This document shows, piece after piece, positions 1 to 64,000 of a DNA stretch of 64,000 nt. A model generated the notes under the pieces. That model had not been told where the DNA came from. It saw only the letters and a list, made by a program, of their open reading frames with translations, and ran no database searches. Position numbers and translations under genes: made by a program. Every line of letters begins with the position of its first letter. The stretch's first letter is position 1. The DNA comes from Roseibacterium elongatum DSM 19469 (lineage in GTDB: Bacteria > Pseudomonadota > Alphaproteobacteria > Rhodobacterales > Rhodobacteraceae), in assembly GCF_000590925.1 (NCBI RefSeq), contig NZ_CP004372.1, positions 10,001 through 74,000 of the forward strand. Direction: 5' to 3'.

Positions 1-678
1 GGCAAGCGCCCCGACGGGCGCCGGCGCCCCCGCAAACAGATCCGGCGACCACATGTGAAACGGCACCAGCGCAAACTTGACCGACAGCCCCACCAGCAGG
101 AACGCCAGACCGATGGCGGCGATGGGCCCCTCGACCGACCAGGCATCCAGTCTCAGGCTGCCCGACGCGCCAAAGCCAAAGGCCAGCCCCATCAGCACCG
201 CCCCCGCCCCGATACCGGCGATCAGAAACAGCTTGTAGCCGGCTTCGACCGCAGCCTCGGTGCGCGGCATGAGCGCCAGTGCGACCATCGGCAAGGTCGT
301 CAGCTCCAACCCCAGGAACAGGGTCGCCCCGTGATTGGCCGAGGCCAGTGCCACCCCGCCGGTTGCGGCAATCGCGACCAGGGCCGGACCCTCGCGGCCG
401 GTGCAGATCGTCCGCGTGAAGCTGAGGGTGCCCAGACCGGCCGCCGCGGCCAGCAATGCGCCCAGCCGCGCCATGCCGTCATCCGCCAGCAGAACGCTCA
501 GCGGCGCCTCGGGGGCATCGAGGCGAAACAGCAGGATCAAAACGGCCAGCGCCATCGGGACCGCCGCTGCAAGGCGCACGCGCGGTGTCGGCTGGACCGG
601 GGCAAGCACCATCGCAAGGATGGCGGCAAACCCCAGCAGGACCAGCGGTGCGACCGACCAGATGGAGCCGTCTGTCAT
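1..678 (-). CDS. nuoN: NADH-quinone oxidoreductase subunit N, 5' part only
   Basis: This is the N-terminal 226 residues of NuoN, an antiporter-like proton-pumping subunit in the membrane arm of complex I. The gene runs off the start of the window, so the C-terminal half is missing here. The visible part is a series of hydrophobic helices ending near a motif of the FAGAPAPV type, which is typical of this Mrp-antiporter-related family. The ATG at 676-678 overlaps the nuoM stop in an ATGA junction, and this overlap fixes the start. It is the last gene of the nuo set. The family is secure; the rest of the gene cannot be judged. Confidence 0.93.
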   Translation of the reverse strand, partial: MTDGSIWSVAPLVLLGFAAILAMVLAPVQPTPRVRLAAAVPMALAVLILLFRLDAPEAPLSVLLADDGMARLGALLAAAAGLGTLSFTRTICTGREGPALVAIAATGGVALASANHGATLFLGLELTTLPMVALALMPRTEAAVEAGYKLFLIAGIGAGAVLMGLAFGFGASGSLRLDAWSVEGPIAAIGLAFLLVGLSVKFALVPFHMWSPDLFAGAPAPVGALA

Positions 679-2132
679 GGCGCACCTACCCCCAGCGGCA
701 AGAGCGCCGCGTCAATGGCCGGGCGCAGCCAGCCGATCAGGACCTGCGGGAACAGGCCGAAGACGATCGTCCCTGCACCCAGCGCGATGATCGGCCAAAG
801 CTCGTAGGGTTTGAGGTCATCGAACACGGCTGTCTCTGCCTTGGGTTTGCCAAAGACGATGGCCCCGATCAGGCGGGTGGCATAGACGACCGAGACGACC
901 AGCGACACCAGCGCGATGGCGGCGAAGGCCCAGTTGACCTGGAACATGCCGGTGATGACCAGCGCCTCGCCAAGGAAGTTGGCGGTGCCGGGCATGGCCA
1001 GCGCCGCGGCGAAGAACACCGCGAACGAGGTCGCGAAGGCCGGCGCCGTTTTCTGCAGGCCGCCCAGTTCGCGCAGGTCACGGGTGCCGGTGCGATGCTG
1101 CAACGCCCCGATCAGCAGGAACAGCGCCGACGAGGAAAACGCGTGGGCGATCATCTCGACGCCTGCCCCGGCAAGGGCGAAATGCACGCCGCCGCACACC
1201 CCCATCAGCACGATGCTCATATGCGCAATCGAGGTGTAGGCGATCAGCCGCTTGGCATCGAATTGTCCGCAGGCCAGGATTGCGCCGTACACCACCCCGA
1301 ATGCACCCAATGCCATGCCGTAGGGGGCCACGGCCATCAACCCGTCGGGAAACAAGAGCGGCGGGAAACGGAACAGACCGTAGGCCCCGGTTTTCAGCAA
1401 CAGCCCCGCCAGCAGGATCGAACCCGCCGTGGGCGCCTGCGTATGCGCATCCGGCAGCCACGCGTGAAAGGGCGGCACAGGCAGCTTGACCATGAAGGCC
1501 AGCGCAAAACCCAGCAGCAGGATGACCTGCACCGGCGTCGAGTAGCCGGCCTCGGCCAGTTCGAAGGCGTCGAAGGTGATCTCGGGCGCGGTCGCCCCCA
1601 TCCAGAACACGGCTGCCAAAAGGCCAAGGCCCGCCACCGCATTGAAGACGAGGAACTTCATCGCGGCGCTTTCCCGATTGCCATAGCCCCAAAGGCCGAT
1701 CAGCAGGAAGGCGGGGATGATCATCAGTTCCCAGAAGAAGGCAAAGACCAGCAGGTCGAAAGACAGGAAAACCCCGTTCGCCGCGGCAACGGTCCAGCAG
1801 ATCACCGCGTGATACAATGGCGAGCGGTGCGTCACCTCCCACGAGATGAAGACACACACGATCCCCAGGCCTGCCGAGATCGCCAGCATCGCCGCCGTCA
1901 GCCCGTCCATTGCCAGCAAGACCTGAATGCCGAAGGACGGCGCCCAGTCGGCCTGCACCATCTGCAGCCAGCGCCCGCTATCGCCGTTCAGCGAGATGAA
2001 GATCAGTATCAGCAGGGTCACCGCCATCACGGCGATGGTGCCCCAGCGTTCCATGTCCCGTCCGAACCGGGGCGCGAAGAGCACGGCCAACCCACCGAAA
2101 AAGGGCAGAAGAATCTGTAAGCTCAACCCCAT
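675..2132 (-). CDS. nuoM: NADH-quinone oxidoreductase subunit M
   Basis: NuoM is a proton-pumping, antiporter-like subunit in the membrane arm of complex I. The 485-residue protein is almost entirely transmembrane helices and contains the family signatures HAWLPDAHTQAP and FWELMIIPAFLLIG, with the conserved Glu and Lys residues of the pumping path. I chose the ATG at 2132 because a purine-rich site (GGGGA) lies about six bases upstream and the protein then begins MGLSLQILLPFFGG; an ATG at 2144 would add four residues. It overlaps the end of nuoL by 10 bases and the start of nuoN by 4. Confidence 0.95.
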   Translation of the reverse strand: MGLSLQILLPFFGGLAVLFAPRFGRDMERWGTIAVMAVTLLILIFISLNGDSGRWLQMVQADWAPSFGIQVLLAMDGLTAAMLAISAGLGIVCVFISWEVTHRSPLYHAVICWTVAAANGVFLSFDLLVFAFFWELMIIPAFLLIGLWGYGNRESAAMKFLVFNAVAGLGLLAAVFWMGATAPEITFDAFELAEAGYSTPVQVILLLGFALAFMVKLPVPPFHAWLPDAHTQAPTAGSILLAGLLLKTGAYGLFRFPPLLFPDGLMAVAPYGMALGAFGVVYGAILACGQFDAKRLIAYTSIAHMSIVLMGVCGGVHFALAGAGVEMIAHAFSSSALFLLIGALQHRTGTRDLRELGGLQKTAPAFATSFAVFFAAALAMPGTANFLGEALVITGMFQVNWAFAAIALVSLVVSVVYATRLIGAIVFGKPKAETAVFDDLKPYELWPIIALGAGTIVFGLFPQVLIGWLRPAIDAALLPLGVGAP

Positions 2133-4075
2133 GTCATTCCCCATCCCAAGATTACCAGAACACCCAGCCCCATCGCGAAGGCGAGCGCATAGTCACGCAG
2201 GCGGCCGCTTTGCAGCCGCCGCGTCCAAAGTCCCGCACGCCGCGCCTCGCGCGCGCCGCGCATGATCACCGTGTCGAACCGATCCGGCGTGAAGGGCGCG
2301 GTCACGACCCGCGCCAGCCACAGGCCGAAGACGACGGTGGCGGTGCCCACGGGGTCGCCCATGCCGCCCTCGCGCGCTTCGGGACCCTCGCCGATATGCT
2401 TGGCCAGTTTGCCGTCACGGCCCGAGAGAATCCGCACGACACGGCGATAGGGCCGCACCAGAAAGGCGTAGTAGATCGCGTCCACCTGCATGCCCGCCCG
2501 CAGGCGGCGGGCCCGCTTGATGCGCGCGTTCCAGGACGGGATGAAGGTGACGGCCACCGACCCCAGCAGGCCGACCAGCGCCGCGACGGCCCCCATCACC
2601 TCGATCCCGAGACCGGGATGCGGCTTGTGCCCGCCCATCAGGTGAACGATCGGCTCCACAAGGAACCCGCCCAGCACCGACAGCACCGCCAGGAAGATCA
2701 GAGGCGCCACGGCAAGCCAGCTTTCGTGACCCTTCGGCGTCTCATGCAGCGGTTTGCGCAGCGCGCAGAGCACCGGGCGATAGGCATAGACACCTGTCAG
2801 CGCGGCCCCGCCCAGGCCGACAAGCCACAGGAACTGACCGAAGGGGCCGGCCTCGATCGCGGCCCCGAGGATCGCCTCTTTCGACCACCAGCCCGCCGAT
2901 ATGATCGGAAAGCCCGCCAGCGCCATGGCCCCGATCGTGTAGGTCACAAAGGAAATCGGGGCGACATAGGCGGTGCCGCGCAGCTTCTCGATCGCGGTCG
3001 AGCCGCCGCCGGCATGCGACAGCACGCCCGCCGCCATGAACAGCAGCGATTTGAACAGGGCGTGGACGACGAAATGCGCCATCGCCACACCCGGCGCGCC
3101 CATGCCGACCGCCACCAGCATGTAGCCGATCTGGCTGATCGAGGAATAGGCAAGCAGGCGTTTGATATCGGTCTGCGCGATCGCGCAGAACGCGCCGAAC
3201 AGGGCCGTGGCGACGCCCGCGATGGCGGTCGCGGCCGCAACCCCCGGTGTCGCCTCGATCAGCGGGGCGAAGCGGGCCAGCAACACCGCGCCCGCCGCCA
3301 CCATCGTGGCCGAGTGCAACAGCGCCGACACGGGCGTCGGCCCGGCCATGGCGGTCGGCAGCCAGGTCTGGAACGGCAGCTGTGCCGATTTGCCCAGCGC
3401 GCCCACCAGCAACAGCACCGCGATGATGGCCGCGCGGCTCTCGTCGGCGGCCAGACCGGCCGGGATCAGTTCATCCATGCGCACCGAGGTCGCCTCGAGA
3501 AACAGCAGCAGAAGCCCCGCCAAGAGCGCCGCATCCGCGATGCGTGTCATGACGAAGGCTTTCTGACCGGCGGCGAAGGCGCGCGGCGAGGTCATGTTGT
3601 AGGAGATCAGGAAGAACGAGCAGAGGCCCATCAACTCCCACCCGAGGAAGAAGACGATGCTGTCTGCCGCCAGAACCATCGACAGCATCCCGGCCTGGAA
3701 CAGGTTCATCAGCGCGAAGAAACGGCGCAAATCCGCGACGCGCGCGCCCGACATGTAATCGGCGGCATAGACCATCACGCAACTCGCCACGACCGTCACG
3801 GTGGTCGCGCCGATTGCGCTGAGCGGGTCGAGCTGCATGGCCAGCGCGACCTCGTATTGGCCGAAATTCAGCGTGAAGGCCGGTGCGATCATGTCGCCCA
3901 CCGCCCCGTTGAAATAGGCAATGGCCAGCGGCAGGAACAGAAACAGCGGCGCGATGCCCGCCGCCAGCGACAGCGCCAGCACCGGGCGCCTGTCCATCCG
4001 GTAGGGATCGAGCGCCAGCAGCAGGAAACCGCCCAGCGGCGGCAGCGGCACGAGAAGGAGGAGATAGGCCAGCAT
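2123..4075 (-). CDS. nuoL: NADH-quinone oxidoreductase subunit L
   Basis: NuoL is the distal antiporter-like subunit of complex I and is expected to carry the long lateral helix along the membrane arm. The protein has 650 residues, near the usual 610-690. It contains the proton-translocation signatures FFLGWELMGLCSFFLI and FQTWLPTAMAGPTPVSALLH, followed by an extended hydrophobic C-terminal region. The start lies three bases after the nuoK stop, one of only two junctions in the operon without an ATGA overlap. All neighbours are complex I genes in the standard order. Confidence 0.96.
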   Translation of the reverse strand: MLAYLLLLVPLPPLGGFLLLALDPYRMDRRPVLALSLAAGIAPLFLFLPLAIAYFNGAVGDMIAPAFTLNFGQYEVALAMQLDPLSAIGATTVTVVASCVMVYAADYMSGARVADLRRFFALMNLFQAGMLSMVLAADSIVFFLGWELMGLCSFFLISYNMTSPRAFAAGQKAFVMTRIADAALLAGLLLLFLEATSVRMDELIPAGLAADESRAAIIAVLLLVGALGKSAQLPFQTWLPTAMAGPTPVSALLHSATMVAAGAVLLARFAPLIEATPGVAAATAIAGVATALFGAFCAIAQTDIKRLLAYSSISQIGYMLVAVGMGAPGVAMAHFVVHALFKSLLFMAAGVLSHAGGGSTAIEKLRGTAYVAPISFVTYTIGAMALAGFPIISAGWWSKEAILGAAIEAGPFGQFLWLVGLGGAALTGVYAYRPVLCALRKPLHETPKGHESWLAVAPLIFLAVLSVLGGFLVEPIVHLMGGHKPHPGLGIEVMGAVAALVGLLGSVAVTFIPSWNARIKRARRLRAGMQVDAIYYAFLVRPYRRVVRILSGRDGKLAKHIGEGPEAREGGMGDPVGTATVVFGLWLARVVTAPFTPDRFDTVIMRGAREARRAGLWTRRLQSGRLRDYALAFAMGLGVLVILGWGMTWG

Positions 4076-4078
4076 CGT

Positions 4079-4378
4079 CTACCCCCGCAGCCGTGTCGCG
4101 GCATCGCTGTCGCCACCGGTGGCGCGCCGCATGTGCAGGTAGATCGCAAGGCCCAACGCCACCTCGGCAGCGGCCAAGCCCAGCACGAGGATGAACATCG
4201 CACTGCCCTCGATCGAGCCGTGATGCGCGCCCGCCGCGACAAAGGCCAGCGCCGGTCCGGCCAGCATCACCTCCAGCGAGATCAGCTGCATCAGGATGGT
4301 GCGCCGCGCGGCCACCCCGAACAGCCCCGCGAGGAAAATGCCCGTGGCCAGCACCAACAGGATATTGAGCGCGCTCAT
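4079..4378 (-). CDS. nuoK: NADH-quinone oxidoreductase subunit K
   Basis: NuoK is a small three-helix membrane subunit of complex I, related to MnhC/MrpC. The protein has 99 residues, against about 101 in the family. It has the helix-2 signature LISLEVMLAGPALAFV with the conserved glutamate needed for proton transfer, and a second acidic residue in AAAEVALGLAI of helix 3. Its ATG overlaps the nuoJ stop by four bases, indicating translational coupling. Confidence 0.95.
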   Translation of the reverse strand: MSALNILLVLATGIFLAGLFGVAARRTILMQLISLEVMLAGPALAFVAAGAHHGSIEGSAMFILVLGLAAAEVALGLAIYLHMRRATGGDSDAATRLRG

Positions 4379-4893
4379 TCCGGCTCCCTTTCACGCAGGC
4401 GGGGGCCGAGGGCGCGGCCAAGGTGGCGGACGCCCAGCATCCCCGCGATGAGCAGCAACGTGATCAACTCGGTGACCGCGCTCCACTCGCCAAACAACAA
4501 AAGCCCAAGGTCTTCGGTCCGCACCGGGGCCGGGGCCCCATCGCCCATCTGCCCGCCGCCGATGCCGAACAGGATCGGCACCACCGACAGGCTGACGATG
4601 AAGGCGGGCCAGCGCCAGGCATGGCGCAGCATTTCGCGCTCGACCGCCATGGCCTTGTCCCCGGCATCGACCGTCATCACGACAAAGACGAACACGGCCA
4701 CAACGGCCCCGGCATAGATCAACAGCTGGATCGCACCGGCGAAATTGGCCCCCATGGCAAAGAACCCCACCCCCAGCGAGATCAGCGCGGCCAGCAACAG
4801 CAGCAGCGCATGCACCGCCGAGGGGCGTGTCACCGCAAGAATGGCGGCCCCGAAGGCCACGGTTGCGGCCCAGATGGCGACGCCCCAGCTCAT
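4375..4893 (-). CDS. nuoJ: NADH-quinone oxidoreductase subunit J
   Basis: NuoJ is a five-helix membrane subunit of complex I. The protein has 172 residues. Its third helix contains the [14 protein letters not shown] segment, which corresponds to the pi-bulge region involved in coupling quinone reduction to pumping. The start is the ATG at 4891-4893, overlapping the nuoI stop as ATGA; the reading frame stays open further upstream, but that extension only reads nuoI in the wrong frame. Downstream it overlaps nuoK by four bases. Confidence 0.95.
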
Positions 4894-5405
4894 GGTGTCA
4901 GATCCTTCAGGTTGATCGGCGCGGCCTCGGTCTCGGCCGCGCCTTTCGGCTTGCCGTCGATGGCCTTGCCGGCCACCGACCAGTAGCGATAGCCCTCTTG
5001 CTTGCCCTGCCCCGCGATCAGCAGATCCTCCTTGTCGTGGATCAGCCCCGCGCGTGTGTAGTCGGCGGTTTCGAAATCGGGGGTCAGTTGAATGGCCTGC
5101 GTCGGACAGGCCTCTTCGCAATAGCCGCAGAAGATGCAGCGCGCGAAATTGATCCGGAAGGTTTCGGGATACCAGCGCCCATCCTCGGTCTCGGCCTTGA
5201 CGACATCGATGCAATCGACCGGGCAGGCCACGGCGCACAGGTTGCAGGCTACGCAGCGTTCCTGCCCATCGGGATCGCGGGTCAGGACAATGCGCGCACG
5301 ATACCGCGCCGGCAGGTCCGGTTTTTCCTCGGGATACTGGCGGGTGTATTTCTTGGTGACGAGCTTGCGCCCGACATTGACCAGACTGTCGAGTATACCC
5401 TTCAT
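4890..5405 (-). CDS. nuoI: NADH-quinone oxidoreductase subunit I (2 x 4Fe-4S)
   Basis: NuoI is the ferredoxin-like subunit that carries clusters N6a and N6b and links the peripheral arm to NuoB. The protein has 171 residues, slightly shorter than the E. coli protein. Two complete CX2CX2CX3C motifs are present, at Cys51/54/57/61 and Cys90/93/96/100. The start MKGILDSL at 5405 overlaps the nuoH stop in an ATGA; an upstream in-frame extension would read into nuoH in the wrong frame and was rejected. Confidence 0.97.
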
Positions 5406-6370
5406 GCCGCACCTCCCCCCACGCCGGTTAGCGCCACGATCGCCCCGGTCAGAAGCAGGTTCACCAGGGCCAGGGGCAGCGCCCATTTCCACGCGAACCC
5501 GACCAGTTGGTCATAGCGCGGGCGCGGCAGGATCGCGCGGATCCAGATGAAGGCGAGCGCCAGCAGACCAACCTTGATCCCGAACCAGATCGGCCCCGGC
5601 AGGATCGGCCCCAGCCAGCCACCGAAAAACAGCGTCACGGCCAAGGCGGACACAAGGATGATCGCCAGGTATTCCCCGAGGAAGAACAGCGCGAAACTCA
5701 TCCCGGAATATTCGGTCATGAACCCGGCCACGAGGTCCTGTTCGGATTCCTGCAGGTCAAAGGGCAGACGGTGCGCCGCCGCGATGCCGGCCAGAAGGAA
5801 CAGGATGCAACCCAAGGGCTGGGTGACCACGAACCAGACGCCCTGCTGCGCCGCGACGATCTCGCCCAGGTTCAGCGACCCGGCCAGCATCACCACACCC
5901 ATCAGGGACAGGCCGAAAAACGCCTCGTAAGACAGCATTTGCGCCGCCGCCCTGAGCCCGCCCAGAAGCGCGTATCGGTTGTGCGACGCCCAGGCCCCAA
6001 GGACCATCGCGTAAACGGTCAGCGCCAGCATGGCGAGGGCAAAGATCACGCCCATATCCAGCGCCGAGAGGGTCAGGCCAGGGCCGGCGGCCACCACGGC
6101 AAAACCCGCCAGGACCGGGATCGCCGCCAGCGCCGGGGCAAGGCGGAAGGTCACCGCGTCGCCACCCGGCGGCACCTCGTCTTCCTTGGTCAGCAGTTTG
6201 ACCGTGTCGGCCACCCATTGCAGGAATCCAAAGGGTCCGACCCGGTTCGGCCCCAGACGTTCCTGGAAAAAGCCAAGGCCCCGCCGTTCGACCCAGGTAA
6301 AGACGCCCGCCGCGACCAGCAGCGCCATGATCAGCGCCAGGGAAAAAAGGATCGTGAGACCGGTGTTCAT
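5402..6370 (-). CDS. nuoH: NADH-quinone oxidoreductase subunit H
   Basis: NuoH is the membrane subunit at the interface with the peripheral arm; it forms part of the quinone-binding cavity. The protein has 322 residues, matching the E. coli length. Family motifs are present: [19 protein letters not shown] in the first loop, [16 protein letters not shown], with the charged residues near the quinone tunnel, and [10 protein letters not shown] near the C-terminus. It overlaps nuoG upstream and nuoI downstream by four bases each. Confidence 0.97.
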
Positions 6371-8973
6371 CCCTGCCTCCCGATCTTGACCGACCGTGCC
6401 AGTGCGCGGGGCGCGACACGCCCGACGGGCAGGCCGACATGGTGGCGCGGCATGTCATCCGAGATCGCGACCACCGCATCGACATGCACCCCATCCAGAC
6501 TGACGGCCGTGCCCTCGCCCAGATGCAGGCGTTTGGCATCGTCGGGGTTCAGCACCACCCGCGCCTGCGGGCAGCGTTGCGAGAGATACTCGGCCTTGCG
6601 TCCGACCTCGTCCCCGGTGAAGGGGTCGTGCAGCGGCACCGGGATCATGGCCTTGTCGGGAAAGGCGCATTGCGGCGCGGCCTCGGGGCCGACGAACCCG
6701 GCCAGAACCGAAACGCCCGGGTCGCCATCGTCCAGCGACCCGCCATTGGCGTCGGTCAGGTAGGGGGCCGCCGAGGCCGAATGCAATCCCGGCACGTCAT
6801 AGCCCGTGCGCAGCGCGGACGGGGCGTCGGCCCCGTGCGCACCCTCCATCGAAAAGGCCAGCGCGCTGTCGGGATCATCCTGCGGGGCGTTGCGGACGAT
6901 GCCGCCGGCCTGATCATGCGCCGTGCGACCTGAAATCCGCCAGCCGGCCCGCGCGATCTTGCCCAGGGGCGTGCGCAGAATGGCGTTGGGTGCGGCGTCG
7001 CGCGCGGGGGCAAGATGCGGCAGGGCTGCGGCCAGTTCGGCCAGAACATCATCGAGGGTGCGCCAACCCGACAGCGTATCGGACAGGCTGGCCAGAACGC
7101 GCCAGGCCGCCTGCGGCGCGCCGGCATAGGCCGCGAAACGGCGCTGTGCGCGCCCCTCGTGGTTGACGACGGTACCGGCCGTTTCGGCCCAATCGGCCAC
7201 CGGCATGGCGATGGTGGCCCGCCCGGTCATCGCGGTGACATGGCTGTCCAGCACCACAACCTCGGTCGCGGCGGCCAGCGCCCGCTCGACCAATGGCCCG
7301 TCGACCCGTTCGAACAGGTCGACCTCGGCGATCACGAGGGTCTCGGCCTTGCCGGCCTCGAGCGTCTCGACCGCGCCTTCGAGCCCGTCGACCCCCATCA
7401 GCGCCACACCCATCGAGTTCACCTCGGGCGGAAACAGGAACAGCTGCGCCGATCCCTCCAGCGCTTCGGCGATCGCGGCCAGCGCGTCCAGGACCTCGGG
7501 ACGCCCCGTGCCGAGCCCGGCGATCAATGCCGGCGCCTTGGCCTGCCGCAAGGCGGTGGCGACGGCCTCGGCCTCGGGCGCGGCGGCCTCGCCCCGCAGG
7601 GCCGTTGCGATGGCATGGCCGAAGACGGCGACCTCGTCGGGGGCGCGGCGCAGCGGCCAGGCGGCGATCTCGTCCAGGGCATCAGGCAGCGTCGTGACCA
7701 CCGCGATGGGCGATCTGCGACCCTCGCCCGCGACGCGCGCGGCGTTGTCCAGCCATTTGGGCACGCCCTTTTCCGCGGCCAGCGCGTCGGCGGCGTTGCG
7801 GGCCGTCTGCCGCAGGGACAGGGCCGCGCGCGGGGCCGTGCCGGTCAGGTCCTCGCCCAGGACCAGCGCGGCGTCGCAGTTTTCGAGCGATGTCAGCGAT
7901 GGCGCGCCGTATTCCACCAGTAGCCCGGCCATGCGCGCCACGCTCTGCACCTCGATCCGCGACACGCCGGCAAAGACGTGATCCGGGCCGACAAGCTGGC
8001 GCAGGGCAAAGTTGGTTTCCAACGTGGCGCGGGGCGACGCGATGGCCACGGCCCCCCGGCCCAGCGCCGCCCGCGCCGCCTCGATCGCGGCCTCGGGCGT
8101 GGCCTCGGCCCCGGCGATGGTGGGGTTGCGCAGGCGCGTGCCCTCGGGCAGGTGCAGGGCCCCGAACCGGCCCCGGTCGCACAGGAAATGGCCGTTCACC
8201 GCACCATTGTAGCGGTTTTGCAGACGCCGCAGGCGGCCGCCGCGTTCGGCGGCGAAGATGTTGCACCCCACCGCGCATTGCGAACAGACCGATGGCGTCG
8301 CGGACATGTCCCATTTCCGCGCGTAATCCCGCGACCAGCCCTTGTCGTTGAACACGCCGGTCGGGCAGACCTCGGACAGGTTGCCGGCAAAGGGGCTGTC
8401 AAGCGGGCCATCCTCGTAGCGGCCGAAATAGACGCGGTCATGCGCGCCCATCACGTCGAGGTCCCGCCCACCCGCATATTGGCGATAGAACCGCGTGCAG
8501 CGATAGCACGCGATGCAGCGGTTCATCTCGTGGGTCAGCAACGGCCCGAGATCCTGGTTCTCATGGGTGCGCTTGGGTCCGTCATAGCGCCGCGCATGGT
8601 GGCCGGTGGCCACGGTCATGTCCTGCAGGTGACAGGCCCCACCCTCTTCGCAGACGGCACAATCATGCGGGTGGCTGCGCATGAGCCACTCGATCACATG
8701 GGCGCGCATTTCCTCGGCTTCCGCGTCGGCCACCTCGATGCGCTGCCCATCGGCCACGGGCGTCATGCAGGCCATCTCGATGGTGCCCTCGGCATCCTCG
8801 GGGCTGGTGTGAAGACGCACCGCACACAGACGGCACGCCCCGACCGACCCCAGCGCGTCATGCCAGCAGAAATGCGGAATCTCGACACCCTGATGGGTGC
8901 AGGCCGACAGGATGTCCTGGCCGTCCTCGACCTCGCGGATTTCCCCGTTCACTTCGATGCGGATGCGGCTCAT
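6367..8973 (-). CDS. nuoG: NADH-quinone oxidoreductase subunit G, long form with N7 motif
   Basis: NuoG is the large iron-sulfur subunit of the peripheral arm. The ligands can be read directly: Cys36/47/50/69 for the 2Fe-2S cluster; His101-X3-Cys105-X2-Cys108-X5-Cys114 for N5; Cys153/156/159/203 for N4; and Cys230/233/237/265 in CX2CX3CX27C spacing, the N7 site. N7 is known from E. coli and Thermus and is absent from mitochondrial-type subunits, which are also about 180 residues shorter than the 868 here. The start MSRIRIEVNG overlaps the nuoF stop as ATGA. The C-terminal half is a molybdopterin-oxidoreductase-like domain. Confidence 0.96.
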   Translation of the reverse strand: MSRIRIEVNGEIREVEDGQDILSACTHQGVEIPHFCWHDALGSVGACRLCAVRLHTSPEDAEGTIEMACMTPVADGQRIEVADAEAEEMRAHVIEWLMRSHPHDCAVCEEGGACHLQDMTVATGHHARRYDGPKRTHENQDLGPLLTHEMNRCIACYRCTRFYRQYAGGRDLDVMGAHDRVYFGRYEDGPLDSPFAGNLSEVCPTGVFNDKGWSRDYARKWDMSATPSVCSQCAVGCNIFAAERGGRLRRLQNRYNGAVNGHFLCDRGRFGALHLPEGTRLRNPTIAGAEATPEAAIEAARAALGRGAVAIASPRATLETNFALRQLVGPDHVFAGVSRIEVQSVARMAGLLVEYGAPSLTSLENCDAALVLGEDLTGTAPRAALSLRQTARNAADALAAEKGVPKWLDNAARVAGEGRRSPIAVVTTLPDALDEIAAWPLRRAPDEVAVFGHAIATALRGEAAAPEAEAVATALRQAKAPALIAGLGTGRPEVLDALAAIAEALEGSAQLFLFPPEVNSMGVALMGVDGLEGAVETLEAGKAETLVIAEVDLFERVDGPLVERALAAATEVVVLDSHVTAMTGRATIAMPVADWAETAGTVVNHEGRAQRRFAAYAGAPQAAWRVLASLSDTLSGWRTLDDVLAELAAALPHLAPARDAAPNAILRTPLGKIARAGWRISGRTAHDQAGGIVRNAPQDDPDSALAFSMEGAHGADAPSALRTGYDVPGLHSASAAPYLTDANGGSLDDGDPGVSVLAGFVGPEAAPQCAFPDKAMIPVPLHDPFTGDEVGRKAEYLSQRCPQARVVLNPDDAKRLHLGEGTAVSLDGVHVDAVVAISDDMPRHHVGLPVGRVAPRALARSVKIGRQG

Positions 8974-10280
8974 GCAACGGCCCTCCCGTAATCGCGGGCG
9001 ATGGGGCAACAGCCCTCGCGGACATGTGCCTCGAACAGGTCGCCGAAACGCGCAAGGCCGGTGCCGAGCGGGCTCATCGCGCCGCCCATCAGATCGCAGA
9101 AGGTGCGCCCGCGCGGGCCCGCGATCTCGACCGTGTCGCGCAGAACCTGAAGGTCTTCCATCCGACCCTCGCCGCGTTCCAGACGCGCCATGATCTGCGC
9201 CACCCAGGGCAGGCCATCGCGGCACGGCGTACACCAGCCACAGCTTTCGCGCGCATAGAACGCAATGTGCCGCGCGATCACGCCCACCGGGCAGGCGCTT
9301 TCGTCCAGCACGATCATCGTGCCGGTGCCGAACATCGACCCCGCCTTGGCCACATGCCCGAAATCGAGCGGGATATCGGCCTCGGCCGGCTCCAGAAAGC
9401 CGCTGGCCCCGCCCCCGGGCTGAAAACAGCGCAGCACTCCGGTGCCCGAGACCCCGCCGGCGCGCTCGATCAACTCGGCCGCGGTGGTGCCCATGGGCGC
9501 CTCGATGATTTGTGGCTTGTTCACTCGCCCCGAGACGCCGAACACCTTGGTGCCGCCCTCTTCGGTGCGCGACAGCGCGCGGAACCATTGCGCGCCATTG
9601 CCCACGATATGCGAGACGCAGGACACGGTTTCGACGTTGTTCACCGTCGTCGGACGCCCCCAAAGCCCCGATTGCGCGGGAAACGGCGGGCGCTTGCGCG
9701 GCACGGCGCGCTTGCCCTCCAGCGCCTCGATCAGGGCGGTTTCCTCGCCCACGATGTAGCGCCCCGCCGAGGGGTGGACCCACATCTTCACGTCAAAGCC
9801 CGAGCCGAGCACGTTCTTGCCCAGATACCCCGCCTTCTCGGCCTCGGCGATGGCGCGGGTCATGTTGGCGATGGCGTCGCGATAGGCGTCGCGGATCAAC
9901 ACGATGATCTCGGAGGAATAGGTGGCATAGGCCGCCAGGATCGCGCCCTCGATCAACTGGTGCGGCACGGCCTCCAGAAGGATGCGATCCTTGAAGGCGC
10001 CCGGCTCCATCTCGTCGCCATTGACGATGAAATAGGACGGGCCGTCGCCCGGCGCGTCGCCCGGTTTGGGCATGAAACGCCATTTGGTCGCCGCCGGAAA
10101 GCCCGCGCCGCCGCGCCCGTTCAGGTTGGCCGCCGCGACGGTGTCCAGCACCTCTTCTGGGGTCATCGTCTTGAGGCCGCGTTCGACCGCGTCGTAGCCG
10201 CCCAGCTTGCGCCATTCCTTCAGCGTGTGGGGGCGGCGATCGGGGCGCGCGCGTCCCGTCAGGGGTTGCTCTGCGCTCAT
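8970..10280 (-). CDS. nuoF: NADH-quinone oxidoreductase subunit F (NADH/FMN/4Fe-4S)
   Basis: NuoF binds NADH and FMN and carries cluster N3, the entry point for electrons. The protein has 436 residues. Visible motifs are the glycine-rich GRGGAGFP loop at about residues 56-62 for NADH/FMN, and the cluster ligands in ESCGWCTPCRDG plus a later cysteine in GRTFCDLMGG. The start [10 protein letters not shown] at 10280 overlaps the nuoE stop in an ATGA. Upstream sequence in the same frame lies inside nuoE and was excluded. Confidence 0.97.
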   Translation of the reverse strand: MSAEQPLTGRARPDRRPHTLKEWRKLGGYDAVERGLKTMTPEEVLDTVAAANLNGRGGAGFPAATKWRFMPKPGDAPGDGPSYFIVNGDEMEPGAFKDRILLEAVPHQLIEGAILAAYATYSSEIIVLIRDAYRDAIANMTRAIAEAEKAGYLGKNVLGSGFDVKMWVHPSAGRYIVGEETALIEALEGKRAVPRKRPPFPAQSGLWGRPTTVNNVETVSCVSHIVGNGAQWFRALSRTEEGGTKVFGVSGRVNKPQIIEAPMGTTAAELIERAGGVSGTGVLRCFQPGGGASGFLEPAEADIPLDFGHVAKAGSMFGTGTMIVLDESACPVGVIARHIAFYARESCGWCTPCRDGLPWVAQIMARLERGEGRMEDLQVLRDTVEIAGPRGRTFCDLMGGAMSPLGTGLARFGDLFEAHVREGCCPIARDYGRAVA

Positions 10281-10753
10281 TTCGCGTCCTCCCCCAGGAT
10301 CTGGTCGATGGTGTCGGGCGTCAGCGGGCCGACCAGCTTGCGGTTGCGCCCGATCACACCGGCCGGCGCATGATCGCAGCCGCCGACGCAACAGATGTTG
10401 ATCAGGGTGTATTTCCCGTCCGGCGTGGTCTGGCCGAAGCCGATGCCCAGCCGCTTCATCACCGCGTCGCGGACGTCCTCGGCCCCGTTCAGGTAGCACG
10501 ACGCCCCATCGCACAGCAGGATCACCTTTTCGCCCACCGGCTGACGGAAGATCAGGCTGTAGAAGGTGGCGACATCCTCCATCTCGGCGGTGGTGACACC
10601 CAGGAGCGCCGCCGCCTCCTCGAGATGGGCATCGCAGACCCAGCCATGCTCTTGCTGGATCATGCGCAGACTCTCCAGCATCGCGGCACGGGGGCCGCCA
10701 TGGTGCTCCATCGCCTCGGTGATGGCGGACCGCAATTTCTTGGAAAGGCTCAT
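10277..10753 (-). CDS. nuoE: NADH-quinone oxidoreductase subunit E (2Fe-2S)
   Basis: NuoE carries the off-pathway 2Fe-2S cluster N1a in a thioredoxin-like fold. The protein has 158 residues, close to the E. coli protein (166) and without a long C-terminal extension. Ligands are Cys81 and Cys86, then Cys122 and Cys126 in CVGGC. A helical N-terminal domain (residues 1-60) precedes the cluster domain. The gene overlaps both nuoCD and nuoF by four bases. Confidence 0.96.
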
Positions 10754-12522
10754 TTATCCACATCCGACATGACGTGATCGATCGACGCGAGGTAGATGAC
10801 GAAATCGGCCACGGTCATGCCGGGCGCGACCTCGGGGATGGCTTGCAGGTTGGCGAAACTGGGCGTGCGTATGCGCGTGCGGTAGCTGCCGCCCTCGCCA
10901 TCGGCGACGATGGAATATTGGGTAAAGCCGCGGGCGGACTCGATCTGGCCCGTCGCCTCGCCCACAGGTACGGGGGTGCCATAGGCCGTGCCGCTGAAAT
11001 GGTGGATCAGCGTCTCGATATCATGCAGCGTCTTGGCACGCGGCGGCGGAAAGGCCAGCGGATGATCGGCCTTGATCGGCCCTTCGGGCATGAAATCAAG
11101 GCATTGACGGATGATCTTGAGGCTTTCGCGCATCTCCTGCGCTCGGACCCAGGTGCGCGCGTAGCAATCGCCCTCGGTCGCGGTCGGCACGTCGAACTCG
11201 TAGTTCTCGTAACCCGAATAGGGGCGCAGCTTGCGCATGTCCCACGGCAGGCCGGCGGCGCGGATATGCGGGCCGGTGACCGAGTATTTCAGGCAGGTCT
11301 CGACATCATAGGCGGCCACGCCCTGCGTGCGGATCCTGAACAGCTCGGAATTCATCGCCTGCCGCTCGTAATCATCCAGACGCGCGGGCATCCAGTCGAG
11401 GAACTCGCGCACCAGCGCGTCCCACCCGGTGGGCAGATCCATCGCCACGCCGCCGATGCGGAAAAACGCAGGGTGCATCCGTGCGCCGGTGATGGTTTCG
11501 ATGACCTTGTAGGCTTTCTCGCGGTCAACGAACATGTAGAAGACCGGCGACATCGCGCCCGTATCCTGCGCCAGGGTGCCGTAGAACAACAGGTGCGAGG
11601 TGATGCGGAAGAACTCGGACAGCATCACGCGGATGCATTGCGCCCGCGCCGGAACCTCGATCCCGCAGAGCTTCTCGACGGCCATCAGATACGGCATTTC
11701 CGAGATGACGCCGCCCAGATAGTCGATCCGGTCGGTATAGGGGATGAAGCCATGCCATGTCTGGCGTTCGGCCATCTTTTCCGCGCCGCGGTGGTGATAG
11801 CCGATATCGGGGTAGGCCCAGACGATTTCCTCGCCATCGAGGCCCAGCATGATGCGGAACACCCCGTGGGTCGAGGGGTGATGCGGGCCAAAGTTCAGCA
11901 CCATCAATTCGACGCCGTCGCGTTCGGTTGGCAGGCCCAGATCCTTGGGGTCGATCTCGTTCGCGGCCTCGGTCGCGGCGAAGCTTTCAGGCGTCATGCG
12001 AAAGGGCGGTACCTCGGTGGCGCGGGCGTGATGCGTCTTGCGCAGCGGATGCCCCTTCCAATCGGGCGGCATCAGGATACGGCGGTGACTGTCGCGCCCG
12101 TCGAAGCGAACGCCATACATGTCGAACGCTTCGCGCTCGTACCAGTCGACGCCCGGATAGACCCCGGTCAGCGTGGGGGCGCGCGGCACCTCGGCGTCGC
12201 AGGCGCATTTCAGACGGATATCGGCGTTGCGCTCGGGCGAGATCAGGTGACTGACCAGCGTGATCCCCGACGCCGGCTGCCCGGTCCGATGACGGCGCGC
12301 GGTTTCGTCGATGCCGTATAGCTCGGCCATCAGTGTAAAGGGCCGCTCGACGCCGTTGCGCAGGTAATCATGAACCGCGACCCACTGCGCCGGGGCGATC
12401 CACAAGACCGGAAAGGCGTCGGCGGTCGACTGTTCGGCGAGGATAGCATCGCCGAAGCGCGTGCGAAGGTCGGCCACCGGGTCAAGCGCGGCTTGCCCGT
12501 GCTGCAACGTCTCGGTGGTCAT
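10750..12522 (-). CDS. nuoCD: NADH-quinone oxidoreductase subunits C and D, fused
   Basis: This single 590-residue protein combines the 30-kDa subunit (residues about 1-185; signature [19 protein letters not shown]) and the 49-kDa subunit (about 205-590; [17 protein letters not shown] and [15 protein letters not shown]). The 49-kDa part lines the quinone site, with the conserved His in the HHPSTHG loop. In most alphaproteobacteria nuoC and nuoD are separate genes; the fusion is the arrangement of E. coli and its relatives. No stop codon or restart is visible at the junction around residues 185-205. Both ends overlap their neighbours as ATGA. Confidence 0.97.
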
Positions 12523-13118
12523 GGCGCCTCCGGATCGTCGAGGCGGGTGATGGACACGCGGTCGTGATGGTGCAGATCCTTGCGCGGGGCCGGATTGAAG
12601 GCGGCCGGCGCATCGCCCATGGTGATGCCCAGAGGGCGGCGCGATTGCCCCGCCTTTTGCTGCAGCAGGATCATGGCATCGAGCAATTGCTCGGGCCGCG
12701 GCGGACAGCCGGGGATGTAGACATCGACGGGCAGGAAACTGTCGACGCCCTGCACCACGGAATAGATGTCGTACATGCCGCCCGAATTGGCGCAGGCCCC
12801 CATCGAGATGACCCAGCGCGGCTCTCGCATCTGCTCGTACAGGCGTTTGAGCGGTGCCGCCATCTTGGTAAAGACCGTGCCCGAGACGATCAACAGATCG
12901 GCCTGACGCGGGGTGGCGCGAATGACCTCGGCCCCGAACCGCGCCTGGTCATAAACCGGCGTCAGAGCGGTCGCCATTTCCACGTAGCAACAGGACAGGC
13001 CGAAGTTGAAGGGCCACAGGCTGTTCTTGCGCGACCACGACACAAGATCGTCGAGCTTGGCGAAAAGCTGACCCTGGGCCATGGCGACGCCGGGCGGCAG
13101 GCTGGAACCTTCGGTCAT
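12519..13118 (-). CDS. nuoB: NADH-quinone oxidoreductase subunit B (cluster N2)
   Basis: NuoB carries cluster N2, which passes electrons to quinone. The protein has 199 residues. The four ligands are Cys43 and Cys44 in GLSCCYVEM, Cys109 in [10 protein letters not shown] and Cys138 in [10 protein letters not shown]. The tandem-cysteine motif reads GLSCC rather than the more common GLACC. The C-terminal 40 residues are less conserved and histidine-rich. The gene starts in an ATGA overlap with nuoA and ends in one with nuoCD. Confidence 0.97.
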
Positions 13119-13528
13119 GGCTGCTGCCCCCGTTTTGCCCCGCCCGCCGGACGGGCGCCGACATCGAGCGCGCCATCGAGCCAGAGATAGGCCAGCGCCA
13201 CCAACAGCACGATGATGAACACACCCGCCGCCATCAGGCCCCCTGCCCCGGCCTGCGCGGCCGTCAGAGCCCAGGTGTAGAGAACCGCCGCCTCGAAATC
13301 GAAGATCACGAAGAACGCGGCGATCTGGAAATAGGCGGTGGGCACCGGCGCATTGGCCGCCGCGTCTGCGGGCGCGCCCGATTCATAGATGCCCCAGCGA
13401 TCCTTGGGCACGCCGGGCGTGCGCAAAATCTTGGCCACACCGAGCACCGCCGCCACCGTCAGCATCGCGGCGACCACATGAATCGCAAGCGATGCCCGCG
13501 GATCGAGACCGAACCAAGCCTCTGTCAC
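13115..13528 (-). CDS. nuoA: NADH-quinone oxidoreductase subunit A
   Basis: NuoA is a three-helix membrane subunit near the quinone site. The protein has 137 residues. The signature [16 protein letters not shown] (loop 1) and the [16 protein letters not shown] helix with its acidic residues are clear. Translation begins at GTG (13526-13528) preceded by AAGGAG six bases upstream. It is the first gene of the operon; about 270 bases of non-coding sequence upstream contain an FNR-type box and several repeated motifs. Confidence 0.95.
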
Positions 13529-13626
13529 CTTGCGCTCCTTGACTGATTATTGGGGACCGGTGGGAAAGTATCCGTCCATCCGGCCAGAGTGTCAACTGTA
13601 CTTGACACCCCGCGGCGCGCGCCACT

Positions 13627-13640
13627 TTGAGCCAGATCAA
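13627..13640. promoter_or_regulatory. FNR/FnrL-type box upstream of nuoA
   Basis: The sequence TTGAGCCAGATCAA matches the FNR consensus TTGAT-N4-ATCAA with one mismatch. Its centre is about 105 bases upstream of the nuoA GTG. An FNR-family regulator would link complex I expression to oxygen. Two similar boxes occur in this window before cydD and before cydA, which makes chance less likely. Binding has not been shown. Confidence 0.65.
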
Positions 13641-13660
13641 ATCTAAATCATTCTTTTATC

Positions 13661-13720
13661 ACGATATTTGTACACAAAGGTATACGCTTGATATAGCTTG
13701 TCAAAATTTGTATACAGGCC
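13661..13720. promoter_or_regulatory. AT-rich region with helically phased GTAYAC motifs upstream of nuoA
   Basis: In a GC-rich genome this stretch is AT-rich. GTACAC begins at 13670, GTATAC at 13680 and GTATAC again at 13710, so the copies sit 10 and 30 bases apart, on one face of the helix. Two of them lie in a longer TTTGTAYAC context (13667 and 13707), and TTTGT-AC-ACAAA at 13667-13678 is a near-perfect palindrome. A similar element, read on the other strand, occurs in the nsrR-cydD spacer at 14278-14290. It is a candidate operator for the neighbouring Rrf2 regulator; this is inference. Confidence 0.4.
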
Positions 13721-13800
13721 CATCACGCCTTGCGAAGACCGTGCCAGATCGCGTGCGCGACCCCGGGATCGGTCCGGTTCGCCCACCTCGCACGGCACGT

Positions 13801-14244
13801 TCAGACCGGCTCGTTGAGCGCAAGGATGCGGCCAAGGGCGGGATTGTCGTCGATCAAATCGGCCAGGGTCACACCGTCCAACGTCGCGTAAAAGGCCTCC
13901 AACGCGACCGAGATCGCCCCGTTCAGACGACAGCACGACGAGATCGGACAGGTATTGGCCGTGCGATCGAAGCATTCCGCAAACGGCACCCCGCTCTCCA
14001 ACAGGCGAAAGACGCGGCCCACCGAGATCTCGGACGGGGCGAGACGCAGCGAGAAACCGCCGCTGCGCCCGCGCGTGGTGGTGAGGAAGCCCAGCTTTCC
14101 AAGTTGGTTGATCACAACGGCGACATGGGCCTCGGACGCGTGGGCGACCTCGGCAATGTCCTGCTTGCGCAAGGTCCGGCCCGGATTGACGGCGCAGGCC
14201 ATCAAAACACGCATGGCCAGATTGGTTTTTGTCGTCAGGCGCAT
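13801..14244 (-). CDS. nsrR: Rrf2-family regulator, NsrR-like nitric oxide sensor
   Basis: This is a 147-residue Rrf2-family DNA-binding protein. The winged helix-turn-helix covers about residues 1-80, with SEAHVAVVINQLGKLGFL as recognition region. Three cysteines in C91-X7-C99-X5-C105 spacing match the Fe-S ligands of NsrR from Gram-positive bacteria, and the C-terminal TLADLIDDNPAL resembles E. coli NsrR. NsrR loses repression when NO attacks its cluster. The start MRLTTKTN at 14244 has a purine-rich site just upstream. It is divergent from cydD and codirectional with nuoA, which fits control of bd oxidase and complex I. An extra Cys104 leaves the third ligand ambiguous. Confidence 0.8.
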   Translation of the reverse strand: MRLTTKTNLAMRVLMACAVNPGRTLRKQDIAEVAHASEAHVAVVINQLGKLGFLTTTRGRSGGFSLRLAPSEISVGRVFRLLESGVPFAECFDRTANTCPISSCCRLNGAISVALEAFYATLDGVTLADLIDDNPALGRILALNEPV

Positions 14245-14301
14245 GCCGCCCCCTTTCCCGCTGGGTTTGTGCCCCATCGCATACAAAAATGATCTGCGAC
14301 A

Positions 14302-14315
14302 TTGATCCAGATCAC
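14302..14315. promoter_or_regulatory. FNR/FnrL-type box between nsrR and cydD
   Basis: TTGATCCAGATCAC matches TTGAT-N4-ATCAA with one mismatch at the last base. It lies between the divergent nsrR (ATG 14244) and cydD (ATG 14353) genes. A TATAAA at 14336-14341 would serve as -10 for cydD and place the transcript start a few bases before its ATG, with the box near the -40 position used by FNR activators. The box could act on both genes. Confidence 0.65.
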
Positions 14316-14352
14316 ATTTGCCCGACACAACAGTTTATAAAGCACAGTTGAA

Positions 14353-16047
14353 ATGCGCCTTTTGAAACGACCCACCCCCGACCCCGCCAGCCGACGCCTG
14401 ACCCAGGCCTTGGCCCCGCAAGCGCGTCGCATCACCAATGCCGCGCGGCTGACGACCGTTGCCGCCCTGCTCTGGCCGGTGATGGCGGCCGCCGTGGCGC
14501 TGGCCTTTGGCGCATTGGTCGCGGGCACGGCGACCCTGGCCACAATCCTGTCCGCGACGGCTGTCTTCGTCGCCGTCGGCGTCCTGCGCATGGGGCTGTC
14601 CTGGCGCGCGGCGGCGATGCTGGATCACGCGGCCGATGCGGTCCTGGCGACCGAGCGTGCGGCGCTCCTGGCGCGGCAAGAGCGCTTGTCGCCCCGGGCC
14701 GGGGGGCGCACCAATTCCGCCGCCGTGGCCGCGCTGCTGGTGGACAAGCTGCCCCACCTGCGCCCCCACATCATGCGCGCGCGGCCGGCGGCCATGCGGG
14801 CGGCGGTGGTGCCCCTGGCCTTGCTGATCCTCGCCCTGCCGCTGTCATGGGCGGTCGCATTGATCTTTCTGATCGCCGGCCCGCTCATCCCGGTCTTCAT
14901 GGCGCTTGTGGGTCTGGCGGCCCGCGAAGCCAGCGAACGCCAGATGGACGAGATCGGCTCGCTCTCGGCGCTGCTGTCGGAACGTCTGGGCGCGCTTCTG
15001 GATATCCGGCTGCTCGACGCCCGCAGCCAGATGCTGTCGGATTTCGAAGAGCGCGCCGAAGGGTTGCGGGCGCGCACCATGGCGGTGCTGCGCGTGGCTT
15101 TTCTGTCCTCGACCGTGCTCGAACTTTTCTCGGCGCTCGGCGTGGCGATGGTGGCCGTCTTCGTGGGGTTCGCACTGTTGGGTGAAATCGGCTTTGGCGC
15201 GGGCGCGACACCGCTGACCCTGAGCCAGGGGGTATTCCTGCTGATGCTGGCGCCCGAGTTCTTCCAGCCCCTGCGAGACCTGGCCGCCGCATGGCATGAC
15301 AAGGCCGCGGCCCTGGCCGTTGCCCGTGACCTGACCGAGATCGAGGCCGGCGACGAGGCCGAAATCCTCGGTGCGGGCGCCCCCGCCGATGCGCTGCCCG
15401 GCGCCGCGATCCGCATCGACGGCCTTGCGCTCGGGACCATGCGCTTCCCGGACCTCGAGATCGCCCCCGGGCAGTCCGTCGCCTTCACTGGCCCGTCGGG
15501 CAGCGGAAAATCGACGCTGATCGCCCTGATCGGTGGGCTTGTCGCGCCTGACGCCGGGCGCATCCGGATCGGGGACATCGAGCTTGACGCATCCAGCGCC
15601 GATGCATGGCGCGCTCAAGTCGCCTGGGTGCCGCAGGCCCCGCATTTCCACCCCGGACCGCTGCGCGATACGCTGACCCTCGGGCTGCCCGACACGGATG
15701 CCGATGCCATCGCGCGGGGCCTCGCCCTCGCCTCGGCCAGCGACATCGTCGCGCGGTTGCCGCAAGGTCTGGACACCCCCCTGGGCGAAAGCGGAACGGG
15801 CGTTTCCGGCGGTGAGGCGCGGCGCCTGATGATCGCCCGCGCCGCCCTGTCCGGCAGGCCGGTCATCCTGGCCGATGAACCGACGGCCGACCTCGATCGC
15901 GACACCGCGTCCGAGATCATCACGGCACTGTGCAGCCTGTCCGCGGGCGGGGCGACCGTGATCGTGGCCACCCATGACCCGACCCTCGCCGCGGCAATGA
16001 CGCGCCACATCGCCCTGGCCCCCGATCTGGCGGAGAGTGCTGCATGA
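14353..16047 (+). CDS. cydD: Thiol reductant ABC exporter, CydD subunit
   Basis: CydD is one half of the heterodimeric CydDC exporter, which moves glutathione and cysteine to the periplasm and is needed to assemble cytochrome bd. The 564-residue protein has an N-terminal six-helix membrane domain (about 1-330) and a C-terminal ATPase. The nucleotide site shows Walker A GPSGSGKST, signature VSGGEARR, Walker B ILADEPTADLD and H-loop ATHD. No ribosome binding site is evident before the ATG, and the predicted -10 is only a few bases upstream, so the message may be leaderless. It overlaps cydC by four bases. Confidence 0.92.
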   Translation: MRLLKRPTPDPASRRLTQALAPQARRITNAARLTTVAALLWPVMAAAVALAFGALVAGTATLATILSATAVFVAVGVLRMGLSWRAAAMLDHAADAVLATERAALLARQERLSPRAGGRTNSAAVAALLVDKLPHLRPHIMRARPAAMRAAVVPLALLILALPLSWAVALIFLIAGPLIPVFMALVGLAAREASERQMDEIGSLSALLSERLGALLDIRLLDARSQMLSDFEERAEGLRARTMAVLRVAFLSSTVLELFSALGVAMVAVFVGFALLGEIGFGAGATPLTLSQGVFLLMLAPEFFQPLRDLAAAWHDKAAALAVARDLTEIEAGDEAEILGAGAPADALPGAAIRIDGLALGTMRFPDLEIAPGQSVAFTGPSGSGKSTLIALIGGLVAPDAGRIRIGDIELDASSADAWRAQVAWVPQAPHFHPGPLRDTLTLGLPDTDADAIARGLALASASDIVARLPQGLDTPLGESGTGVSGGEARRLMIARAALSGRPVILADEPTADLDRDTASEIITALCSLSAGGATVIVATHDPTLAAAMTRHIALAPDLAESAA

Positions 16048-17696
16048 ACCCGTTGATCAAACTGTTCCTGCTGCTCTGGCGGGAAGAGCGCGCGGCCCTG
16101 TCGCGGGGGCTGCTTTTGTCCGTGGCCGTTCTGGTGGCGGGCGGGGCCTTGCTGGGCCTGTCGGGCTGGTTCATCGTGGCCGCCGGCGCAGCCGGGATCG
16201 CGGGGATCGGCATCGCATTCGACGTGTTCCGACCCTCGGCCGGGGTCCGGTTTCTTGCGCTCGGGCGCACCGCCGCGCGCTATGGTGAGCGCCTTTTGAC
16301 CCATGACGCGACCCTGCGGGCGCTGGCGCGGCTGCGCGTTCGTCTGCTGGACCGGCTGTCGGGGCGCGATGCACAGATCCTGTCCAGCCTGCGCAGTTCC
16401 GAGGCGTTGAACCGTCTGACCGCCGATGTCGATGCCCTCGATGGCATCGCGATCCGCCTTGCTTTTCCCATCGCGGCCGGGGCGGTCACGCTGTCCCTGG
16501 CCTTTGCGATGCTCGCCTGGCTTGTGACCCCGCTGGTCGCCACGCTCGTCACGGCACCGCTTGCGCTGGGGGCGGCGGCCGTTCTGCTGCTGACGGGCCG
16601 GGCCGGGATCGCGCCGGCCGCGCGCGCCGAAGCGGCGCGGCAGGCCTTTCGCAGCCGGACCATCGACCATTTGCGGGGCCGCACGGCGCTGGCCTTTGCC
16701 GGTGCCTTGCCCGTCTCGCGCGCGGCAGCGTTGCGCTCCGAGGTCGACGTGCGACAGGCCGAGCGCCATCTTGCACGGCTCGATCGCCGGGCCGAGGCGG
16801 TGGCGTCCTCGGCAGGGTTGACCGCGGCGGCTGGCGCCATGGCCATTGGCGGGGCCCTGGCCCTGGCCGGCACCATCACCCCGGCCGTCGCGGCGATCGG
16901 CGTCTTTGCCGCCCTCGCCCTGACCGAGGTTCTGGCCCCCCTGCAACGCGGCGTGGCCGAGATCGGGCGGATGCGCGATGCGGCCGGGCGCGTCATGCCG
17001 CTCCTGGAGCAGGATCCGCGCGCCCCGTCGCCCGCGCAGGCCGCACGGCAAAGCGAGCCTGGCCCCGCCCTGCAGGCCCATGACCTGACCGTCGCCCCAC
17101 CGGGCAGTCAGATCGCGCTGCTGCCGCCCCTAACGTTCAGCGTCGCCGCCGGTGAAACCGTCGCGCTGACGGGGCGGTCGGGGCGCGGGAAATCGACCTT
17201 GCTGGCGGCCTTGTCGGGTCTGTCGCGCCCGCTTTCGGGCGACATCCTGCTGTCCGGGCAGCCCATAGACAGGCATGACGAAACCGAGTTGCGCCGCAAG
17301 CTGGGCTACCTTCCGCAACGCAGCGCCCTGATTTCCGGCACGATCCGCGAAAACCTGGCCCTGGCAGCCCCGGCGGCATCGGATGACGACATGACCGCCC
17401 TTCTCGAGGCGCTTGGCCTCTGGCCGGTCGTGGCGCGTGACGGTGGGTTGGACATGCGCCTGGGCGAGGCGGGCAGCGGCCTGTCCGGCGGTGAGACCCG
17501 TCGCCTGACGCTCGCCCGCGTGGCGCTGCGCCGCCCGGATGTTCTTCTTCTGGATGAGCCGACCGAAGGCCTCGAGGCGGGCATGTCGGCCTGGGTTCTG
17601 GCCGCGATCAGACATCAATTGCCAAGCGCCGCTATCCTTATCGCAACGCACCGACAGGCTGATATTCAAGCCTGCGACAAATCGTTGTCGATTTAA
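16044..17696 (+). CDS. cydC: Thiol reductant ABC exporter, CydC subunit
   Basis: CydC is the partner subunit of CydD. The 550-residue protein has an N-terminal transmembrane domain with the GLSGWFIVAAGAAGIAG segment typical of CydC, and a C-terminal ATPase with Walker A GRSGRGKST, signature LSGGETRR, Walker B VLLLDEPTEGLE and H-loop ATH. The start overlaps the cydD stop as ATGA, so the two subunits are probably translated together. It ends 119 bases before cydA, separated by an FNR-type box. Confidence 0.92.
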   Translation: MNPLIKLFLLLWREERAALSRGLLLSVAVLVAGGALLGLSGWFIVAAGAAGIAGIGIAFDVFRPSAGVRFLALGRTAARYGERLLTHDATLRALARLRVRLLDRLSGRDAQILSSLRSSEALNRLTADVDALDGIAIRLAFPIAAGAVTLSLAFAMLAWLVTPLVATLVTAPLALGAAAVLLLTGRAGIAPAARAEAARQAFRSRTIDHLRGRTALAFAGALPVSRAAALRSEVDVRQAERHLARLDRRAEAVASSAGLTAAAGAMAIGGALALAGTITPAVAAIGVFAALALTEVLAPLQRGVAEIGRMRDAAGRVMPLLEQDPRAPSPAQAARQSEPGPALQAHDLTVAPPGSQIALLPPLTFSVAAGETVALTGRSGRGKSTLLAALSGLSRPLSGDILLSGQPIDRHDETELRRKLGYLPQRSALISGTIRENLALAAPAASDDDMTALLEALGLWPVVARDGGLDMRLGEAGSGLSGGETRRLTLARVALRRPDVLLLDEPTEGLEAGMSAWVLAAIRHQLPSAAILIATHRQADIQACDKSLSI

Positions 17697-17718
17697 ACTA
17701 TATCCATTCTATACTTTT

Positions 17719-17732
17719 TTGATCTGCATCAA
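17719..17732. promoter_or_regulatory. FNR/FnrL-type box upstream of cydA
   Basis: TTGATCTGCATCAA is an exact match to TTGAT-N4-ATCAA. Its centre is about 90 bases before the cydA ATG and 23 bases after the cydC stop. It implies that cydABX has its own oxygen-responsive promoter besides read-through from cydDC. It is the best of the three FNR-type boxes in this region. Confidence 0.75.
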
Positions 17733-17815
17733 AGTGGACCATCGCATACCGCGCAAGAACCACCCTCGGAACGCGGAGGGATTCTCCTCTCGCGCGAGTC
17801 TGAGGAGACGGAGAC

Positions 17816-19441
17816 ATGGAGCTCGATGTTGTCGAGTTGTCGCGGCTGCAATTCGCGATGACAGCAATGTATCACTTCCTCTTCGTGCCGCTCACGCTTG
17901 GTCTGTCGATCATCGTGGCGATCATGGAGACGGTCTATGTGATGACCAACCGCCCCATCTGGCGGCAAATGACGAAGTTCTGGGGCACGCTGTTCGGCAT
18001 CAACTTCGTATTGGGCGTGGCCACCGGCATCACGATGGAATTCCAGTTCGGCATGAACTGGTCCTACTACTCGCATTACGTCGGTGACATCTTCGGCGCG
18101 CCGCTGGCCATCGAGGGCCTGATGGCCTTCTTCATGGAGGCCACGTTCGTCGGTCTGATGTTCTTTGGCTGGGACAAGCTCAGCAAGGTCAGCCACCTGG
18201 TTGTCACCTGGCTGGTCGCCATCGGCTCGAACCTGTCGGCGCTGTGGATCCTGATCGCCAATGGCTGGATGCAGAACCCCGTCGGGGCCGAGTTCAACCC
18301 GATCACCATGCGGATGGAGATGACCTCGTTCTTCGAGGTGCTGTTCAACGAGGTGGCCCAGGCCAAGTTCGTGCACACCGTTTCCGCCGGCTACGTCACC
18401 GCCGCCGTCTTCGTGATCGGTGTGTCGTCCTGGTACATGCTCAAGGGGCGTCACCTGGACCTCGCGCGCCGCTCGATCGCGGTGGCCTCGTCCTTCGGTC
18501 TGGCCTCGGCCCTGTCGGTCGTGGTTCTGGGCGACGAGTCGGGCTATTCGGCCACGCATTCGCAGCAGATGAAACTCGCCGCGATCGAGGCCATGTGGCA
18601 CACCGAGGAAGCGCCCGCGCATTTCACCCTTGTCGGCATTCCCGACCAGGACGAGCGCGAGACCCACTTCGCCGTCCATATTCCCTGGGCCATGGGGTTG
18701 ATCGGCACCCGGTCGCTCGATGACGAGATCCCGGGCATCGACGAGCTGGAGGCGCGCGCCAACGATCGCATCCGCTCGGGCATCATCGCCTATGATGCGC
18801 TGGAAACGATCCGTGCCGATCGCGAAAACGTCGATCCCGCGGTGATGGCAACGTTCGAGGAACACTCGGCCGATCTGGGCTTTGCCTTCCTGCTGCTGCG
18901 CTACGTCGAGAACCCGCGCGATGCGACGGACGAACAGATCGCGATGGCCGCCGAAGACACCATTCCCGGCGTCCTGCCCCTGTTCTGGGCCTTCCGGATC
19001 ATGGTCGGGCTTGGCTTCGCCTTCATCGGCATGATGGCCTATTTCTTCTACCGCGCGTCCTTCAGGGGCATGCAATTCCCGCGTTGGGCCCTGTGGGGGG
19101 CGGTCGTCGTCATCCCGACCCCGTGGATCGCGGCGGAAATGGGCTGGTTCGTGGCCGAATACGGACGCCAGCCCTGGACGGTGGACGGCATTCTGCCGAC
19201 CGCGATGTCGGTCAGCCACCTGGGCGCGACCGAATTGCTGATCACGCTGGCCGGGTTCATGCTGTTCTACTCGATCCTGTTCGTGGTCGAGGTCGGGCTG
19301 ATGGTGAAATACATCCGCAAGGGTCCCTACCTCGACGTCGAGGAAACGGATGCCTGGATGGCCCGTCACGAGCATCGCCTGCGCACCCATGACGGCAAGG
19401 TTCCCGGTGTCACCGGCCCTGCTGCAACCCCCGCGGAGTAA
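17816..19441 (+). CDS. cydA: Cytochrome bd ubiquinol oxidase subunit I
   Basis: CydA holds the three hemes and the quinol site of cytochrome bd, a high-affinity, NO-tolerant terminal oxidase of the inner membrane. The 541-residue protein has His20 and His187 as heme ligands, Glu100 and Glu108 in the AIEGLMAFFMEATF segment of the proton/oxygen path, and the conserved GRQPW motif. Its length and the roughly 110-residue Q-loop region fit the long, E. coli-like type. A strong ribosome binding site (GAGGAGACGGAGAC) precedes the ATG. cydB follows after six bases. Confidence 0.97.
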   Translation: MELDVVELSRLQFAMTAMYHFLFVPLTLGLSIIVAIMETVYVMTNRPIWRQMTKFWGTLFGINFVLGVATGITMEFQFGMNWSYYSHYVGDIFGAPLAIEGLMAFFMEATFVGLMFFGWDKLSKVSHLVVTWLVAIGSNLSALWILIANGWMQNPVGAEFNPITMRMEMTSFFEVLFNEVAQAKFVHTVSAGYVTAAVFVIGVSSWYMLKGRHLDLARRSIAVASSFGLASALSVVVLGDESGYSATHSQQMKLAAIEAMWHTEEAPAHFTLVGIPDQDERETHFAVHIPWAMGLIGTRSLDDEIPGIDELEARANDRIRSGIIAYDALETIRADRENVDPAVMATFEEHSADLGFAFLLLRYVENPRDATDEQIAMAAEDTIPGVLPLFWAFRIMVGLGFAFIGMMAYFFYRASFRGMQFPRWALWGAVVVIPTPWIAAEMGWFVAEYGRQPWTVDGILPTAMSVSHLGATELLITLAGFMLFYSILFVVEVGLMVKYIRKGPYLDVEETDAWMARHEHRLRTHDGKVPGVTGPAATPAE

Positions 19442-19447
19442 AAGACA

Positions 19448-20611
19448 ATGATCCTTCATGAACTCATCAGCTATGATGTGCTGCGGGTCATCTGGTGGGC
19501 GCTGCTTGGCGTCCTCCTGATCGGCTTCGCGCTGACAGACGGTTTCGACATGGGGGTGGGCGCGCTCCTCCCCTTTGTCGGGAAAACCGACACCGAGCGC
19601 CGCATGGCGATCAACACCGTGGGGCCCGTCTGGGAAGGCAACCAGGTCTGGTTCATCCTGGGCGGCGGCGCCATCTTCGCCGCATGGCCGCCGCTCTACG
19701 CGGTCAGTTTCTCGGGCTTCTACCTTGCGATGTTCGTCGTGCTTGCGGCCTTTATCGTGCGGCCCGTGGCGTTCAAGTACCGCTCCAAGCGCGCCTCGCA
19801 GACCTGGCGCAACACCTGGGACTGGGCGCTGTTCGCCGGGGGCGCCGTGCCCGCGCTGATCTTCGGCGTAGCGGTCGGCAACGTGCTGCAAGGCGCGCCC
19901 TTCCACCTGACCGAGACGCTGTATCCGATGTATGACGGCGCGTTCTATTCCAAGTTCCTTGGGCTGCTGAACCCGTTCGCCCTGCTGGTCGGGGTCGTCT
20001 CGCTGGCGATGTTGCTGACCCATGGGGCGGCCTGGCTGGTCCTGAAATCCGAAGGCAACGTCGCCCAGCGCGCCCGCAACATCGGTTTCGTCACCGGCCT
20101 GATCACGCTGGCGGGCTTTGCGCTCTCGGGTGTCTGGCTGGCCATGGGCATCCAAGGGTATGCGCTGGCCTCCGAGGTTGTCGCCAACGGCCCCTCGAAC
20201 CCGCTGCACAGCGAAGTGGTGCGCACCAACAGCTGGCTGTCGGCCTATTCGGAGCGTCCGTGGATCATCATCGCCCCGATCTTCGGCTTCCTCGGCACCG
20301 CGCTGGCCGTGCGCGGGCTGCGCGCAGGCTCCGAGGTCGGCACGCTGCTATGGTCGAAACTGGGCATCTTCGGCATGATCTCGACCGTGGGTCTGACAAT
20401 GTTCCCCTTTATCCTGCCCTCGACGGTCGATCCGAACTCGTCGCTGACGGTCTGGGACAGCTCGTCCAGCCACCTCACGCTGTTCATCATGCTGATCGTG
20501 ACCCTGATCTTCATGCCGCTGATCCTGGCCTACACGTCCTGGGTCTACAAAGTGCTGTGGGGCAAGGTCACCGAGGCCGATGTCACCGCCAACAGCGACA
20601 CCGTTTACTGA
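19448..20611 (+). CDS. cydB: Cytochrome bd ubiquinol oxidase subunit II
   Basis: CydB is the second large membrane subunit of cytochrome bd. The 387-residue protein has the N-terminal signature GFALTDGFDMGVGALLPF and the WEGNQVWFILGGGAIFAAWP segment that is diagnostic of the family. It is predicted to have eight to nine helices. It starts six bases after cydA and is followed after 14 bases by the small gene cydX, so the three form one operon. Confidence 0.97.
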   Translation: MILHELISYDVLRVIWWALLGVLLIGFALTDGFDMGVGALLPFVGKTDTERRMAINTVGPVWEGNQVWFILGGGAIFAAWPPLYAVSFSGFYLAMFVVLAAFIVRPVAFKYRSKRASQTWRNTWDWALFAGGAVPALIFGVAVGNVLQGAPFHLTETLYPMYDGAFYSKFLGLLNPFALLVGVVSLAMLLTHGAAWLVLKSEGNVAQRARNIGFVTGLITLAGFALSGVWLAMGIQGYALASEVVANGPSNPLHSEVVRTNSWLSAYSERPWIIIAPIFGFLGTALAVRGLRAGSEVGTLLWSKLGIFGMISTVGLTMFPFILPSTVDPNSSLTVWDSSSSHLTLFIMLIVTLIFMPLILAYTSWVYKVLWGKVTEADVTANSDTVY

Positions 20612-20625
20612 AGGAGACACAAGAG

Positions 20626-20742
20626 ATGTGGTATTTTGCCTGGCTTCTCGGCCTTCCCCTCGCCGCCCTCATCGCCGTGGTCAACGCGATGTGGCTGGAG
20701 ATGAAAGAGGATCAGGTTCTCGCCGAAGAGAACGACCTCTGA
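20626..20742 (+). CDS. cydX: Cytochrome bd small subunit CydX
   Basis: This is a 38-residue, single-helix membrane protein beginning MWYFAWLLGLPLA, nearly the same start as E. coli CydX (MWYFAWILG). CydX packs against CydA and stabilises the hemes of the mature oxidase. The rest is one hydrophobic helix followed by an acidic tail ending EENDL. A ribosome binding site (AAGGAGACACAAGAG) lies between the cydB stop and the ATG. Short genes of this kind are easily missed by length cut-offs. Confidence 0.93.
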   Translation: MWYFAWLLGLPLAALIAVVNAMWLEMKEDQVLAEENDL

Positions 20743-20775
20743 CACGACAGCTTCGAGTCCCTTCGAAGTCGGACT

Positions 20776-20808
20776 GGGCCGCACCCGAAAGGGTCGCGGC
20801 CCTTTTTT
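20776..20808 (+). terminator. Rho-independent terminator after cydABX
   Basis: A GC-rich hairpin with arms GGGCCG and CGGCCC, extended by ACCC/GGGT around a GAAA loop, is followed directly by six T residues. It closes the cyd transcript 34 bases after cydX. The T run ends at the 3' end of the convergent kinase gene, so on the other strand it may also slow transcription entering from that side. Confidence 0.85.
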
Positions 20809-22146
20809 CTACATGTAGCGGGACATCAAGGCCGGCAGGTCGACGCGCGCGCCGATGCGCGTGCCCAACAGGTAGAGGCCGCCCATCTTGCGTTGCAGAA
20901 ACAGCGTTTCCGCCGGCGGGATGTGCCACAACTCGCGCTCGGTCCCGATCTCCATGCCGCGGCGGCGCATCTTGTCGGCCAGGTCGTTGCCCTCGAACTC
21001 GAACGGAGCCGACATCGAGTCGAACCCGATCTCGGCCATGTCGAGAATGGTGTCCCGATGGTGATCCGCGAGATCGGGCTTGATGAAGTTCAACCGCTCC
21101 AGCGCCGTCATCGTCGCGTTACGATCACGATGGACACCCGCGATCATCAGATCGCGGTGGCCCTCGGCCACCTCGGCCGAGATCTCGCGGCTGGCGCCGA
21201 AATCCAGCAGCACCACCTGCCCGGTCTCGGGGCGCCAACGGTAATTGGCGAAATTGGGATCGGTCTGCATCAGGCGGAACTCGAAAAGCTCCCGCAAGGT
21301 CAGCTCGATCAGGGCCGAGATGACGTGATCGCGCATCGGCTTGGGCGCATGGGCGAGGGTTTCGATCGGCTCGGCCGCCTCGAAGGACATCGCCAATGCA
21401 TCGGGCCCCGACAGGTCGGGGCGATGCGCGGGTACCGCGAAGCGATCATCATCGGTCAGCAGCGCCCGGAACCGCGCGAGGTAATACCCCTCGCGATCGT
21501 AATCGGCCTCCTCGTGCAACTGGCGCCGTGCCTCGGCCAGCAGCGGGCCCATATCCAACCCCTCCGGCATCAGGCCGGACCATCGGATCAGCGCCGCGAC
21601 ATTGTCCAGGTCGCTGTCGATGGCATCGCGCACGCCGGGGTATTGCAACTTGATCGCCAGCGATTGCCCATCGGCGGCGGTGGCGCGGTGGACCTGCCCG
21701 ATCGAGGCCGCGGCCAGGGGCGTGGTGTCGAACCCCCGAAACTTGCGCCGGAACTGGGCGCCATAGGCAGTTTCGAGAACGGTCTTGAGCTGCTTGGGCG
21801 GCATGAAATGCGCATCCTGGCGCAGCCGCGCGAGAATATCGGCCAATTCCGGCGGCAGCATGTCGCCGGTTTCCATCGACAAAAGCTGCCCCATCTTCAT
21901 GGCCGCGCCGCGCATATCGGCCAGTTTGTCCGCGACGCGTGTCAGGTTGCCGGGCGTCAGCAACAGCTTGTCCAGACGCGGGCGTTCGCCCCGCACAAGG
22001 GCGCGGGCCCCGCCGACGGCGACGCCGCCCGCCAACCCCGTTGCCAATCCCCCCATGCGTCCCATACGCGCCAGACGCGAGGACGGCACGGCGCGCGAGC
22101 GCGACACAGCTTTTTCCGAAGACATTGCAGATCCAATCGTAACCAC
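20809..22146 (-). CDS. ABC1/UbiB/ADCK-family atypical kinase
   Basis: This 445-residue protein belongs to the ABC1 (COQ8/UbiB) kinase-like family, whose members support ubiquinone synthesis or lipid homeostasis as ATPases. It has the family KxGQ motif (AAMKMGQLL, about residue 83), the alanine-rich AAASIGQVH loop, the lysine in LAIKLQYPG and the metal-binding DFG in LLDFGASRE. The usual catalytic-loop motif HADPHPGN is replaced by QTDPNFAN. A GTG start at 22146 has a GGAG site; an ATG seven codons in is the alternative. It is convergent with cydX. Confidence 0.82.
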   Translation of the reverse strand: MVTIGSAMSSEKAVSRSRAVPSSRLARMGRMGGLATGLAGGVAVGGARALVRGERPRLDKLLLTPGNLTRVADKLADMRGAAMKMGQLLSMETGDMLPPELADILARLRQDAHFMPPKQLKTVLETAYGAQFRRKFRGFDTTPLAAASIGQVHRATAADGQSLAIKLQYPGVRDAIDSDLDNVAALIRWSGLMPEGLDMGPLLAEARRQLHEEADYDREGYYLARFRALLTDDDRFAVPAHRPDLSGPDALAMSFEAAEPIETLAHAPKPMRDHVISALIELTLRELFEFRLMQTDPNFANYRWRPETGQVVLLDFGASREISAEVAEGHRDLMIAGVHRDRNATMTALERLNFIKPDLADHHRDTILDMAEIGFDSMSAPFEFEGNDLADKMRRRGMEIGTERELWHIPPAETLFLQRKMGGLYLLGTRIGARVDLPALMSRYM

Positions 22147-22159
22147 TTGTCTCCGTTAT

Positions 22160-23296
22160 TTAAGTCGCCGCCGGCTTGATGCGAGGGTCGGTGGCTGCGG
22201 CGTGTCGCCCCCCGCCAGCCCGATCCTCGGCAGGTGCCGATGCGCGGCGGTCCGGGCTGGGCAGGCCCCCGTCGTCGTGCCGGGCATGGCGGCCCCGACC
22301 GGCATGTTTCGCGCGATAGAGCGCCATGTCCGTGTCCATCTGCAACTGATCCGGGCTAGGGCGCCGCGCATATTGCGCCGTAGAGGCCATGCCGATCGAG
22401 GCCGACACATGGCATGTCACCCCATCAAAGGGGATCGGTTCCTCGACCCTTGCGATCAGGCGGCTGGCCACCTCGTCGATCGCATCCGGGTCAGTGCAGT
22501 CGCGCAGGATGACCAGAAATTCGTCACCCCCGACCCGGGCTGCGATGTCGCCGCGCCGCAACTCGTCGCGCAGAATGCGGCCGACCTGCTGCAACACCCG
22601 GTCGCCGGCGGCGTGGCCGTGGGTGTCGTTCACCTGTTTGAACAGGTCCAGATCCAGGTGCAGCAAGGCGAAATCGGCCGAAGCGTCGGCCAGAGATCGC
22701 GCCAACTCGATATCCATCGCACGCCGGTTGGCCAGACCGGTCAGATCGTCGGTCAGGGCCTGCGCCTCGGCCGCGAGGCGGGCGGCGCGCAATCGTTCGG
22801 TCAGTTGCCGCGACAGCCGCGCAATCGAGGCGTTCGCCTCGTGCAGATAGAGCAATTCCAGCGTCTGGTCGCAGGGCGAGAAATCGGCCTGGCTGAGATC
22901 GAACTCGGCCACCCCTCGCATGAAGCTCAGCCCCAGGGACATGTCCAGAAGGGCGCCCGAGCGCTCGGGCAATCGGCTGAGCACCCCCCGCATCGGCAGG
23001 TGCGGCGCGGCATGCAGCGCCAGGGCGAGGCGTTGCCCCTCCTGCTGCAACAGATCGTCGAAACAGGTGACCGAGGCCGGGCGCCGGATCTCGAGAATGG
23101 TCAGCAGGGGCATTCCTTCGAGTGGGTGATCGCCGAGCATCTTGGCGATCGTCGGCCCAGCATGGGCGACACGCCCGTCTTCGGCCAGCCACAGATGCAT
23201 CGGCATCAGACGGTCCAGATCGCGCGGGGCAAGCGCGATGCGCGCGCCCTCGCCGGGCTGAGACGTGGTGCGTGGTCTGGTGAAGCCCAGGGTCAT
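22160..23296 (-). CDS. HNOBA-domain diguanylate cyclase paired with H-NOX
   Basis: This 378-residue protein has an N-terminal domain (about 28-150) resembling the HNOBA domain that links H-NOX to cyclases in soluble guanylate cyclase: MHLWLAEDGRVAHAG and the ILEIRRPASVTCFDDLL segment. A predicted helix (about 150-185) leads to a GGDEF domain. The active site GGDEF (256-260) is intact and an RxxD inhibitory site (R247-D250) lies five residues before it, so it should make c-di-GMP and be product-inhibited. Its ATG overlaps the H-NOX stop as ATGA, so the two proteins are likely made and act together. Confidence 0.85.
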   Translation of the reverse strand: MTLGFTRPRTTSQPGEGARIALAPRDLDRLMPMHLWLAEDGRVAHAGPTIAKMLGDHPLEGMPLLTILEIRRPASVTCFDDLLQQEGQRLALALHAAPHLPMRGVLSRLPERSGALLDMSLGLSFMRGVAEFDLSQADFSPCDQTLELLYLHEANASIARLSRQLTERLRAARLAAEAQALTDDLTGLANRRAMDIELARSLADASADFALLHLDLDLFKQVNDTHGHAAGDRVLQQVGRILRDELRRGDIAARVGGDEFLVILRDCTDPDAIDEVASRLIARVEEPIPFDGVTCHVSASIGMASTAQYARRPSPDQLQMDTDMALYRAKHAGRGRHARHDDGGLPSPDRRASAPAEDRAGGGRHAAATDPRIKPAAT

Positions 23297-23880
23297 GGCG
23301 TCGTGCCCCCCAGCACGAATTGGCGGCCCTCGGCATATTGCGCATCCAGGAGTTGGACATGCAGGCATTCCTGCCCGGAATCGAAGCCGTCGAGACTGAG
23401 CAGGACGAGCGCGCCGTAATCATCGGCCATGGCCCGCAAGCCGCCCAGAAGGATGGGCGCGATCCCCGGCAGATCCCAACTGGCCCGGAGGTGATACGAG
23501 GACGGATCGAGGCAGGTGACGAAGATTTCCGGCAGTTCGAGATCGGGAATGGCGAGGCGACCACGTTCACGCAATTCCTCGAGCGACAGAAGAAAGTCCA
23601 GAAAGGTGGCGCCGCCAAATCGCAGCAGGCGCCGCAACGGCTCGAGCGCCGGGTCGGTCACCAGATAGGTCCCCAGATCCTCAAGCAGCGCGTTGGGGTG
23701 TTTGTGCAGGACAAGGCACGCCGCCTCGAAACAGGCCGTGGTCTGGCGATGGTCGTAGGTGAGCATCGCTTCGAACCCCTCGGGCGGGATGCCCGCCATG
23801 TCGCGGATTTCGTGCCACAGCCGACTGCCGTAATGGGCCGTGAGAAACCCCTGGAGGGCGCGATTGATCATGCCATGCAT
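23293..23880 (-). CDS. H-NOX (heme NO-binding) family protein lacking the proximal histidine
   Basis: This 195-residue protein starts MHGMINRALQGFL, the typical H-NOX N-terminus. H-NOX domains bind heme through a proximal histidine and sense NO or O2. Aligning by the fixed spacing to the two downstream prolines (Pro112 and Pro117), the histidine position falls on Arg104 in SLEELRERGRLAIPDLELP. The YxSxR heme-propionate motif also appears lost around residues 130-140 (LRASWDLPG). It may therefore not bind heme in the usual way. It is translationally coupled to the HNOBA-GGDEF gene. Start: ATG 23880; MIN three codons later is an alternative. Confidence 0.82.
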   Translation of the reverse strand: MHGMINRALQGFLTAHYGSRLWHEIRDMAGIPPEGFEAMLTYDHRQTTACFEAACLVLHKHPNALLEDLGTYLVTDPALEPLRRLLRFGGATFLDFLLSLEELRERGRLAIPDLELPEIFVTCLDPSSYHLRASWDLPGIAPILLGGLRAMADDYGALVLLSLDGFDSGQECLHVQLLDAQYAEGRQFVLGGTTP

Positions 23881-23977
23881 GTGGAGGCCTTGTGCTGCGT
23901 GATGTGCGGGGCGCACACGGCACGGCCCCGACCTCCACGACGCTAGACCAAATCCGTAAAGAAACAGTTGACGCCGT

Positions 23978-25537
23978 TCAGAAATCCGTAGGCGCGCCGC
24001 CCTGGGCCTTGCGCCGCGCGACGAAATCGGCCAGCTCGTCGCGGATCTCGGCGTCCATTGGCGGGGCCTCGAACTCCGCAAGGATGCGTTTGTAGATGCG
24101 ATGCGCGCGTTCGACGGTCCAGACGCCGCCATCGCCGGCCCAGGCCTCGAAATTCCGCCAATCCGACGCGAAAGGCTGGTAAAAGGCATTCTGGTAGCGG
24201 GCCTGCGTGTGCGCACAGCCAAAAAAATGCCCGCCGGGGCCCACCTCGGCGATGGCGTCGATAGCCAGATCGTCCTCGGCCGTGGCTGTCAGCGCCGGTT
24301 CGAAATAGCGCTGGATCTGCTGCAACAGCTCGCAATCCATGACGAATTTCTCGGGGCTGGCGATCAGACCGCCCTCAAGCCACCCCGCCGCATGATAGAC
24401 CATGTTGGCCCCCGATTGCACCGCGGCCCAAAGCGAGTTTCCGGTTTCCCACATCGCCTGACCATCCGGCACATTGGCCGCACAGACGCCCGAGGCGCGC
24501 ATGGGCAACCCGTAATGGCGCGCCATCTGGCCCGTCATCTGGGTCGCCCGCATGTATTCCGGCGTGCCGAAGGCGGGCGCGCCCGACTTCATGTCGACAT
24601 TCGAGGTGAACGTGCCGATGGCCACCGGGCAGCCCGGCGCGATCCATTGCAGAAGCGCGATGGCGGCCAGCCCCTCGGCCAGGCTGAGCGCGACGGCCCC
24701 GGCCAACGTCACCGGCGCCATGGCCCCCGCCAGAGTGAAGGGCGTCACCACCACGGGTTGCCCGCGCCGCGCCAGCCGCATGGCCCCGTCCAGCATCGGC
24801 CAATCATGTTTCAGCGGACTGACCGAATTGATGTTCGTATACATGCGCGGGGCAGCGTCGAACTCGTCATGGGTCAGGCCGCCCGCGATGCGCACCATTT
24901 CCATCACGTCCTCGACCCGTTCGGGCCCCAGCGAATAGGCATGGGCGACCTTGTCGGTCAGGGTCAGCTTTTCAAACAGGCAATCGAGATGCCGCACGCT
25001 GGCATGCACGTCAATGGGTTCCACCGGATAGCCGCCGGCGATGTGGATGCAGTTGAAATACTGCGTCAGCTTCATGAATTCGCGGAAGGTCGCGAAATCA
25101 CCGGGGCGTTTGCCGCGTTCGAGATCCCATGCATTCGGCGGGGACGAGACGTTGACAAAGGTCATGTGGCGGCCGCCGATCGTGACCGACCGATCCGGGT
25201 TGCGCGGCGTGATGGTGAACTGCGCCGGCGCCTTGCCGACCATGTCCATCACGAAATCGGGGTCAAAGCGGGCGGTCTGCCCCTCGATCCGGCAGCCGGC
25301 GGCGCGCAGGTGCCCCAAGGCCTCGTCATTCAGGAACTCGATCCCGATCTCCGACAGGATGCGCATCGCACCGGAATGCAAGGCCGCGATGCCGGCCTCG
25401 TCCAACGGTTCGGTCGGGCGATCGGTATTGAGCGGGATGCGCCACGGCGTCTGCGCGATCGCGGGGCCGGCCGCCCGGCTGGTTCCTGTACGGCGGCCTC
25501 CGTGGCGGCGGCGGCGGGCAGGCGTGGCGTCGTTCAT
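23978..25537 (-). CDS. MttB-family (trimethylamine methyltransferase-like) protein, non-pyrrolysine
   Basis: This 519-residue protein belongs to the MttB superfamily, cobalamin-dependent methyltransferases acting on quaternary or tertiary amines. The archaeal enzyme contains pyrrolysine encoded by UAG; here the frame is uninterrupted, so it is a non-pyrrolysine member. Relatives of this kind demethylate glycine betaine, carnitine or similar compounds, but the substrate cannot be read from sequence. The N-terminal 30 residues are arginine-rich. The ATG at 25537 has GGAGAGG upstream. No corrinoid protein gene is nearby, so its partner must lie elsewhere. Confidence 0.85.
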   Translation of the reverse strand: MNDATPARRRRHGGRRTGTSRAAGPAIAQTPWRIPLNTDRPTEPLDEAGIAALHSGAMRILSEIGIEFLNDEALGHLRAAGCRIEGQTARFDPDFVMDMVGKAPAQFTITPRNPDRSVTIGGRHMTFVNVSSPPNAWDLERGKRPGDFATFREFMKLTQYFNCIHIAGGYPVEPIDVHASVRHLDCLFEKLTLTDKVAHAYSLGPERVEDVMEMVRIAGGLTHDEFDAAPRMYTNINSVSPLKHDWPMLDGAMRLARRGQPVVVTPFTLAGAMAPVTLAGAVALSLAEGLAAIALLQWIAPGCPVAIGTFTSNVDMKSGAPAFGTPEYMRATQMTGQMARHYGLPMRASGVCAANVPDGQAMWETGNSLWAAVQSGANMVYHAAGWLEGGLIASPEKFVMDCELLQQIQRYFEPALTATAEDDLAIDAIAEVGPGGHFFGCAHTQARYQNAFYQPFASDWRNFEAWAGDGGVWTVERAHRIYKRILAEFEAPPMDAEIRDELADFVARRKAQGGAPTDF

Positions 25538-25610
25538 GGCAACCTCTCCAGATCGGGACGCAGCGCCTCCCGTCGTGCAAGGGTCACCTGTCGGGCAGTC
25601 GCATGTGTTT

Positions 25611-26363
25611 TCAGATAGCGACGGATCGGGTCGCTTTTGGTCCGGATCCTGCGGTTTCCGCGCCGTGATCGCCCATCTCGCGCAGCAAGACGGGCAGATG
25701 CGCGATATCGGGCAAGACGGCATCGGCATGGGGAGCGAGTTCGTCGGCAGGCGCAAGCCCGGTCAGAACGCCGACGACCTGCATGCCGGCGGCGCGTCCG
25801 GCCCTGAGGTCATGCAAACTGTCGCCCACCATGAGGACCTCGGCCGCATCGAGGCCCATCGTATCGGCGAATCCATGGCACATGCCGGGGTCGGGTTTGG
25901 CCCCGTAGCCGGTATCGAAGCCGGCCACGAAATCGAAATCGGCCGAGACGCCGGCGGCGGTCAGATGTGCGCGCGCCTCGACCTCGGCGGCATTGGTGGC
26001 GACCCCCAGTTTCATCCCCTCGGCGCGCAACGCGCGCAAGAGCGGGGCCAGCGGGGCCACCGGAACCATGGGCGCCTCGGCAGCGGCGGCGTTCATGCGA
26101 TCGACCAGCACCGCAATGCCGGGCGCGGACAACAGCGGATCGAGCCGCATGGCCAGTTCCTCGAGCGTGCCCGCAATGACGGGGCTGCCCGGCAGGAAAC
26201 GGCGCCGCGTCATGTCATAGCCCGCACGATCGGCGAGGGCCTCGGCCAGGCCGGGGTCACCGGCCGCCAGATCGAGGAACAGGCCGGCGGCCCACTCGCT
26301 CCAGCTGGCCTCGAAATCGAAAAGCGTACCGTCCTTGTCGAACAGGATCCCGCGAATGGGCAT
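25611..26363 (-). CDS. HAD-superfamily hydrolase, phosphoglycolate-phosphatase-like
   Basis: This 250-residue HAD hydrolase has the catalytic DKDGTLFDF motif (nucleophile Asp9, acid/base Asp11), a motif II threonine in LGVATNA, a motif III lysine in AKPDPGMC and the motif IV acidic pair in LMVGDSLHDL. A helical cap lies between motifs I and II, as in Gph-type phosphatases. The start at 26363 is the only one that puts motif I at the N-terminus. It is divergent from the MarR gene. Phosphoglycolate is a guess at substrate; the family is broad. Confidence 0.85.
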   Translation of the reverse strand: MPIRGILFDKDGTLFDFEASWSEWAAGLFLDLAAGDPGLAEALADRAGYDMTRRRFLPGSPVIAGTLEELAMRLDPLLSAPGIAVLVDRMNAAAAEAPMVPVAPLAPLLRALRAEGMKLGVATNAAEVEARAHLTAAGVSADFDFVAGFDTGYGAKPDPGMCHGFADTMGLDAAEVLMVGDSLHDLRAGRAAGMQVVGVLTGLAPADELAPHADAVLPDIAHLPVLLREMGDHGAETAGSGPKATRSVAI

Positions 26364-26457
26364 GATCTGCGATGGCCTCCTTCGGTCACGGAACCGGGAG
26401 CCAGCGACAATGTGAACCATTTCCGCGTGACTTCGCCTCCCACCGAAGGTATAGGCC

Positions 26458-26910
26458 GTGCTTACGATGGATGGAAGTACACCAAAATACGGCCTGCACG
26501 ACAGCATCGGCCACCACATCTCCCGCTCGGCCCGGATCGTCGAGCGGCGGGTTGAAGAATCGTTGCGCAAACATGGCCTGACGCGCGTGGGCTGGTGCAT
26601 TCTGCTGGCCGTGGAAGAAGACGGTCAGAGAAACCCGTCAGAGATTGCGAACTTTGTCGGCATCGACCGCACGGCTACCTCGCGCGCATTGCGCCAGCTC
26701 GAGGCCGAGGGGTTGATCAGCCGTGCCATGGGGGTCGAGGACCGGCGCACGACCGAGGTGACCCTGACCGATGAAGGCCGGGCGCGGATGCTCAAGGCAA
26801 TGCCGCTGTGCTCCGAGAACATGTCGCACTTCTCGTCCAAGCTGACGACCGAAGAAGAGGCGACGCTCAAGACCCTGCTGAAGCGCCTCACCGCCGGCGA
26901 AGACAGCTAA
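26458..26910 (+). CDS. MarR-family transcriptional regulator
   Basis: This 150-residue protein has the MarR winged-helix fold: helix-turn-helix in PSEIANFVGIDRTATSRALRQ followed by the wing EDRRTTEVTLTDEG. MarR proteins are dimeric repressors or activators responding to small ligands. It begins at GTG 26458; ATG 26467 (MDGSTPKYG) is an alternative start. It is divergent from the HAD hydrolase with about 95 bases between them, a plausible shared operator region. Confidence 0.88.
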   Translation: MLTMDGSTPKYGLHDSIGHHISRSARIVERRVEESLRKHGLTRVGWCILLAVEEDGQRNPSEIANFVGIDRTATSRALRQLEAEGLISRAMGVEDRRTTEVTLTDEGRARMLKAMPLCSENMSHFSSKLTTEEEATLKTLLKRLTAGEDS

Positions 26911-26951
26911 CCCTCGAATTTCATTGCAAAGCGCGGACGCCGTGGCGCCCG

Positions 26952-27230
26952 TCAGGTCCAGCTTGGCACCTGCCCACCGGGCAGAGCCGCCCGGATCGTA
27001 ACGATATCGGTGGGCGGCCATCCCTGCGCATCGGCGCACCCGATCACCCAGGCATCGTCCATAAGGACAAAGTCGAGGACCGAGGCCAGGAACTCGGGCT
27101 CGGCGGCGCGGCGGCGCAGATCTGCCTCGGCCACACCGGTGGCGCCCATGAACACGGGCAGCAGATCGTCCTTTCCCGCCAACCACCCCAGAACCTGCAA
27201 CGCGCGGGTTTCGGCGATTTCCTGCTTCAT
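26952..27230 (-). CDS. DUF3572 family protein
   Basis: This is a 92-residue protein of the DUF3572 family, found in alphaproteobacteria and of unknown function. It has no signal peptide or membrane helix. The core reads ALQVLGWLAGKDDLLPVFMGATG and ends PGGQVPSWT. The start MKQEIAETRA at 27230 has GGAAGG upstream. It is divergent from the PleD-like gene, a pairing that I recall as recurrent in this group; that link is from memory, not from a search. Confidence 0.8.
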   Translation of the reverse strand: MKQEIAETRALQVLGWLAGKDDLLPVFMGATGVAEADLRRRAAEPEFLASVLDFVLMDDAWVIGCADAQGWPPTDIVTIRAALPGGQVPSWT

Positions 27231-27321
27231 TCCCAATTCTGACCTTCCGGTTAAAGTATTTATTAACCATTGTCCGCGACACCTTGACCATATCTGGATC
27301 ACACCAGTGGGCGAGGAACGC

Positions 27322-28713
27322 ATGACGGGGCGCATCTTGATCGTTGACGATGTAGCGACGAATCGCATCGTCATGAAGGTCAAACTGGCCGCTGCGTGCT
27401 ATGACGTCGACCAAGCCGACACGGCGGCCAATGCGCTGTCGGCGGCGCGCCGCAACGCACCGGATCTGATCCTGCTTGACCTGAGCCTGCCGGACATGTC
27501 CGGGCTCGAGGCATGCAGACGCCTGAAGGCGGACCCGGCCACCGCCGGCATCCCGGTCATCCTGGTCACGGCCGTGGCCGATCATGCCTCGAAAATGGCC
27601 GGGTTGGAGGCCGGGGCCGACGATTTCCTGACCAAGCCGGTCGACGAGGTGACCCTGCTGGCGCGGGTCCGGTCGCTGCTACGTGCCCGAGACGCGGTGC
27701 AGGACCTGCAGGCGCGCGATGCCTGCAGCGCGCATCTGGGCTTTGCCGAGGCGATGGGCGGCTTCTCGGCGCAGGATCGTCCGGCCCGAATCGCGCTTGT
27801 GGCGCCGGGCGCGCGCGGTGCGGTGATCTGGAAAAACGCCCTGGACATGCGCCTGTGCGACGAGGTCGTCGTACTGCCGCGCGAAGCGGCCCTGTCCCAG
27901 GCCGGCAACGCCGCACAAGAGGTGCCGGATGTCTTCGTCATCGCCGCCGACCTCGGGGCCCGCAACGACGGCATGCGCCTTTTGTCCGACCTGCGTTCGC
28001 GTCAGCATACGCGCCACGCGGCCGCGATCATGATCCTGCCCGAGGGCGACAGCGAGCGCGCCGCAAGCGCCCTCGATCTGGGGGCGTCGGATATCCTGTT
28101 CGACCCGTTCGACCCGCAGGAACTGGCCATCCGCATCCGCGCCCAACTGGCGCGCAAACGGCAGGCGGACACCCTGCGGGCCTCCGTGAAAGCGGGGCTC
28201 GAGCTGGCCATGACGGATAGCCTCACCGGGCTGCACAATCGCCGCTACGCGCTCTACCGGCTGGAGCAGATGATGGCGCGCCCCGGTCGGGGCGTTGCGG
28301 TGATGATGCTGGATCTCGATTATTTCAAGGCGATCAACGACCGCCATGGGCATCGGGTCGGCGATCAGGTCCTTGCGCTGGTCGCGCGACGCCTGCGCGC
28401 CCAGTTGCGCAACAGGGATCTGCTGGCGCGTATCGGGGGCGAGGAATTTCTGGTCGCCCTGCCCTTTTGCGACCTGAAGGCCGCCATGGATTGCGCCGAA
28501 CGCCTGCGCCACACCATCGGGCACACCACCTTCGAGATCGATGCCGCACCTGCGCCGCTCAGGGTCACCCTGAGCGTGGGGCTGGCGCTGGTGTCGGGCG
28601 AGCCCAGCTGCGAAACCCCGCAAAGTGCCATCGATCGGGCAGACCGGGCGCTCTACGGCGCAAAGACCCATGGCCGTGATCAGGTCACGCTGGCCAATCG
28701 CCCCGCCGCGTGA
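27322..28713 (+). CDS. pleD: PleD-like response regulator: REC-REC-GGDEF diguanylate cyclase
   Basis: This 463-residue protein has the architecture of Caulobacter PleD. The first receiver domain has acidic residues at 9-10 and phospho-acceptor Asp53 in LLDLSLPDMSG. The second receiver (about 150-290) lacks a clear phospho-acceptor, as in PleD, where it serves as a dimerisation adaptor. The GGDEF domain has an intact RIGGEEFLV site and an RNRD inhibitory site five residues before it. Phosphorylation should activate c-di-GMP synthesis. The ATG at 27322 has GAGGAA upstream. The cognate histidine kinase is not in this window. Confidence 0.88.
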   Translation: MTGRILIVDDVATNRIVMKVKLAAACYDVDQADTAANALSAARRNAPDLILLDLSLPDMSGLEACRRLKADPATAGIPVILVTAVADHASKMAGLEAGADDFLTKPVDEVTLLARVRSLLRARDAVQDLQARDACSAHLGFAEAMGGFSAQDRPARIALVAPGARGAVIWKNALDMRLCDEVVVLPREAALSQAGNAAQEVPDVFVIAADLGARNDGMRLLSDLRSRQHTRHAAAIMILPEGDSERAASALDLGASDILFDPFDPQELAIRIRAQLARKRQADTLRASVKAGLELAMTDSLTGLHNRRYALYRLEQMMARPGRGVAVMMLDLDYFKAINDRHGHRVGDQVLALVARRLRAQLRNRDLLARIGGEEFLVALPFCDLKAAMDCAERLRHTIGHTTFEIDAAPAPLRVTLSVGLALVSGEPSCETPQSAIDRADRALYGAKTHGRDQVTLANRPAA

Positions 28714-28770
28714 CCGCAGGCCGTCGGCCACCGCCGGACGACGCCTCCGTGCCGCCTCTCGGTGCAACCA

Positions 28771-28800
28771 CGCGCCGGATCGCGTCACCGATCCGGCGCG
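28771..28800. terminator. Perfect 12-bp inverted repeat between convergent genes
   Basis: CGCGCCGGATCG (28771-28782) and CGATCCGGCGCG (28789-28800) form a perfect 12-bp stem with a six-base loop. The structure spans the stop codon of the periplasmic sensor gene and lies 57 bases after the pleD stop, in the position of a bidirectional terminator. There is no T run on either side, so a Rho-independent mechanism is uncertain. Confidence 0.45.
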
Positions 28801-29327
28801 CGATCAGGGGCGCGCCCGTCGAAACGGCGCATGGCCCGGCCCAGATCGTCGGCCAGGGCGATGCGCCGTTCCAACGGAAGCGATTGCAGATGATCCAGCA
28901 ACGCCTCTTGTCCGTGGCGTTGCAGCGCCTCGGCCGCGGCCCGCGACCGCACCATGGCCGCGGAGGCCCCGGCCCGATCGAACGGATCGGCGCGCAGGGC
29001 CATTTGCACGGCACGCAGGCTGTCGCCGATGATGCGCCGTTCGGCCCTCAGGGCCGCCCGACGTTCACCCAGGGCATCGCGCACGGCCGCGCGGCCATCC
29101 CGGTCAAGCGCCACGGCAAAGGGGCCGAGGCCAAGCGCCCGCAGCGCAGGCAGCTCATCGGGGCCGGATGGCCCGATGCGGCCCGTGACCGCCCCGGCCA
29201 CCAAGCCCATGATCAGCACATTCAACGCCAGCGACACAGCCAGCACCAGTTTGACCACCGGGCCGGTCTTGCGCCGCGGCGCAGCGTCGGGCGGTGTCGG
29301 GGTCTGGGGCGTGTTCGGATCAGACAT
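28785..29327 (-). CDS. Periplasmic heavy-metal-sensor-like (CnrR/Spy-type) protein
   Basis: This 180-residue protein has a proline-rich cytoplasmic N-terminus, one membrane helix (about residues 24-45, VVKLVLAVSLALNVLIMG) and a periplasmic alpha-helical domain rich in Arg, Ala and Glu. That layout fits the CnrR/NccX/Spy family, which bind metals or proteins in the periplasm. It is the third gene after an ECF sigma factor and a small membrane protein and overlaps the latter by eight bases. By analogy with CnrYXH it could sense an envelope signal; no metal-binding His/Cys cluster is evident. Confidence 0.68.
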   Translation of the reverse strand: MSDPNTPQTPTPPDAAPRRKTGPVVKLVLAVSLALNVLIMGLVAGAVTGRIGPSGPDELPALRALGLGPFAVALDRDGRAAVRDALGERRAALRAERRIIGDSLRAVQMALRADPFDRAGASAAMVRSRAAAEALQRHGQEALLDHLQSLPLERRIALADDLGRAMRRFDGRAPDRAPDR

Positions 29328-29703
29328 CGCCGCCCTCCTCCCATGCCAGACTGCTCAGATCGGGCGTGACGCCTCCGCCCCCCGATAGCGACCAGATCTG
29401 TCCGCCGCTGAGCACATCAATCGTGTCGGGCATCGCAAAGCCGATCACAAGGCCGACAACCCCCGCAAGGGTCACGCCCGACACCCCGCCCCAGCCGCCG
29501 ATCGCCGACACCCAGGCCGGGCGGAACCGGCGGCCGCGGGGCGCCGTCGGGGCAGCGGATGGCTGCACCTGTGCGGCCGCGTCCTCCTGAACGCGGGCGG
29601 CATCGGCCAGCACGCGCGCGACCAGATCGTCCGACGGCGTCGTTCCGCGGGCCTGGGCCAGAATCCGGTCCAGTCGGTCGTCTCGATCTGCCTTAATCAC
29701 CAT
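29320..29703 (-). CDS. Small membrane protein in sigma-factor operon, putative anti-sigma factor
   Basis: This 127-residue protein has a charged cytoplasmic N-terminal half (MVIKADRDDRLDRILAQAR), one membrane helix at about residues 69-92 and a short periplasmic tail. The layout, and its overlap with the ECF sigma gene upstream (11 bases), suggest an anti-sigma factor holding the sigma factor at the membrane. I do not recognise a zinc-binding HXXXCXXC motif, so it would be a non-zinc type. Function is inferred from position only. Confidence 0.55.
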   Translation of the reverse strand: MVIKADRDDRLDRILAQARGTTPSDDLVARVLADAARVQEDAAAQVQPSAAPTAPRGRRFRPAWVSAIGGWGGVSGVTLAGVVGLVIGFAMPDTIDVLSGGQIWSLSGGGGVTPDLSSLAWEEGGDV

Positions 29704-30280
29704 AGCCCAACGCCTCCTTCTGTCCTTCCAGCGCCTTCCTCAGCGCCCGTTTGCCCCGCGCGGTCAGGCTTTCGACCGCTTCGACGCCGATGCCGAGGAT
29801 CTCGGCGATCTCGGGGTTCGACATCCCTTCGATATGGCGCAGGACAACCGCCTGTCTCTGCCGCTCGGGCAATGTCGCCAAGGCCGCATCGAGCGCCGAG
29901 CGGCGACCGGCATCGATCATCCGGGCCTCGGGACCGGGTGCATCGTCGGGCGGATCGGCCTCGGGGTCCAGCCCGGTGGACCGGCCCGCGCGGCGCAACC
30001 GATCCACGGCCAGATTCGCCACGACCCGGTGCAGCCATGTCGCCGGCTGCGCGGCCCCGTCCTGCCGCCAGTCGGGCGCGGCACGCCACAGGCGCAGCAT
30101 CGCCTCTTGCGCCACGTCCTCGGCCTCGGCCGGATCGCCCAGCACCCGCGCAGCGTGGCGCCAGGCCCGTGGCAACAGGCGGTCGGTCAACAGCCGCGCC
30201 GCCCCGTGGTCGCCCCGCGCAAACAGGACCATGAGCGCGCCATCGCCCAATTCTTGCAGTTCCGCGTCGCGCAAAGCCAT
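29693..30280 (-). CDS. ECF-type RNA polymerase sigma factor
   Basis: This 195-residue sigma-70-family ECF factor has region 2 (about 25-95; EAEDVAQEAMLRLWRAAPDW and TWLHRVVANLAVDRLRR) and region 4 (about 130-185; LPERQRQAVVLRHIEGMSNPEIAEILG). It would direct transcription in response to an envelope signal relayed by the two genes that follow. I prefer the ATG at 30280 (MALRDAELQ), which has a GGGG upstream; an ATG at 30307 would add nine residues. It overlaps the next gene by 11 bases. Confidence 0.85.
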   Translation of the reverse strand: MALRDAELQELGDGALMVLFARGDHGAARLLTDRLLPRAWRHAARVLGDPAEAEDVAQEAMLRLWRAAPDWRQDGAAQPATWLHRVVANLAVDRLRRAGRSTGLDPEADPPDDAPGPEARMIDAGRRSALDAALATLPERQRQAVVLRHIEGMSNPEIAEILGIGVEAVESLTARGKRALRKALEGQKEALGYGD

Positions 30281-30367
30281 GCAACCCCATAGCCCCGGAC
30301 GGGGCATTGCGCCATGGGCGCGGCAGATTTCGCACCGCGCCCATGGCAGGATCAGATCCCCGGCAGA

Positions 30368-30967
30368 TCAGCCGCGGTGCCCCCAGCCGCGACGCCCACC
30401 GTCGCGACGTTGCATCATCTGCTCCATCGCGGCGGTGAATTCCGCCTCGGAGACGACACCGTCGTCATCGGCGTCGACCATGTCAAAGAGCCGCGCGGGA
30501 TCGGGCATGCCGCCCCGCCCCGCGACCTGGCCACGCTCGGCGCGATCACCCCAAGCGCCGCGCATCCCGCGCGGGCCGACATCCCCCCGGTCGGGGCGCG
30601 CATTCGCCATTTCCTCGGCGCCGAGCACGCCGTCCCCATCCGCATCCGCGCGGTCGATCATCTGATCCACCCCGGCCTCGACGCGGGCCGCGATACGGGC
30701 CTCGGCCCGCGCGGTGCCCTGCGCGACCAGTTCGGCGCGATCCAGAACGCCATTGCCATCGGCATCGGCCGCCTGGAACCGCAATTCGGGCGCATTCTCG
30801 ACCTCGGCGCGGGTCACGGTGCCGTCGCCGTCGAAATCGAACATCTGAAACAGGCGCTCGGCCCGCGGTTGCTCGGTCGGGGCGATCACCTCCGCGTCCT
30901 GCGCAAGGGCCGGAAGGGCCGCCACGGGGATCAGGGCGCTCAAGAGGGCTGCTTTCCAAATCGACAT
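30368..30967 (-). CDS. Secreted EF-hand domain protein
   Basis: This 199-residue protein has a signal peptide (MSIWKAALLSALIPVAALPALA, cleavage expected after ALA near residue 22). Four EF-hand calcium loops are visible: DFDGDGTVTRAE, DADGNGVLDRAE, DADGDGVLGAEE and DADDDGVVSEAE, with a glycine- and arginine-rich linker before the last. It probably binds calcium in the periplasm. It lies 87 bases upstream of the sigma factor on the same strand and may belong to the same regulatory unit. The ATG has AAGGAG upstream. Confidence 0.82.
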   Translation of the reverse strand: MSIWKAALLSALIPVAALPALAQDAEVIAPTEQPRAERLFQMFDFDGDGTVTRAEVENAPELRFQAADADGNGVLDRAELVAQGTARAEARIAARVEAGVDQMIDRADADGDGVLGAEEMANARPDRGDVGPRGMRGAWGDRAERGQVAGRGGMPDPARLFDMVDADDDGVVSEAEFTAAMEQMMQRRDGGRRGWGHRG

Positions 30968-31098
30968 GCGAAGTCTCCTTTGTTCATTGGCTGTCTGACC
31001 TGTCTCACGCGGCGGCCGGGAATTTCCGTCGCAATTTCTTTCTGCCCGCCCCAACAGCCGACTGGACGCAGGCCGCGCGACGCATCATCTTGCCCGGC

Positions 31099-31500
31099 AT
31101 GACCCATGACGACCCGGCCCTGCGCCCCGAATTCGCCCCCGCCCCGCCGGAACGCCCGGCATGGCCCGCCATCGCCAAGGCCATGCGCGGGCGCTGCCCC
31201 AGCTGTGGCGAGGGGGCGATCTACGACAGTTATCTGAAGCTGACGCCAAGCTGCCCCTCCTGCGGCGAGGACCTGAGCCATGCGCGCGCCGATGACGGGC
31301 CGGCCTATCTGTCGATTCTCGTGACGGCCAAGGTGATGGGCACGCTGATGCTGTTGACCTATGAAACCTGGCAGCCGCCCGCCGCCGTGCTGGCCGTGAC
31401 CTTTTCCATCGGTGTTGTGGCCATGGCGCTGTACCTGCTGCCCAGGTTCAAGGGCATGATCCTGGGCATCCAATGGGCCAAGAGGATGCACGGGTTCTGA
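31099..31500 (+). CDS. DUF983 family membrane protein
   Basis: This 133-residue protein belongs to DUF983. Two CPSCGE motifs (about residues 33 and 52) form a zinc-ribbon-like segment, followed by two membrane helices. Function is unknown. The frame can also begin at TTG 31090, but ATG 31099 (MTHDDPALRP) is the likelier start; neither has a strong ribosome binding site. Its stop overlaps the ATG of the NUDIX gene by one base (TGATG), so the two are probably co-translated. Confidence 0.78.
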   Translation: MTHDDPALRPEFAPAPPERPAWPAIAKAMRGRCPSCGEGAIYDSYLKLTPSCPSCGEDLSHARADDGPAYLSILVTAKVMGTLMLLTYETWQPPAAVLAVTFSIGVVAMALYLLPRFKGMILGIQWAKRMHGF

Positions 31501-32168
31501 TGGACAAGACGGCGATCCGCGACGCGGCGACCATCATCGTGCTGCGCGACCGGGCCACGCGCCCACGCGTTTTGATGGGGCAACGGGGCAAGGGGGCGGC
31601 CTTCATGCCGTCGAAATTCGTGTTTCCCGGCGGCGCTGTGGACAGCGTGGATGCCACGATCCCCTGGGCGCGGCCCCCGTCCGAGGCCTGCACGAGCCGG
31701 CTGGCGCTGGAAACGGACACCCCCGCCGCCGCCGTACTGGCCGCCGCAACCCGCGAGTTGTGGGAAGAAACCGGGCTGTTGCTGGGCGCGCCCGATCCGC
31801 GCGCCGGCACGATCGAGGCGCCAAAAGGCTGGCGCGGTTACCTCGCCACCGGGCATCTGCCCGATGGCGGCGCGCTCGAATTCGTCTTCCGCGCCATCAC
31901 CCCGCCGGGGCGGCCGCGCCGGTTCGATGCGCGGTTCCTGCTGGCGGAGGCCGAGACCCTGGCCAATGACCCCGATGATTTCAGCCGGGCTGAGGACGAG
32001 TTGAGCCATCTGCAATGGGTGCCCTTGGACGAGGTGCGGACCTATGACATGCCCTTCATCACTGAGGTGGTGTTGGCCGAATTGTCCGCCCGCCTGACCG
32101 GCACGGCCCACCCCGGTGTGCCCTTTTTCGACAACTCGACCGAGATCAGCCGGTTTCGCCGCCTCTGA
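31500..32168 (+). CDS. NUDIX hydrolase with long insertion in the Nudix box
   Basis: This 222-residue NUDIX protein has the catalytic helix residues in TRELWEETGLLLG. The glycine that begins the Nudix box (FPGGAVDSVDA) is separated from this helix by about 45 residues, as in the NUDT19-like branch, some of whose members hydrolyse CoA derivatives. That substrate is a family-level inference. The gene is coupled to DUF983 by a TGATG junction. Confidence 0.8.
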   Translation: MDKTAIRDAATIIVLRDRATRPRVLMGQRGKGAAFMPSKFVFPGGAVDSVDATIPWARPPSEACTSRLALETDTPAAAVLAAATRELWEETGLLLGAPDPRAGTIEAPKGWRGYLATGHLPDGGALEFVFRAITPPGRPRRFDARFLLAEAETLANDPDDFSRAEDELSHLQWVPLDEVRTYDMPFITEVVLAELSARLTGTAHPGVPFFDNSTEISRFRRL

Positions 32169-32244
32169 GCAGGGCTTTCACGGCCTTGCGGCCGCGACCC
32201 GCGAAGCGGCGCCTCGGGGCATGAAGCCCCTCGGCGCCGCTTGT

Positions 32245-32277
32245 GGCTCCGGCGGGAGTTTTCTTGCCAAGATGAAG
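32245..32277 (+). repeat. 33-bp Rhodobacteraceae-type intergenic repeat, copy 1
   Basis: This 33-base element contains CTCCGGCGGGAG followed by a T-rich stretch and GCCAAGATGAAG. It matches 31 of 33 bases of a copy at 42883-42915 (opposite strand) and is related to the sequence at 42693-42723. It lies between the NUDIX gene and the convergent transporter gene. The GC-rich part followed by T bases resembles a terminator. Confidence 0.75.
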
Positions 32278-32288
32278 GGGGCAGCGGC

Positions 32289-33219
32289 TCAGCCAGCGAA
32301 AAGCCGCGCCGCGAGAGACAGCCAGAGCGGCATTACCGCAAAGGCGAGCGCCGTCTGAACCGTGATCATCGCGGCCATCAGGGGCGCATCGCCCCCCAAC
32401 TGCCGCGCCAGCGTGTAGGCGGCCCCCCGTAGGCAAGGCGCCATAGATCAGCGCCACCTGACCGGCCAACGGATCCAGCCCGACAAGCAGCGCGACCCCG
32501 AGAATGACCAGCGGGAACACGACCAGCTTGCCGATCGCCGACAGGGCCATCGGTTTGCAATCGGCGCTAAGGCCACGGATCTTCAGGTTGGCCCCCACAC
32601 AAAGCAGCATGATCGGCAGCGCCGCCTGCCCCAGGACCGAGAGGGTGTCGGAGATCACCGGGATCGGGGCCCAACCCAGGGCGTTGAAGGCGATCGCTGC
32701 GAGAATGGACAGGATCAGCGGGTTCGTCCCGAGGCTGACGAGCGCGCCGCGCACCACCCGCCCCCCGGGGCGCGGCAACATGACGGCAAAGGCGGAGACC
32801 ACGGTCAGGTTGACCACGGGTACCAGGACCGCGGCCCCCAGAACGGCCAGTTGCAGACCGGGCATGCCATGCAGCGCCTCGGCGACGGCAAGCGCGATGA
32901 AGGTGTTGAACCGCCCGGCCCCCTGCATCACCGAGGTCCCGACCGCCCCCCCGCGCCCCAGCCACCAGGCGGCGAGACTGCCGAAGGCGACGGCCGCGAA
33001 GAACCCGCCGTAGAGCGTCAGCGCAAAGGGGACCAGAACAGGATCGGAGAGGTCGGCCTCGGAGATGCGCACGAAAAACAGCGCCGGCATCAGTACGAAA
33101 TAGACGAGCCGGTCATTGAGGTTCCAGAATTCCATGCTGGGGATCCCGCCACGGCGCAGCACATAGCCCGTCACGATCAGGAGGAAGATGGGCGCGATGG
33201 CCAGCGCGATGGACAGCAT
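32289..33219 (-). pseudogene. AEC-family (auxin efflux carrier-like) transporter, frameshifted near its 3' end
   Basis: This gene encodes a ten-helix AEC transporter, starting MLSIALAIAPIFLLIVTGY at 33219. The frame is normal as far as LIYGALPTG. A run of six C (32423-32428, plus strand) then shifts the frame; removing one base restores GAAYTLARQLGGDAPLMA and a normal end at the TGA at 32289-32291. Without correction the C-terminus is nonsense. The transporter would move a small organic acid or similar compound. Its start overlaps the DMT gene stop by one base. Sequencing error is as likely as real loss. Confidence 0.78.
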
Positions 33220-34130
33220 CAGAGACTTCCCAGGAAAATCAGCCCGATTGAGGCCAAAAGAAACGCCACGCCGGTCAGTTCCTTGGCGGAGGAGCGTTCG
33301 CCGAGCCAGAACACGGAAAACAGGAAGGTGAACAGCAGCTCGATCTGCCCCAGCGCCTTGACCAGCGCGGCGGTCTGCAGCGTGAAGGCGGTGAACCAGC
33401 CGAGGCTGCCGAGCATCGAGGCCACCCCCATGGGGGCCGAGACCCGCCAACTGGCCGCAACGCGGGCGATCTCGCCGCGCTCGCGCAGGGCCAGCCAGGC
33501 GCCCAGCGCCAGGGTCTGCACGGCCGTCGCCGCAGCCAGCGTCAGGCTGGCGCGCAGGAACACATCGCCGTCGGGCAGCGCGAGCGAGGCCCCGCGATAG
33601 CCCACCGCCGAAACGCCGAACAACACGCCGGAGGCCAGGCCAAAGCCGGAGGCCCGGTTGACCACCCGCCGCCAGATCGGCAGCGCAGCGTCGGGCCGCG
33701 GCGGATCGGAGAGCAGGACGACGCCGACAAAGCCCACCACGATGGCGACGATCAACACCCCCGAGAGCCCTTCGCCCAGCAGAATAAAGCCGATCAGGGC
33801 CGACAGCATCACCTCGGATTTCTTGAGCGTGATCCCGACGGGGAAATTGCGAAACGCGAACAGCGCCACCACACACATCGTCGCCAGAATCTGCGCCAGC
33901 GCTCCGGGCACGAGAAACGCCCAAAATCGCAGGTCAGGGCGGGGCAGCGCCTGACCGCTTAGCCCCAGATAGACCACGACGAGAACCGCCACGAGCGGCG
34001 CGGAATAGGCGAACCGTGCCCAAGTCGCCCCGGCCGTGGACAGCGTTGTCACCTTGAGATGGCGTTGCAGCAGAAACCGCAGGTTCTGCATGAAAGCCGC
34101 GAAGATGGTAATCGGGATCCATAGCGCCAT
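33219..34130 (-). CDS. DMT superfamily (EamA) transporter
   Basis: This 303-residue protein has about ten membrane helices in two EamA repeats. The second repeat includes IELLFTFLFSVFWLGERSSAKELTG compressed around the typical WLGE motif, and the first has the matching LLGEGLSG. These carriers export or import metabolites across the inner membrane; the substrate is unknown. It is followed directly by the AEC gene (one-base overlap), so the two transporters form an operon. Confidence 0.83.
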   Translation of the reverse strand: MALWIPITIFAAFMQNLRFLLQRHLKVTTLSTAGATWARFAYSAPLVAVLVVVYLGLSGQALPRPDLRFWAFLVPGALAQILATMCVVALFAFRNFPVGITLKKSEVMLSALIGFILLGEGLSGVLIVAIVVGFVGVVLLSDPPRPDAALPIWRRVVNRASGFGLASGVLFGVSAVGYRGASLALPDGDVFLRASLTLAAATAVQTLALGAWLALRERGEIARVAASWRVSAPMGVASMLGSLGWFTAFTLQTAALVKALGQIELLFTFLFSVFWLGERSSAKELTGVAFLLASIGLIFLGSL

Positions 34131-34180
34131 GCCGGTGTGTCGCGTCCATCCTGCGCAACCTCAAGCGTTTTCGACCGTTT

Positions 34181-35068
34181 TCAGCGATGCCGCCCAGGAA
34201 AAAGCGGGTGCGGCACCGGGTCCTTGGCGGCGAGAAGGTGGCGCCGGAAAACCTGGGCGTAGCTGTCGTAGCGGTATCCGTCATTCCGTTTCAGATAGCG
34301 GTCGCGGTTCTCGGCGTAGATGCGCGGCAACCGGTACCACGGCAGTTTCGGGTGCATGTGGTGAACGACGTGCAGGTTGTTGTTCAGGAACAGAAAGGCC
34401 AATGGCCCCCGGTCCTCGATGATGACGGTGCGCCCCCGCGCATGTTCATGGGCCTGATGTTCGAGAAAGGTGCGGATCTTCAGCAAACCAAGGCCGACGT
34501 AGCAGGCCAACAGATAGGCAGGCACCGACATGGGGGATGCGGCGACGATCCACAAAACCCCGGCCGTGGACGGCAGATGCCAGAGCCACCCCGCGAGAAC
34601 GCCGGGGGCACCCGCGCGCAGGCGGCGCCAATCGGCCACCATGAATGCGACCTGTCCGATCATCGGGCCAAGCGTCATGCGCCCCAACAGCGTGTTGTTG
34701 GCCTGCAGAACGGCCCGCTGCCAGCGCGGCAACCGTGCCCAGAGGGCCGGATCGAGGTAGTTCGATTCAGGGTCGTCATAGGGATCGGTCAGACAGGCAT
34801 CCATGTGATGGGCCAGATGCGTGTCGCGAAAGCGCAGATAGGGCACAGCCAGGTTCAACGAGGCAAACACCAGCGGCTCGCCCCAGCGCCGCGCCGCAAA
34901 GGGGTGGCCATGCAGAACCTCGTGCTGCAACGAGCTTTGGAACGCGATCGCCACGGCGACGCAGGCCAGGGCGATTGGCGGGGCGATCGGCACCAACCAA
35001 AAGAGCGCCGCGCCCCAAACCGCATAACAAGCCGCGATAAGGGCCAGAGTGGGCCATTCGATCCGCAT
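34181..35068 (-). CDS. Fatty acid desaturase family protein
   Basis: This 295-residue membrane protein has the histidine boxes of the membrane fatty acid desaturase/hydroxylase family: HEVLHGH (about residue 50), HLAHHMD and HVVHHMHPKLPW. These bind the di-iron centre. Membrane helices separate the boxes. Beta-carotene and sphingolipid hydroxylase-type enzymes share the fold, so the substrate is not certain. I chose the ATG at 35068 (MRIEWPTLAL), which has GGAG at proper distance; the adjacent ATG at 35071 is equally possible. Confidence 0.82.
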   Translation of the reverse strand: MRIEWPTLALIAACYAVWGAALFWLVPIAPPIALACVAVAIAFQSSLQHEVLHGHPFAARRWGEPLVFASLNLAVPYLRFRDTHLAHHMDACLTDPYDDPESNYLDPALWARLPRWQRAVLQANNTLLGRMTLGPMIGQVAFMVADWRRLRAGAPGVLAGWLWHLPSTAGVLWIVAASPMSVPAYLLACYVGLGLLKIRTFLEHQAHEHARGRTVIIEDRGPLAFLFLNNNLHVVHHMHPKLPWYRLPRIYAENRDRYLKRNDGYRYDSYAQVFRRHLLAAKDPVPHPLFPGRHR

Positions 35069-35195
35069 CATCTCTCCGGGTTTTATCGTGGCGCCACAAA
35101 GGATGGCGCCTGCCACCGGGCATAAGGGTGGACGGTCTTGTGCGGGAGATCGGATTTTCTCTAGACTTCATCAACATTGCAGGGAAAATCAAACA

Positions 35196-36059
35196 ATGCC
35201 TCCTATTCTCAACAAATCGGACCGTGTCCGGGTCTTTCGCGAGCGCCTCGCAACGGCTTTGCAGAGCTCGGGGTCAAGCCGCGCGGCGCTGGCCCGGACG
35301 ATCGGCGTCGATCGCTCGACGATCACGCAGATGCTGGCAGAGGACGACCTGCGCATGCCGGGCGGCCATGTCGTGGCCTCCGCCGCACAGGCCCTGGACG
35401 TGTCCGCCGACTGGTTGCTGGGGCTGTCCGACCGCCCCGAGCCGGCGGGGGCGCTGCTCGACTCGTCGCTGTCGATCTCGGAGACCGGGCGGGCAACCGG
35501 CCTCGATGACCAGATCTTTGCCTGGCACAAGGAGGCCGAAGGCTACAAGATCCGGCACGTTCCGGCGACGCTGCCTGACATGTTGAAAACGGATGCCGTC
35601 CTGCAGTGGGAATACGCCCCGTTGACGGATCGCCGCCCGACCGAAGCGATCAACGCCGCCGCGCAACGGCTGGATTGGATGCGCCTGAGCGAAAGCGACC
35701 ATGAAATGGCGCTTGCCCTGCACGAATTGGACAGCTTCGCCCGAGGCGAAGGGTATTATGCGGGTCTTGGCGCCGACATCCGCGCGGCGCAGCTGGACTG
35801 GTTGCGCGAGGTATACGACCGGTTCTATCCGGGGCTGCGCATCTTTCTGTTCGACGCGCGCTGGGTCTACTCGGCGCCCGTGACCGTCTTTGGCCCCAAG
35901 ATGGCCGTGATCTACATGGGCCGGCACTACATCGCCTTTCGGGATCGCGACCGGGTGCGCACGATCACCCGGCATTTCGACTGGCTGGTCCGCGAAGCCA
36001 GCGTATCCGCCCGAGAGATCCCCGGCCATCTCGAACAGCTGCGCAGATCGGTGGTCTAG
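35196..36059 (+). CDS. XRE-type helix-turn-helix transcriptional regulator
   Basis: This 287-residue protein has an N-terminal helix-turn-helix (about 15-75; SRAALARTIGVDRSTITQML followed by ALDVSADWLLGLS), as in phage-repressor-like XRE regulators. The remaining 200 residues form a conserved C-terminal domain without a motif I recognise; ligand binding is possible. The start MPPILNKSDR has AGGGA upstream. It is divergent from the desaturase and its stop overlaps the convergent dehydrogenase gene by four bases. Confidence 0.8.
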   Translation: MPPILNKSDRVRVFRERLATALQSSGSSRAALARTIGVDRSTITQMLAEDDLRMPGGHVVASAAQALDVSADWLLGLSDRPEPAGALLDSSLSISETGRATGLDDQIFAWHKEAEGYKIRHVPATLPDMLKTDAVLQWEYAPLTDRRPTEAINAAAQRLDWMRLSESDHEMALALHELDSFARGEGYYAGLGADIRAAQLDWLREVYDRFYPGLRIFLFDARWVYSAPVTVFGPKMAVIYMGRHYIAFRDRDRVRTITRHFDWLVREASVSAREIPGHLEQLRRSVV

Positions 36060-37384
36060 GATCTCTGAGCGACCGCGCGCCCCAGCCCTTGCGGCACCGG
36101 CATCTCGGCCTGGGCCTCCATGGCCCTGCGCAGCCATGTCGCGATGGCCTCGGGCGGGGGGGCGGATCGCCGTGTTTTCAGATCGACATGCAGCAAGAGT
36201 TGCTCACAGGTCGAGCACAGGTTTTCCCCTACCCGCAACTCCTGCCAGATATGGAATTTCTTGCCGCCCCCCTCAAGCACGCGGGCGGTGACGCGAATAC
36301 GATCGCCGATCTGCACCTCGTCGAGATGGCGCAGATGCGTCTCGACGGTAAACACGCTGTGGCCGGCCGCGATGGCCTCGGGTGTCATGCCGGCCCACTC
36401 CAAAAGCTGGTCGCAGGCATTTGAAAACGCTTGCAGAAACCGCGCCTCGTTCATGTGTCCGTTATAATCGACCCAGGTGATGGGAACCTGCCGGTCCAAT
36501 GTCACTGGCATGTCGGAACATCCCGGATCGGGCACCGTCAGCCCCAGGGTGGCCTCGTGATCGCGCAGGACGGCGCCGGCCCCGTCCCCACGATCCTTCA
36601 GGACGCGCAGAAGGGACAAAAGCACGTCATTGCGATGGCCCTCGGGGTCCACGTCCACGCCCGCCGGGGCGCGGGTACTTGCGTCAGTGTCGGGCGCGTG
36701 GGCCCCGTCATCCTCCAGCCCCGCCTGCATCCAGCGCAGCCCTAGGCCAAGACGGATCGCATCTTCGATCTGCCGGGATGTTGCGCCCCCCTCCGCGACA
36801 AGCTGCTGCGCCTCCTGCACAAGCGCGGCTTGCAGTCTGTCGGCGACCTGTCCGGGGCGTTCGGTGGCCGTGACCACAGGCGCCATCCCGAGCGCGCGAA
36901 GGGTTTTTTCGGCGCGGGCGAGGTGCAGTGCCGGGGTTTGAGATGACACGGTCAGTTCGACCAAGGGGATCAGGTAGACCGGGTCGCGCGGTTGCGCGAC
37001 GAGGATCTGACCGGAGGCGAGACCACTTGAAGAAGGTACAGCGGTCGAGGACGCTACGATCATATCAGGTGAGCGATGCTCCAGAACCTTCTGAAGAATA
37101 TGATCAATTTCAGATGACTCTTCAGACGGGCCAAGCTGGATCCAATCGGCGTTGCGTATGACATCCGCCAGATCCGCATGATGGCTCACCGGCCCCTCTG
37201 GCGGCAAAGGCATGTCGTAGAGGGCCGGAAGACTGGCGCGGGCGCGCTCGAGCGTCGCCAAAACACTTGGTTTGCAGTCTTGGGCAGGGTCGAACACGCG
37301 CACGGTCCAGCCCATCAGCGCGAACCGCGCGGCCCAACCCGCCCCGATAGGCCCCGCCCCGATGATGCCAACCTGCCCTGTCAT
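36056..37384 (-). CDS. Carnitine 3-dehydrogenase/thioesterase-like fusion, altered active site
   Basis: This 442-residue protein has an NAD-binding 3-hydroxyacyl-CoA-dehydrogenase-like domain (about 1-235; GAGPIGAGWAARFALMG) and a hot-dog thioesterase domain (about 300-420; WVDYNGHMNEARFLQAFS). This fusion is known for carnitine 3-dehydrogenase with betainyl-CoA thioesterase. The dehydrogenase motif HPFNP, whose histidine is catalytic, reads QPRDP here, while the following VYLIPLVEL is kept. The linker region (about 235-290) is acidic and unlike the family. The dehydrogenase half may be inactive or altered; the thioesterase half looks normal. It is coupled to the SGNH gene. Confidence 0.72.
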   Translation of the reverse strand: MTGQVGIIGAGPIGAGWAARFALMGWTVRVFDPAQDCKPSVLATLERARASLPALYDMPLPPEGPVSHHADLADVIRNADWIQLGPSEESSEIDHILQKVLEHRSPDMIVASSTAVPSSSGLASGQILVAQPRDPVYLIPLVELTVSSQTPALHLARAEKTLRALGMAPVVTATERPGQVADRLQAALVQEAQQLVAEGGATSRQIEDAIRLGLGLRWMQAGLEDDGAHAPDTDASTRAPAGVDVDPEGHRNDVLLSLLRVLKDRGDGAGAVLRDHEATLGLTVPDPGCSDMPVTLDRQVPITWVDYNGHMNEARFLQAFSNACDQLLEWAGMTPEAIAAGHSVFTVETHLRHLDEVQIGDRIRVTARVLEGGGKKFHIWQELRVGENLCSTCEQLLLHVDLKTRRSAPPPEAIATWLRRAMEAQAEMPVPQGLGRAVAQRS

Positions 37385-38015
37385 GCCGGGTCATCCCGCA
37401 TGCCCTGGACAGCCCGCGCCATGACGGCAGCGAAATCGCGATGGGCCTCGGCCTCCCAATGGACGCCATCGACGGGCGACACATCCACGCTCAGGCCCGC
37501 GTCGAGAAAACCGCAGCCCTGTCGTTCGGTCACGTCGCGCAGAAAGGTGGGCAAGCCGATCTGGCGCTCTTCCGCCCCTGCGAACACCTCGGACAGCGCC
37601 CCGAGGGCGCGCACCGGGGGCGGCGCAACGGCCAGAAGGACAGGTCCGGCAGGATCTGACGGGCGGTGACGATCAAGCGTTCGATCGACCGGGCGATTTC
37701 ATGGGATGTCACGGAAAACCGCGGTTTGAGATCATTGGTCCCCAGCATCAGGATCAGCAGATCGACCGGCTCGTGGCTGAGCAGGATGGCGGGCAGCACC
37801 TCCAGCCCCGAACGCTTGCCCCCTTCGATGGGATCATCGTGCACGGTCGTGCGCCCCGGCAACCCCTCGGCAAGCACCTCGTATCGCGGCCCGAGAGCCG
37901 CCCCCATGGCGTCGGGCCAGCGTGTGCCGCGCGGGTACCGCCGCCGCTGTCCGATCGCCTCGATCGGCACGGTCCCATGGGTGTTGCTGTCCCCGTAGCA
38001 CAGGACTGTTGTCAT
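37381..38015 (-). pseudogene. SGNH/GDSL-type hydrolase, frameshifted in the middle
   Basis: This gene encodes an SGNH hydrolase of about 210 residues. The 5' part starts MTTVLCYGDSNTHG with the nucleophile serine in GDSN and continues through the LMLGTNDLK block. After TARQILPDL the frame breaks; adding one base to the GG at 37643-37644 (plus strand) restores PVLLAVAPPPVRALGALSEV and then the catalytic DGVHW near the C-terminus. The ribosome binding site GGAGGAAACGC is strong, and the stop overlaps the next gene as ATGA. The single missing base in a G/C run suggests a sequencing error. Confidence 0.78.
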
Positions 38016-38149
38016 GCGTTTCCTCCAAACACGGGCGGGACACCTCACCAAAACCCCGCCAAAATCTGCAAATACCTCTCAACATTCAGCCTTTGAATTA
38101 TACTTCTGCCACCTATCCCCAAGCTATCCACATTTTGACACACAGGCGA

Positions 38150-39196
38150 TCAATAAGGCATCGGATGCGCTCGGTGCGTGGTATCGAGATCCGTCAGGAC
38201 ATCCTCGGACAGCGTCACATGCACCCCGTCGAGAATGCGCTGCAACTGGTCCGATGTGGTTGCCCCGAAAATCGTCGAGACCGCGAAGGGGCGCTGCACG
38301 GTGAACGCCAAAGCCATGTGCACCGGGTCCAGCCCGTGCTTTTGCGCGACCTCCAGATAGGCGTCGACCGCCGCAAAGGCACGCGCGGTGGCACGCCCGC
38401 CAAGATCGCCATTGCCCTTCATTCGACTGCCGATGGGCACTGCGCCACCCTGATACTTGCCGGTCAGCAACCCCGCGGCCAAGGGCGAGTAGGCCAGCAG
38501 CGTCACCTGCTCGTTCACCGCCAACTCGGCCAGATCGGTGTCATACAACCGACAAAGCAACGAATATTCGTTCTGGATGGTCTCGACGCGCGGCAGATCA
38601 TGCTGTTGGGCAAGTTGCAGCCATTGCGCCGTGCCCCAGGCACTTTCGTTCGACAGCGCGAAATGACCGATCTTTCCCGCCTGTTGCGCGGCCTTGGCCG
38701 CCTGCAGCACCTCGACCATGTTGGCCAGCGTGGCCGATTTGTCCTGCGCGGACGGGTCGTAGCCCCAGTTCTGGCGGAAGTGATAGCTGCCCCGGTTCGG
38801 CCAGTGCAACTGGTAGATATCGATGTGATCGGTGCGCAGCCGCGACAGGGAGGCATCGAGCGCCTCGGCAAAGGTTTCGGCGGTGATGTCCTGGTCTGGG
38901 CGCACGAAAGCCTTGTTCTTGCCGGTGATCTTGGTCGCCAGAACATAAGAGTCGCGACGCCCCGGATTGGCGGCGTTCCAGTTCCCGAGGATCGTCTCGG
39001 TCAAGCCCACGGTTTCGGCCCGAACGGGGTTCACCGGATACATCTCGGCGGTGTCGACGATATCGATCCCGGCATCCAGGGCCATGTCCATCTGCCGATG
39101 TGCATCCTGCTCGGGCGTCTGGTTGCCCCATGTCATCGTGCCGAGGCAGTAGTCGGTGATTGTCTTGTCGGTGCGTCCCAAGGGAATACGGCGCAT
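38150..39196 (-). CDS. Aldo/keto reductase, Tas-like
   Basis: This 348-residue NADPH-dependent aldo/keto reductase resembles E. coli Tas in length. The catalytic tetrad can be placed in IDIVDTAEMYP (Asp, Tyr), VLATKITG (Lys) and IYQLHWP (His). The C-terminal IFGATTSDQLQRIL region binds the cofactor. I chose the ATG at 39196 (MRRIPLGRTDKT); a start 14 codons upstream is possible. The substrate is unknown. It is divergent from the ImuA-like gene. Confidence 0.87.
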   Translation of the reverse strand: MRRIPLGRTDKTITDYCLGTMTWGNQTPEQDAHRQMDMALDAGIDIVDTAEMYPVNPVRAETVGLTETILGNWNAANPGRRDSYVLATKITGKNKAFVRPDQDITAETFAEALDASLSRLRTDHIDIYQLHWPNRGSYHFRQNWGYDPSAQDKSATLANMVEVLQAAKAAQQAGKIGHFALSNESAWGTAQWLQLAQQHDLPRVETIQNEYSLLCRLYDTDLAELAVNEQVTLLAYSPLAAGLLTGKYQGGAVPIGSRMKGNGDLGGRATARAFAAVDAYLEVAQKHGLDPVHMALAFTVQRPFAVSTIFGATTSDQLQRILDGVHVTLSEDVLTDLDTTHRAHPMPY

Positions 39197-39276
39197 GGTC
39201 GGGTGTCGTCCTGTGTTCGTGATCGCGGTTCTGCGCACCCTAGCCGGACAGCGCCCGAGAACAAGTCACCCCTTGA

Positions 39277-39291
39277 GAACATTGCATGAAC
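39277..39291. promoter_or_regulatory. imuA: LexA (SOS) box upstream of imuA-like gene
   Basis: GAAC-ATTGCAT-GAAC is an exact GAAC-N7-GAAC direct repeat, the complement of the alphaproteobacterial LexA site GTTC-N7-GTTC. It ends 16 bases before the ATG of the ImuA-like gene, overlapping the expected promoter or start region. It predicts repression by LexA and induction after DNA damage. The nearby aldo/keto reductase promoter on the other strand could also be affected. Confidence 0.75.
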
Positions 39292-39307
39292 ATATATTCT
39301 GGAGGCC

Positions 39308-40006
39308 ATGGATCTTACCCGTTTGACCCGCGCCAGCCATCGGCAGGACCGGCCGACCATCGCCTTTTGCGGGGGCCTGACCCTGCTGGCCGGGCGCACG
39401 CATGAGCTGTGCGGCCCCGCCCGGCGGCGGCTGGCGCTGTGGGTCGCACGGGCCACGGCCGGCCCGGTGATGTGGATACGCCCCGCTTGGCACCCGGACC
39501 GGTTGCACATGGCCGGCGTCAGCCAGGATATCGCCCCCGACCGCCTGCTGTTCGTCGAGGCCGCCCGCCCCGCCGATCTGCTGTGGTCGATGGAAGAGGC
39601 GCTGCGCAGTGGCGCGGTGCCGCTGGTTGTGGGCGATTTCCCCGACCCGCCGGCGCTGACCCCGGTGCGGCGGCTGCATCTGGCGGCCGAGGCCGGGGCG
39701 GCGGCGACCGGCCGCGCGCCCCTTGCACTGCTGCTGACGCCGGGTGAGGGCGGCGCCCCCGGCATCGAGACACGCTGGCGTCTGGAGCCGGCCCACACCA
39801 CGCCCGATCACGCCGAATGGTCCCTGAAACGGTTGCGCGCCCGCCATGCGCCACCGGCCACATGGCGCATCCGCCGCGGGGCCAACACCACCCCCGAGAT
39901 CGCATCGCGGGCCGGCACCGACGCCCCCGCCCAAAGCCAGCCACCCATGTCCGGGCCGCGCGCCTCTTGCCCCGTGTCACCGGCCATCCGAGAAATTCCC
40001 GGCTGA
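39308..40006 (+). CDS. imuA: ImuA-like protein (SOS mutagenesis accessory)
   Basis: This 232-residue protein resembles ImuA, a RecA-related accessory of the ImuA-ImuB-DnaE2 translesion synthesis system: GPVMWIRPAWHPDRLHMAGV, then DRLLFVEAARPADLLWSMEEALRSG trimmed to its core pattern, then RRLHLAAEAG. The C-terminus is rich in Arg, Pro and Ser. A perfect LexA box precedes it and GGAGG lies before the ATG. In most genomes imuB and dnaE2 follow directly; here the next gene is an SDR, so this imuA is alone. The assignment rests on pattern recall plus the SOS box. Confidence 0.7.
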   Translation: MDLTRLTRASHRQDRPTIAFCGGLTLLAGRTHELCGPARRRLALWVARATAGPVMWIRPAWHPDRLHMAGVSQDIAPDRLLFVEAARPADLLWSMEEALRSGAVPLVVGDFPDPPALTPVRRLHLAAEAGAAATGRAPLALLLTPGEGGAPGIETRWRLEPAHTTPDHAEWSLKRLRARHAPPATWRIRRGANTTPEIASRAGTDAPAQSQPPMSGPRASCPVSPAIREIPG

Positions 40007-40103
40007 ATTCCATGTCCTTGATCCGAAACAAAGTCGTCGGTCCGCGCAGCGGGTAGGATCGGAACCCGTGACGCCGCAGTTCATTCGAAATGAGGAGCCT
40101 TGT

Positions 40104-40850
40104 ATGGACATTCGCTTCGACACCAAAACCGCCATCGTCACCGGCGCGGCCTCGGGCATCGGCTTTGCGATTGCGCGCGAACTGGCCCAAAGCGGCGCCA
40201 CCGTGCTGCTGGCCGACCTCAGCGCCGAGGCCAGCGCCGAAAAAGCCGAGGAGATCGGGCACGGGGCGCTCTCCTGCTCGACCGATGTGGCCAAGCCCGA
40301 ACAGGTTGAGGCCATGGTGAAACTGGCCATCGCCCGAACCGGCCGTCTGGATCTGTTGGTGAACAATGCCGGGATCGGCGGACCCGCCGAACCGACCGGC
40401 AGCTACCCGCTCGAGGACTGGCACCGCGTGATCGACGTGAACCTGCACGGGGTGTTTTACGGCATGCGCTATGCGATTCCGGCCATGATCGCGGGCGGCG
40501 GCGGGGCCATCGTCAACATCTCGTCCATTCTGGGCAGCGTCGGCTTTGCGACGGCGTCGCCCTACGTCGCGTCCAAGCACGCCCTGCTTGGCCTGACCAG
40601 GACCGCCGCGATAGAACACGCGCCCGACAATATCCGCGTCAATGCGGTCGGGCCCGGCTTCATCCATACGCCGCTGATCGACACCCATCTCGATCCGGCC
40701 ACGCAAGAGGCCCTTGCCGCGATGCACCCGGTCGGCCGCATGGGCACCTCGGACGAAGTCGCCTCGCTGACCTGTTATCTGCTGTCGGATCAGGCCAGCT
40801 TCGTGACCGGCTCGTATCATCTGGTCGATGGCGGCTACACGGCCAGATAG
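40104..40850 (+). CDS. SDR family oxidoreductase
   Basis: This 248-residue classical short-chain dehydrogenase has the cofactor motif TGAASGIGFAIA, the NNAGIGG motif, catalytic Ser in NISSILGSVG, and YVASK holding the Tyr-Lys pair. It ends VTGSYHLVDGGYTAR, typical of the family. It is about the usual length. GAGGAG lies before the ATG at 40104. The substrate cannot be told; 3-oxoacyl-ACP or alcohol dehydrogenase activity are common in relatives. Confidence 0.88.
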   Translation: MDIRFDTKTAIVTGAASGIGFAIARELAQSGATVLLADLSAEASAEKAEEIGHGALSCSTDVAKPEQVEAMVKLAIARTGRLDLLVNNAGIGGPAEPTGSYPLEDWHRVIDVNLHGVFYGMRYAIPAMIAGGGGAIVNISSILGSVGFATASPYVASKHALLGLTRTAAIEHAPDNIRVNAVGPGFIHTPLIDTHLDPATQEALAAMHPVGRMGTSDEVASLTCYLLSDQASFVTGSYHLVDGGYTAR

Positions 40851-40943
40851 GCGCGATTTTCGGGTGCGCTCCATCGCACCGCCTCTGGCAACTGCGACGG
40901 CACGGCGCTACACGGGGCCGTATCGAAAGGCAGGAGGCTACAG

Positions 40944-42653
40944 ATGGCGCGCACCCTCATCACCTCGGCGATCCCCTACATCAACGGGATCAAGCATCTG
41001 GGCAATCTGATCGGCAGCCAGTTGCCGGCCGATCTCTATGCCCGCTACATGCGTGCGCGCGGCAACGAGGTGCTGTTTCTCTGCGCCACGGACGAGCATG
41101 GCACCCCTGCCGAACTGGCCGCGGCCAAGGCCGGCAAGCCCGTGGCCGAGTATTGCGCCGAAATGTGGGAGGTGCAGGCGAAACTCGCGGACGGTTTCCG
41201 CCTGTCCTTCGACCATTTCGGGCGCTCCTCCAGCCCGCAGAACCACAAGCTGACCCAGCATTTCGCGGGCAAACTGGCCGAGGCCGGGCTGATCCGCGAA
41301 GTCACCGAAAAACAGGTCTATTCCAAGGCCGACGGGCGGTTCCTGCCCGACCGCTATATCGAGGGCACCTGCCCCAACTGCGGCTATGACAAGGCCCGCG
41401 GCGACCAGTGCGAGAACTGCACCAAACAGCTCGACCCGACTGACCTGATCGAGCCGCACAGCGCGATCTCGGGCTCGACCGATCTGGAGGTGCGCGAAAC
41501 CAAGCATCTTTACCTGCGCCAATCAGCCATGCGCGACCGGCTTGAGGCATGGATCGACTCGAAATCCGACTGGCCCGTGCTGACCACCTCCATCGCCAAG
41601 AAATGGCTGAACGATGGCGACGGCCTGCAGGATCGTGGCATCACCCGCGACCTTGATTGGGGCATCCCGGTGAAAAAGGGCGACGCGGACTGGCCCGGCA
41701 TGGAGGGCAAGGTCTTCTACGTCTGGTTCGATGCCCCCATCGAATACATCGCCTGCGCCGCCGAATGGGTCGATGCCGGCAAGGGGGATGACTGGGAACG
41801 CTGGTGGCGCACCGACAAGGGCGCGGATGGCGTGCGCTATGTGCAATTCATGGGCAAGGACAATGTGCCATTCCACACCCTCAGCTTCCCGGCCACGATC
41901 CTCGGCTCGGGCGAGCCGTGGAAACTGGTCGATTACATCAAGTCCTTCAATTACTTGAACTACGATGGCGGGCAATTCTCGACCAGCCAGGGGCGTGGCG
42001 TCTTCATGGACCAGGCGCTCGAGATCCTGCCCGCCGATTACTGGCGCTGGTGGCTTCTGTCGCATGCGCCCGAAACCTCGGACAGCGAATTCACATGGGA
42101 GAATTTCCAGGCCGGCGTGAACAAGGACCTGGCCGACGTCCTGGGCAATTTCGTCAGCCGGATCACCAAGTTCTGCCGCTCGAAATTTGGCGAGGTCGTG
42201 CCGGAAGGTGGCGAGATGGGCGAGCAGGAACAGGCCCTGATCGCGGAACTGGAAACCCGACTGGCCGGCTACCAGCACCACATGGACGCGATCGAGATCC
42301 GAAAGGCGGCGGCCGAACTGCGCGCCATCTGGGCTGCGGGCAACGAGTATTTGCAATCCGCCGCCCCCTGGAGCGCCTTTAAGGAAGACCCGGACCGCGC
42401 CGCGGCGATCACACGGTTTGCCTTGAACCTCATCCCGGTCTACGCGGGCCTCTCCGCCCCGTTCATCCCCGATGCGGCTGCGGCGATGGCCAAGGCCATG
42501 GGCACCGAGCTGTCCTGGCCCGAAAGCGTGGCGCAGGCGATCAGTACCCTTCCGGCCGGTCATGCCTTCACGGTGCCCGATGTCCTTTTCGCCAAGATCA
42601 GCGACGAGGCCCGCGAGGATTGGCAGGCGCGCTTTTCCGGCATCCGTACCTGA
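40944..42653 (+). CDS. metG: Methionine--tRNA ligase
   Basis: MetG charges tRNA-Met with methionine. The 569-residue protein has the class I HIGH motif as HLGN (residues 18-21), a zinc-binding segment [17 protein letters not shown], and the KMSKS loop as FSTSQ in [14 protein letters not shown]. This KMSKS variant is, to my knowledge, usual in this family branch. The anticodon-binding helical domain follows; there is no C-terminal EMAP-like domain. A strong ribosome binding site (AGGAGG) precedes the ATG. Confidence 0.95.
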
Positions 42654-42668
42654 CAGTTTCCGGGAAAT

Positions 42669-42683
42669 GGGGGCTCTGCCCCC
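42669..42683 (+). terminator. G-rich hairpin after metG
   Basis: GGGGGC and GCCCCC form a perfect six-pair stem around TCT, 15 bases after the metG stop. It lacks a following T run. In this family of organisms such hairpins commonly sit beside the T-rich repeat seen just downstream, so it may take part in transcript termination or RNA stability. Confidence 0.45.
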
Positions 42684-42692
42684 GCCCTTCGA

Positions 42693-42723
42693 GCTCCCCC
42701 GGAGGTTTTCGGCCAAGATGAAG
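42693..42723 (+). repeat. Intergenic repeat, degenerate copy 2
   Basis: This element contains CTCCCCCGGAGG, a TTTT stretch and GGCCAAGATGAAG. It keeps the order and spacing of the 33-bp repeats at 32245-32277 and 42883-42915 but has more mismatches in its first half. Its orientation points away from metG. Confidence 0.6.
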
Positions 42724-42882
42724 GCACGGACCGCGCGTTGTGGTCGACCCCGCACCCGGCTTTAGCGGATTGGCTACCGGTGTTGTCCGGGCACGGGGCT
42801 TCACCTTGGACGCCGCTTCGCTCTCCAGCTCACGGCGCAGGCTCACCGTGCCGCGTTAACCTTAACAAAGGGTTACGTCGTC

Positions 42883-42915
42883 CTTCATCTTGGCAAAAAA
42901 ACTCCCGCCGGAGGC
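42883..42915 (-). repeat. 33-bp intergenic repeat, copy 3 (inverted)
   Basis: Read on the minus strand, this copy has CTCCGGCGGGAG, a run of seven T and GCCAAGATGAAG, matching copy 1 at 31 of 33 positions. It lies 83 bases after the stop of the FAD-oxidase gene (same strand) and could terminate its transcript. Confidence 0.75.
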
Positions 42916-42998
42916 ACCAGGCGCGTCCGAGCGGCCTCCCGCAGGAGGCCCGAGGGCGCGCCTCGCCTGGTCGCGGCCGCAAGGCCGCGAAACCTCTG

Positions 42999-44396
42999 TC
43001 AGGGTCGAAGCACCGCGCCGGGGTTCATGATCCCCTTTGGGTCGAGCGCCGCCTTGATCGCCCGCATCGCAGCCAGCTTGCCCGGGTCACCATAGCGTTC
43101 GAGGTCATCGACCTTGAACCGTCCGATCCCGTGCTCGGCCGAAACGGATCCACCCATCTCATGCACCATATCATGCACGCAGCGCTTGATCGCGCCGCGC
43201 TCGCTCTCGTGGTCCGCACGCGTCCGCCCGGGCATCGGGAAGACGTTGTAATGCAGGTTGCCGTCGCCCAAGTGGCCAAAGCAGTTGATCCGGTAGTCCC
43301 CGATCTCGGCCAGCTTGCCAGGCGCCCTGGCAATGAAGGCCGGGATGCGCGCCACCGGCACCGAGATATCGTGCGACGATATCGCCCCGATCCGCCGGTT
43401 GGCCAGGGGGATCGACTCGCGCACGCTCCAGAAGGCCTGCCGCTGCCCCTCGGACTGCGCGATCACGCCGTCGGTGACCAACCCGGCATCGAACGCTTCG
43501 GCGAACAGGGCCTCCAACGCAACTGACGGGTCGGCCCCTCCCGACAGCCCGAGGTCGATCAGGCAGGTCCATGCGGGATGATCCGGGAAGGGCTGTTTCA
43601 CCTCGGGCCCGACCTCGGCCAGGAAATCGAGCCCCATCCGTCCGATCAATTCGAAGGCCGAGATCCCCTCGCCGATCCGCGCCTGGGCCATGCGCAGCAA
43701 TGCAAGCGCGGCGTCGGCATCGGGCACGACCATCAAGGCCGCGCCGTCGCGCTCGGGCTTGGGAAACAGGCGCAGCGTGGCCGCCGTGATCACCCCGAGC
43801 GTCCCCTCGGCCCCGATCAGAAGGTGACGCAGATCGTAGCCGGTGTTGTTCTTGCGCAGCGGCGACAGGGTGTTCATCACCGTCCCGTCCGGCAAGACCG
43901 CCTCGATCCCGAGGCAAAGATCGCGCGCGTTGCCGTACCGAAGCACATTGACCCCGCCCGCATTGGTCGCCAGCAAACCGCCGATCCGGGCCGAGCCCTG
44001 GCTGGCCAGCGTCAGCGGAAAGATCCACCCCTGCGCCTCGGCGGCCTGATGCAGCTCGGCCAGGATCGCGCCGGCCTCGACCGTCATCGTGCCGGCTGCG
44101 GCGTCCACATCGCGTATGGTCCGCATGCGTTCCATCGACAGGATCACGGGGGGCGTCCCGCTTTGCGCCAATTGCCCGCCGACCAGCCCGGTTCCCCCGC
44201 CATAGGGGATCACGGGGGTGCCGGTCTGGGCACAGGCACGGATGGTCTCGGCGACCTCGGCGGTCGTGGCCGGGGCCACCAGTGCTGCGCCTAGCCCGTG
44301 CCACCGGCCCCGCGGCTCCTCGAGATAACGGGGCTCCATGGGGCGCAATGCGGCGGCGGGCAAGCGATCGGCCAGCGTGTCGAGGATACCTGTCAT
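42999..44396 (-). CDS. FAD-linked oxidase, GlcD/D-2-hydroxyacid dehydrogenase type
   Basis: This 465-residue flavoprotein has a PCMH-type FAD domain (about 35-215; IPYGGGTGLVGGQ and QGSARIGGLLATNAGG) and a C-terminal FAD-oxidase domain with FGHLGDGNLHYN and EHGIGRFKVDDLE. Enzymes of this class oxidise glycolate, D-lactate or D-2-hydroxyglutarate. A lone GlcD-type gene without glcE or glcF favours D-lactate or D-2-hydroxyglutarate, but this is not proof. A 69-base gap separates it from the GNAT gene on the same strand. Confidence 0.87.
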   Translation of the reverse strand: MTGILDTLADRLPAAALRPMEPRYLEEPRGRWHGLGAALVAPATTAEVAETIRACAQTGTPVIPYGGGTGLVGGQLAQSGTPPVILSMERMRTIRDVDAAAGTMTVEAGAILAELHQAAEAQGWIFPLTLASQGSARIGGLLATNAGGVNVLRYGNARDLCLGIEAVLPDGTVMNTLSPLRKNNTGYDLRHLLIGAEGTLGVITAATLRLFPKPERDGAALMVVPDADAALALLRMAQARIGEGISAFELIGRMGLDFLAEVGPEVKQPFPDHPAWTCLIDLGLSGGADPSVALEALFAEAFDAGLVTDGVIAQSEGQRQAFWSVRESIPLANRRIGAISSHDISVPVARIPAFIARAPGKLAEIGDYRINCFGHLGDGNLHYNVFPMPGRTRADHESERGAIKRCVHDMVHEMGGSVSAEHGIGRFKVDDLERYGDPGKLAAMRAIKAALDPKGIMNPGAVLRP

Positions 44397-44465
44397 GCCA
44401 AGTCACCTAGTGCGATCGGGCCGGCGAAACCATCCCCGGCGGGCAAAGGGGCGCGCCGGTGGCGG

Positions 44466-45050
44466 TCAGCCCACGTCGGTCCGGCCCCGGCGGTCGGGAC
44501 GCAGATTGGCATAGAGCACATGGTTCCGCCATCGGCCGTTGATCTGCAAATAGCTTTGCGCGACGCCTTCGTATTTGAAACCCGACCGCTCCAGCACACC
44601 GCGCGAAGCAAGGTTTTCGGGCAGGCACGCGGCCTCGAGCCGGCTGAGGTCGAGCGCGCGGAAGGCGTAATGCACCACGCCCTCGATCGCCTCGCGCATG
44701 TAGCCCTGGCGGGCGTGAACCTCGCCGATCCAGTAACCCAGCGTGCCCGATTGCGCCGGCCCCCGCCGGATATTGTCGAGCGTGATGGCCCCGAGCAGGA
44801 CCTCGTCGTCGCGGCGATGGATGAAGAGCGGCACCGCATTGCCCTGCGACAGCGCCCGCTGCGCCCAGTAGACGCGATTGGTGAACGCCTTGCGCGTCAG
44901 GTGGTCGGCGGCCCAGGCCGGCTCCCACGGTTTGAGAAACGCTTCGGATTGGCTGCGCAGCGCGACCCAGGCCCGGAAATCCGCGTGGCGCGGCAGGCGT
45001 AGGGTCAGGCGATCGGTCTCGATCCGGATCTGCCGCTTGCGGCTCAGCAT
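44466..45050 (-). CDS. GNAT-family N-acetyltransferase, RimJ-like
   Basis: This 194-residue acetyltransferase has the RimJ/RimL pattern: N-terminal IETDRLTLRLP, the GTLGYWIGEVHARQGYMREA acetyl-CoA region and NLASRGVLERSGFKYEGVA. RimJ-type enzymes acetylate protein N-termini, for instance of ribosomal proteins. The ATG overlaps the stop of the M16 peptidase gene by one base, so it is the last gene of the cta-thrC run. Confidence 0.85.
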   Translation of the reverse strand: MLSRKRQIRIETDRLTLRLPRHADFRAWVALRSQSEAFLKPWEPAWAADHLTRKAFTNRVYWAQRALSQGNAVPLFIHRRDDEVLLGAITLDNIRRGPAQSGTLGYWIGEVHARQGYMREAIEGVVHYAFRALDLSRLEAACLPENLASRGVLERSGFKYEGVAQSYLQINGRWRNHVLYANLRPDRRGRTDVG

Positions 45051-46312
45051 CAGGCGGCCAGGCGCTCCGTCACATGGGCCAGATCGGGCGCATCGCCCAC
45101 CGGGCCGTAAAGCGCCATCGCCGCGCGGCCCGATTGCGCCAACCCGCAGGCATGGGCCCGCAGCCCGTCCAGCGTAACGGCATCGATCTTTGCGACGCTT
45201 TCTTCCAGCGGCGGGACACGCCCCCAGATCGCGACCAGCCGCGCCATGCGTTCAGCCCGGGCCGAGGGGCTTTCCAGCCCCATCAAGAGCCCCGCCTTGA
45301 TCTGCGCGCGGGCGCGGTCAAGCTCGGCATCCGTCATGTCCTCGGCCGAGCGGCGGATCTCGTCCAGCGTCAGGCCGACAAGGTCGCCCAACTGCGCGCC
45401 CGAGGTGCCGGCATAGATCGTCAGCAGGCCGGTATCGTCGAAGGCGCCGACCGAGCTGTAGATCGTGTAGCACAGGCCCCGGCGTTCGCGAATCTCCTGG
45501 AACAGGCGCGAGGACATGCCGCCGCCAAGCGCCGTAGCGTAGATCTGCGCGGTGTGGATATCGTCCGAGCGGTAGCCGGGCGCCTCGAGCGCAAGGGTGA
45601 AATGGGCCTGTTCCAACTCCTTGACGACGCGCTTTTCACCACCGGCGAAGCGGCCGGGTTCGGGCGTGGCGGCCCTGACCGGTTTCAGGTGGCCAAAGGC
45701 CGCCTCGGCCAGCCGCACGATCTGGTCATGGTCGACAGCGCCCGCCGCCGAAAGGATCAACTGCCCCGGCCCGTAATGCTCGGCCACGAAGCTGTCGAAA
45801 TCGCCCCGCGCAAACCCGCGCACGCGCTCGGCGGGACCAAGGATCGTGCGCCCCAGCGGCTGGCCGGGATAGGCCTCTTCCTGCAACCAGTCGAAGATGA
45901 TGTCGTCGGGGGTATCGGCGGCCTGCCCGATCTCTTGCAAGATCACGCCGCGCTCCACCTCGATCTCGCGCGGGTCGAAGGCGGGGTTCAGCGTGATATC
46001 GGCGATCAGGTCAATGGCCAGCGGCACGTCATCGGCCAACACGCGGGCGTAATAGGCCGTCACCTCGCGCGAGGTATAGGCGTTGAGGTAGCCGCCCACA
46101 TCCTCGATCTCTTCGGCGATCTGCTGGGGCGAGCGGCGCGCCGTGCCCTTGAACGCCATGTGTTCCAGGAAATGGGCGATCCCGTTCTGATCCGCCCGTT
46201 CGTGCCGCCCGCCGGCGCTGACCCACAGCCCGACCGCGGCCGACTTCATCGAGGGCATGTGTTCGGTCACGACACGCAGCCCGTTGGACAGGGTATGAAG
46301 CTCTACCGTCAC
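45050..46312 (-). CDS. M16-family zinc metallopeptidase
   Basis: This 420-residue protein is an M16 (pitrilysin/processing-peptidase-like) protease. The inverted zinc motif HFLEH (His47, Glu50, His51) is intact in the N-terminal lobe, followed by the GGYLNAYTSREVTAYYAR segment. The C-terminal lobe includes GGGMSSRLFQEIRERRGLCY. It resembles the mitochondrial processing peptidase beta subunit. It starts in an ATGA overlap with thrC, a conserved pairing in alphaproteobacteria. Confidence 0.92.
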   Translation of the reverse strand: MTVELHTLSNGLRVVTEHMPSMKSAAVGLWVSAGGRHERADQNGIAHFLEHMAFKGTARRSPQQIAEEIEDVGGYLNAYTSREVTAYYARVLADDVPLAIDLIADITLNPAFDPREIEVERGVILQEIGQAADTPDDIIFDWLQEEAYPGQPLGRTILGPAERVRGFARGDFDSFVAEHYGPGQLILSAAGAVDHDQIVRLAEAAFGHLKPVRAATPEPGRFAGGEKRVVKELEQAHFTLALEAPGYRSDDIHTAQIYATALGGGMSSRLFQEIRERRGLCYTIYSSVGAFDDTGLLTIYAGTSGAQLGDLVGLTLDEIRRSAEDMTDAELDRARAQIKAGLLMGLESPSARAERMARLVAIWGRVPPLEESVAKIDAVTLDGLRAHACGLAQSGRAAMALYGPVGDAPDLAHVTERLAA

Positions 46313-47697
46313 GCGAACACGCCCTCCTCGATCAAGGCCTCGATGGCCGAGAGGTCATTCTCGACCCGTGTCACGCGTTCCTCGCGGTCGAACAGGTCGG
46401 CCATGCGCGGCGGAAGCGCGGGGCGAATGCCCGTCGCGGCCTCGACCGCATCGGGGAATTTCGCCGGATGCGCGGTGGCCAGCGTCACCAGTGGCGTGAT
46501 GCCCTGAAAGTCTTGCGCGACATGCACGCCGACCGCCGAATGCGGGCAGAGCAATTCGCCCATCTCGGCCTGCGCGCGCTGGATCATGGCGCTGGTTTCT
46601 TCCTCCGATGCGCGGCCCGAGGCGAAGGTTTCGCGCAAGCCCTGCAAAGCGCCCTGGCTGATGTGGAACCCGCCACCCGATTTCAACTCATCCATCAGTT
46701 GCGCCACGGCGGCCCCGTCGCGGCCATAGGCGTCGAAAAGTGCGCGCTCGAAATTCGAGCTGACCTGGATGTCCATCGACGGGCTGATCGAGGGCGTGAC
46801 GCCATGGGTCACGTAATCGCCCGAGGACAGCGCCCGGTGCAGGATGTCGTTCTGGTTGGTCGCCACGATCAACTGCTCGATCGGCAGGCCCATGCGCTTG
46901 GCGATATGGCCTGCAAAAATGTCGCCGAAATTGCCTGTTGGGACGCAGAAGCTGACCTTGCGATGCGGCGCGCCGAGGCTCACCGCGGCGGTGAAATAAT
47001 AGACGACCTGCGCCAGCACCCGCGCCCAGTTGATCGAGTTCACCCCCGCCAGCCGCACCCGGTCGCGGAAGTCGAAATCGTTGAACATGTCTTTCACGCG
47101 CGCCTGACAATCGTCGAAATCGCCGGTCAGCGCGAGGGCATGGGCATTGGCCTCGGACACGGTGGTCATCTGCCGGCGCTGCACGTCGGACACGCGACCA
47201 TGGGGAAACAGGATGAAGACCGACACGTTGTCGAGGCCGCGAAACGCCTCCATCGCGGCCGAGCCCGTATCGCCCGAGGTCGCGCCGACGATGGTCACCC
47301 GGTCGCCCCGGCGCTTCAGCGCGGCCTGAAACAGCTGACCGATCAGCTGCATGGCGAAATCCTTGAAGGCCAGCGTGGGGCCGTGGAACAGCTCCAGCAG
47401 GTAATGGTTCGGCTGCAACTGCTTGAGCGGCGCGCGGGCGGCATGGCCAAAGCCCGCATAGGCCGCTTCGATCAGCGCGCCGAATTCGTCATCGGTGAAC
47501 GTGTCGCCGATGAAGGGGCGCATCACGCGAAAGGCGACCTCCTCGTAAGACAGGCCAGCCAGCGCCGCGATCTCGGCCTGCGCCATCACCGGCACCTCGG
47601 CGGGCACATACAGGCCCCCGTCGCGGGCCAGACCTGTCAGCATCGCCTCTTCGAAAGTCAACTCGGGGGCGGTCCCCCGCGTGGATACATACCGCAT
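46309..47697 (-). CDS. thrC: Threonine synthase
   Basis: ThrC converts O-phosphohomoserine to threonine with PLP. The 462-residue protein begins MRYVSTRGTAPELTFEEA; the PLP lysine is Lys112 in HGPTLAFKDFAMQL. The phosphate-binding loop GATSGDTGSAAMEAF is present. The length fits the class II, proteobacterial/fungal type. GAAGGA precedes the ATG. It follows surf1 after 10 bases and is coupled to the M16 gene. Confidence 0.96.
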   Translation of the reverse strand: MRYVSTRGTAPELTFEEAMLTGLARDGGLYVPAEVPVMAQAEIAALAGLSYEEVAFRVMRPFIGDTFTDDEFGALIEAAYAGFGHAARAPLKQLQPNHYLLELFHGPTLAFKDFAMQLIGQLFQAALKRRGDRVTIVGATSGDTGSAAMEAFRGLDNVSVFILFPHGRVSDVQRRQMTTVSEANAHALALTGDFDDCQARVKDMFNDFDFRDRVRLAGVNSINWARVLAQVVYYFTAAVSLGAPHRKVSFCVPTGNFGDIFAGHIAKRMGLPIEQLIVATNQNDILHRALSSGDYVTHGVTPSISPSMDIQVSSNFERALFDAYGRDGAAVAQLMDELKSGGGFHISQGALQGLRETFASGRASEEETSAMIQRAQAEMGELLCPHSAVGVHVAQDFQGITPLVTLATAHPAKFPDAVEAATGIRPALPPRMADLFDREERVTRVENDLSAIEALIEEGVFA

Positions 47698-47707
47698 CGC
47701 TTGTCCT

Positions 47708-48376
47708 TCAGACCGTTCGCCGCCTGATACGCCACAGAAGATAAAGTGTCATCCCCAACCAGAGCACCGCCAGCGAAAACCACGTGACCGCGTAGCTCAG
47801 GTGATCGTTCGGGATGCCCTCGGTCGTCACCGGCAGGGGCGCGATGGGCGTATCGTCCACCGACAGGCCGCGTGCGATCACGAAAACCGGGTCCGCCCCC
47901 AGGTGGTCGGCCAGCGCGTCCACATCGCGCGCATACCAGATGTTGCGCGCAAGGTCGGGATCGGGCGTAAAGCCGTCCACCTCGTTGGGCGAATGCAGGT
48001 TTCCAGTGACGGTCACCATGCCCTCATGGGCGGGCACCGCCCCCTCGGTCGGCATGATGCCGCGATCGACAAGGATCACGCGCGCGCCGGTGTCGAAGGG
48101 GGAAATCACGCGATAGCCCGCGCCCGCCCCCCGCTGGCTGACCAGCACGCGGGCATAGCCGTCGCCGAACCGTCCGGTCACCTCGACCGGCAGGAAACGA
48201 TCCGCTTGTGCGTCGGGCGTCTCGGGAAGCGGTACGGGGGCGTCCGCGATCTGCGCCTCGATCTCGGCCAGCATGGCCTCTTTCCACGCCAGGCGCTGGA
48301 CCTGCCAGATGCCAAGGCTGACCAGAATCGCCACCCCGCCAATGCCGAACACAAGGGGCCAGATCACCCGCCGCAT
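47708..48376 (-). CDS. SURF1-family cytochrome oxidase biogenesis protein
   Basis: This 222-residue membrane protein has the SURF1 layout: an N-terminal helix (MRRVIWPLVFGIGGVAILVS), a periplasmic domain with GAGYRVISPFDTGARVILVDRG, and a C-terminal helix ending in basic residues. SURF1 aids heme a insertion into subunit I of aa3 oxidase. The ATG at 48376 has GGAGG upstream. It is placed after ctaE and before thrC, as in relatives. A strong hairpin lies just before its ribosome binding site. Confidence 0.9.
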   Translation of the reverse strand: MRRVIWPLVFGIGGVAILVSLGIWQVQRLAWKEAMLAEIEAQIADAPVPLPETPDAQADRFLPVEVTGRFGDGYARVLVSQRGAGAGYRVISPFDTGARVILVDRGIMPTEGAVPAHEGMVTVTGNLHSPNEVDGFTPDPDLARNIWYARDVDALADHLGADPVFVIARGLSVDDTPIAPLPVTTEGIPNDHLSYAVTWFSLAVLWLGMTLYLLWRIRRRTV

Positions 48377-48393
48377 GTCACCTCCTGCAAATG

Positions 48394-48420
48394 AAAGAGC
48401 CCGCCACAGGCAGGCTCTTT
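48394..48420 (-). terminator. Hairpin between ctaE and surf1
   Basis: AAAGAGCC and GGCTCTTT, extended inward by GCC/GGC around a C-A mismatch and ACA loop, form a stem of about 11 pairs. On the coding strand it ends CTCTTTCATTT, so it looks like a partial terminator or processing hairpin. It sits 43 bases after ctaE and just before the surf1 ribosome binding site and may lower surf1-thrC expression relative to ctaE. Confidence 0.6.
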
Positions 48421-48463
48421 GCACGATCCGTTGAACTGCGCCCGATGTCGGGGGCGCTGCCGA

Positions 48464-49273
48464 TCAGATCTGACCTTGCCCCCAGACATAGACGGCCAGG
48501 AACAGGAACAGCCAGACCACATCAACGAAATGCCAGTACCACGCCGCCGCCTCGAACCCGATATGCTTCTCAGCGGTGAATTGCCCCGCTTTCACCCGCA
48601 AATAGCAGATGAACAGAAAGATCGTTCCGATGATCACATGCAGACCGTGAAACCCCGTGGCCAGAAAGAAGGTCGAAAAGAACTTGTCTCCACCGAAGGT
48701 CCAATCGTCATGGACGATCAACTCCCAGTACTCGAACGCCTGCAGACCGGTGAAGGCCACGCCCAGCACGACGCCGATCAAGAGGCCCCATTCCACATCC
48801 CGGCGGCTTTCGTTGTGAACCAGCGCGTGGTGGGCCCAGGTCACGGCACAGCCCGACAACAGCAGCACCAGCGTGTTGATCAGCGGCAGGTGGAACGGAT
48901 CGACCGTGTGGATATCGGGCATCGTGTAAAGCGAGCCCTCGTACCCGCTCATCGGGTAGAGCGCGTGCTTGAAGAAGGCCCAGAACCACGCGACGAAGAA
49001 CATCGCCTCGGACATGATGAACATGATGAAGCCATAGCGCAGGCCAAGGCGCACCACCGGCGTGTGATCGCCGTCATTGCTTTCGTGCACCACATCGGCC
49101 CACCAGCCGTACATGACGTAGATGACCGCCACGAGGCCCATCAGGAACAGCCAGGGCGAGCCTGCATGCATCCAGTTCACGGCGCCGAACAGCATGGCAA
49201 AGGCACCGCCCGCCGCCATGAGCGGCCAGATGGATGGCGGCAGGATATGATAGTCGTGTTTTGCGTGGGCCAT
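48464..49273 (-). CDS. ctaE: Cytochrome c oxidase subunit III
   Basis: CtaE (CoxIII) is the seven-helix subunit III of aa3 cytochrome c oxidase. The 269-residue protein begins [18 protein letters not shown] and has the conserved [10 protein letters not shown] and [15 protein letters not shown] segments of helices 6 and 7. The start at 49273 has GGAGGACGGAG upstream; the longer upstream frame was rejected. Subunit I (ctaD) is not in this cluster, as is usual in the family. Confidence 0.96.
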
Positions 49274-49301
49274 GGGTGTCTCCGTCCTCCCGGTCGTCGT
49301 C

Positions 49302-49880
49302 TCAGTTGCCCGCCGATGCAGTCCCGGCATCGAGCGCGGCGTAATCCTCGGGGATGTCCGTCACATGAAACGTGTAGGACAGGGTAATCGCGGGCGTGCC
49401 GCGGGTTTCGGGGTCGTCCACAATCTCGGGATCGACGTAAAAGGTGACTGGCATCTGCACCCGTTCGCCGGGTTCCAGCACCTGCATCTCAAAGCAGAAA
49501 CACGCGATCTTGACGAAATAGCTGCCCGCATCGAACGGGGCGACATTGTAGCTGGCGGTGCCCGCAATGGGGCGGTCGGTGGGGTTGTAGGCCTCGTAAA
49601 AGGCCAGTCCCGTTTCGCCGATGCGCACGTCCATATGCGGCGCGATGGGCCGGAACTCCCACGGCATGTCGCGCGCGCGGCTGGCATCGAAACGCACACG
49701 GATCGTCTGATCCAGGATCTGGTCGCTTGCGGTTTCCGCGACACTGGTCGTGCCGCCATACCCCGTCACGCGGCAGAACCAGTCATAAAGCGGCACCGCC
49801 GCCCAGGCCAGCGTCGCCATGACCGAGATCACGCCCAGCAGGCCAAGCACGGTCTTGCGATGCGAGGTCTGCGCGCTCAT
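49302..49880 (-). CDS. ctaG: Cytochrome c oxidase assembly protein CtaG/Cox11
   Basis: CtaG (Cox11) delivers copper to the CuB site of subunit I. The 192-residue protein has one N-terminal membrane helix and a periplasmic beta domain with the copper-binding CFCF motif in [16 protein letters not shown]. The pattern [17 protein letters not shown] is also typical. The ATG overlaps the stop of the small gene upstream as ATGA. Confidence 0.95.
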
Positions 49881-50074
49881 TGATCGCCCCCCTCCGTCAA
49901 GGGCGTGATCGACACGCGCGGCTGGTGGTCGAACGCCTCCATCGAGGCACCCTCCTGGATTTTGGCGATGGTCAGACCAAAGACGATGGCGGCAAAGCCC
50001 ACAAGGCTGAGCGCCACGCCGACATTCCGGCCCAGCCGGCGCTTGTGCAATTCATGGGTTTCGGTAATCGGCAT
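49877..50074 (-). CDS. Small membrane protein of the cta operon (CoxF-like)
   Basis: This 65-residue protein begins MPITETHELHKRRLGRNVG and has one membrane helix (about residues 18-38). A short gene in this place, between ctaB and ctaG, recurs in alphaproteobacterial oxidase operons and is often called CoxF. Its role is unproven; assembly of the oxidase is likely from position. It starts three bases after the ctaB stop and overlaps ctaG by four bases. Confidence 0.8.
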   Translation of the reverse strand: MPITETHELHKRRLGRNVGVALSLVGFAAIVFGLTIAKIQEGASMEAFDHQPRVSITPLTEGGDQ

Positions 50075-50077
50075 CTG

Positions 50078-51022
50078 TCATCCCCCCCAGAGGCCCGCCG
50101 CCCGCAGCGCCGCATCGGCCATCAGGGCGCCGAAATGCAGGAACAGGTAACTCAGCGAGAATTTGAACAGCCGCTTTTCCGCGGCATAGCTGTCGGCCTC
50201 GGCCATGGCCTCGTCCCGGCGCCAGACAACAAAGGCGCGGATCACGAAGATCAGGTTCAGCACGATCGCCGCCGACAGGTAGATCGGCCCTCCGATCGAG
50301 GTCAGCCCGAGGCCGATGGCCACCGGCGCCAGCAGCAGGGAATAGATCCAGATCTGGCGGCGGGTTTCCTTGCGCCCGTGGGTCACGGTCAGCATCGGCA
50401 CCTCGGCCTCGTGGTAGTCGGATTTCATGAACAGCGCCAACGCCCAGAAATGCGGCGGGGTCCACATGAAGATCAAGCCGAACATCAGGATCGCTTCGAT
50501 GGACACACCGCCGGTGACCGCCGCCCAACCGATCATCGGGGGAAAGGCGCCCGCCGCCCCCCCGATCACGATGTTCTGCGGCGTCGCCCGCTTCAGCCAC
50601 ATCGTATAGATGACGGCGTAGAAAAAGATCGTGAAGGCCAGCAGCCCGGCGGCGACCCAGTTCGTCGCCAGGCCCAGCATCGCCACCGACAGCGCGCTCA
50701 GCCACAAGCCGAGTGTCAGGGCCTCGCCCCCGGTCACCTTGCCGGCGGGCACGGGGCGGCCGCGGGTGCGCTTCATGATGCGATCGATATCGGCATCGTA
50801 CCACATGTTCAGCGCGCCCGAGGCCCCGCCACCCAGCGCGATGAACAGGATGGCGGCAAAGCCGACCATGGGCGACAGGCCACCCGGCGCGACAAGCAAC
50901 CCCGCCAAGGCCGTAAAGACAACCAGCGACATCACGCGCGGCTTCAACAGCAGCACGTAATCGCCGAATCGCGCCTCCGGCGTGCCGGTTTGTCCTTGGG
51001 TATTGACGGTTGCGTCGCTCAT
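50078..51022 (-). CDS. ctaB: Protoheme IX farnesyltransferase (heme O synthase)
   Basis: CtaB adds a farnesyl group to heme B, making heme O for the oxidase. The 314-residue protein is a UbiA-type prenyltransferase with about eight helices. The aspartate-rich motif [19 protein letters not shown] is complete, and the second conserved region includes [20 protein letters not shown]. It lies between ctaC and ctaG, the standard order. Confidence 0.96.
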
Positions 51023-51090
51023 CGCGCCGGACCCTCCCGGTCGAATGTGGGGCGGCCCAGCCCGAGGGGACGGACCGCCGATCTGATGCG

Positions 51091-51981
51091 TTACTCGGCC
51101 GAAGCCAGTTCGATCACCTGCGGGGCGCGGACCCCGTCAAGCGACGCGAACTCCTGCGCGTCGCCGGTCAGCCAAGCGTCGTATTCCTCGGGCGTCACGG
51201 CAAAGACCGTAATGGGCATATAAGCGTGGTTGACACCGCACAGTTCCGAACACTGGCCGAAATAGACGCCTTCCTGGCCCGGCTCGACCTCGAACCACAG
51301 CTCGGCCAGACGCCCCGGCACGCCGTCCTGCTTGACGCCAAAGGCGGGCACGGCCCAGCTGTGGATCACGTCGGCGGCCGTGACCTGCACGACGACCGTC
51401 TGCCCGGTGGGCACCACCATCGCCGTGTCCGTGGCCAGCCGGAATTCGTCCTGGCTGTAACCATGCTCGGCCAACTCGTTCTCGTTGAGCATGATGGACA
51501 GGTAGTTGATGCCATGCTCGGGATACTCGTAGCCCCAGTACCACTGATAGCCGACGGCCTTCACCACCACATCCGCGTCGGGGATGGTCTGCTGGCGGAA
51601 CAGCACCGGAAGCGAGAAGGACCCGATCCCGATCAGGATAAGCAGCGGCACCACCGTCCAGGCGACTTCGATCTTGGTGTTGTGGGTAAAGGACGACGGG
51701 GTCGGGTTCGCCTTTGCGTTATGGCGCAGCATCGTCCAGATCAGCAGCGCCGTGACGAAGATCACGATGGCCGTCACGACAACCAGCAACAGCGTGTCGA
51801 GCGCGCGGATATCGGCCGCGACACTGGTCACCCCCGGCTGCATGTTGACGCCCCCCGGCTCCGGTGCGCCAATGATCTCCAACCCGTCGCGCAGACCGGC
51901 GGTCTGGGCGCTGACCGCGGCGGCCGTGAACGTTGATCCGATTGCAGCGGCCAAGCCGCCAATCATCCTGCGAGGTGCCAT
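51091..51981 (-). CDS. ctaC: Cytochrome c oxidase subunit II
   Basis: CtaC (CoxII) receives electrons from cytochrome c at the CuA centre. The 296-residue precursor has a signal peptide (about residues 1-25), two membrane helices and a periplasmic cupredoxin domain. The CuA ligands are seen in [12 protein letters not shown] and [15 protein letters not shown], and the aromatic electron-entry patch in [10 protein letters not shown]. The start at 51981 has AGGAC upstream; the longer frame is not coding. It leads the cta operon. Confidence 0.96.
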
Positions 51982-52174
51982 GCATTTTGTCCTGTTCTGT
52001 CCCGGTTGCCGCCTCTCCCGCCCCAGTCCCTTGAGGCTCCTCCGTTTCGGCATACCATTGCGTTCCGAGCTATCACGACCATATCCCTTAGGTTGTATCA
52101 ACACATTGGTCAAAAATGTCTCACCCTGCAAGAATTTGACATAGATCATTTTTGACACCCCACCGGAGCCTCAG

Positions 52175-53611
52175 ATGCCGCAAAATCCCCCGTCTTTCCG
52201 TCCTTTCGAGACCCAAATCGACGAAAATGTCGCTCTCTCGATCCTCCGTGCAGTCACGGATGGGGCCGATGATGGTGAACTTTTTCTGGAACGCAGGCGG
52301 TCCGAGGTTCTGGTGTTCGACGATGGGCGCGTCCGAAATGCCAGCTACGACGCCGGCGAGGGATTCGGCCTCCGCGCGGTCAAGGGCGAGGTGGCCGGCT
52401 ACGCCCATTCCACCGAGATTTCCGAGGCCGCGTTGCGCCGTGCCGCCGAAACCGCGCGCCTTGCCGTGGGCGATGGCGGCGGCACCTTGGCCGAGGCGCC
52501 CCAGGGCACCAATGCGCGGCTCTATACCGATGCCGACCCGATGGCGGGGGCGGAATTCGGGGTGAAACTGGATACTTTGCGCGGGATCGACGCCTTCGCC
52601 CGCGATCTCGATCCGCGCGTCGTCCAGGTGTCGGCCAGCCTTGCCGCCTCGTTGCAAGAGGTCGAGATCCTGCGCCCCGAGGGGCTGCGGGTGGCCGATG
52701 TGCGCCCGATGGTCCGGCTGAATGTCTCGATCATCGTCGAAGAAAACGGCCGCCGCGAATCGGGCAGTGCCGGCGGGGGCGGGCGAATCGGGCTCACGGG
52801 CCTGTTGAGCCGCGACCGTTGGGAAGGTGTCGCGCGCGAGGCGCTGCGCATCGCGCTCGTCAATCTCCGCGCCGAGCCCGCCCCGGCCGGCATCATGGAT
52901 GTGGTCCTCGGCCCCGGCTGGCCCGGCATCCTGCTGCACGAAGCCGTGGGCCACGGGCTGGAGGGCGACTTCAACCGCAAGAAGCAATCGGCCTTTGCCG
53001 GCTTGATGGGACAACGCGTCGCCGCGCCCGGCGTCACCGTGCTGGACGACGGCACGATCCCGGATCGCCGCGGCTCGATCACCGTGGATGACGAGGGTAC
53101 GCCGGCCCACAAGACAACGCTGATCGAGGATGGCATCCTTGTCGGCTACATGCAGGACCGGCAATCGGCCCGCCTGATGGAGGCCGAGGCCACCGGCAAC
53201 GGGCGCCGCGAAAGCTATGCCCATGCCCCGATGACGCGGATGACGAACACCTACATGCTGGGCGGCGAGGCCGATCCCGGCGATATCGTGGCCGACCTCA
53301 AGGACGGCATCTACGCCGTGGGGTTCGGCGGCGGCCAGGTCGACATCACCAACGGCAAATTCGTGTTCTCCTGCACCGAGGCCTACCGCGTGCGCGATGG
53401 CAAGATCGGCGCGCCGGTTAAGGGTGCGACCCTTATCGGCGACGGCGCGACGGCGCTGCAGAACATACGCGCCATCGGCAACGACATGGCGCTGGATCCC
53501 GGCATGGGCAATTGCGGCAAGGCGGGCCAATGGGTGCCCGTGGGCGTGGGCCAACCCACCTTGATGATCGGGGGGCTGACCGTTGGCGGATCGGCCACGG
53601 CCCGTCCGTAG
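52175..53611 (+). CDS. tldD: Metalloprotease TldD
   Basis: TldD, with TldE/PmbA, is a zinc protease that matures some peptides and degrades unfolded peptides. The 478-residue protein has the zinc motif HEAVGHGLEGD, GRR-containing substrate regions and a C-terminal GQWVPVGVGQPTLMIGGLTVGG. It is the expected length. It is divergent from ctaC across a 193-base spacer. The partner gene pmbA is not in the window. Confidence 0.94.
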   Translation: MPQNPPSFRPFETQIDENVALSILRAVTDGADDGELFLERRRSEVLVFDDGRVRNASYDAGEGFGLRAVKGEVAGYAHSTEISEAALRRAAETARLAVGDGGGTLAEAPQGTNARLYTDADPMAGAEFGVKLDTLRGIDAFARDLDPRVVQVSASLAASLQEVEILRPEGLRVADVRPMVRLNVSIIVEENGRRESGSAGGGGRIGLTGLLSRDRWEGVAREALRIALVNLRAEPAPAGIMDVVLGPGWPGILLHEAVGHGLEGDFNRKKQSAFAGLMGQRVAAPGVTVLDDGTIPDRRGSITVDDEGTPAHKTTLIEDGILVGYMQDRQSARLMEAEATGNGRRESYAHAPMTRMTNTYMLGGEADPGDIVADLKDGIYAVGFGGGQVDITNGKFVFSCTEAYRVRDGKIGAPVKGATLIGDGATALQNIRAIGNDMALDPGMGNCGKAGQWVPVGVGQPTLMIGGLTVGGSATARP

Positions 53612-53629
53612 CGCAAGTGTGCCGACGCC

Positions 53630-54094
53630 ATGACGCCGCCGCCCGGCACACCGCCCCCGCACTGGAGCGACCCCTTGCGATCGGACCCCGCCCTCAGGGC
53701 CGGTCTCGGCCTCAGGACACATGTGCTGGCCATCCTGATCGCGCTTGTCGCAACCGCCCTCGCGGGTCTGGCCGTCTGGATCGTCGGCGTGGCGATTTCA
53801 GCGGTGTCGCAGGCGACCGGCGGCGCGATCGCCGCGGCGGGCATGGTTCTGACTTTTTCGGTCATGTTCAGTTGGGCCGGTCACCTGCCCGGCGCGCTGA
53901 TTCTGCATGCGCTCTTGGCGCGCGGATGGGGCGGATGGCTGCCGGCCATGGCCGGCGGTCTTGCCATCGGCGCCGTGTTGCTCGGCCCGTTCGAAAGCCT
54001 CTTCGCGGTGCTATGCGGCCCCTTGCTGGCCCTGTTTCACCTGGCCGGGCTGCGCTGGATGGCGCGCCTGCAGAGCGGGCCGTCGGGCAGGTAA
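53630..54094 (+). CDS. Uncharacterised membrane protein
   Basis: This 154-residue protein has a proline-rich N-terminus (MTPPPGTPPPHW) and about four hydrophobic segments. I recognise no domain. It starts 18 bases after tldD on the same strand, so it may be cotranscribed. The compositional pattern fits a real inner-membrane protein, but no function can be suggested. Confidence 0.6.
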   Translation: MTPPPGTPPPHWSDPLRSDPALRAGLGLRTHVLAILIALVATALAGLAVWIVGVAISAVSQATGGAIAAAGMVLTFSVMFSWAGHLPGALILHALLARGWGGWLPAMAGGLAIGAVLLGPFESLFAVLCGPLLALFHLAGLRWMARLQSGPSGR

Positions 54095-54128
54095 CGTTCC
54101 GTTAACCCTCCCATCCTAGCCTCAGGGC

Positions 54129-55329
54129 ATGACAGCCTGGACTGATTCCGCATTCCACGAGGCCGCCCTGGCCTTTGTCCCGCCTCCGGCCAGCGACGCC
54201 GGTGACCGGCTGGCCCGGCTGCGCCTGATCCGTTCGCGCCGGGTGGGCCCCGCAACCTACCTTCGCCTGATGGCGGAACATGGCGGGGCGACAGCCGCCC
54301 TTGCGGCCTTGCCCGAGGTGGCCCGCGCCGCCGGGGTCGAGGATTACGCGCCCTGCCCCGAACCCGTCGCCCTGGCCGAGATGCGCGCTGCCGAACGCCA
54401 GGGCGCGCGCATGCTCTGCCTCGGCGATCGCGACTACCCTGCAGCCCTGGCCGAGGCCGCGGATGCCCCGCCCATCCTCTGGGCCCTTGGCGACCTGTCG
54501 CTGGCACAGCGCCCAATGCTGGCCATGGTGGGTACCCGCAATGCCTCGGCCCTCGGGGCGCGCATGGCACGCCGACTGTCCGCCGATCGTGGGGGCGGCC
54601 GGTTTCACCATCGTCTCCGGCCTTGCCCGCGGCATCGATGCCCTGGCCCATCACGCCAGCCTCGGCACCGGCACCATCGCCGTGCAGGCCGGCGGGCTTG
54701 ATGCCCTCTACCCGCCCGAAAACGCGGACCTGGCCCATGACATCGCACGCCAGGGGCTCCGCCTGTCGGAAATGCCCTTCGGCCTCAGCCCGCAGGCCCG
54801 GCATTTCCCGCGCCGCAACCGGATCGTCTCGGGCCTGTCGCGCGCCGTGATCGTGGTCGAGGCCGCGGCGCGCTCGGGGTCGTTGATCACCGCGCGCTAT
54901 GCGCTCGACCAGGGGCGCGAGGTCATGGCCGTGCCGGGGCATCCGCTCGACACACGGGCCTCGGGCACGAATATCCTGATCCGCGATGGCGCCCTTCTGG
55001 TCCGCTCTGCCGAGGATGTGATCGAGGCTTTGGGGCAGCCCGCCCCTGCATCCGATGTCGAGCGTGCCGCGCCAACCGCGACACAGATGGCCGCCCGCCA
55101 GCAGGCCCGACGCGCAGCCCAGGGCGAAACCCGCCCCGATCCGGCGGTGGCGTCCGGCGGGGTCGAGGCGCTGATCCTCGACCGGCTGGGCCCCTCGCCC
55201 CTGGCCGAGGATCACCTGATCCGCGATCTGGGCCGCCCCCCGCGCGAAGTGGCGCAGGCCCTCGCCATCCTCGAAATGGCCGGCCGCATCACCCGCGCCG
55301 CCGGTGGCATGGTCAGCCGCACCCCTTGA
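54129..55329 (+). pseudogene. dprA: DNA-processing protein DprA, frameshifted
   Basis: DprA binds incoming single-stranded DNA and loads RecA during transformation. The N-terminal part (MTAWTDSAFHEAALAF...) is in one frame up to RMARRLSAD. A run of five G at 54591-54595 then shifts the frame. Removing one G gives DRGAAGFTIVSGLARGID and continues through the Rossmann-fold core (FPRRNRIVSGLSRAVIVVE, GSLITARYALDQGREV) to a C-terminal winged-helix domain. The corrected product is about 400 residues and looks complete. A homopolymer error is the simplest explanation. Confidence 0.85.
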
Positions 55330-55489
55330 GCCGCGCGAAAGCGTCAAAGCATCGCCCGGCAGGTGCGGCACCCCGGATGCCGCATTGACAACCGCCCCCC
55401 AGGCCCCACATGTTCCGCCGCCAAGCAGCCATCCCGTCCGAGGGAGGCTGCTGCGTTGTTCGCGATCCCATGCCAAAGGTACGCCCTCC

Positions 55490-58153
55490 ATGCCCGTCGT
55501 CGTTGTCGAATCCCCGGCCAAGGCCAAGACAATCAACAAATATCTCGGCGACGACTACACGGTTCTGGCCTCCTACGGGCATGTCCGCGACCTGCCGTCC
55601 AAGGATGGCTCGGTCGACCCCGACCAAGGCTTCGCGATGGAGTGGGAGGTCGCCAGCGACAGCAAGAAACACCTCAAGGCCATCGCAGACGCGCTGAAAG
55701 ACGACCCCGACCTGATCCTTGCCACCGACCCCGACCGCGAGGGCGAGGCGATCAGCTGGCACCTGCAGGAGGCCCTTCAAAAGCGCCGCGCGCTGAAAAA
55801 GGACAGCAAGGTGCGCCGCGTCACCTTCAACGCCATCACCAAGGATGCCGTCACCCGCGCCATGGCCGAGCCGCGCGATGTCGACATGGAACTGGTCGAG
55901 GCCTATCTCGCCCGCCGCGCACTGGATTACCTGGTGGGGTTCACCCTGTCGCCCGTGCTGTGGCGAAAGCTGCCCGGCGCGAAATCCGCGGGCCGGGTGC
56001 AGTCGGTCTGCCTGCGCCTCGTGGTCGAGCGCGAGATGGAGATCGAGGCGTTTCGCCCCCGCGAATACTGGTCGGTCAAGGCCATCCTCGACACGCCCCG
56101 CGGCCAAACCCTTGAGGCGCGCCTCGTCAGCCTCGGCGGCAAGAAGCTCGACCGCTATGACCTGCCCAACCAGGCCGAGGCCGGGCTGGCCGTGCAGGCC
56201 GTCGCCTCGCGTGCCCTGTCGGTCGCGGGCGTCGAAGCCAAGCCGACCTCGCGCAATCCCGCGCCGCCCTTCATGACCTCGACCCTGCAGCAAGAGGCCA
56301 GCCGCAAATACGGCTTCGGCGCGAAACAGACCATGGCCGCCGCACAGCGCCTCTACGAGGCGGGGCACATCACATACATGCGGACCGACGGCATCGACAT
56401 GGCGCCCGAGGCCGTGCAGGCCGCGCGCGCCGCAATCACCGATCGCTTCGGCGCCGACTACACCCCTGGAAAGCCGCGCATCTACAAGAACAAGGCCAAG
56501 AACGCGCAGGAAGCCCACGAATGCATCCGCCCGACCGATATGTCGAAATCGGCCGAGGATATCCGCCTGTCCGAGGAAGATCAGCGCAAGCTCTATGACC
56601 TGATCTGGAAGCGCACCATCGCCAGCCAGATGGAAGCCGCCCGGATGGAGCGCACAACCGTGACCATCGCCAGCGACGACGCCCAGGTCGAGTTGCGCGC
56701 CACGGGTCAGGTCGTGCTCTTCGACGGGTTCCTCAAGGTCTACGAGGAAGGCCGCGACGATGCCGCCGAGGACGAGGACGGCAAGCGCCTGCCGCAGATC
56801 GCCGAGGGCGAGACGCTGAAACCCGCCAAGGGCGCGCTGGCCACCGATTTCGCCAAGGCCGCCGGCGAGGGCGACGCGGTGATCGAGGATGACAGCGCGC
56901 AGGGTGCCATGAAACGCGCCGACGCGGCGCTTCTGTCGCAGGACGGGGCCGTTATGGGCCAGCAGCATTTCACCCAGCCGCCCCCCCGCTACACCGAGGC
57001 CAGCCTCGTCAAGCGCATGGAGGAGCTGGGTATCGGGCGTCCCTCGACCTATGCCTCGATCCTCGACACGATTCAGGCGCGCGGCTACGTGACCAAGGAC
57101 AAGGGCCGCCTTATCCCCGAGGACAAGGGTCGCCTGGTGATCGCCTTCCTCGTCAACTATTTCCGCCGCTACCTGGAATACGACTATACCGCCAAGCTCG
57201 AAACCGAGCTCGACGAGGTCAGCGCGGGCGAACAGCATTACCAGGACGTGCTGGACCGCTTCTGGCGCGATTTCTCGGCCGCCGTGGCCGAAACCTCGGA
57301 ACTGCGCATCACCGACGTTCTGGAAAAGATCAACGAGGTGCTGGAGCCGCACCTGTTCCCGCCGAAACCCGACGGGTCCGACCCACGCCTTTGCCCCAAA
57401 TGCGGGGCGGGCCGGCTGTCGATGCGCACTGCGCGCTCGGGCGGGGCGTTCATCGGCTGCTCGAACTACCCCGAATGCCGCTACACCCGCCCCTTCGGCC
57501 CGCCCAGCGACGAGGCCGAGGACGGCACCGCCGATCTGGATGACAAGATGCTGGGCGTCGATCCCGACAGCTCGGAACCTGTCTATCTGCGCAATGGGCG
57601 GTTCGGCTGGTATGTCCAGCTGGGCGAGGTGACGGAGGAAAAAAAGAAACCGCCGCGCGCCTCGTTGCCCAAGATGTGGGCGCCCGAGGTGATGGATATC
57701 GAAAAAGCCCTGCGCCTGCTGCACCTGCCCCGGATCGTGGGCCAGCACCCCGATGACGGCGAGCCGATCGAAGCGAATTTCGGCCGCTACGGCCCTTACG
57801 TGAAGCACGGGCGCATCTACGCCAACCTTCCCGACGAGGAGGAGGTATTCACCGTCGGCATGAACCGCGCCGTGGAACTGATCGCCGAGAAAGCCGCCAA
57901 GCGCGGCGGGCGCGGGGCCACCGCCGCCCCCCTGAAAGAGTTGGGCGACCACCCGACCGAGGGCGGGCCGGTCAACGTGATGAACGGGCGCTACGGGCCT
58001 TACGTGAAATGGGAAAAGGTCAATGCGACCCTGCCCAAGGATCTCGACCCGCAGGACATCACGATGGAACGCGCCGTCGAACTGATCGCCGAGAAACAGG
58101 CCAAGGGCGGCAAGAAGAAAAAGACCACGACCCGCGCCAGGAAAAAGGCCTGA
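55490..58153 (+). CDS. topA: DNA topoisomerase I
   Basis: TopA relaxes negative supercoils. The 887-residue protein starts MPVVVVESPAKAKTINKYLG (Toprim domain, with DPDREGEAISWHL). The catalytic tyrosine is Tyr296 in ITYMRTDGIDM. A single zinc-finger domain (CPKCGAGRLSMRTARSGG and CSNYPEC) is followed by three glycine/tyrosine-rich C-terminal repeats of the FGRYGPYVKHG type and a lysine-rich tail. The upstream in-frame extension overlaps dprA and was rejected. Confidence 0.96.
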   Translation: MPVVVVESPAKAKTINKYLGDDYTVLASYGHVRDLPSKDGSVDPDQGFAMEWEVASDSKKHLKAIADALKDDPDLILATDPDREGEAISWHLQEALQKRRALKKDSKVRRVTFNAITKDAVTRAMAEPRDVDMELVEAYLARRALDYLVGFTLSPVLWRKLPGAKSAGRVQSVCLRLVVEREMEIEAFRPREYWSVKAILDTPRGQTLEARLVSLGGKKLDRYDLPNQAEAGLAVQAVASRALSVAGVEAKPTSRNPAPPFMTSTLQQEASRKYGFGAKQTMAAAQRLYEAGHITYMRTDGIDMAPEAVQAARAAITDRFGADYTPGKPRIYKNKAKNAQEAHECIRPTDMSKSAEDIRLSEEDQRKLYDLIWKRTIASQMEAARMERTTVTIASDDAQVELRATGQVVLFDGFLKVYEEGRDDAAEDEDGKRLPQIAEGETLKPAKGALATDFAKAAGEGDAVIEDDSAQGAMKRADAALLSQDGAVMGQQHFTQPPPRYTEASLVKRMEELGIGRPSTYASILDTIQARGYVTKDKGRLIPEDKGRLVIAFLVNYFRRYLEYDYTAKLETELDEVSAGEQHYQDVLDRFWRDFSAAVAETSELRITDVLEKINEVLEPHLFPPKPDGSDPRLCPKCGAGRLSMRTARSGGAFIGCSNYPECRYTRPFGPPSDEAEDGTADLDDKMLGVDPDSSEPVYLRNGRFGWYVQLGEVTEEKKKPPRASLPKMWAPEVMDIEKALRLLHLPRIVGQHPDDGEPIEANFGRYGPYVKHGRIYANLPDEEEVFTVGMNRAVELIAEKAAKRGGRGATAAPLKELGDHPTEGGPVNVMNGRYGPYVKWEKVNATLPKDLDPQDITMERAVELIAEKQAKGGKKKKTTTRARKKA

Positions 58154-58163
58154 GCACCGCGCG

Positions 58164-59969
58164 CTAGAGGCGGTTGAACATCGCGGTCCAGCTTTGCAGC
58201 ACAGGGGCCAGCCATGGCACCGGCTGGCCCGGTGCCTGGGGTTCGCCCTGCGCGATCAGCCCGTCGGCCAGTCGTTCCAGCCGCGCGGCGAATCCCGGGT
58301 CCAGCGCGACCAGCAGGTTTTCGGTGTCATGGTAATAGGTGCGGCGATTGAAATTGACGCTGCCGGTGACTGACAGCCGGTGGTCGATCACCAGCATCTT
58401 CACATGCATCAGCTGTGCCGACCCCTGATAGGCATAGAATTCGAACCGGCCGGCGTGCCGGGCCACCGAGGCCCCTGTCAGCGCGGTCACGAACCGCTCG
58501 CTGATCTCGGGCGAGGTCAGCATCACGACGACGCGCACCCGCACGCCGCGCGCCGCGGCACGGACCAGCGCAGCCTCGATCGACGGCGGCGGATAGAAGA
58601 ACTCCGAGAAAATCAGGATGTCGTCGCGCGCGGCGTCGATCATGTTGACATAGGCCCGCTCGAGCGCACCGCCATCGGCCCAGGGGCGCGAAATGAAATG
58701 GCGCATCATCGGCTCGCCCACGTGTGGCGGGCGCGGTGGGGCCACCGTGGCAGGCGCCATTTCCGCCAGCGTTCGGGCGTCGCGGTGCCAGAACGCGAGG
58801 GTCTGTGCCGCAATGCTCTGCACCATCGCGGGGTCGCGCAATTCCACGTCGAGATCCTCGAAAATGACGAAGAAATGTTCCCGAAACCAGTTGAGATCCG
58901 TGTAATCCTGCAGGTCGGGCCAGGCCGACAGATCAAAGGGTTCATTGTAGAAATAGCCATCGTGCAGATTGCGCCCACCGATGATGGCCCGCGACGCCGC
59001 CGGATCCGCCCCGAGCGTCAGGAACACCTTCGCATGATGTACCCGGTGGAGCGTTTCGGTCGTGTCGCCCAGCCGCGGGGCCGGCCATGTGAAATACTGC
59101 ACCTGCACGCGCGGAAACCGCGCCGCCAAGCGGTCCAGAAACGCGCGGTCGAGCCCGCGCGACAGCGCCTCGTTCACGGCAATGCGGATCTCGGCCCCCT
59201 GCCGCGCATGATGCTCCAGCGCCCGCCCGATCAGGCTGCCTTGCACATCGGCCCGCAGGAACAGCGACGAAATCGCGATCAGGTCGAGATCGGGCGCGCG
59301 AGAGAAATCCAGCGCCATGTCGGGATTGCCCTGCAACAGGGCCGCCCGCGGCACCGTGTATCCCAGCAAGGCCGCCAGTCGCGCCTGCAACGCCTCGATC
59401 CCGTCCAGCAACAGCCGCGTTTCGCCCGCGGGCAAGACGCAACTGCCGACCATGCCATGATCGGCCTGCAGCAGCGCGGCCAGCGGGTCGCCCGCGGCGA
59501 CCGGACCTGCCGGGCAGTCATCGGCCCGCAGGGCCAGACGCGAAAGCTGCGGGGCGACCTCGGTTTCCGGGCTCAGATGAATGGGCGCGGCATGGCCCAC
59601 CTGCACGGTGCACGCGCCCGTTTCGGGGCGCCAATGCAGGGCCGCGGGCGCATCCGCCGTGACCAGCGCCGCGCGGGCCCGGTTGGCCGACAGCGGCACC
59701 TGCCGGTCGCCGGCGATGAACATGCCCCGCCCCTCGCATTGCAGGCGCACAAGGCGTGGCCCGGACCATTGCGGCACGAAGTCCAGCCGCACCTCGCGCG
59801 CGCCGGGATCGGGCAGGGCAAAGCGCGCATCGGCCAAAGCCGGCCCGTCGGTCGTCAGCGGCAGCGCGGCTTCGGCCAGACGTCCGACAGACGGTGCGGT
59901 CCCCGACATGCCGCAGCCGGCCAACACAAAGACGATGCTCCCCCAAAAGGCGGCTCGAATCCCCCGCAC
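58164..59969 (-). CDS. Phospholipase D-like lipoprotein (cardiolipin synthase family)
   Basis: This 601-residue protein has a lipoprotein signal with lipobox LAGC (VFVLAGCGMSG), so it should be membrane-anchored after export. Two phospholipase D motifs follow: HHAKVFL with the GGRN segment (about 330-355), and MHVKMLVIDHRLSVTGSVN (about 535). Between and before them the sequence is unlike standard cardiolipin synthase, with a 200-residue N-terminal region of unknown role. Translation begins at GTG 59969 with GGAG upstream. It is convergent with topA, ten bases apart. Confidence 0.8.
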   Translation of the reverse strand: MRGIRAAFWGSIVFVLAGCGMSGTAPSVGRLAEAALPLTTDGPALADARFALPDPGAREVRLDFVPQWSGPRLVRLQCEGRGMFIAGDRQVPLSANRARAALVTADAPAALHWRPETGACTVQVGHAAPIHLSPETEVAPQLSRLALRADDCPAGPVAAGDPLAALLQADHGMVGSCVLPAGETRLLLDGIEALQARLAALLGYTVPRAALLQGNPDMALDFSRAPDLDLIAISSLFLRADVQGSLIGRALEHHARQGAEIRIAVNEALSRGLDRAFLDRLAARFPRVQVQYFTWPAPRLGDTTETLHRVHHAKVFLTLGADPAASRAIIGGRNLHDGYFYNEPFDLSAWPDLQDYTDLNWFREHFFVIFEDLDVELRDPAMVQSIAAQTLAFWHRDARTLAEMAPATVAPPRPPHVGEPMMRHFISRPWADGGALERAYVNMIDAARDDILIFSEFFYPPPSIEAALVRAAARGVRVRVVVMLTSPEISERFVTALTGASVARHAGRFEFYAYQGSAQLMHVKMLVIDHRLSVTGSVNFNRRTYYHDTENLLVALDPGFAARLERLADGLIAQGEPQAPGQPVPWLAPVLQSWTAMFNRL

Positions 59970-60115
59970 GGCCCACTCCGACGATGACGTTTTCCGGTGG
60001 GGGCAGACTAGCGGCCCCCATCGCCCCTGAGCAAGCCACCGGGCCCTGCGGCCCTTGACCTCATGGGGGCCTGCTCCGACATGAGCCTGAACACCGCGCC
60101 TCAGGACAGCACACC

Positions 60116-60718
60116 ATGCCCAACGATCACGACACGTCCCCCCTTCGCCCGCGCCCCGAGGCCCTGGCGTTCCTGCGCACGCGCCGGTCGCGACCGCCGC
60201 GGATGCTGGGAACCGAAACGCCCGATCGCGACAAGCTGCGCGCCATGCTGAGCGCGGCGTCCCGCGTGCCCGACCATGGCAAGCTCGAGCCATGGCGCTT
60301 TGTCGTTCTGGGGCCCAAGGCCTGCACCCGGCTTGCTGCGCTGACCGAAAGCCTCGGCGCCGCGCGCGGCCTTGGTCCGGAAAAACTGGCCAAGGACATC
60401 AGCGGGTTCAACGAGGCCCGCCTGATCGTGGCGGTCGTCTACAGCCCCAGACCGACCGACCGCATTCCCCGCGACGAACAGTTGATGTCCGCCGCCGCCG
60501 TCTGCCTGTCGCTGGTCAACGCAGCCCTCGCCTCGGGTTGGGGGGCGTGCTGGCTGACCGGCTGGCGCGCGACGGACCCGGCCTTCCTGACGCAGGGATT
60601 GGGCCTTTTCCCCGGTGAAATCGTGGCCGGTTTCATCCATATCGGGAATGAGTTGCGCGTGCCGCCCGACCGGCCGCGCCCTGATCTCGACGCAGTGACC
60701 AGTTGGATGGACGAATGA
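60116..60718 (+). CDS. Nitroreductase family protein, YdjA-like
   Basis: This 200-residue flavoprotein has the nitroreductase patterns SRVPDHGKLEPWRFVVLG and GWGACWLTGW near the C-terminus. It resembles E. coli YdjA, an FMN-dependent reductase with a minimal fold. The physiological substrate is unknown. Its stop overlaps the start of the EI24-type gene as ATGA, so the two are cotranslated. Confidence 0.85.
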   Translation: MPNDHDTSPLRPRPEALAFLRTRRSRPPRMLGTETPDRDKLRAMLSAASRVPDHGKLEPWRFVVLGPKACTRLAALTESLGAARGLGPEKLAKDISGFNEARLIVAVVYSPRPTDRIPRDEQLMSAAAVCLSLVNAALASGWGACWLTGWRATDPAFLTQGLGLFPGEIVAGFIHIGNELRVPPDRPRPDLDAVTSWMDE

Positions 60719-61425
60719 TTTTCGACAGTTTTCTCAAGGCGCTCGGCCAGTTGACCGATCGCCGTTTCCTCGGCGTTCTGATGGCCGGGATCGGCCTGAC
60801 CTTGGCCTTGCTGGCGGGGTTTTACGCGGGCTTCGTCCTGTTGATCGGCTGGCTGCTGCCCGACAGTTTCAGCCTGCCCTGGATCGGCGAGATCACCTGG
60901 GTGGACAATGCCCTGACCTGGGCCGGCGTGCCCTTGATGCTGGTGCTGTCGATATTCCTGATGGTGCCCGTCGCTTCGGCCTTCATGGGCATTTTCCTGG
61001 AAACCATCGCCGATGCGGTCGAGAAACGACACTACCCGTCCCTGCCCAAGGCCAGGTCGGTCGGTATTCTCGAGGGACTGCTCGACGCCCTGAAATTCCT
61101 CGGGGTGCTGATCGCCGTCAACCTCGTGGCGCTGGTGGTCTACCTGCTGGTGGCCCCGCTGGCGCCGTTCGTGTTCTGGGTGGTCAACGGCATTCTTCTG
61201 GGCCGGGAATACGCGCAGCTTGTGGCGCTACGCCGTCTGGATGCCGCCGGCGCGGCCGCCTTTCGCCGCCGCCACCGGCCCACGATCTTCGCCGCCGGGG
61301 TGTTGATGACGGTGCCGCTGACGATCCCGGTCGTGAACATCCTCGTCCCGATCCTGGGCGCGGCGACCTTCACGCATCTTTTTCATCGGCTCAATTCGGG
61401 GTCGATCCCAGCCCGAAGCGCGTGA
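60715..61425 (+). CDS. EI24/CysZ-like membrane protein
   Basis: This 236-residue protein has four to six membrane helices and belongs to the EI24 domain family, which includes CysZ sulfate transporters. The NGILLGREYAQLVALRRLD segment is typical. Whether it carries sulfate is not known. The ATG at 60715 is fixed by the ATGA overlap with the nitroreductase. Its last 35 bases overlap the 3' end of the convergent DUF1467 gene. Confidence 0.8.
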   Translation: MIFDSFLKALGQLTDRRFLGVLMAGIGLTLALLAGFYAGFVLLIGWLLPDSFSLPWIGEITWVDNALTWAGVPLMLVLSIFLMVPVASAFMGIFLETIADAVEKRHYPSLPKARSVGILEGLLDALKFLGVLIAVNLVALVVYLLVAPLAPFVFWVVNGILLGREYAQLVALRRLDAAGAAAFRRRHRPTIFAAGVLMTVPLTIPVVNILVPILGAATFTHLFHRLNSGSIPARSA

Positions 61426-61678
61426 ACATGTCGAAATCGGCGATCGTGACCGCCCCCGACAGGATGATGCCCGCCACAACGGCCCAGACGCAGAAGGCGG
61501 CAATGCTGGTGATCAGGAACCGCCGCCCCAGTTGCGGATCGGCGGGGGCGGACCCATGCGTGCCCCGCACCCGCTCGCCGGCCTCGTCCTGACTGGTGAT
61601 GCCCGTCTGCAAAACGATCAACAACGTCAGGAACCAGATGATCGCATAGAGCACGATCCCCGTGACGACATTCATCAC
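61391..61678 (-). CDS. DUF1467 family membrane protein
   Basis: This 95-residue protein of DUF1467 has two membrane helices (about 6-26 and 53-76) with a short charged loop between them. Function is unknown. It follows mce in an ATGA overlap, a pairing common in alphaproteobacteria. Its 3' end overlaps the convergent EI24-type gene. A second ATG directly after the first is an alternative start. Confidence 0.83.
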   Translation of the reverse strand: MMNVVTGIVLYAIIWFLTLLIVLQTGITSQDEAGERVRGTHGSAPADPQLGRRFLITSIAAFCVWAVVAGIILSGAVTIADFDMFTRFGLGSTPN

Positions 61679-62079
61679 ACCTGCTCCAGCTCGACCAGCG
61701 TGCCGTTGAAATCCTTGGGATGCAGGAACAGGACGGGCTTGCCATGCGCGCCGATCTTCGGCTCGCCGCTGCCAAGGACGCGGGCGCCGTTTTCCTTGAG
61801 CTTGTCGCGCGCGGCCAGGATGTCATCGACCTCGTAGCAGACGTGGTGAATGCCGCCCGAGGGGTTCTTGTCGAGAAAGCCCTTGATGGGCGAGTCCTCA
61901 CCCAGCGGATACAGCAGCTCGATCTTCGTGTTCGGCAATTCGATGAACACGACGGTGACACCGTGATCGGGTTCGTCCTGCGGGGCGCCGACCGTGGCCC
62001 CCAGCGTGTCGCGATACTGCGCGCTTGCGGCCTCGAGGTCGGGCACGGCGATGGCGACATGGTTCAGGCGTCCGATCAT
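61675..62079 (-). CDS. mce: Methylmalonyl-CoA epimerase
   Basis: Mce interconverts (S)- and (R)-methylmalonyl-CoA in the propionate pathway. The 134-residue VOC-fold protein starts MIGRLNHVAIAVPDLEAA and has the metal ligands His7, His78 in GGIHHVCYEV and the C-terminal Glu in GTLVELEQV. GGGAG precedes the ATG at 62079; a longer frame upstream is unlikely. The mutase genes are not in this window. Confidence 0.93.
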   Translation of the reverse strand: MIGRLNHVAIAVPDLEAASAQYRDTLGATVGAPQDEPDHGVTVVFIELPNTKIELLYPLGEDSPIKGFLDKNPSGGIHHVCYEVDDILAARDKLKENGARVLGSGEPKIGAHGKPVLFLHPKDFNGTLVELEQV

Positions 62080-62264
62080 TGGGTCACTCCCTTTTTTCTG
62101 GCGGCTGGCGCAGATATGGCCCCCCATACCCCGCTTTGCCAAGGGGCGAAGGGACGCGGGCGGTGACGCTCCCCCTCGCGTGTGGCCTTAACGGCTTTTC
62201 AACCCGACCGTTGTGAACTGACACCTGCTTCACGTGATTCGCAGCTCAGTTTCGGGGGACACCC

Positions 62265-62981
62265 ATGGACGACGCGTTAACCGACCTGACCTATCACCCG
62301 CGCCCATCCGCCGACCGGCCCCTTTTGGGCCTGACGGTTCTGGCGGTCGAAGATAGCGTGTTTTCGTCAGAGGCGTTGCGCCTGATGTGCCAGCGCTCGG
62401 GCGCGCGGCTCAGGCGCGCGGATTGCATCGCATCGGCCAAACGGCACCTCAACGTCTATCGCCCCACGGTGGCCATCGTCGATCTGGGCCTGCCCGACGG
62501 GTCGGGGCTCGACCTGATCGGCCTGATGGCCACGATAACACCGCGCGTGCCCATCATCATCGGCACGTCGGGCTCGGAACGGGAGGCGGCCGCGCAACAG
62601 GCCCGCGCCGCCGGGGCGGACGGGTTCCTGCCCAAACCGCTCGACTCCCTCGCCGCCTTTCAGGCCGAATTGCTGCGGCATCTGCCGCCCGAGTTTCACC
62701 CCAGCGTCCCGCGCGAGGTCGAAACCAATGCCGTCCAACCCGACGCCCTCGCCCTGCGCGAGGATCTGACCCATGCAATGCATCTGCTGGCGTTGGAACG
62801 TCCGCCGATCGGCTATCTGCGCCGCTTTCTGATCGGCCTCGCCAGGTCGGTCGATGACGACGCGCTGGAGGGGCAGGCCCTGGCCATGGGCAGCCAGGGG
62901 ATCGGCACGCACGCCAGCGATCAGGCCAAGCTGCGGGCCCTCATTTCGCAGCGCCTGCAAGCCATGCCAATGGCGATCTGA
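62265..62981 (+). CDS. Response regulator receiver protein
   Basis: This 238-residue protein has a receiver domain (about 22-140): acidic residues in VLAVEDS, phospho-acceptor Asp in VAIVDLGLPDGSG and the lysine in FLPKPLDS. The C-terminal 100 residues are helical with no DNA-binding or enzymatic motif that I recognise, so the output is unknown. It stands alone, without a kinase gene. Confidence 0.8.
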   Translation: MDDALTDLTYHPRPSADRPLLGLTVLAVEDSVFSSEALRLMCQRSGARLRRADCIASAKRHLNVYRPTVAIVDLGLPDGSGLDLIGLMATITPRVPIIIGTSGSEREAAAQQARAAGADGFLPKPLDSLAAFQAELLRHLPPEFHPSVPREVETNAVQPDALALREDLTHAMHLLALERPPIGYLRRFLIGLARSVDDDALEGQALAMGSQGIGTHASDQAKLRALISQRLQAMPMAI

Positions 62982-63082
62982 GCCACGTGCTGTCAGTTCT
63001 TCAATCGAGGACCGAGAACTTCCGCCCCCAACCCGAAAGAAACCACACGATCTCTGCGGTTCCTCCACAGCCTGTGGAAAAC

Positions 63083-64000
63083 TCACTCCTGCGGAATGAC
63101 GCGCAGCCCCAGTTCCATCAATTGCTCTGCCGTCGGCTCGGACGGGGCGTTCATCATCAGATCCTCGGCCCGTTGGTTCATCGGGAACAGGATGACCTCG
63201 CGGATATTCGCGGTGTCCGCCAAGATCATCACGATCCGGTCGATGCCGGCCGCGCAGCCCCCGTGCGGCGGGGCCCCGTATTGGAACGCGTTGACCATCC
63301 CGCCAAAGCGCTTGCGCACCTCGTCCTCGCCATACCCGGCCAGGGCGAAGGCCTTGAACATGATCTCGGGCTTGTGGTTTCGGATCGCGCCCGACACGAT
63401 CTCGTAGCCGTTGCAGGCCAGATCATATTGGTAGCCCAGGACATCCAGCGGGTCGCCCTCCAGCGCCGCGATCCCGCCTTGCGGCATGGAAAACGGGTTA
63501 TGGCTGAAATCGATCTTGCCGGTGTCCTCGTCGGCCTCGTACATCGGGAAATCGACGACCCAGGCAAAGGCGTAGCGATCCTGATCGATCAGGCCCAGCT
63601 GTTCGCCCACCTCGGTCCGCGCGCGGCCGGCGATGGCCTCGAATTCCGACGGCTTGCCCGCCAGGAAAAACGCCGCGTCGCCCGCGCCAAGGCCCAGTTG
63701 CTGGCGGATCACCTCGGTCCGTTCGGGGCCGATATTCTTGGCCAGCGGCCCCGCCCCTTCCAGCGCGCCCTCGGCCTCGCGCCAGAAGATGTAGCCCATA
63801 CCCGGCAGGCCCTGCCCCTGCGCCCAGCTATTCATCCGGTCGCAGAACTTGCGCGACCCGCCCGTCGGCGCGGGGATGGCGCGCACCTGCGTGCCGTCCT
63901 GCTCGAGGATTCTGGCGAAGATGGCAAAGCCCGAGCCCGCGAAATGCTCGCTCACGATCTGCATCTCGATCGGGTTGCGCAGGTCGGGCTTGTCGGTGCC
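63083..64000 (-). CDS. aspS: Aspartate--tRNA ligase, 3' part only
   Basis: This is the C-terminal 305 residues of AspS; the start lies beyond the end of the window. Class II motif 3 is seen in [14 protein letters not shown], and the bacterial insertion (GAD domain) region appears before WVVDFPMYE. The C-terminus [18 protein letters not shown] is typical. Whether it is the discriminating or the AspRS/Asn type cannot be decided from this part. Confidence 0.95.

Follow-up and report, generated by a model that had tools for sequence, protein, structure and literature searches.

The closest described counterparts of the locus analysed here are the hnoX–dgcA genes of P. denitrificans (Pden_3719/3720) and the hnox–dgc1 genes of D. 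shibae (Dshi_2815/2814). For P. denitrificans, the available text of PMC5588039 (2017) reports that the H-NOX gene Pden_3719 overlaps Pden_3720 (dgcA) and that its product 'lacks the otherwise conserved histidine', as in Rhodobacter sphaeroides. The same text describes an hnoX mutant that is partly deficient in biofilm and without BapA, a dgcAB mutant that overproduces both biofilm and BapA, and an effect of NO on the biofilm; its authors infer that H-NOX inhibits DgcA, and they count two GGDEF and two EAL proteins in the genome, the other GGDEF protein carrying a receiver domain (PMC5588039). In D. shibae, NO-bound H-NOX is stated to inhibit Dgc1 (passages of PMC7232146 and PMC8846402) and is listed as a heme sensor (PMC8846402, likewise in part). 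PMC12582929 attributes metabolic effects to an hnox deletion and adds that c-di-GMP could not be measured. In canonical H-NOX proteins the proximal His is displaced by NO, with a movement of helix F; among 598 relatives of Vibrio H-NOX this His is described as 'absolutely conserved' (excerpts of PMC7108781). Pairs of H-NOX with a c-di-GMP enzyme, as in the window, also include Legionella Hnox1–Lpg1057 and Shewanella woodyi H-NOX/DGC. A His-to-Gly mutant of Shewanella H-NOX reportedly mimics the inhibitory state.

The window is a stretch of 64,000 nucleotides from Roseibacterium elongatum DSM 19469, and its H-NOX and cyclase genes are the orthologue of the P. denitrificans hnoX–dgcA and D. shibae hnox–dgc1 pairs: a divergent H-NOX gene lies directly upstream of, and overlaps, a PAS/HNOBA-GGDEF gene. 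The features are as follows.

23293..23880, minus strand: H-NOX-fold (HNOB) protein, 195 aa, ATG at 23880, stop TGA at 23295-23293 (Pfam PF07700)
23569..23571, minus strand: Arg104 codon CGT at the proximal (heme-ligating) His position, within helix 93-110 (ungapped to Nostoc His105; helix from the model)
23530..23532, minus strand: Pro117, equivalent of the heme-distorting proline (alignment)
23470..23484, minus strand: H-NOX residues 133-137, A-S-W-D-L, replacing the Y-x-S-x-R propionate motif (alignment)
23293..23296, minus strand: ATGA stop/start overlap of the H-NOX and cyclase genes (reading frames)
22160..23296, minus strand: diguanylate cyclase (by domains), 378 aa, orthologue of DgcA/Dgc1 (Pfam GGDEF, orthology)
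22937..23227, minus strand: cyclase N-terminal PAS-like/HNOBA domain, residues ~24-120, with the Pfam HNOBA match at 23-96 (Pfam, model)
22757..22867, minus strand: cyclase signalling helix, residues 144-180 (predicted structure)
22292..22759, minus strand: cyclase GGDEF domain, residues 180-335 (Pfam)
22547-22558, minus strand: RxxD inhibitory site of the cyclase (sequence)
22517-22531, minus strand: GGDEF motif of the cyclase (sequence)

The reading frames and Pfam matches agree with a preliminary description of the sequence, which had proposed an H-NOX/GGDEF-cyclase pair overlapping by ATGA. Its view of the pair as an undescribed signalling system does not hold, since the P. denitrificans pair was in print in 2017 (PMC5588039) and NO control has been reported for D. 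shibae, as far as the available text of these sources goes. The P. denitrificans pair resembles that of the window in its overlapping genes, its missing axial His and its cyclase being one of two GGDEF proteins, but carries Pro at the ligand site (L142), where the window has Arg; Pro is also found in C. sphaeroides (L078, 98% identical to a protein so named). The D. shibae pair shares with the window the absence of YxSxR, whereas its H-NOX (strain DFL 12, L110) keeps the ligand His, with C-x-W-x-R for the motif; the strain was recognised by its plasmid contig, a 100% match to NC_009955.1.

Domain assignment was clear for both products. The H-NOX protein matched HNOB (PF07700) with 69.5 bits against a cut-off of 25.5, the single HNOB match in the genome by profile search, and the cyclase matched GGDEF with 145.8 bits; its HNOBA match is weak, at 28.1 bits against a cut-off of 23.4, and reaches only 74 of the 216 positions in the profile. 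NCBIfam at E 0.01 offered no family for the H-NOX protein, and Rfam gave no match in window positions 22000-24300.

The loss of heme contacts was read from HMMER alignments with solved chains, in whose ungapped part Arg104 pairs with His105 of Nostoc H-NOX, Pro112 and Pro117 with its Pro113 and Pro118, and A133/W135/L137 with Tyr134/Ser136/Arg138 of its YxSxR. Across the H-NOX family, the position of Nostoc His105 is that of the heme ligand and YxSxR is the propionate motif. Canonical controls, which were chosen by high HNOB score and hence show the canonical look rather than its frequency, had His in the ligand column in 44/44 cases, the full YxSxR in 42/44 (YxSxN in the other 2/44) and the heme-distorting proline, which the window retains as Pro117, in 43/44; they comprise the 30 top-scoring family loci (L002–L031) together with 14 found class-wide, of which one also belongs to the window's own family. 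No His occurs anywhere in residues 101-107 of the window protein, which by its sequence lacks both canonical features, the proximal His and YxSxR. The proposed replacement of the proximal His by Arg104 and the loss of YxSxR were thereby confirmed, and chance is no likely source of the pattern.

The predicted structures are in line with these assignments. The AlphaFold2 model of the H-NOX protein (pLDDT 90, pTM 0.85) is a confident H-NOX fold whose closest solved structures are Nostoc H-NOX and sGC beta, and its matches include 2kil, which we take to be the Shewanella His-to-Gly mutant. The model lies slightly nearer to NO-activated than to inactive human sGC beta, and slightly nearer to unliganded than to NO-bound Shewanella H-NOX; both comparisons are close to a tie, so that the model favours neither signalling state. 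For the cyclase (pLDDT 89, pTM 0.72), a PAS-like region at ~24-120 is predicted to be followed by a 37-residue helix (144-180) and then GGDEF. Foldseek matched this model to PAS-GGDEF proteins, with human sGC beta (6jt2_B) at rank 49 (E 6.9e-13); the latter alignment spans 366 columns at an rmsd of 15.5 and thus reflects domain-by-domain likeness at best. Among solved chains up to E 1, the N-terminal part weakly matched only 2p04 (E 0.23) and 2p08 (E 0.77), which are labelled 'signal transduction histidine kinase' and presumably represent an H-NOX-associated PAS domain. The models support an sGC-like domain order of the pair, so that the suggested layout of H-NOX, HNOBA, helix and cyclase is backed by the cyclase model, with HNOBA itself weak and partial. 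sGC beta differs in being one chain, whereas the window pair consists of two proteins, has no heme His and ends in a GGDEF cyclase expected to make c-di-GMP.

Pairing with a cyclase is a constant feature of the divergent H-NOX genes. A cyclase-like frame lies directly downstream in all 110 divergent rows; in one of them, L133, which is in fact a canonical gene, this partner has no GGDEF. Of 112 partnered rows (two of them canonical), 110 carry GGDEF and 107 the RxxD pattern. By sequence, the GGDEF motif and RxxD inhibitory site of the window cyclase are both intact, as the preliminary description had stated, and among the matches listed both stand at the usual spacing in 71/71 aligned partners, window included. 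In 62/110 divergent rows the last four bases of the H-NOX frame are those of the window, and among the matches listed 51 of the 70 other partners have a best start that overlaps the H-NOX stop with the window's one-base shift. Also among the matches listed, the script rule yielded no pair at 10 of the 80 named loci, and the cyclase alignment took in 55 of the 70 partner frames from these 80 loci.

HNOB proteins of either kind were found in 296 of 394 Rhodobacteraceae genomes and, class-wide, in 18 of 385 genomes, 5 of those 18 from the window's own family. About 34 of the 296 HNOB-positive family genomes list two or three matches, usually a canonical His-bearing one and a divergent one. The window H-NOX as a query matched 106 of 149 family genomes; in at least one of them (G004) the match is to a canonical gene, and in a few it is to fragments.

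The residue at the ligand site varies widely among these relatives. The members of the window's own genus have R, R, P, P and P, and the 108 members taken at about one per genus, window included, have P in 79, H in 8, R in 4, N in 4, A in 3, G, Q and T in 2 each, and D, K, E and S in 1 each; this count leaves out L124 and L131, which were too short after trimming, and L133, which is the canonical L003 gene again. Among the matches listed, the 80 named loci, which are those nearest a D. shibae-led query without D. shibae itself, show P in 47, H in 16, S in 7 and other residues in 10. The 358 database proteins, a redundant set of nearest relatives of three queries, gave P 193, G 53, A 38, H 25, R 17, S 15 and others 17; the structure alignment took in 130 of them. 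In a non-redundant set of 175, which leaves out 13 near-duplicates above 95% identity and two short rows, His is kept in 22 and the heme ligand is gone in 153, with His over-counted if anything, as proximity to the D. shibae protein, which has His, was part of the selection.

YxSxR is complete in 0/108 genus-level members, in none of the 80 named loci among the matches listed and in none of the 358 database proteins. Sought anywhere in the region with gaps ignored, it was again found in 0/109, 0/80 (among the matches listed) and 0/358 rows, and was present in 13/13 canonical ones. It is likewise missing from the eight genus-level members that keep His (L040, L055, L066, L093, L107, L110, L116 and L135). 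D. shibae, one of them, suggests that heme binding may survive without YxSxR. Arg in the window is just one among many substitutes at a position where, judged from these alignments, His is no longer required. As regards the homologues, the YxSxR loss first noted in the window thus extends across the family, but Arg104 is not the mark of a clade (79 P, 8 H and 4 R in 108).

A displaced or substitute ligand was also sought. Where His occurs within 101-107 in relatives, it sits at 104 in 8/8, 16/16 and 25/26 rows of three sets. By column conservation in the 175 non-redundant members, no Cys or Lys column reaches 80%, the only His column at or above 80% is H2 (155/175), and the Met and Tyr columns at that level are M1, M39, M151, Y17, Y42 and Y155.

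In the tree, the divergent group splits from canonical H-NOX (108 vs 13 rows) with SH-aLRT 99, in a first tree that is mostly weak (74 of 118 branches below 80). Parsimony counts 11 changes between His and non-His. A single His loss was not rejected against several (AU test, p 0.057) on a subsampled tree, from which five long-branch or divergent non-His rows were omitted and which held 32 random non-His rows plus the window, 33 of 153. A correlation between His104 and an aromatic residue at 135 was tried and rejected: the raw counts (12/22 vs 28/153, with 8 of the 22 His rows gapped at 135) gave way in the phylogenetically independent test, which had three usable pairs and a median p of 1.

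That a gene which has lost its cofactor ligand might be decaying and heading for loss is scarcely credible here. The H-NOX dN/dS against four congeners is 0.17-0.25, a rough value as dS exceeds 1; an H-NOX match without internal stop was found in 5/5 genomes of the genus, its own included; and 25 positions are at least 95% fixed in the 175 members yet occur in at most 40% of the 13 canonical rows. These newly fixed positions include E67, D68, R83, R84, R87, G90, R106, D153 and D154, and many cluster at 67-73, 83-96, 106-114 and 148-158, where they may represent a rebuilt core and a partner surface.

Taking together the observed fold, residue losses, family-wide distribution, constant pairing and purifying selection, we regard as the most likely explanation, at about even chances, a partner protein of H-NOX fold that keeps the cyclase in check and does so without the canonical sensing of NO by heme. 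This protein remains encoded with the cyclase and probably binds the PAS/HNOBA domain of the latter; the proximal ligand and the propionate motif are lost in the window species and in most of the family. With neither the His nor the heme-holding motif, it cannot use the canonical switch, in which NO displaces His; yet the P. denitrificans deletion phenotype is read by its authors as lost inhibition, and a partner that inhibits independently of heme is the simplest reading. The signalling state of ordinary H-NOX is that with His displaced from the iron by NO, and a His-less protein would be locked in or near this released, inhibitory state, probably without heme, and would hold the cyclase low as a partner. 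Input to the pair might in that case come from expression or by way of the cyclase's PAS domain. More tentatively, and with somewhat less than even expectation, we propose that in most Rhodobacteraceae what was once a heme gas sensor now serves a diguanylate cyclase as a regulatory subunit free of heme, comparable in nature to the His-less 'always NO-bound' mutants. NO sensing would then survive only here and there, as in D. shibae, and one family would switch between gas-sensing and gas-blind forms with the same output enzyme.

A partner of this kind has to be weighed against a protein in which heme binding and the sensing of NO (or another gas) persist although the axial protein ligand is changed or missing, a five-coordinate NO complex needing no His. 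The equivalent of Pro117, kept in 175/175 non-redundant divergent members, is consistent with such a protein, as are the predicted retention of the fold, the effect of NO on P. denitrificans biofilm and the place of the D. shibae orthologue, itself lacking YxSxR, among listed heme sensors of NO (both from partial text). However, the 108 members show 12 different residues at site 104 and have no alternative ligand in common, D. shibae is among the few with His (8/108), and no match to NirK or NirS, which would make NO from nitrite, was found in the whole genome, whereas P. denitrificans is a denitrifier; retained heme sensing appears somewhat unlikely. It is less likely still that the emptied pocket binds a ligand unrelated to heme, for instance a small hydrophobic metabolite, on which the pair would report. 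A heme-free redox switch through a cysteine/zinc site has precedents in the H-NOX proteins of Vibrio cholerae and Caulobacter (parts of PMC7108781 and PMC12329717), but Cys reaches at least 30% only at columns 11 and 133 of the 108 members, where the window has Gly and Ala, and the three-cysteine plus His/Gln motif is absent, with no matching conserved cysteines; this candidate was rejected as very improbable.

Named relatives are annotated as heme NO-binding proteins, although the ligand is gone in 153/175 non-redundant members, and the support that D. shibae lends to the NO model stems from a species in the minority that keeps His. Because variants with His, Pro, Gly, Ala or Arg at the site occur naturally alongside the same partner, the need for heme in cyclase control can be tested directly. 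The pair itself and the His loss in P. denitrificans were already known; new here is the family-wide survey of ligand-site and YxSxR loss, and no such survey of ligand loss was met in the open-access literature, mostly represented by titles and abstracts.

The cyclase is one of only two GGDEF proteins found in the genome, a single contig with two GGDEF matches and one EAL match. The second GGDEF match is PleD-like, its domain ~5.5 kb from the cyclase of the pair. The genes surrounding the pair are the following.

27010-28713, plus strand: PleD-like protein with receiver domain and GGEEF motif, GGDEF domain at 28207-28683
23978-25756, minus strand: trimethylamine-methyltransferase-like gene, directly upstream of the pair
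20809-22146, minus strand: large gene just downstream of the pair

Both GGDEF matches of the genome thus fall in the window, and a PleD-like match occurs within the flanks of 18 of 156 related loci. The downstream gene, presumably akin to the ABC1/AarF-family kinases, has a match near the pair in only 1/156. A methyltransferase match lies within the flanks of 94/156 related loci, which argues that this neighbourhood is old; at a Phaeobacter plasmid locus (L143) the order is cyclase, DUF3572, HAD, methyltransferase, H-NOX, GGDEF.
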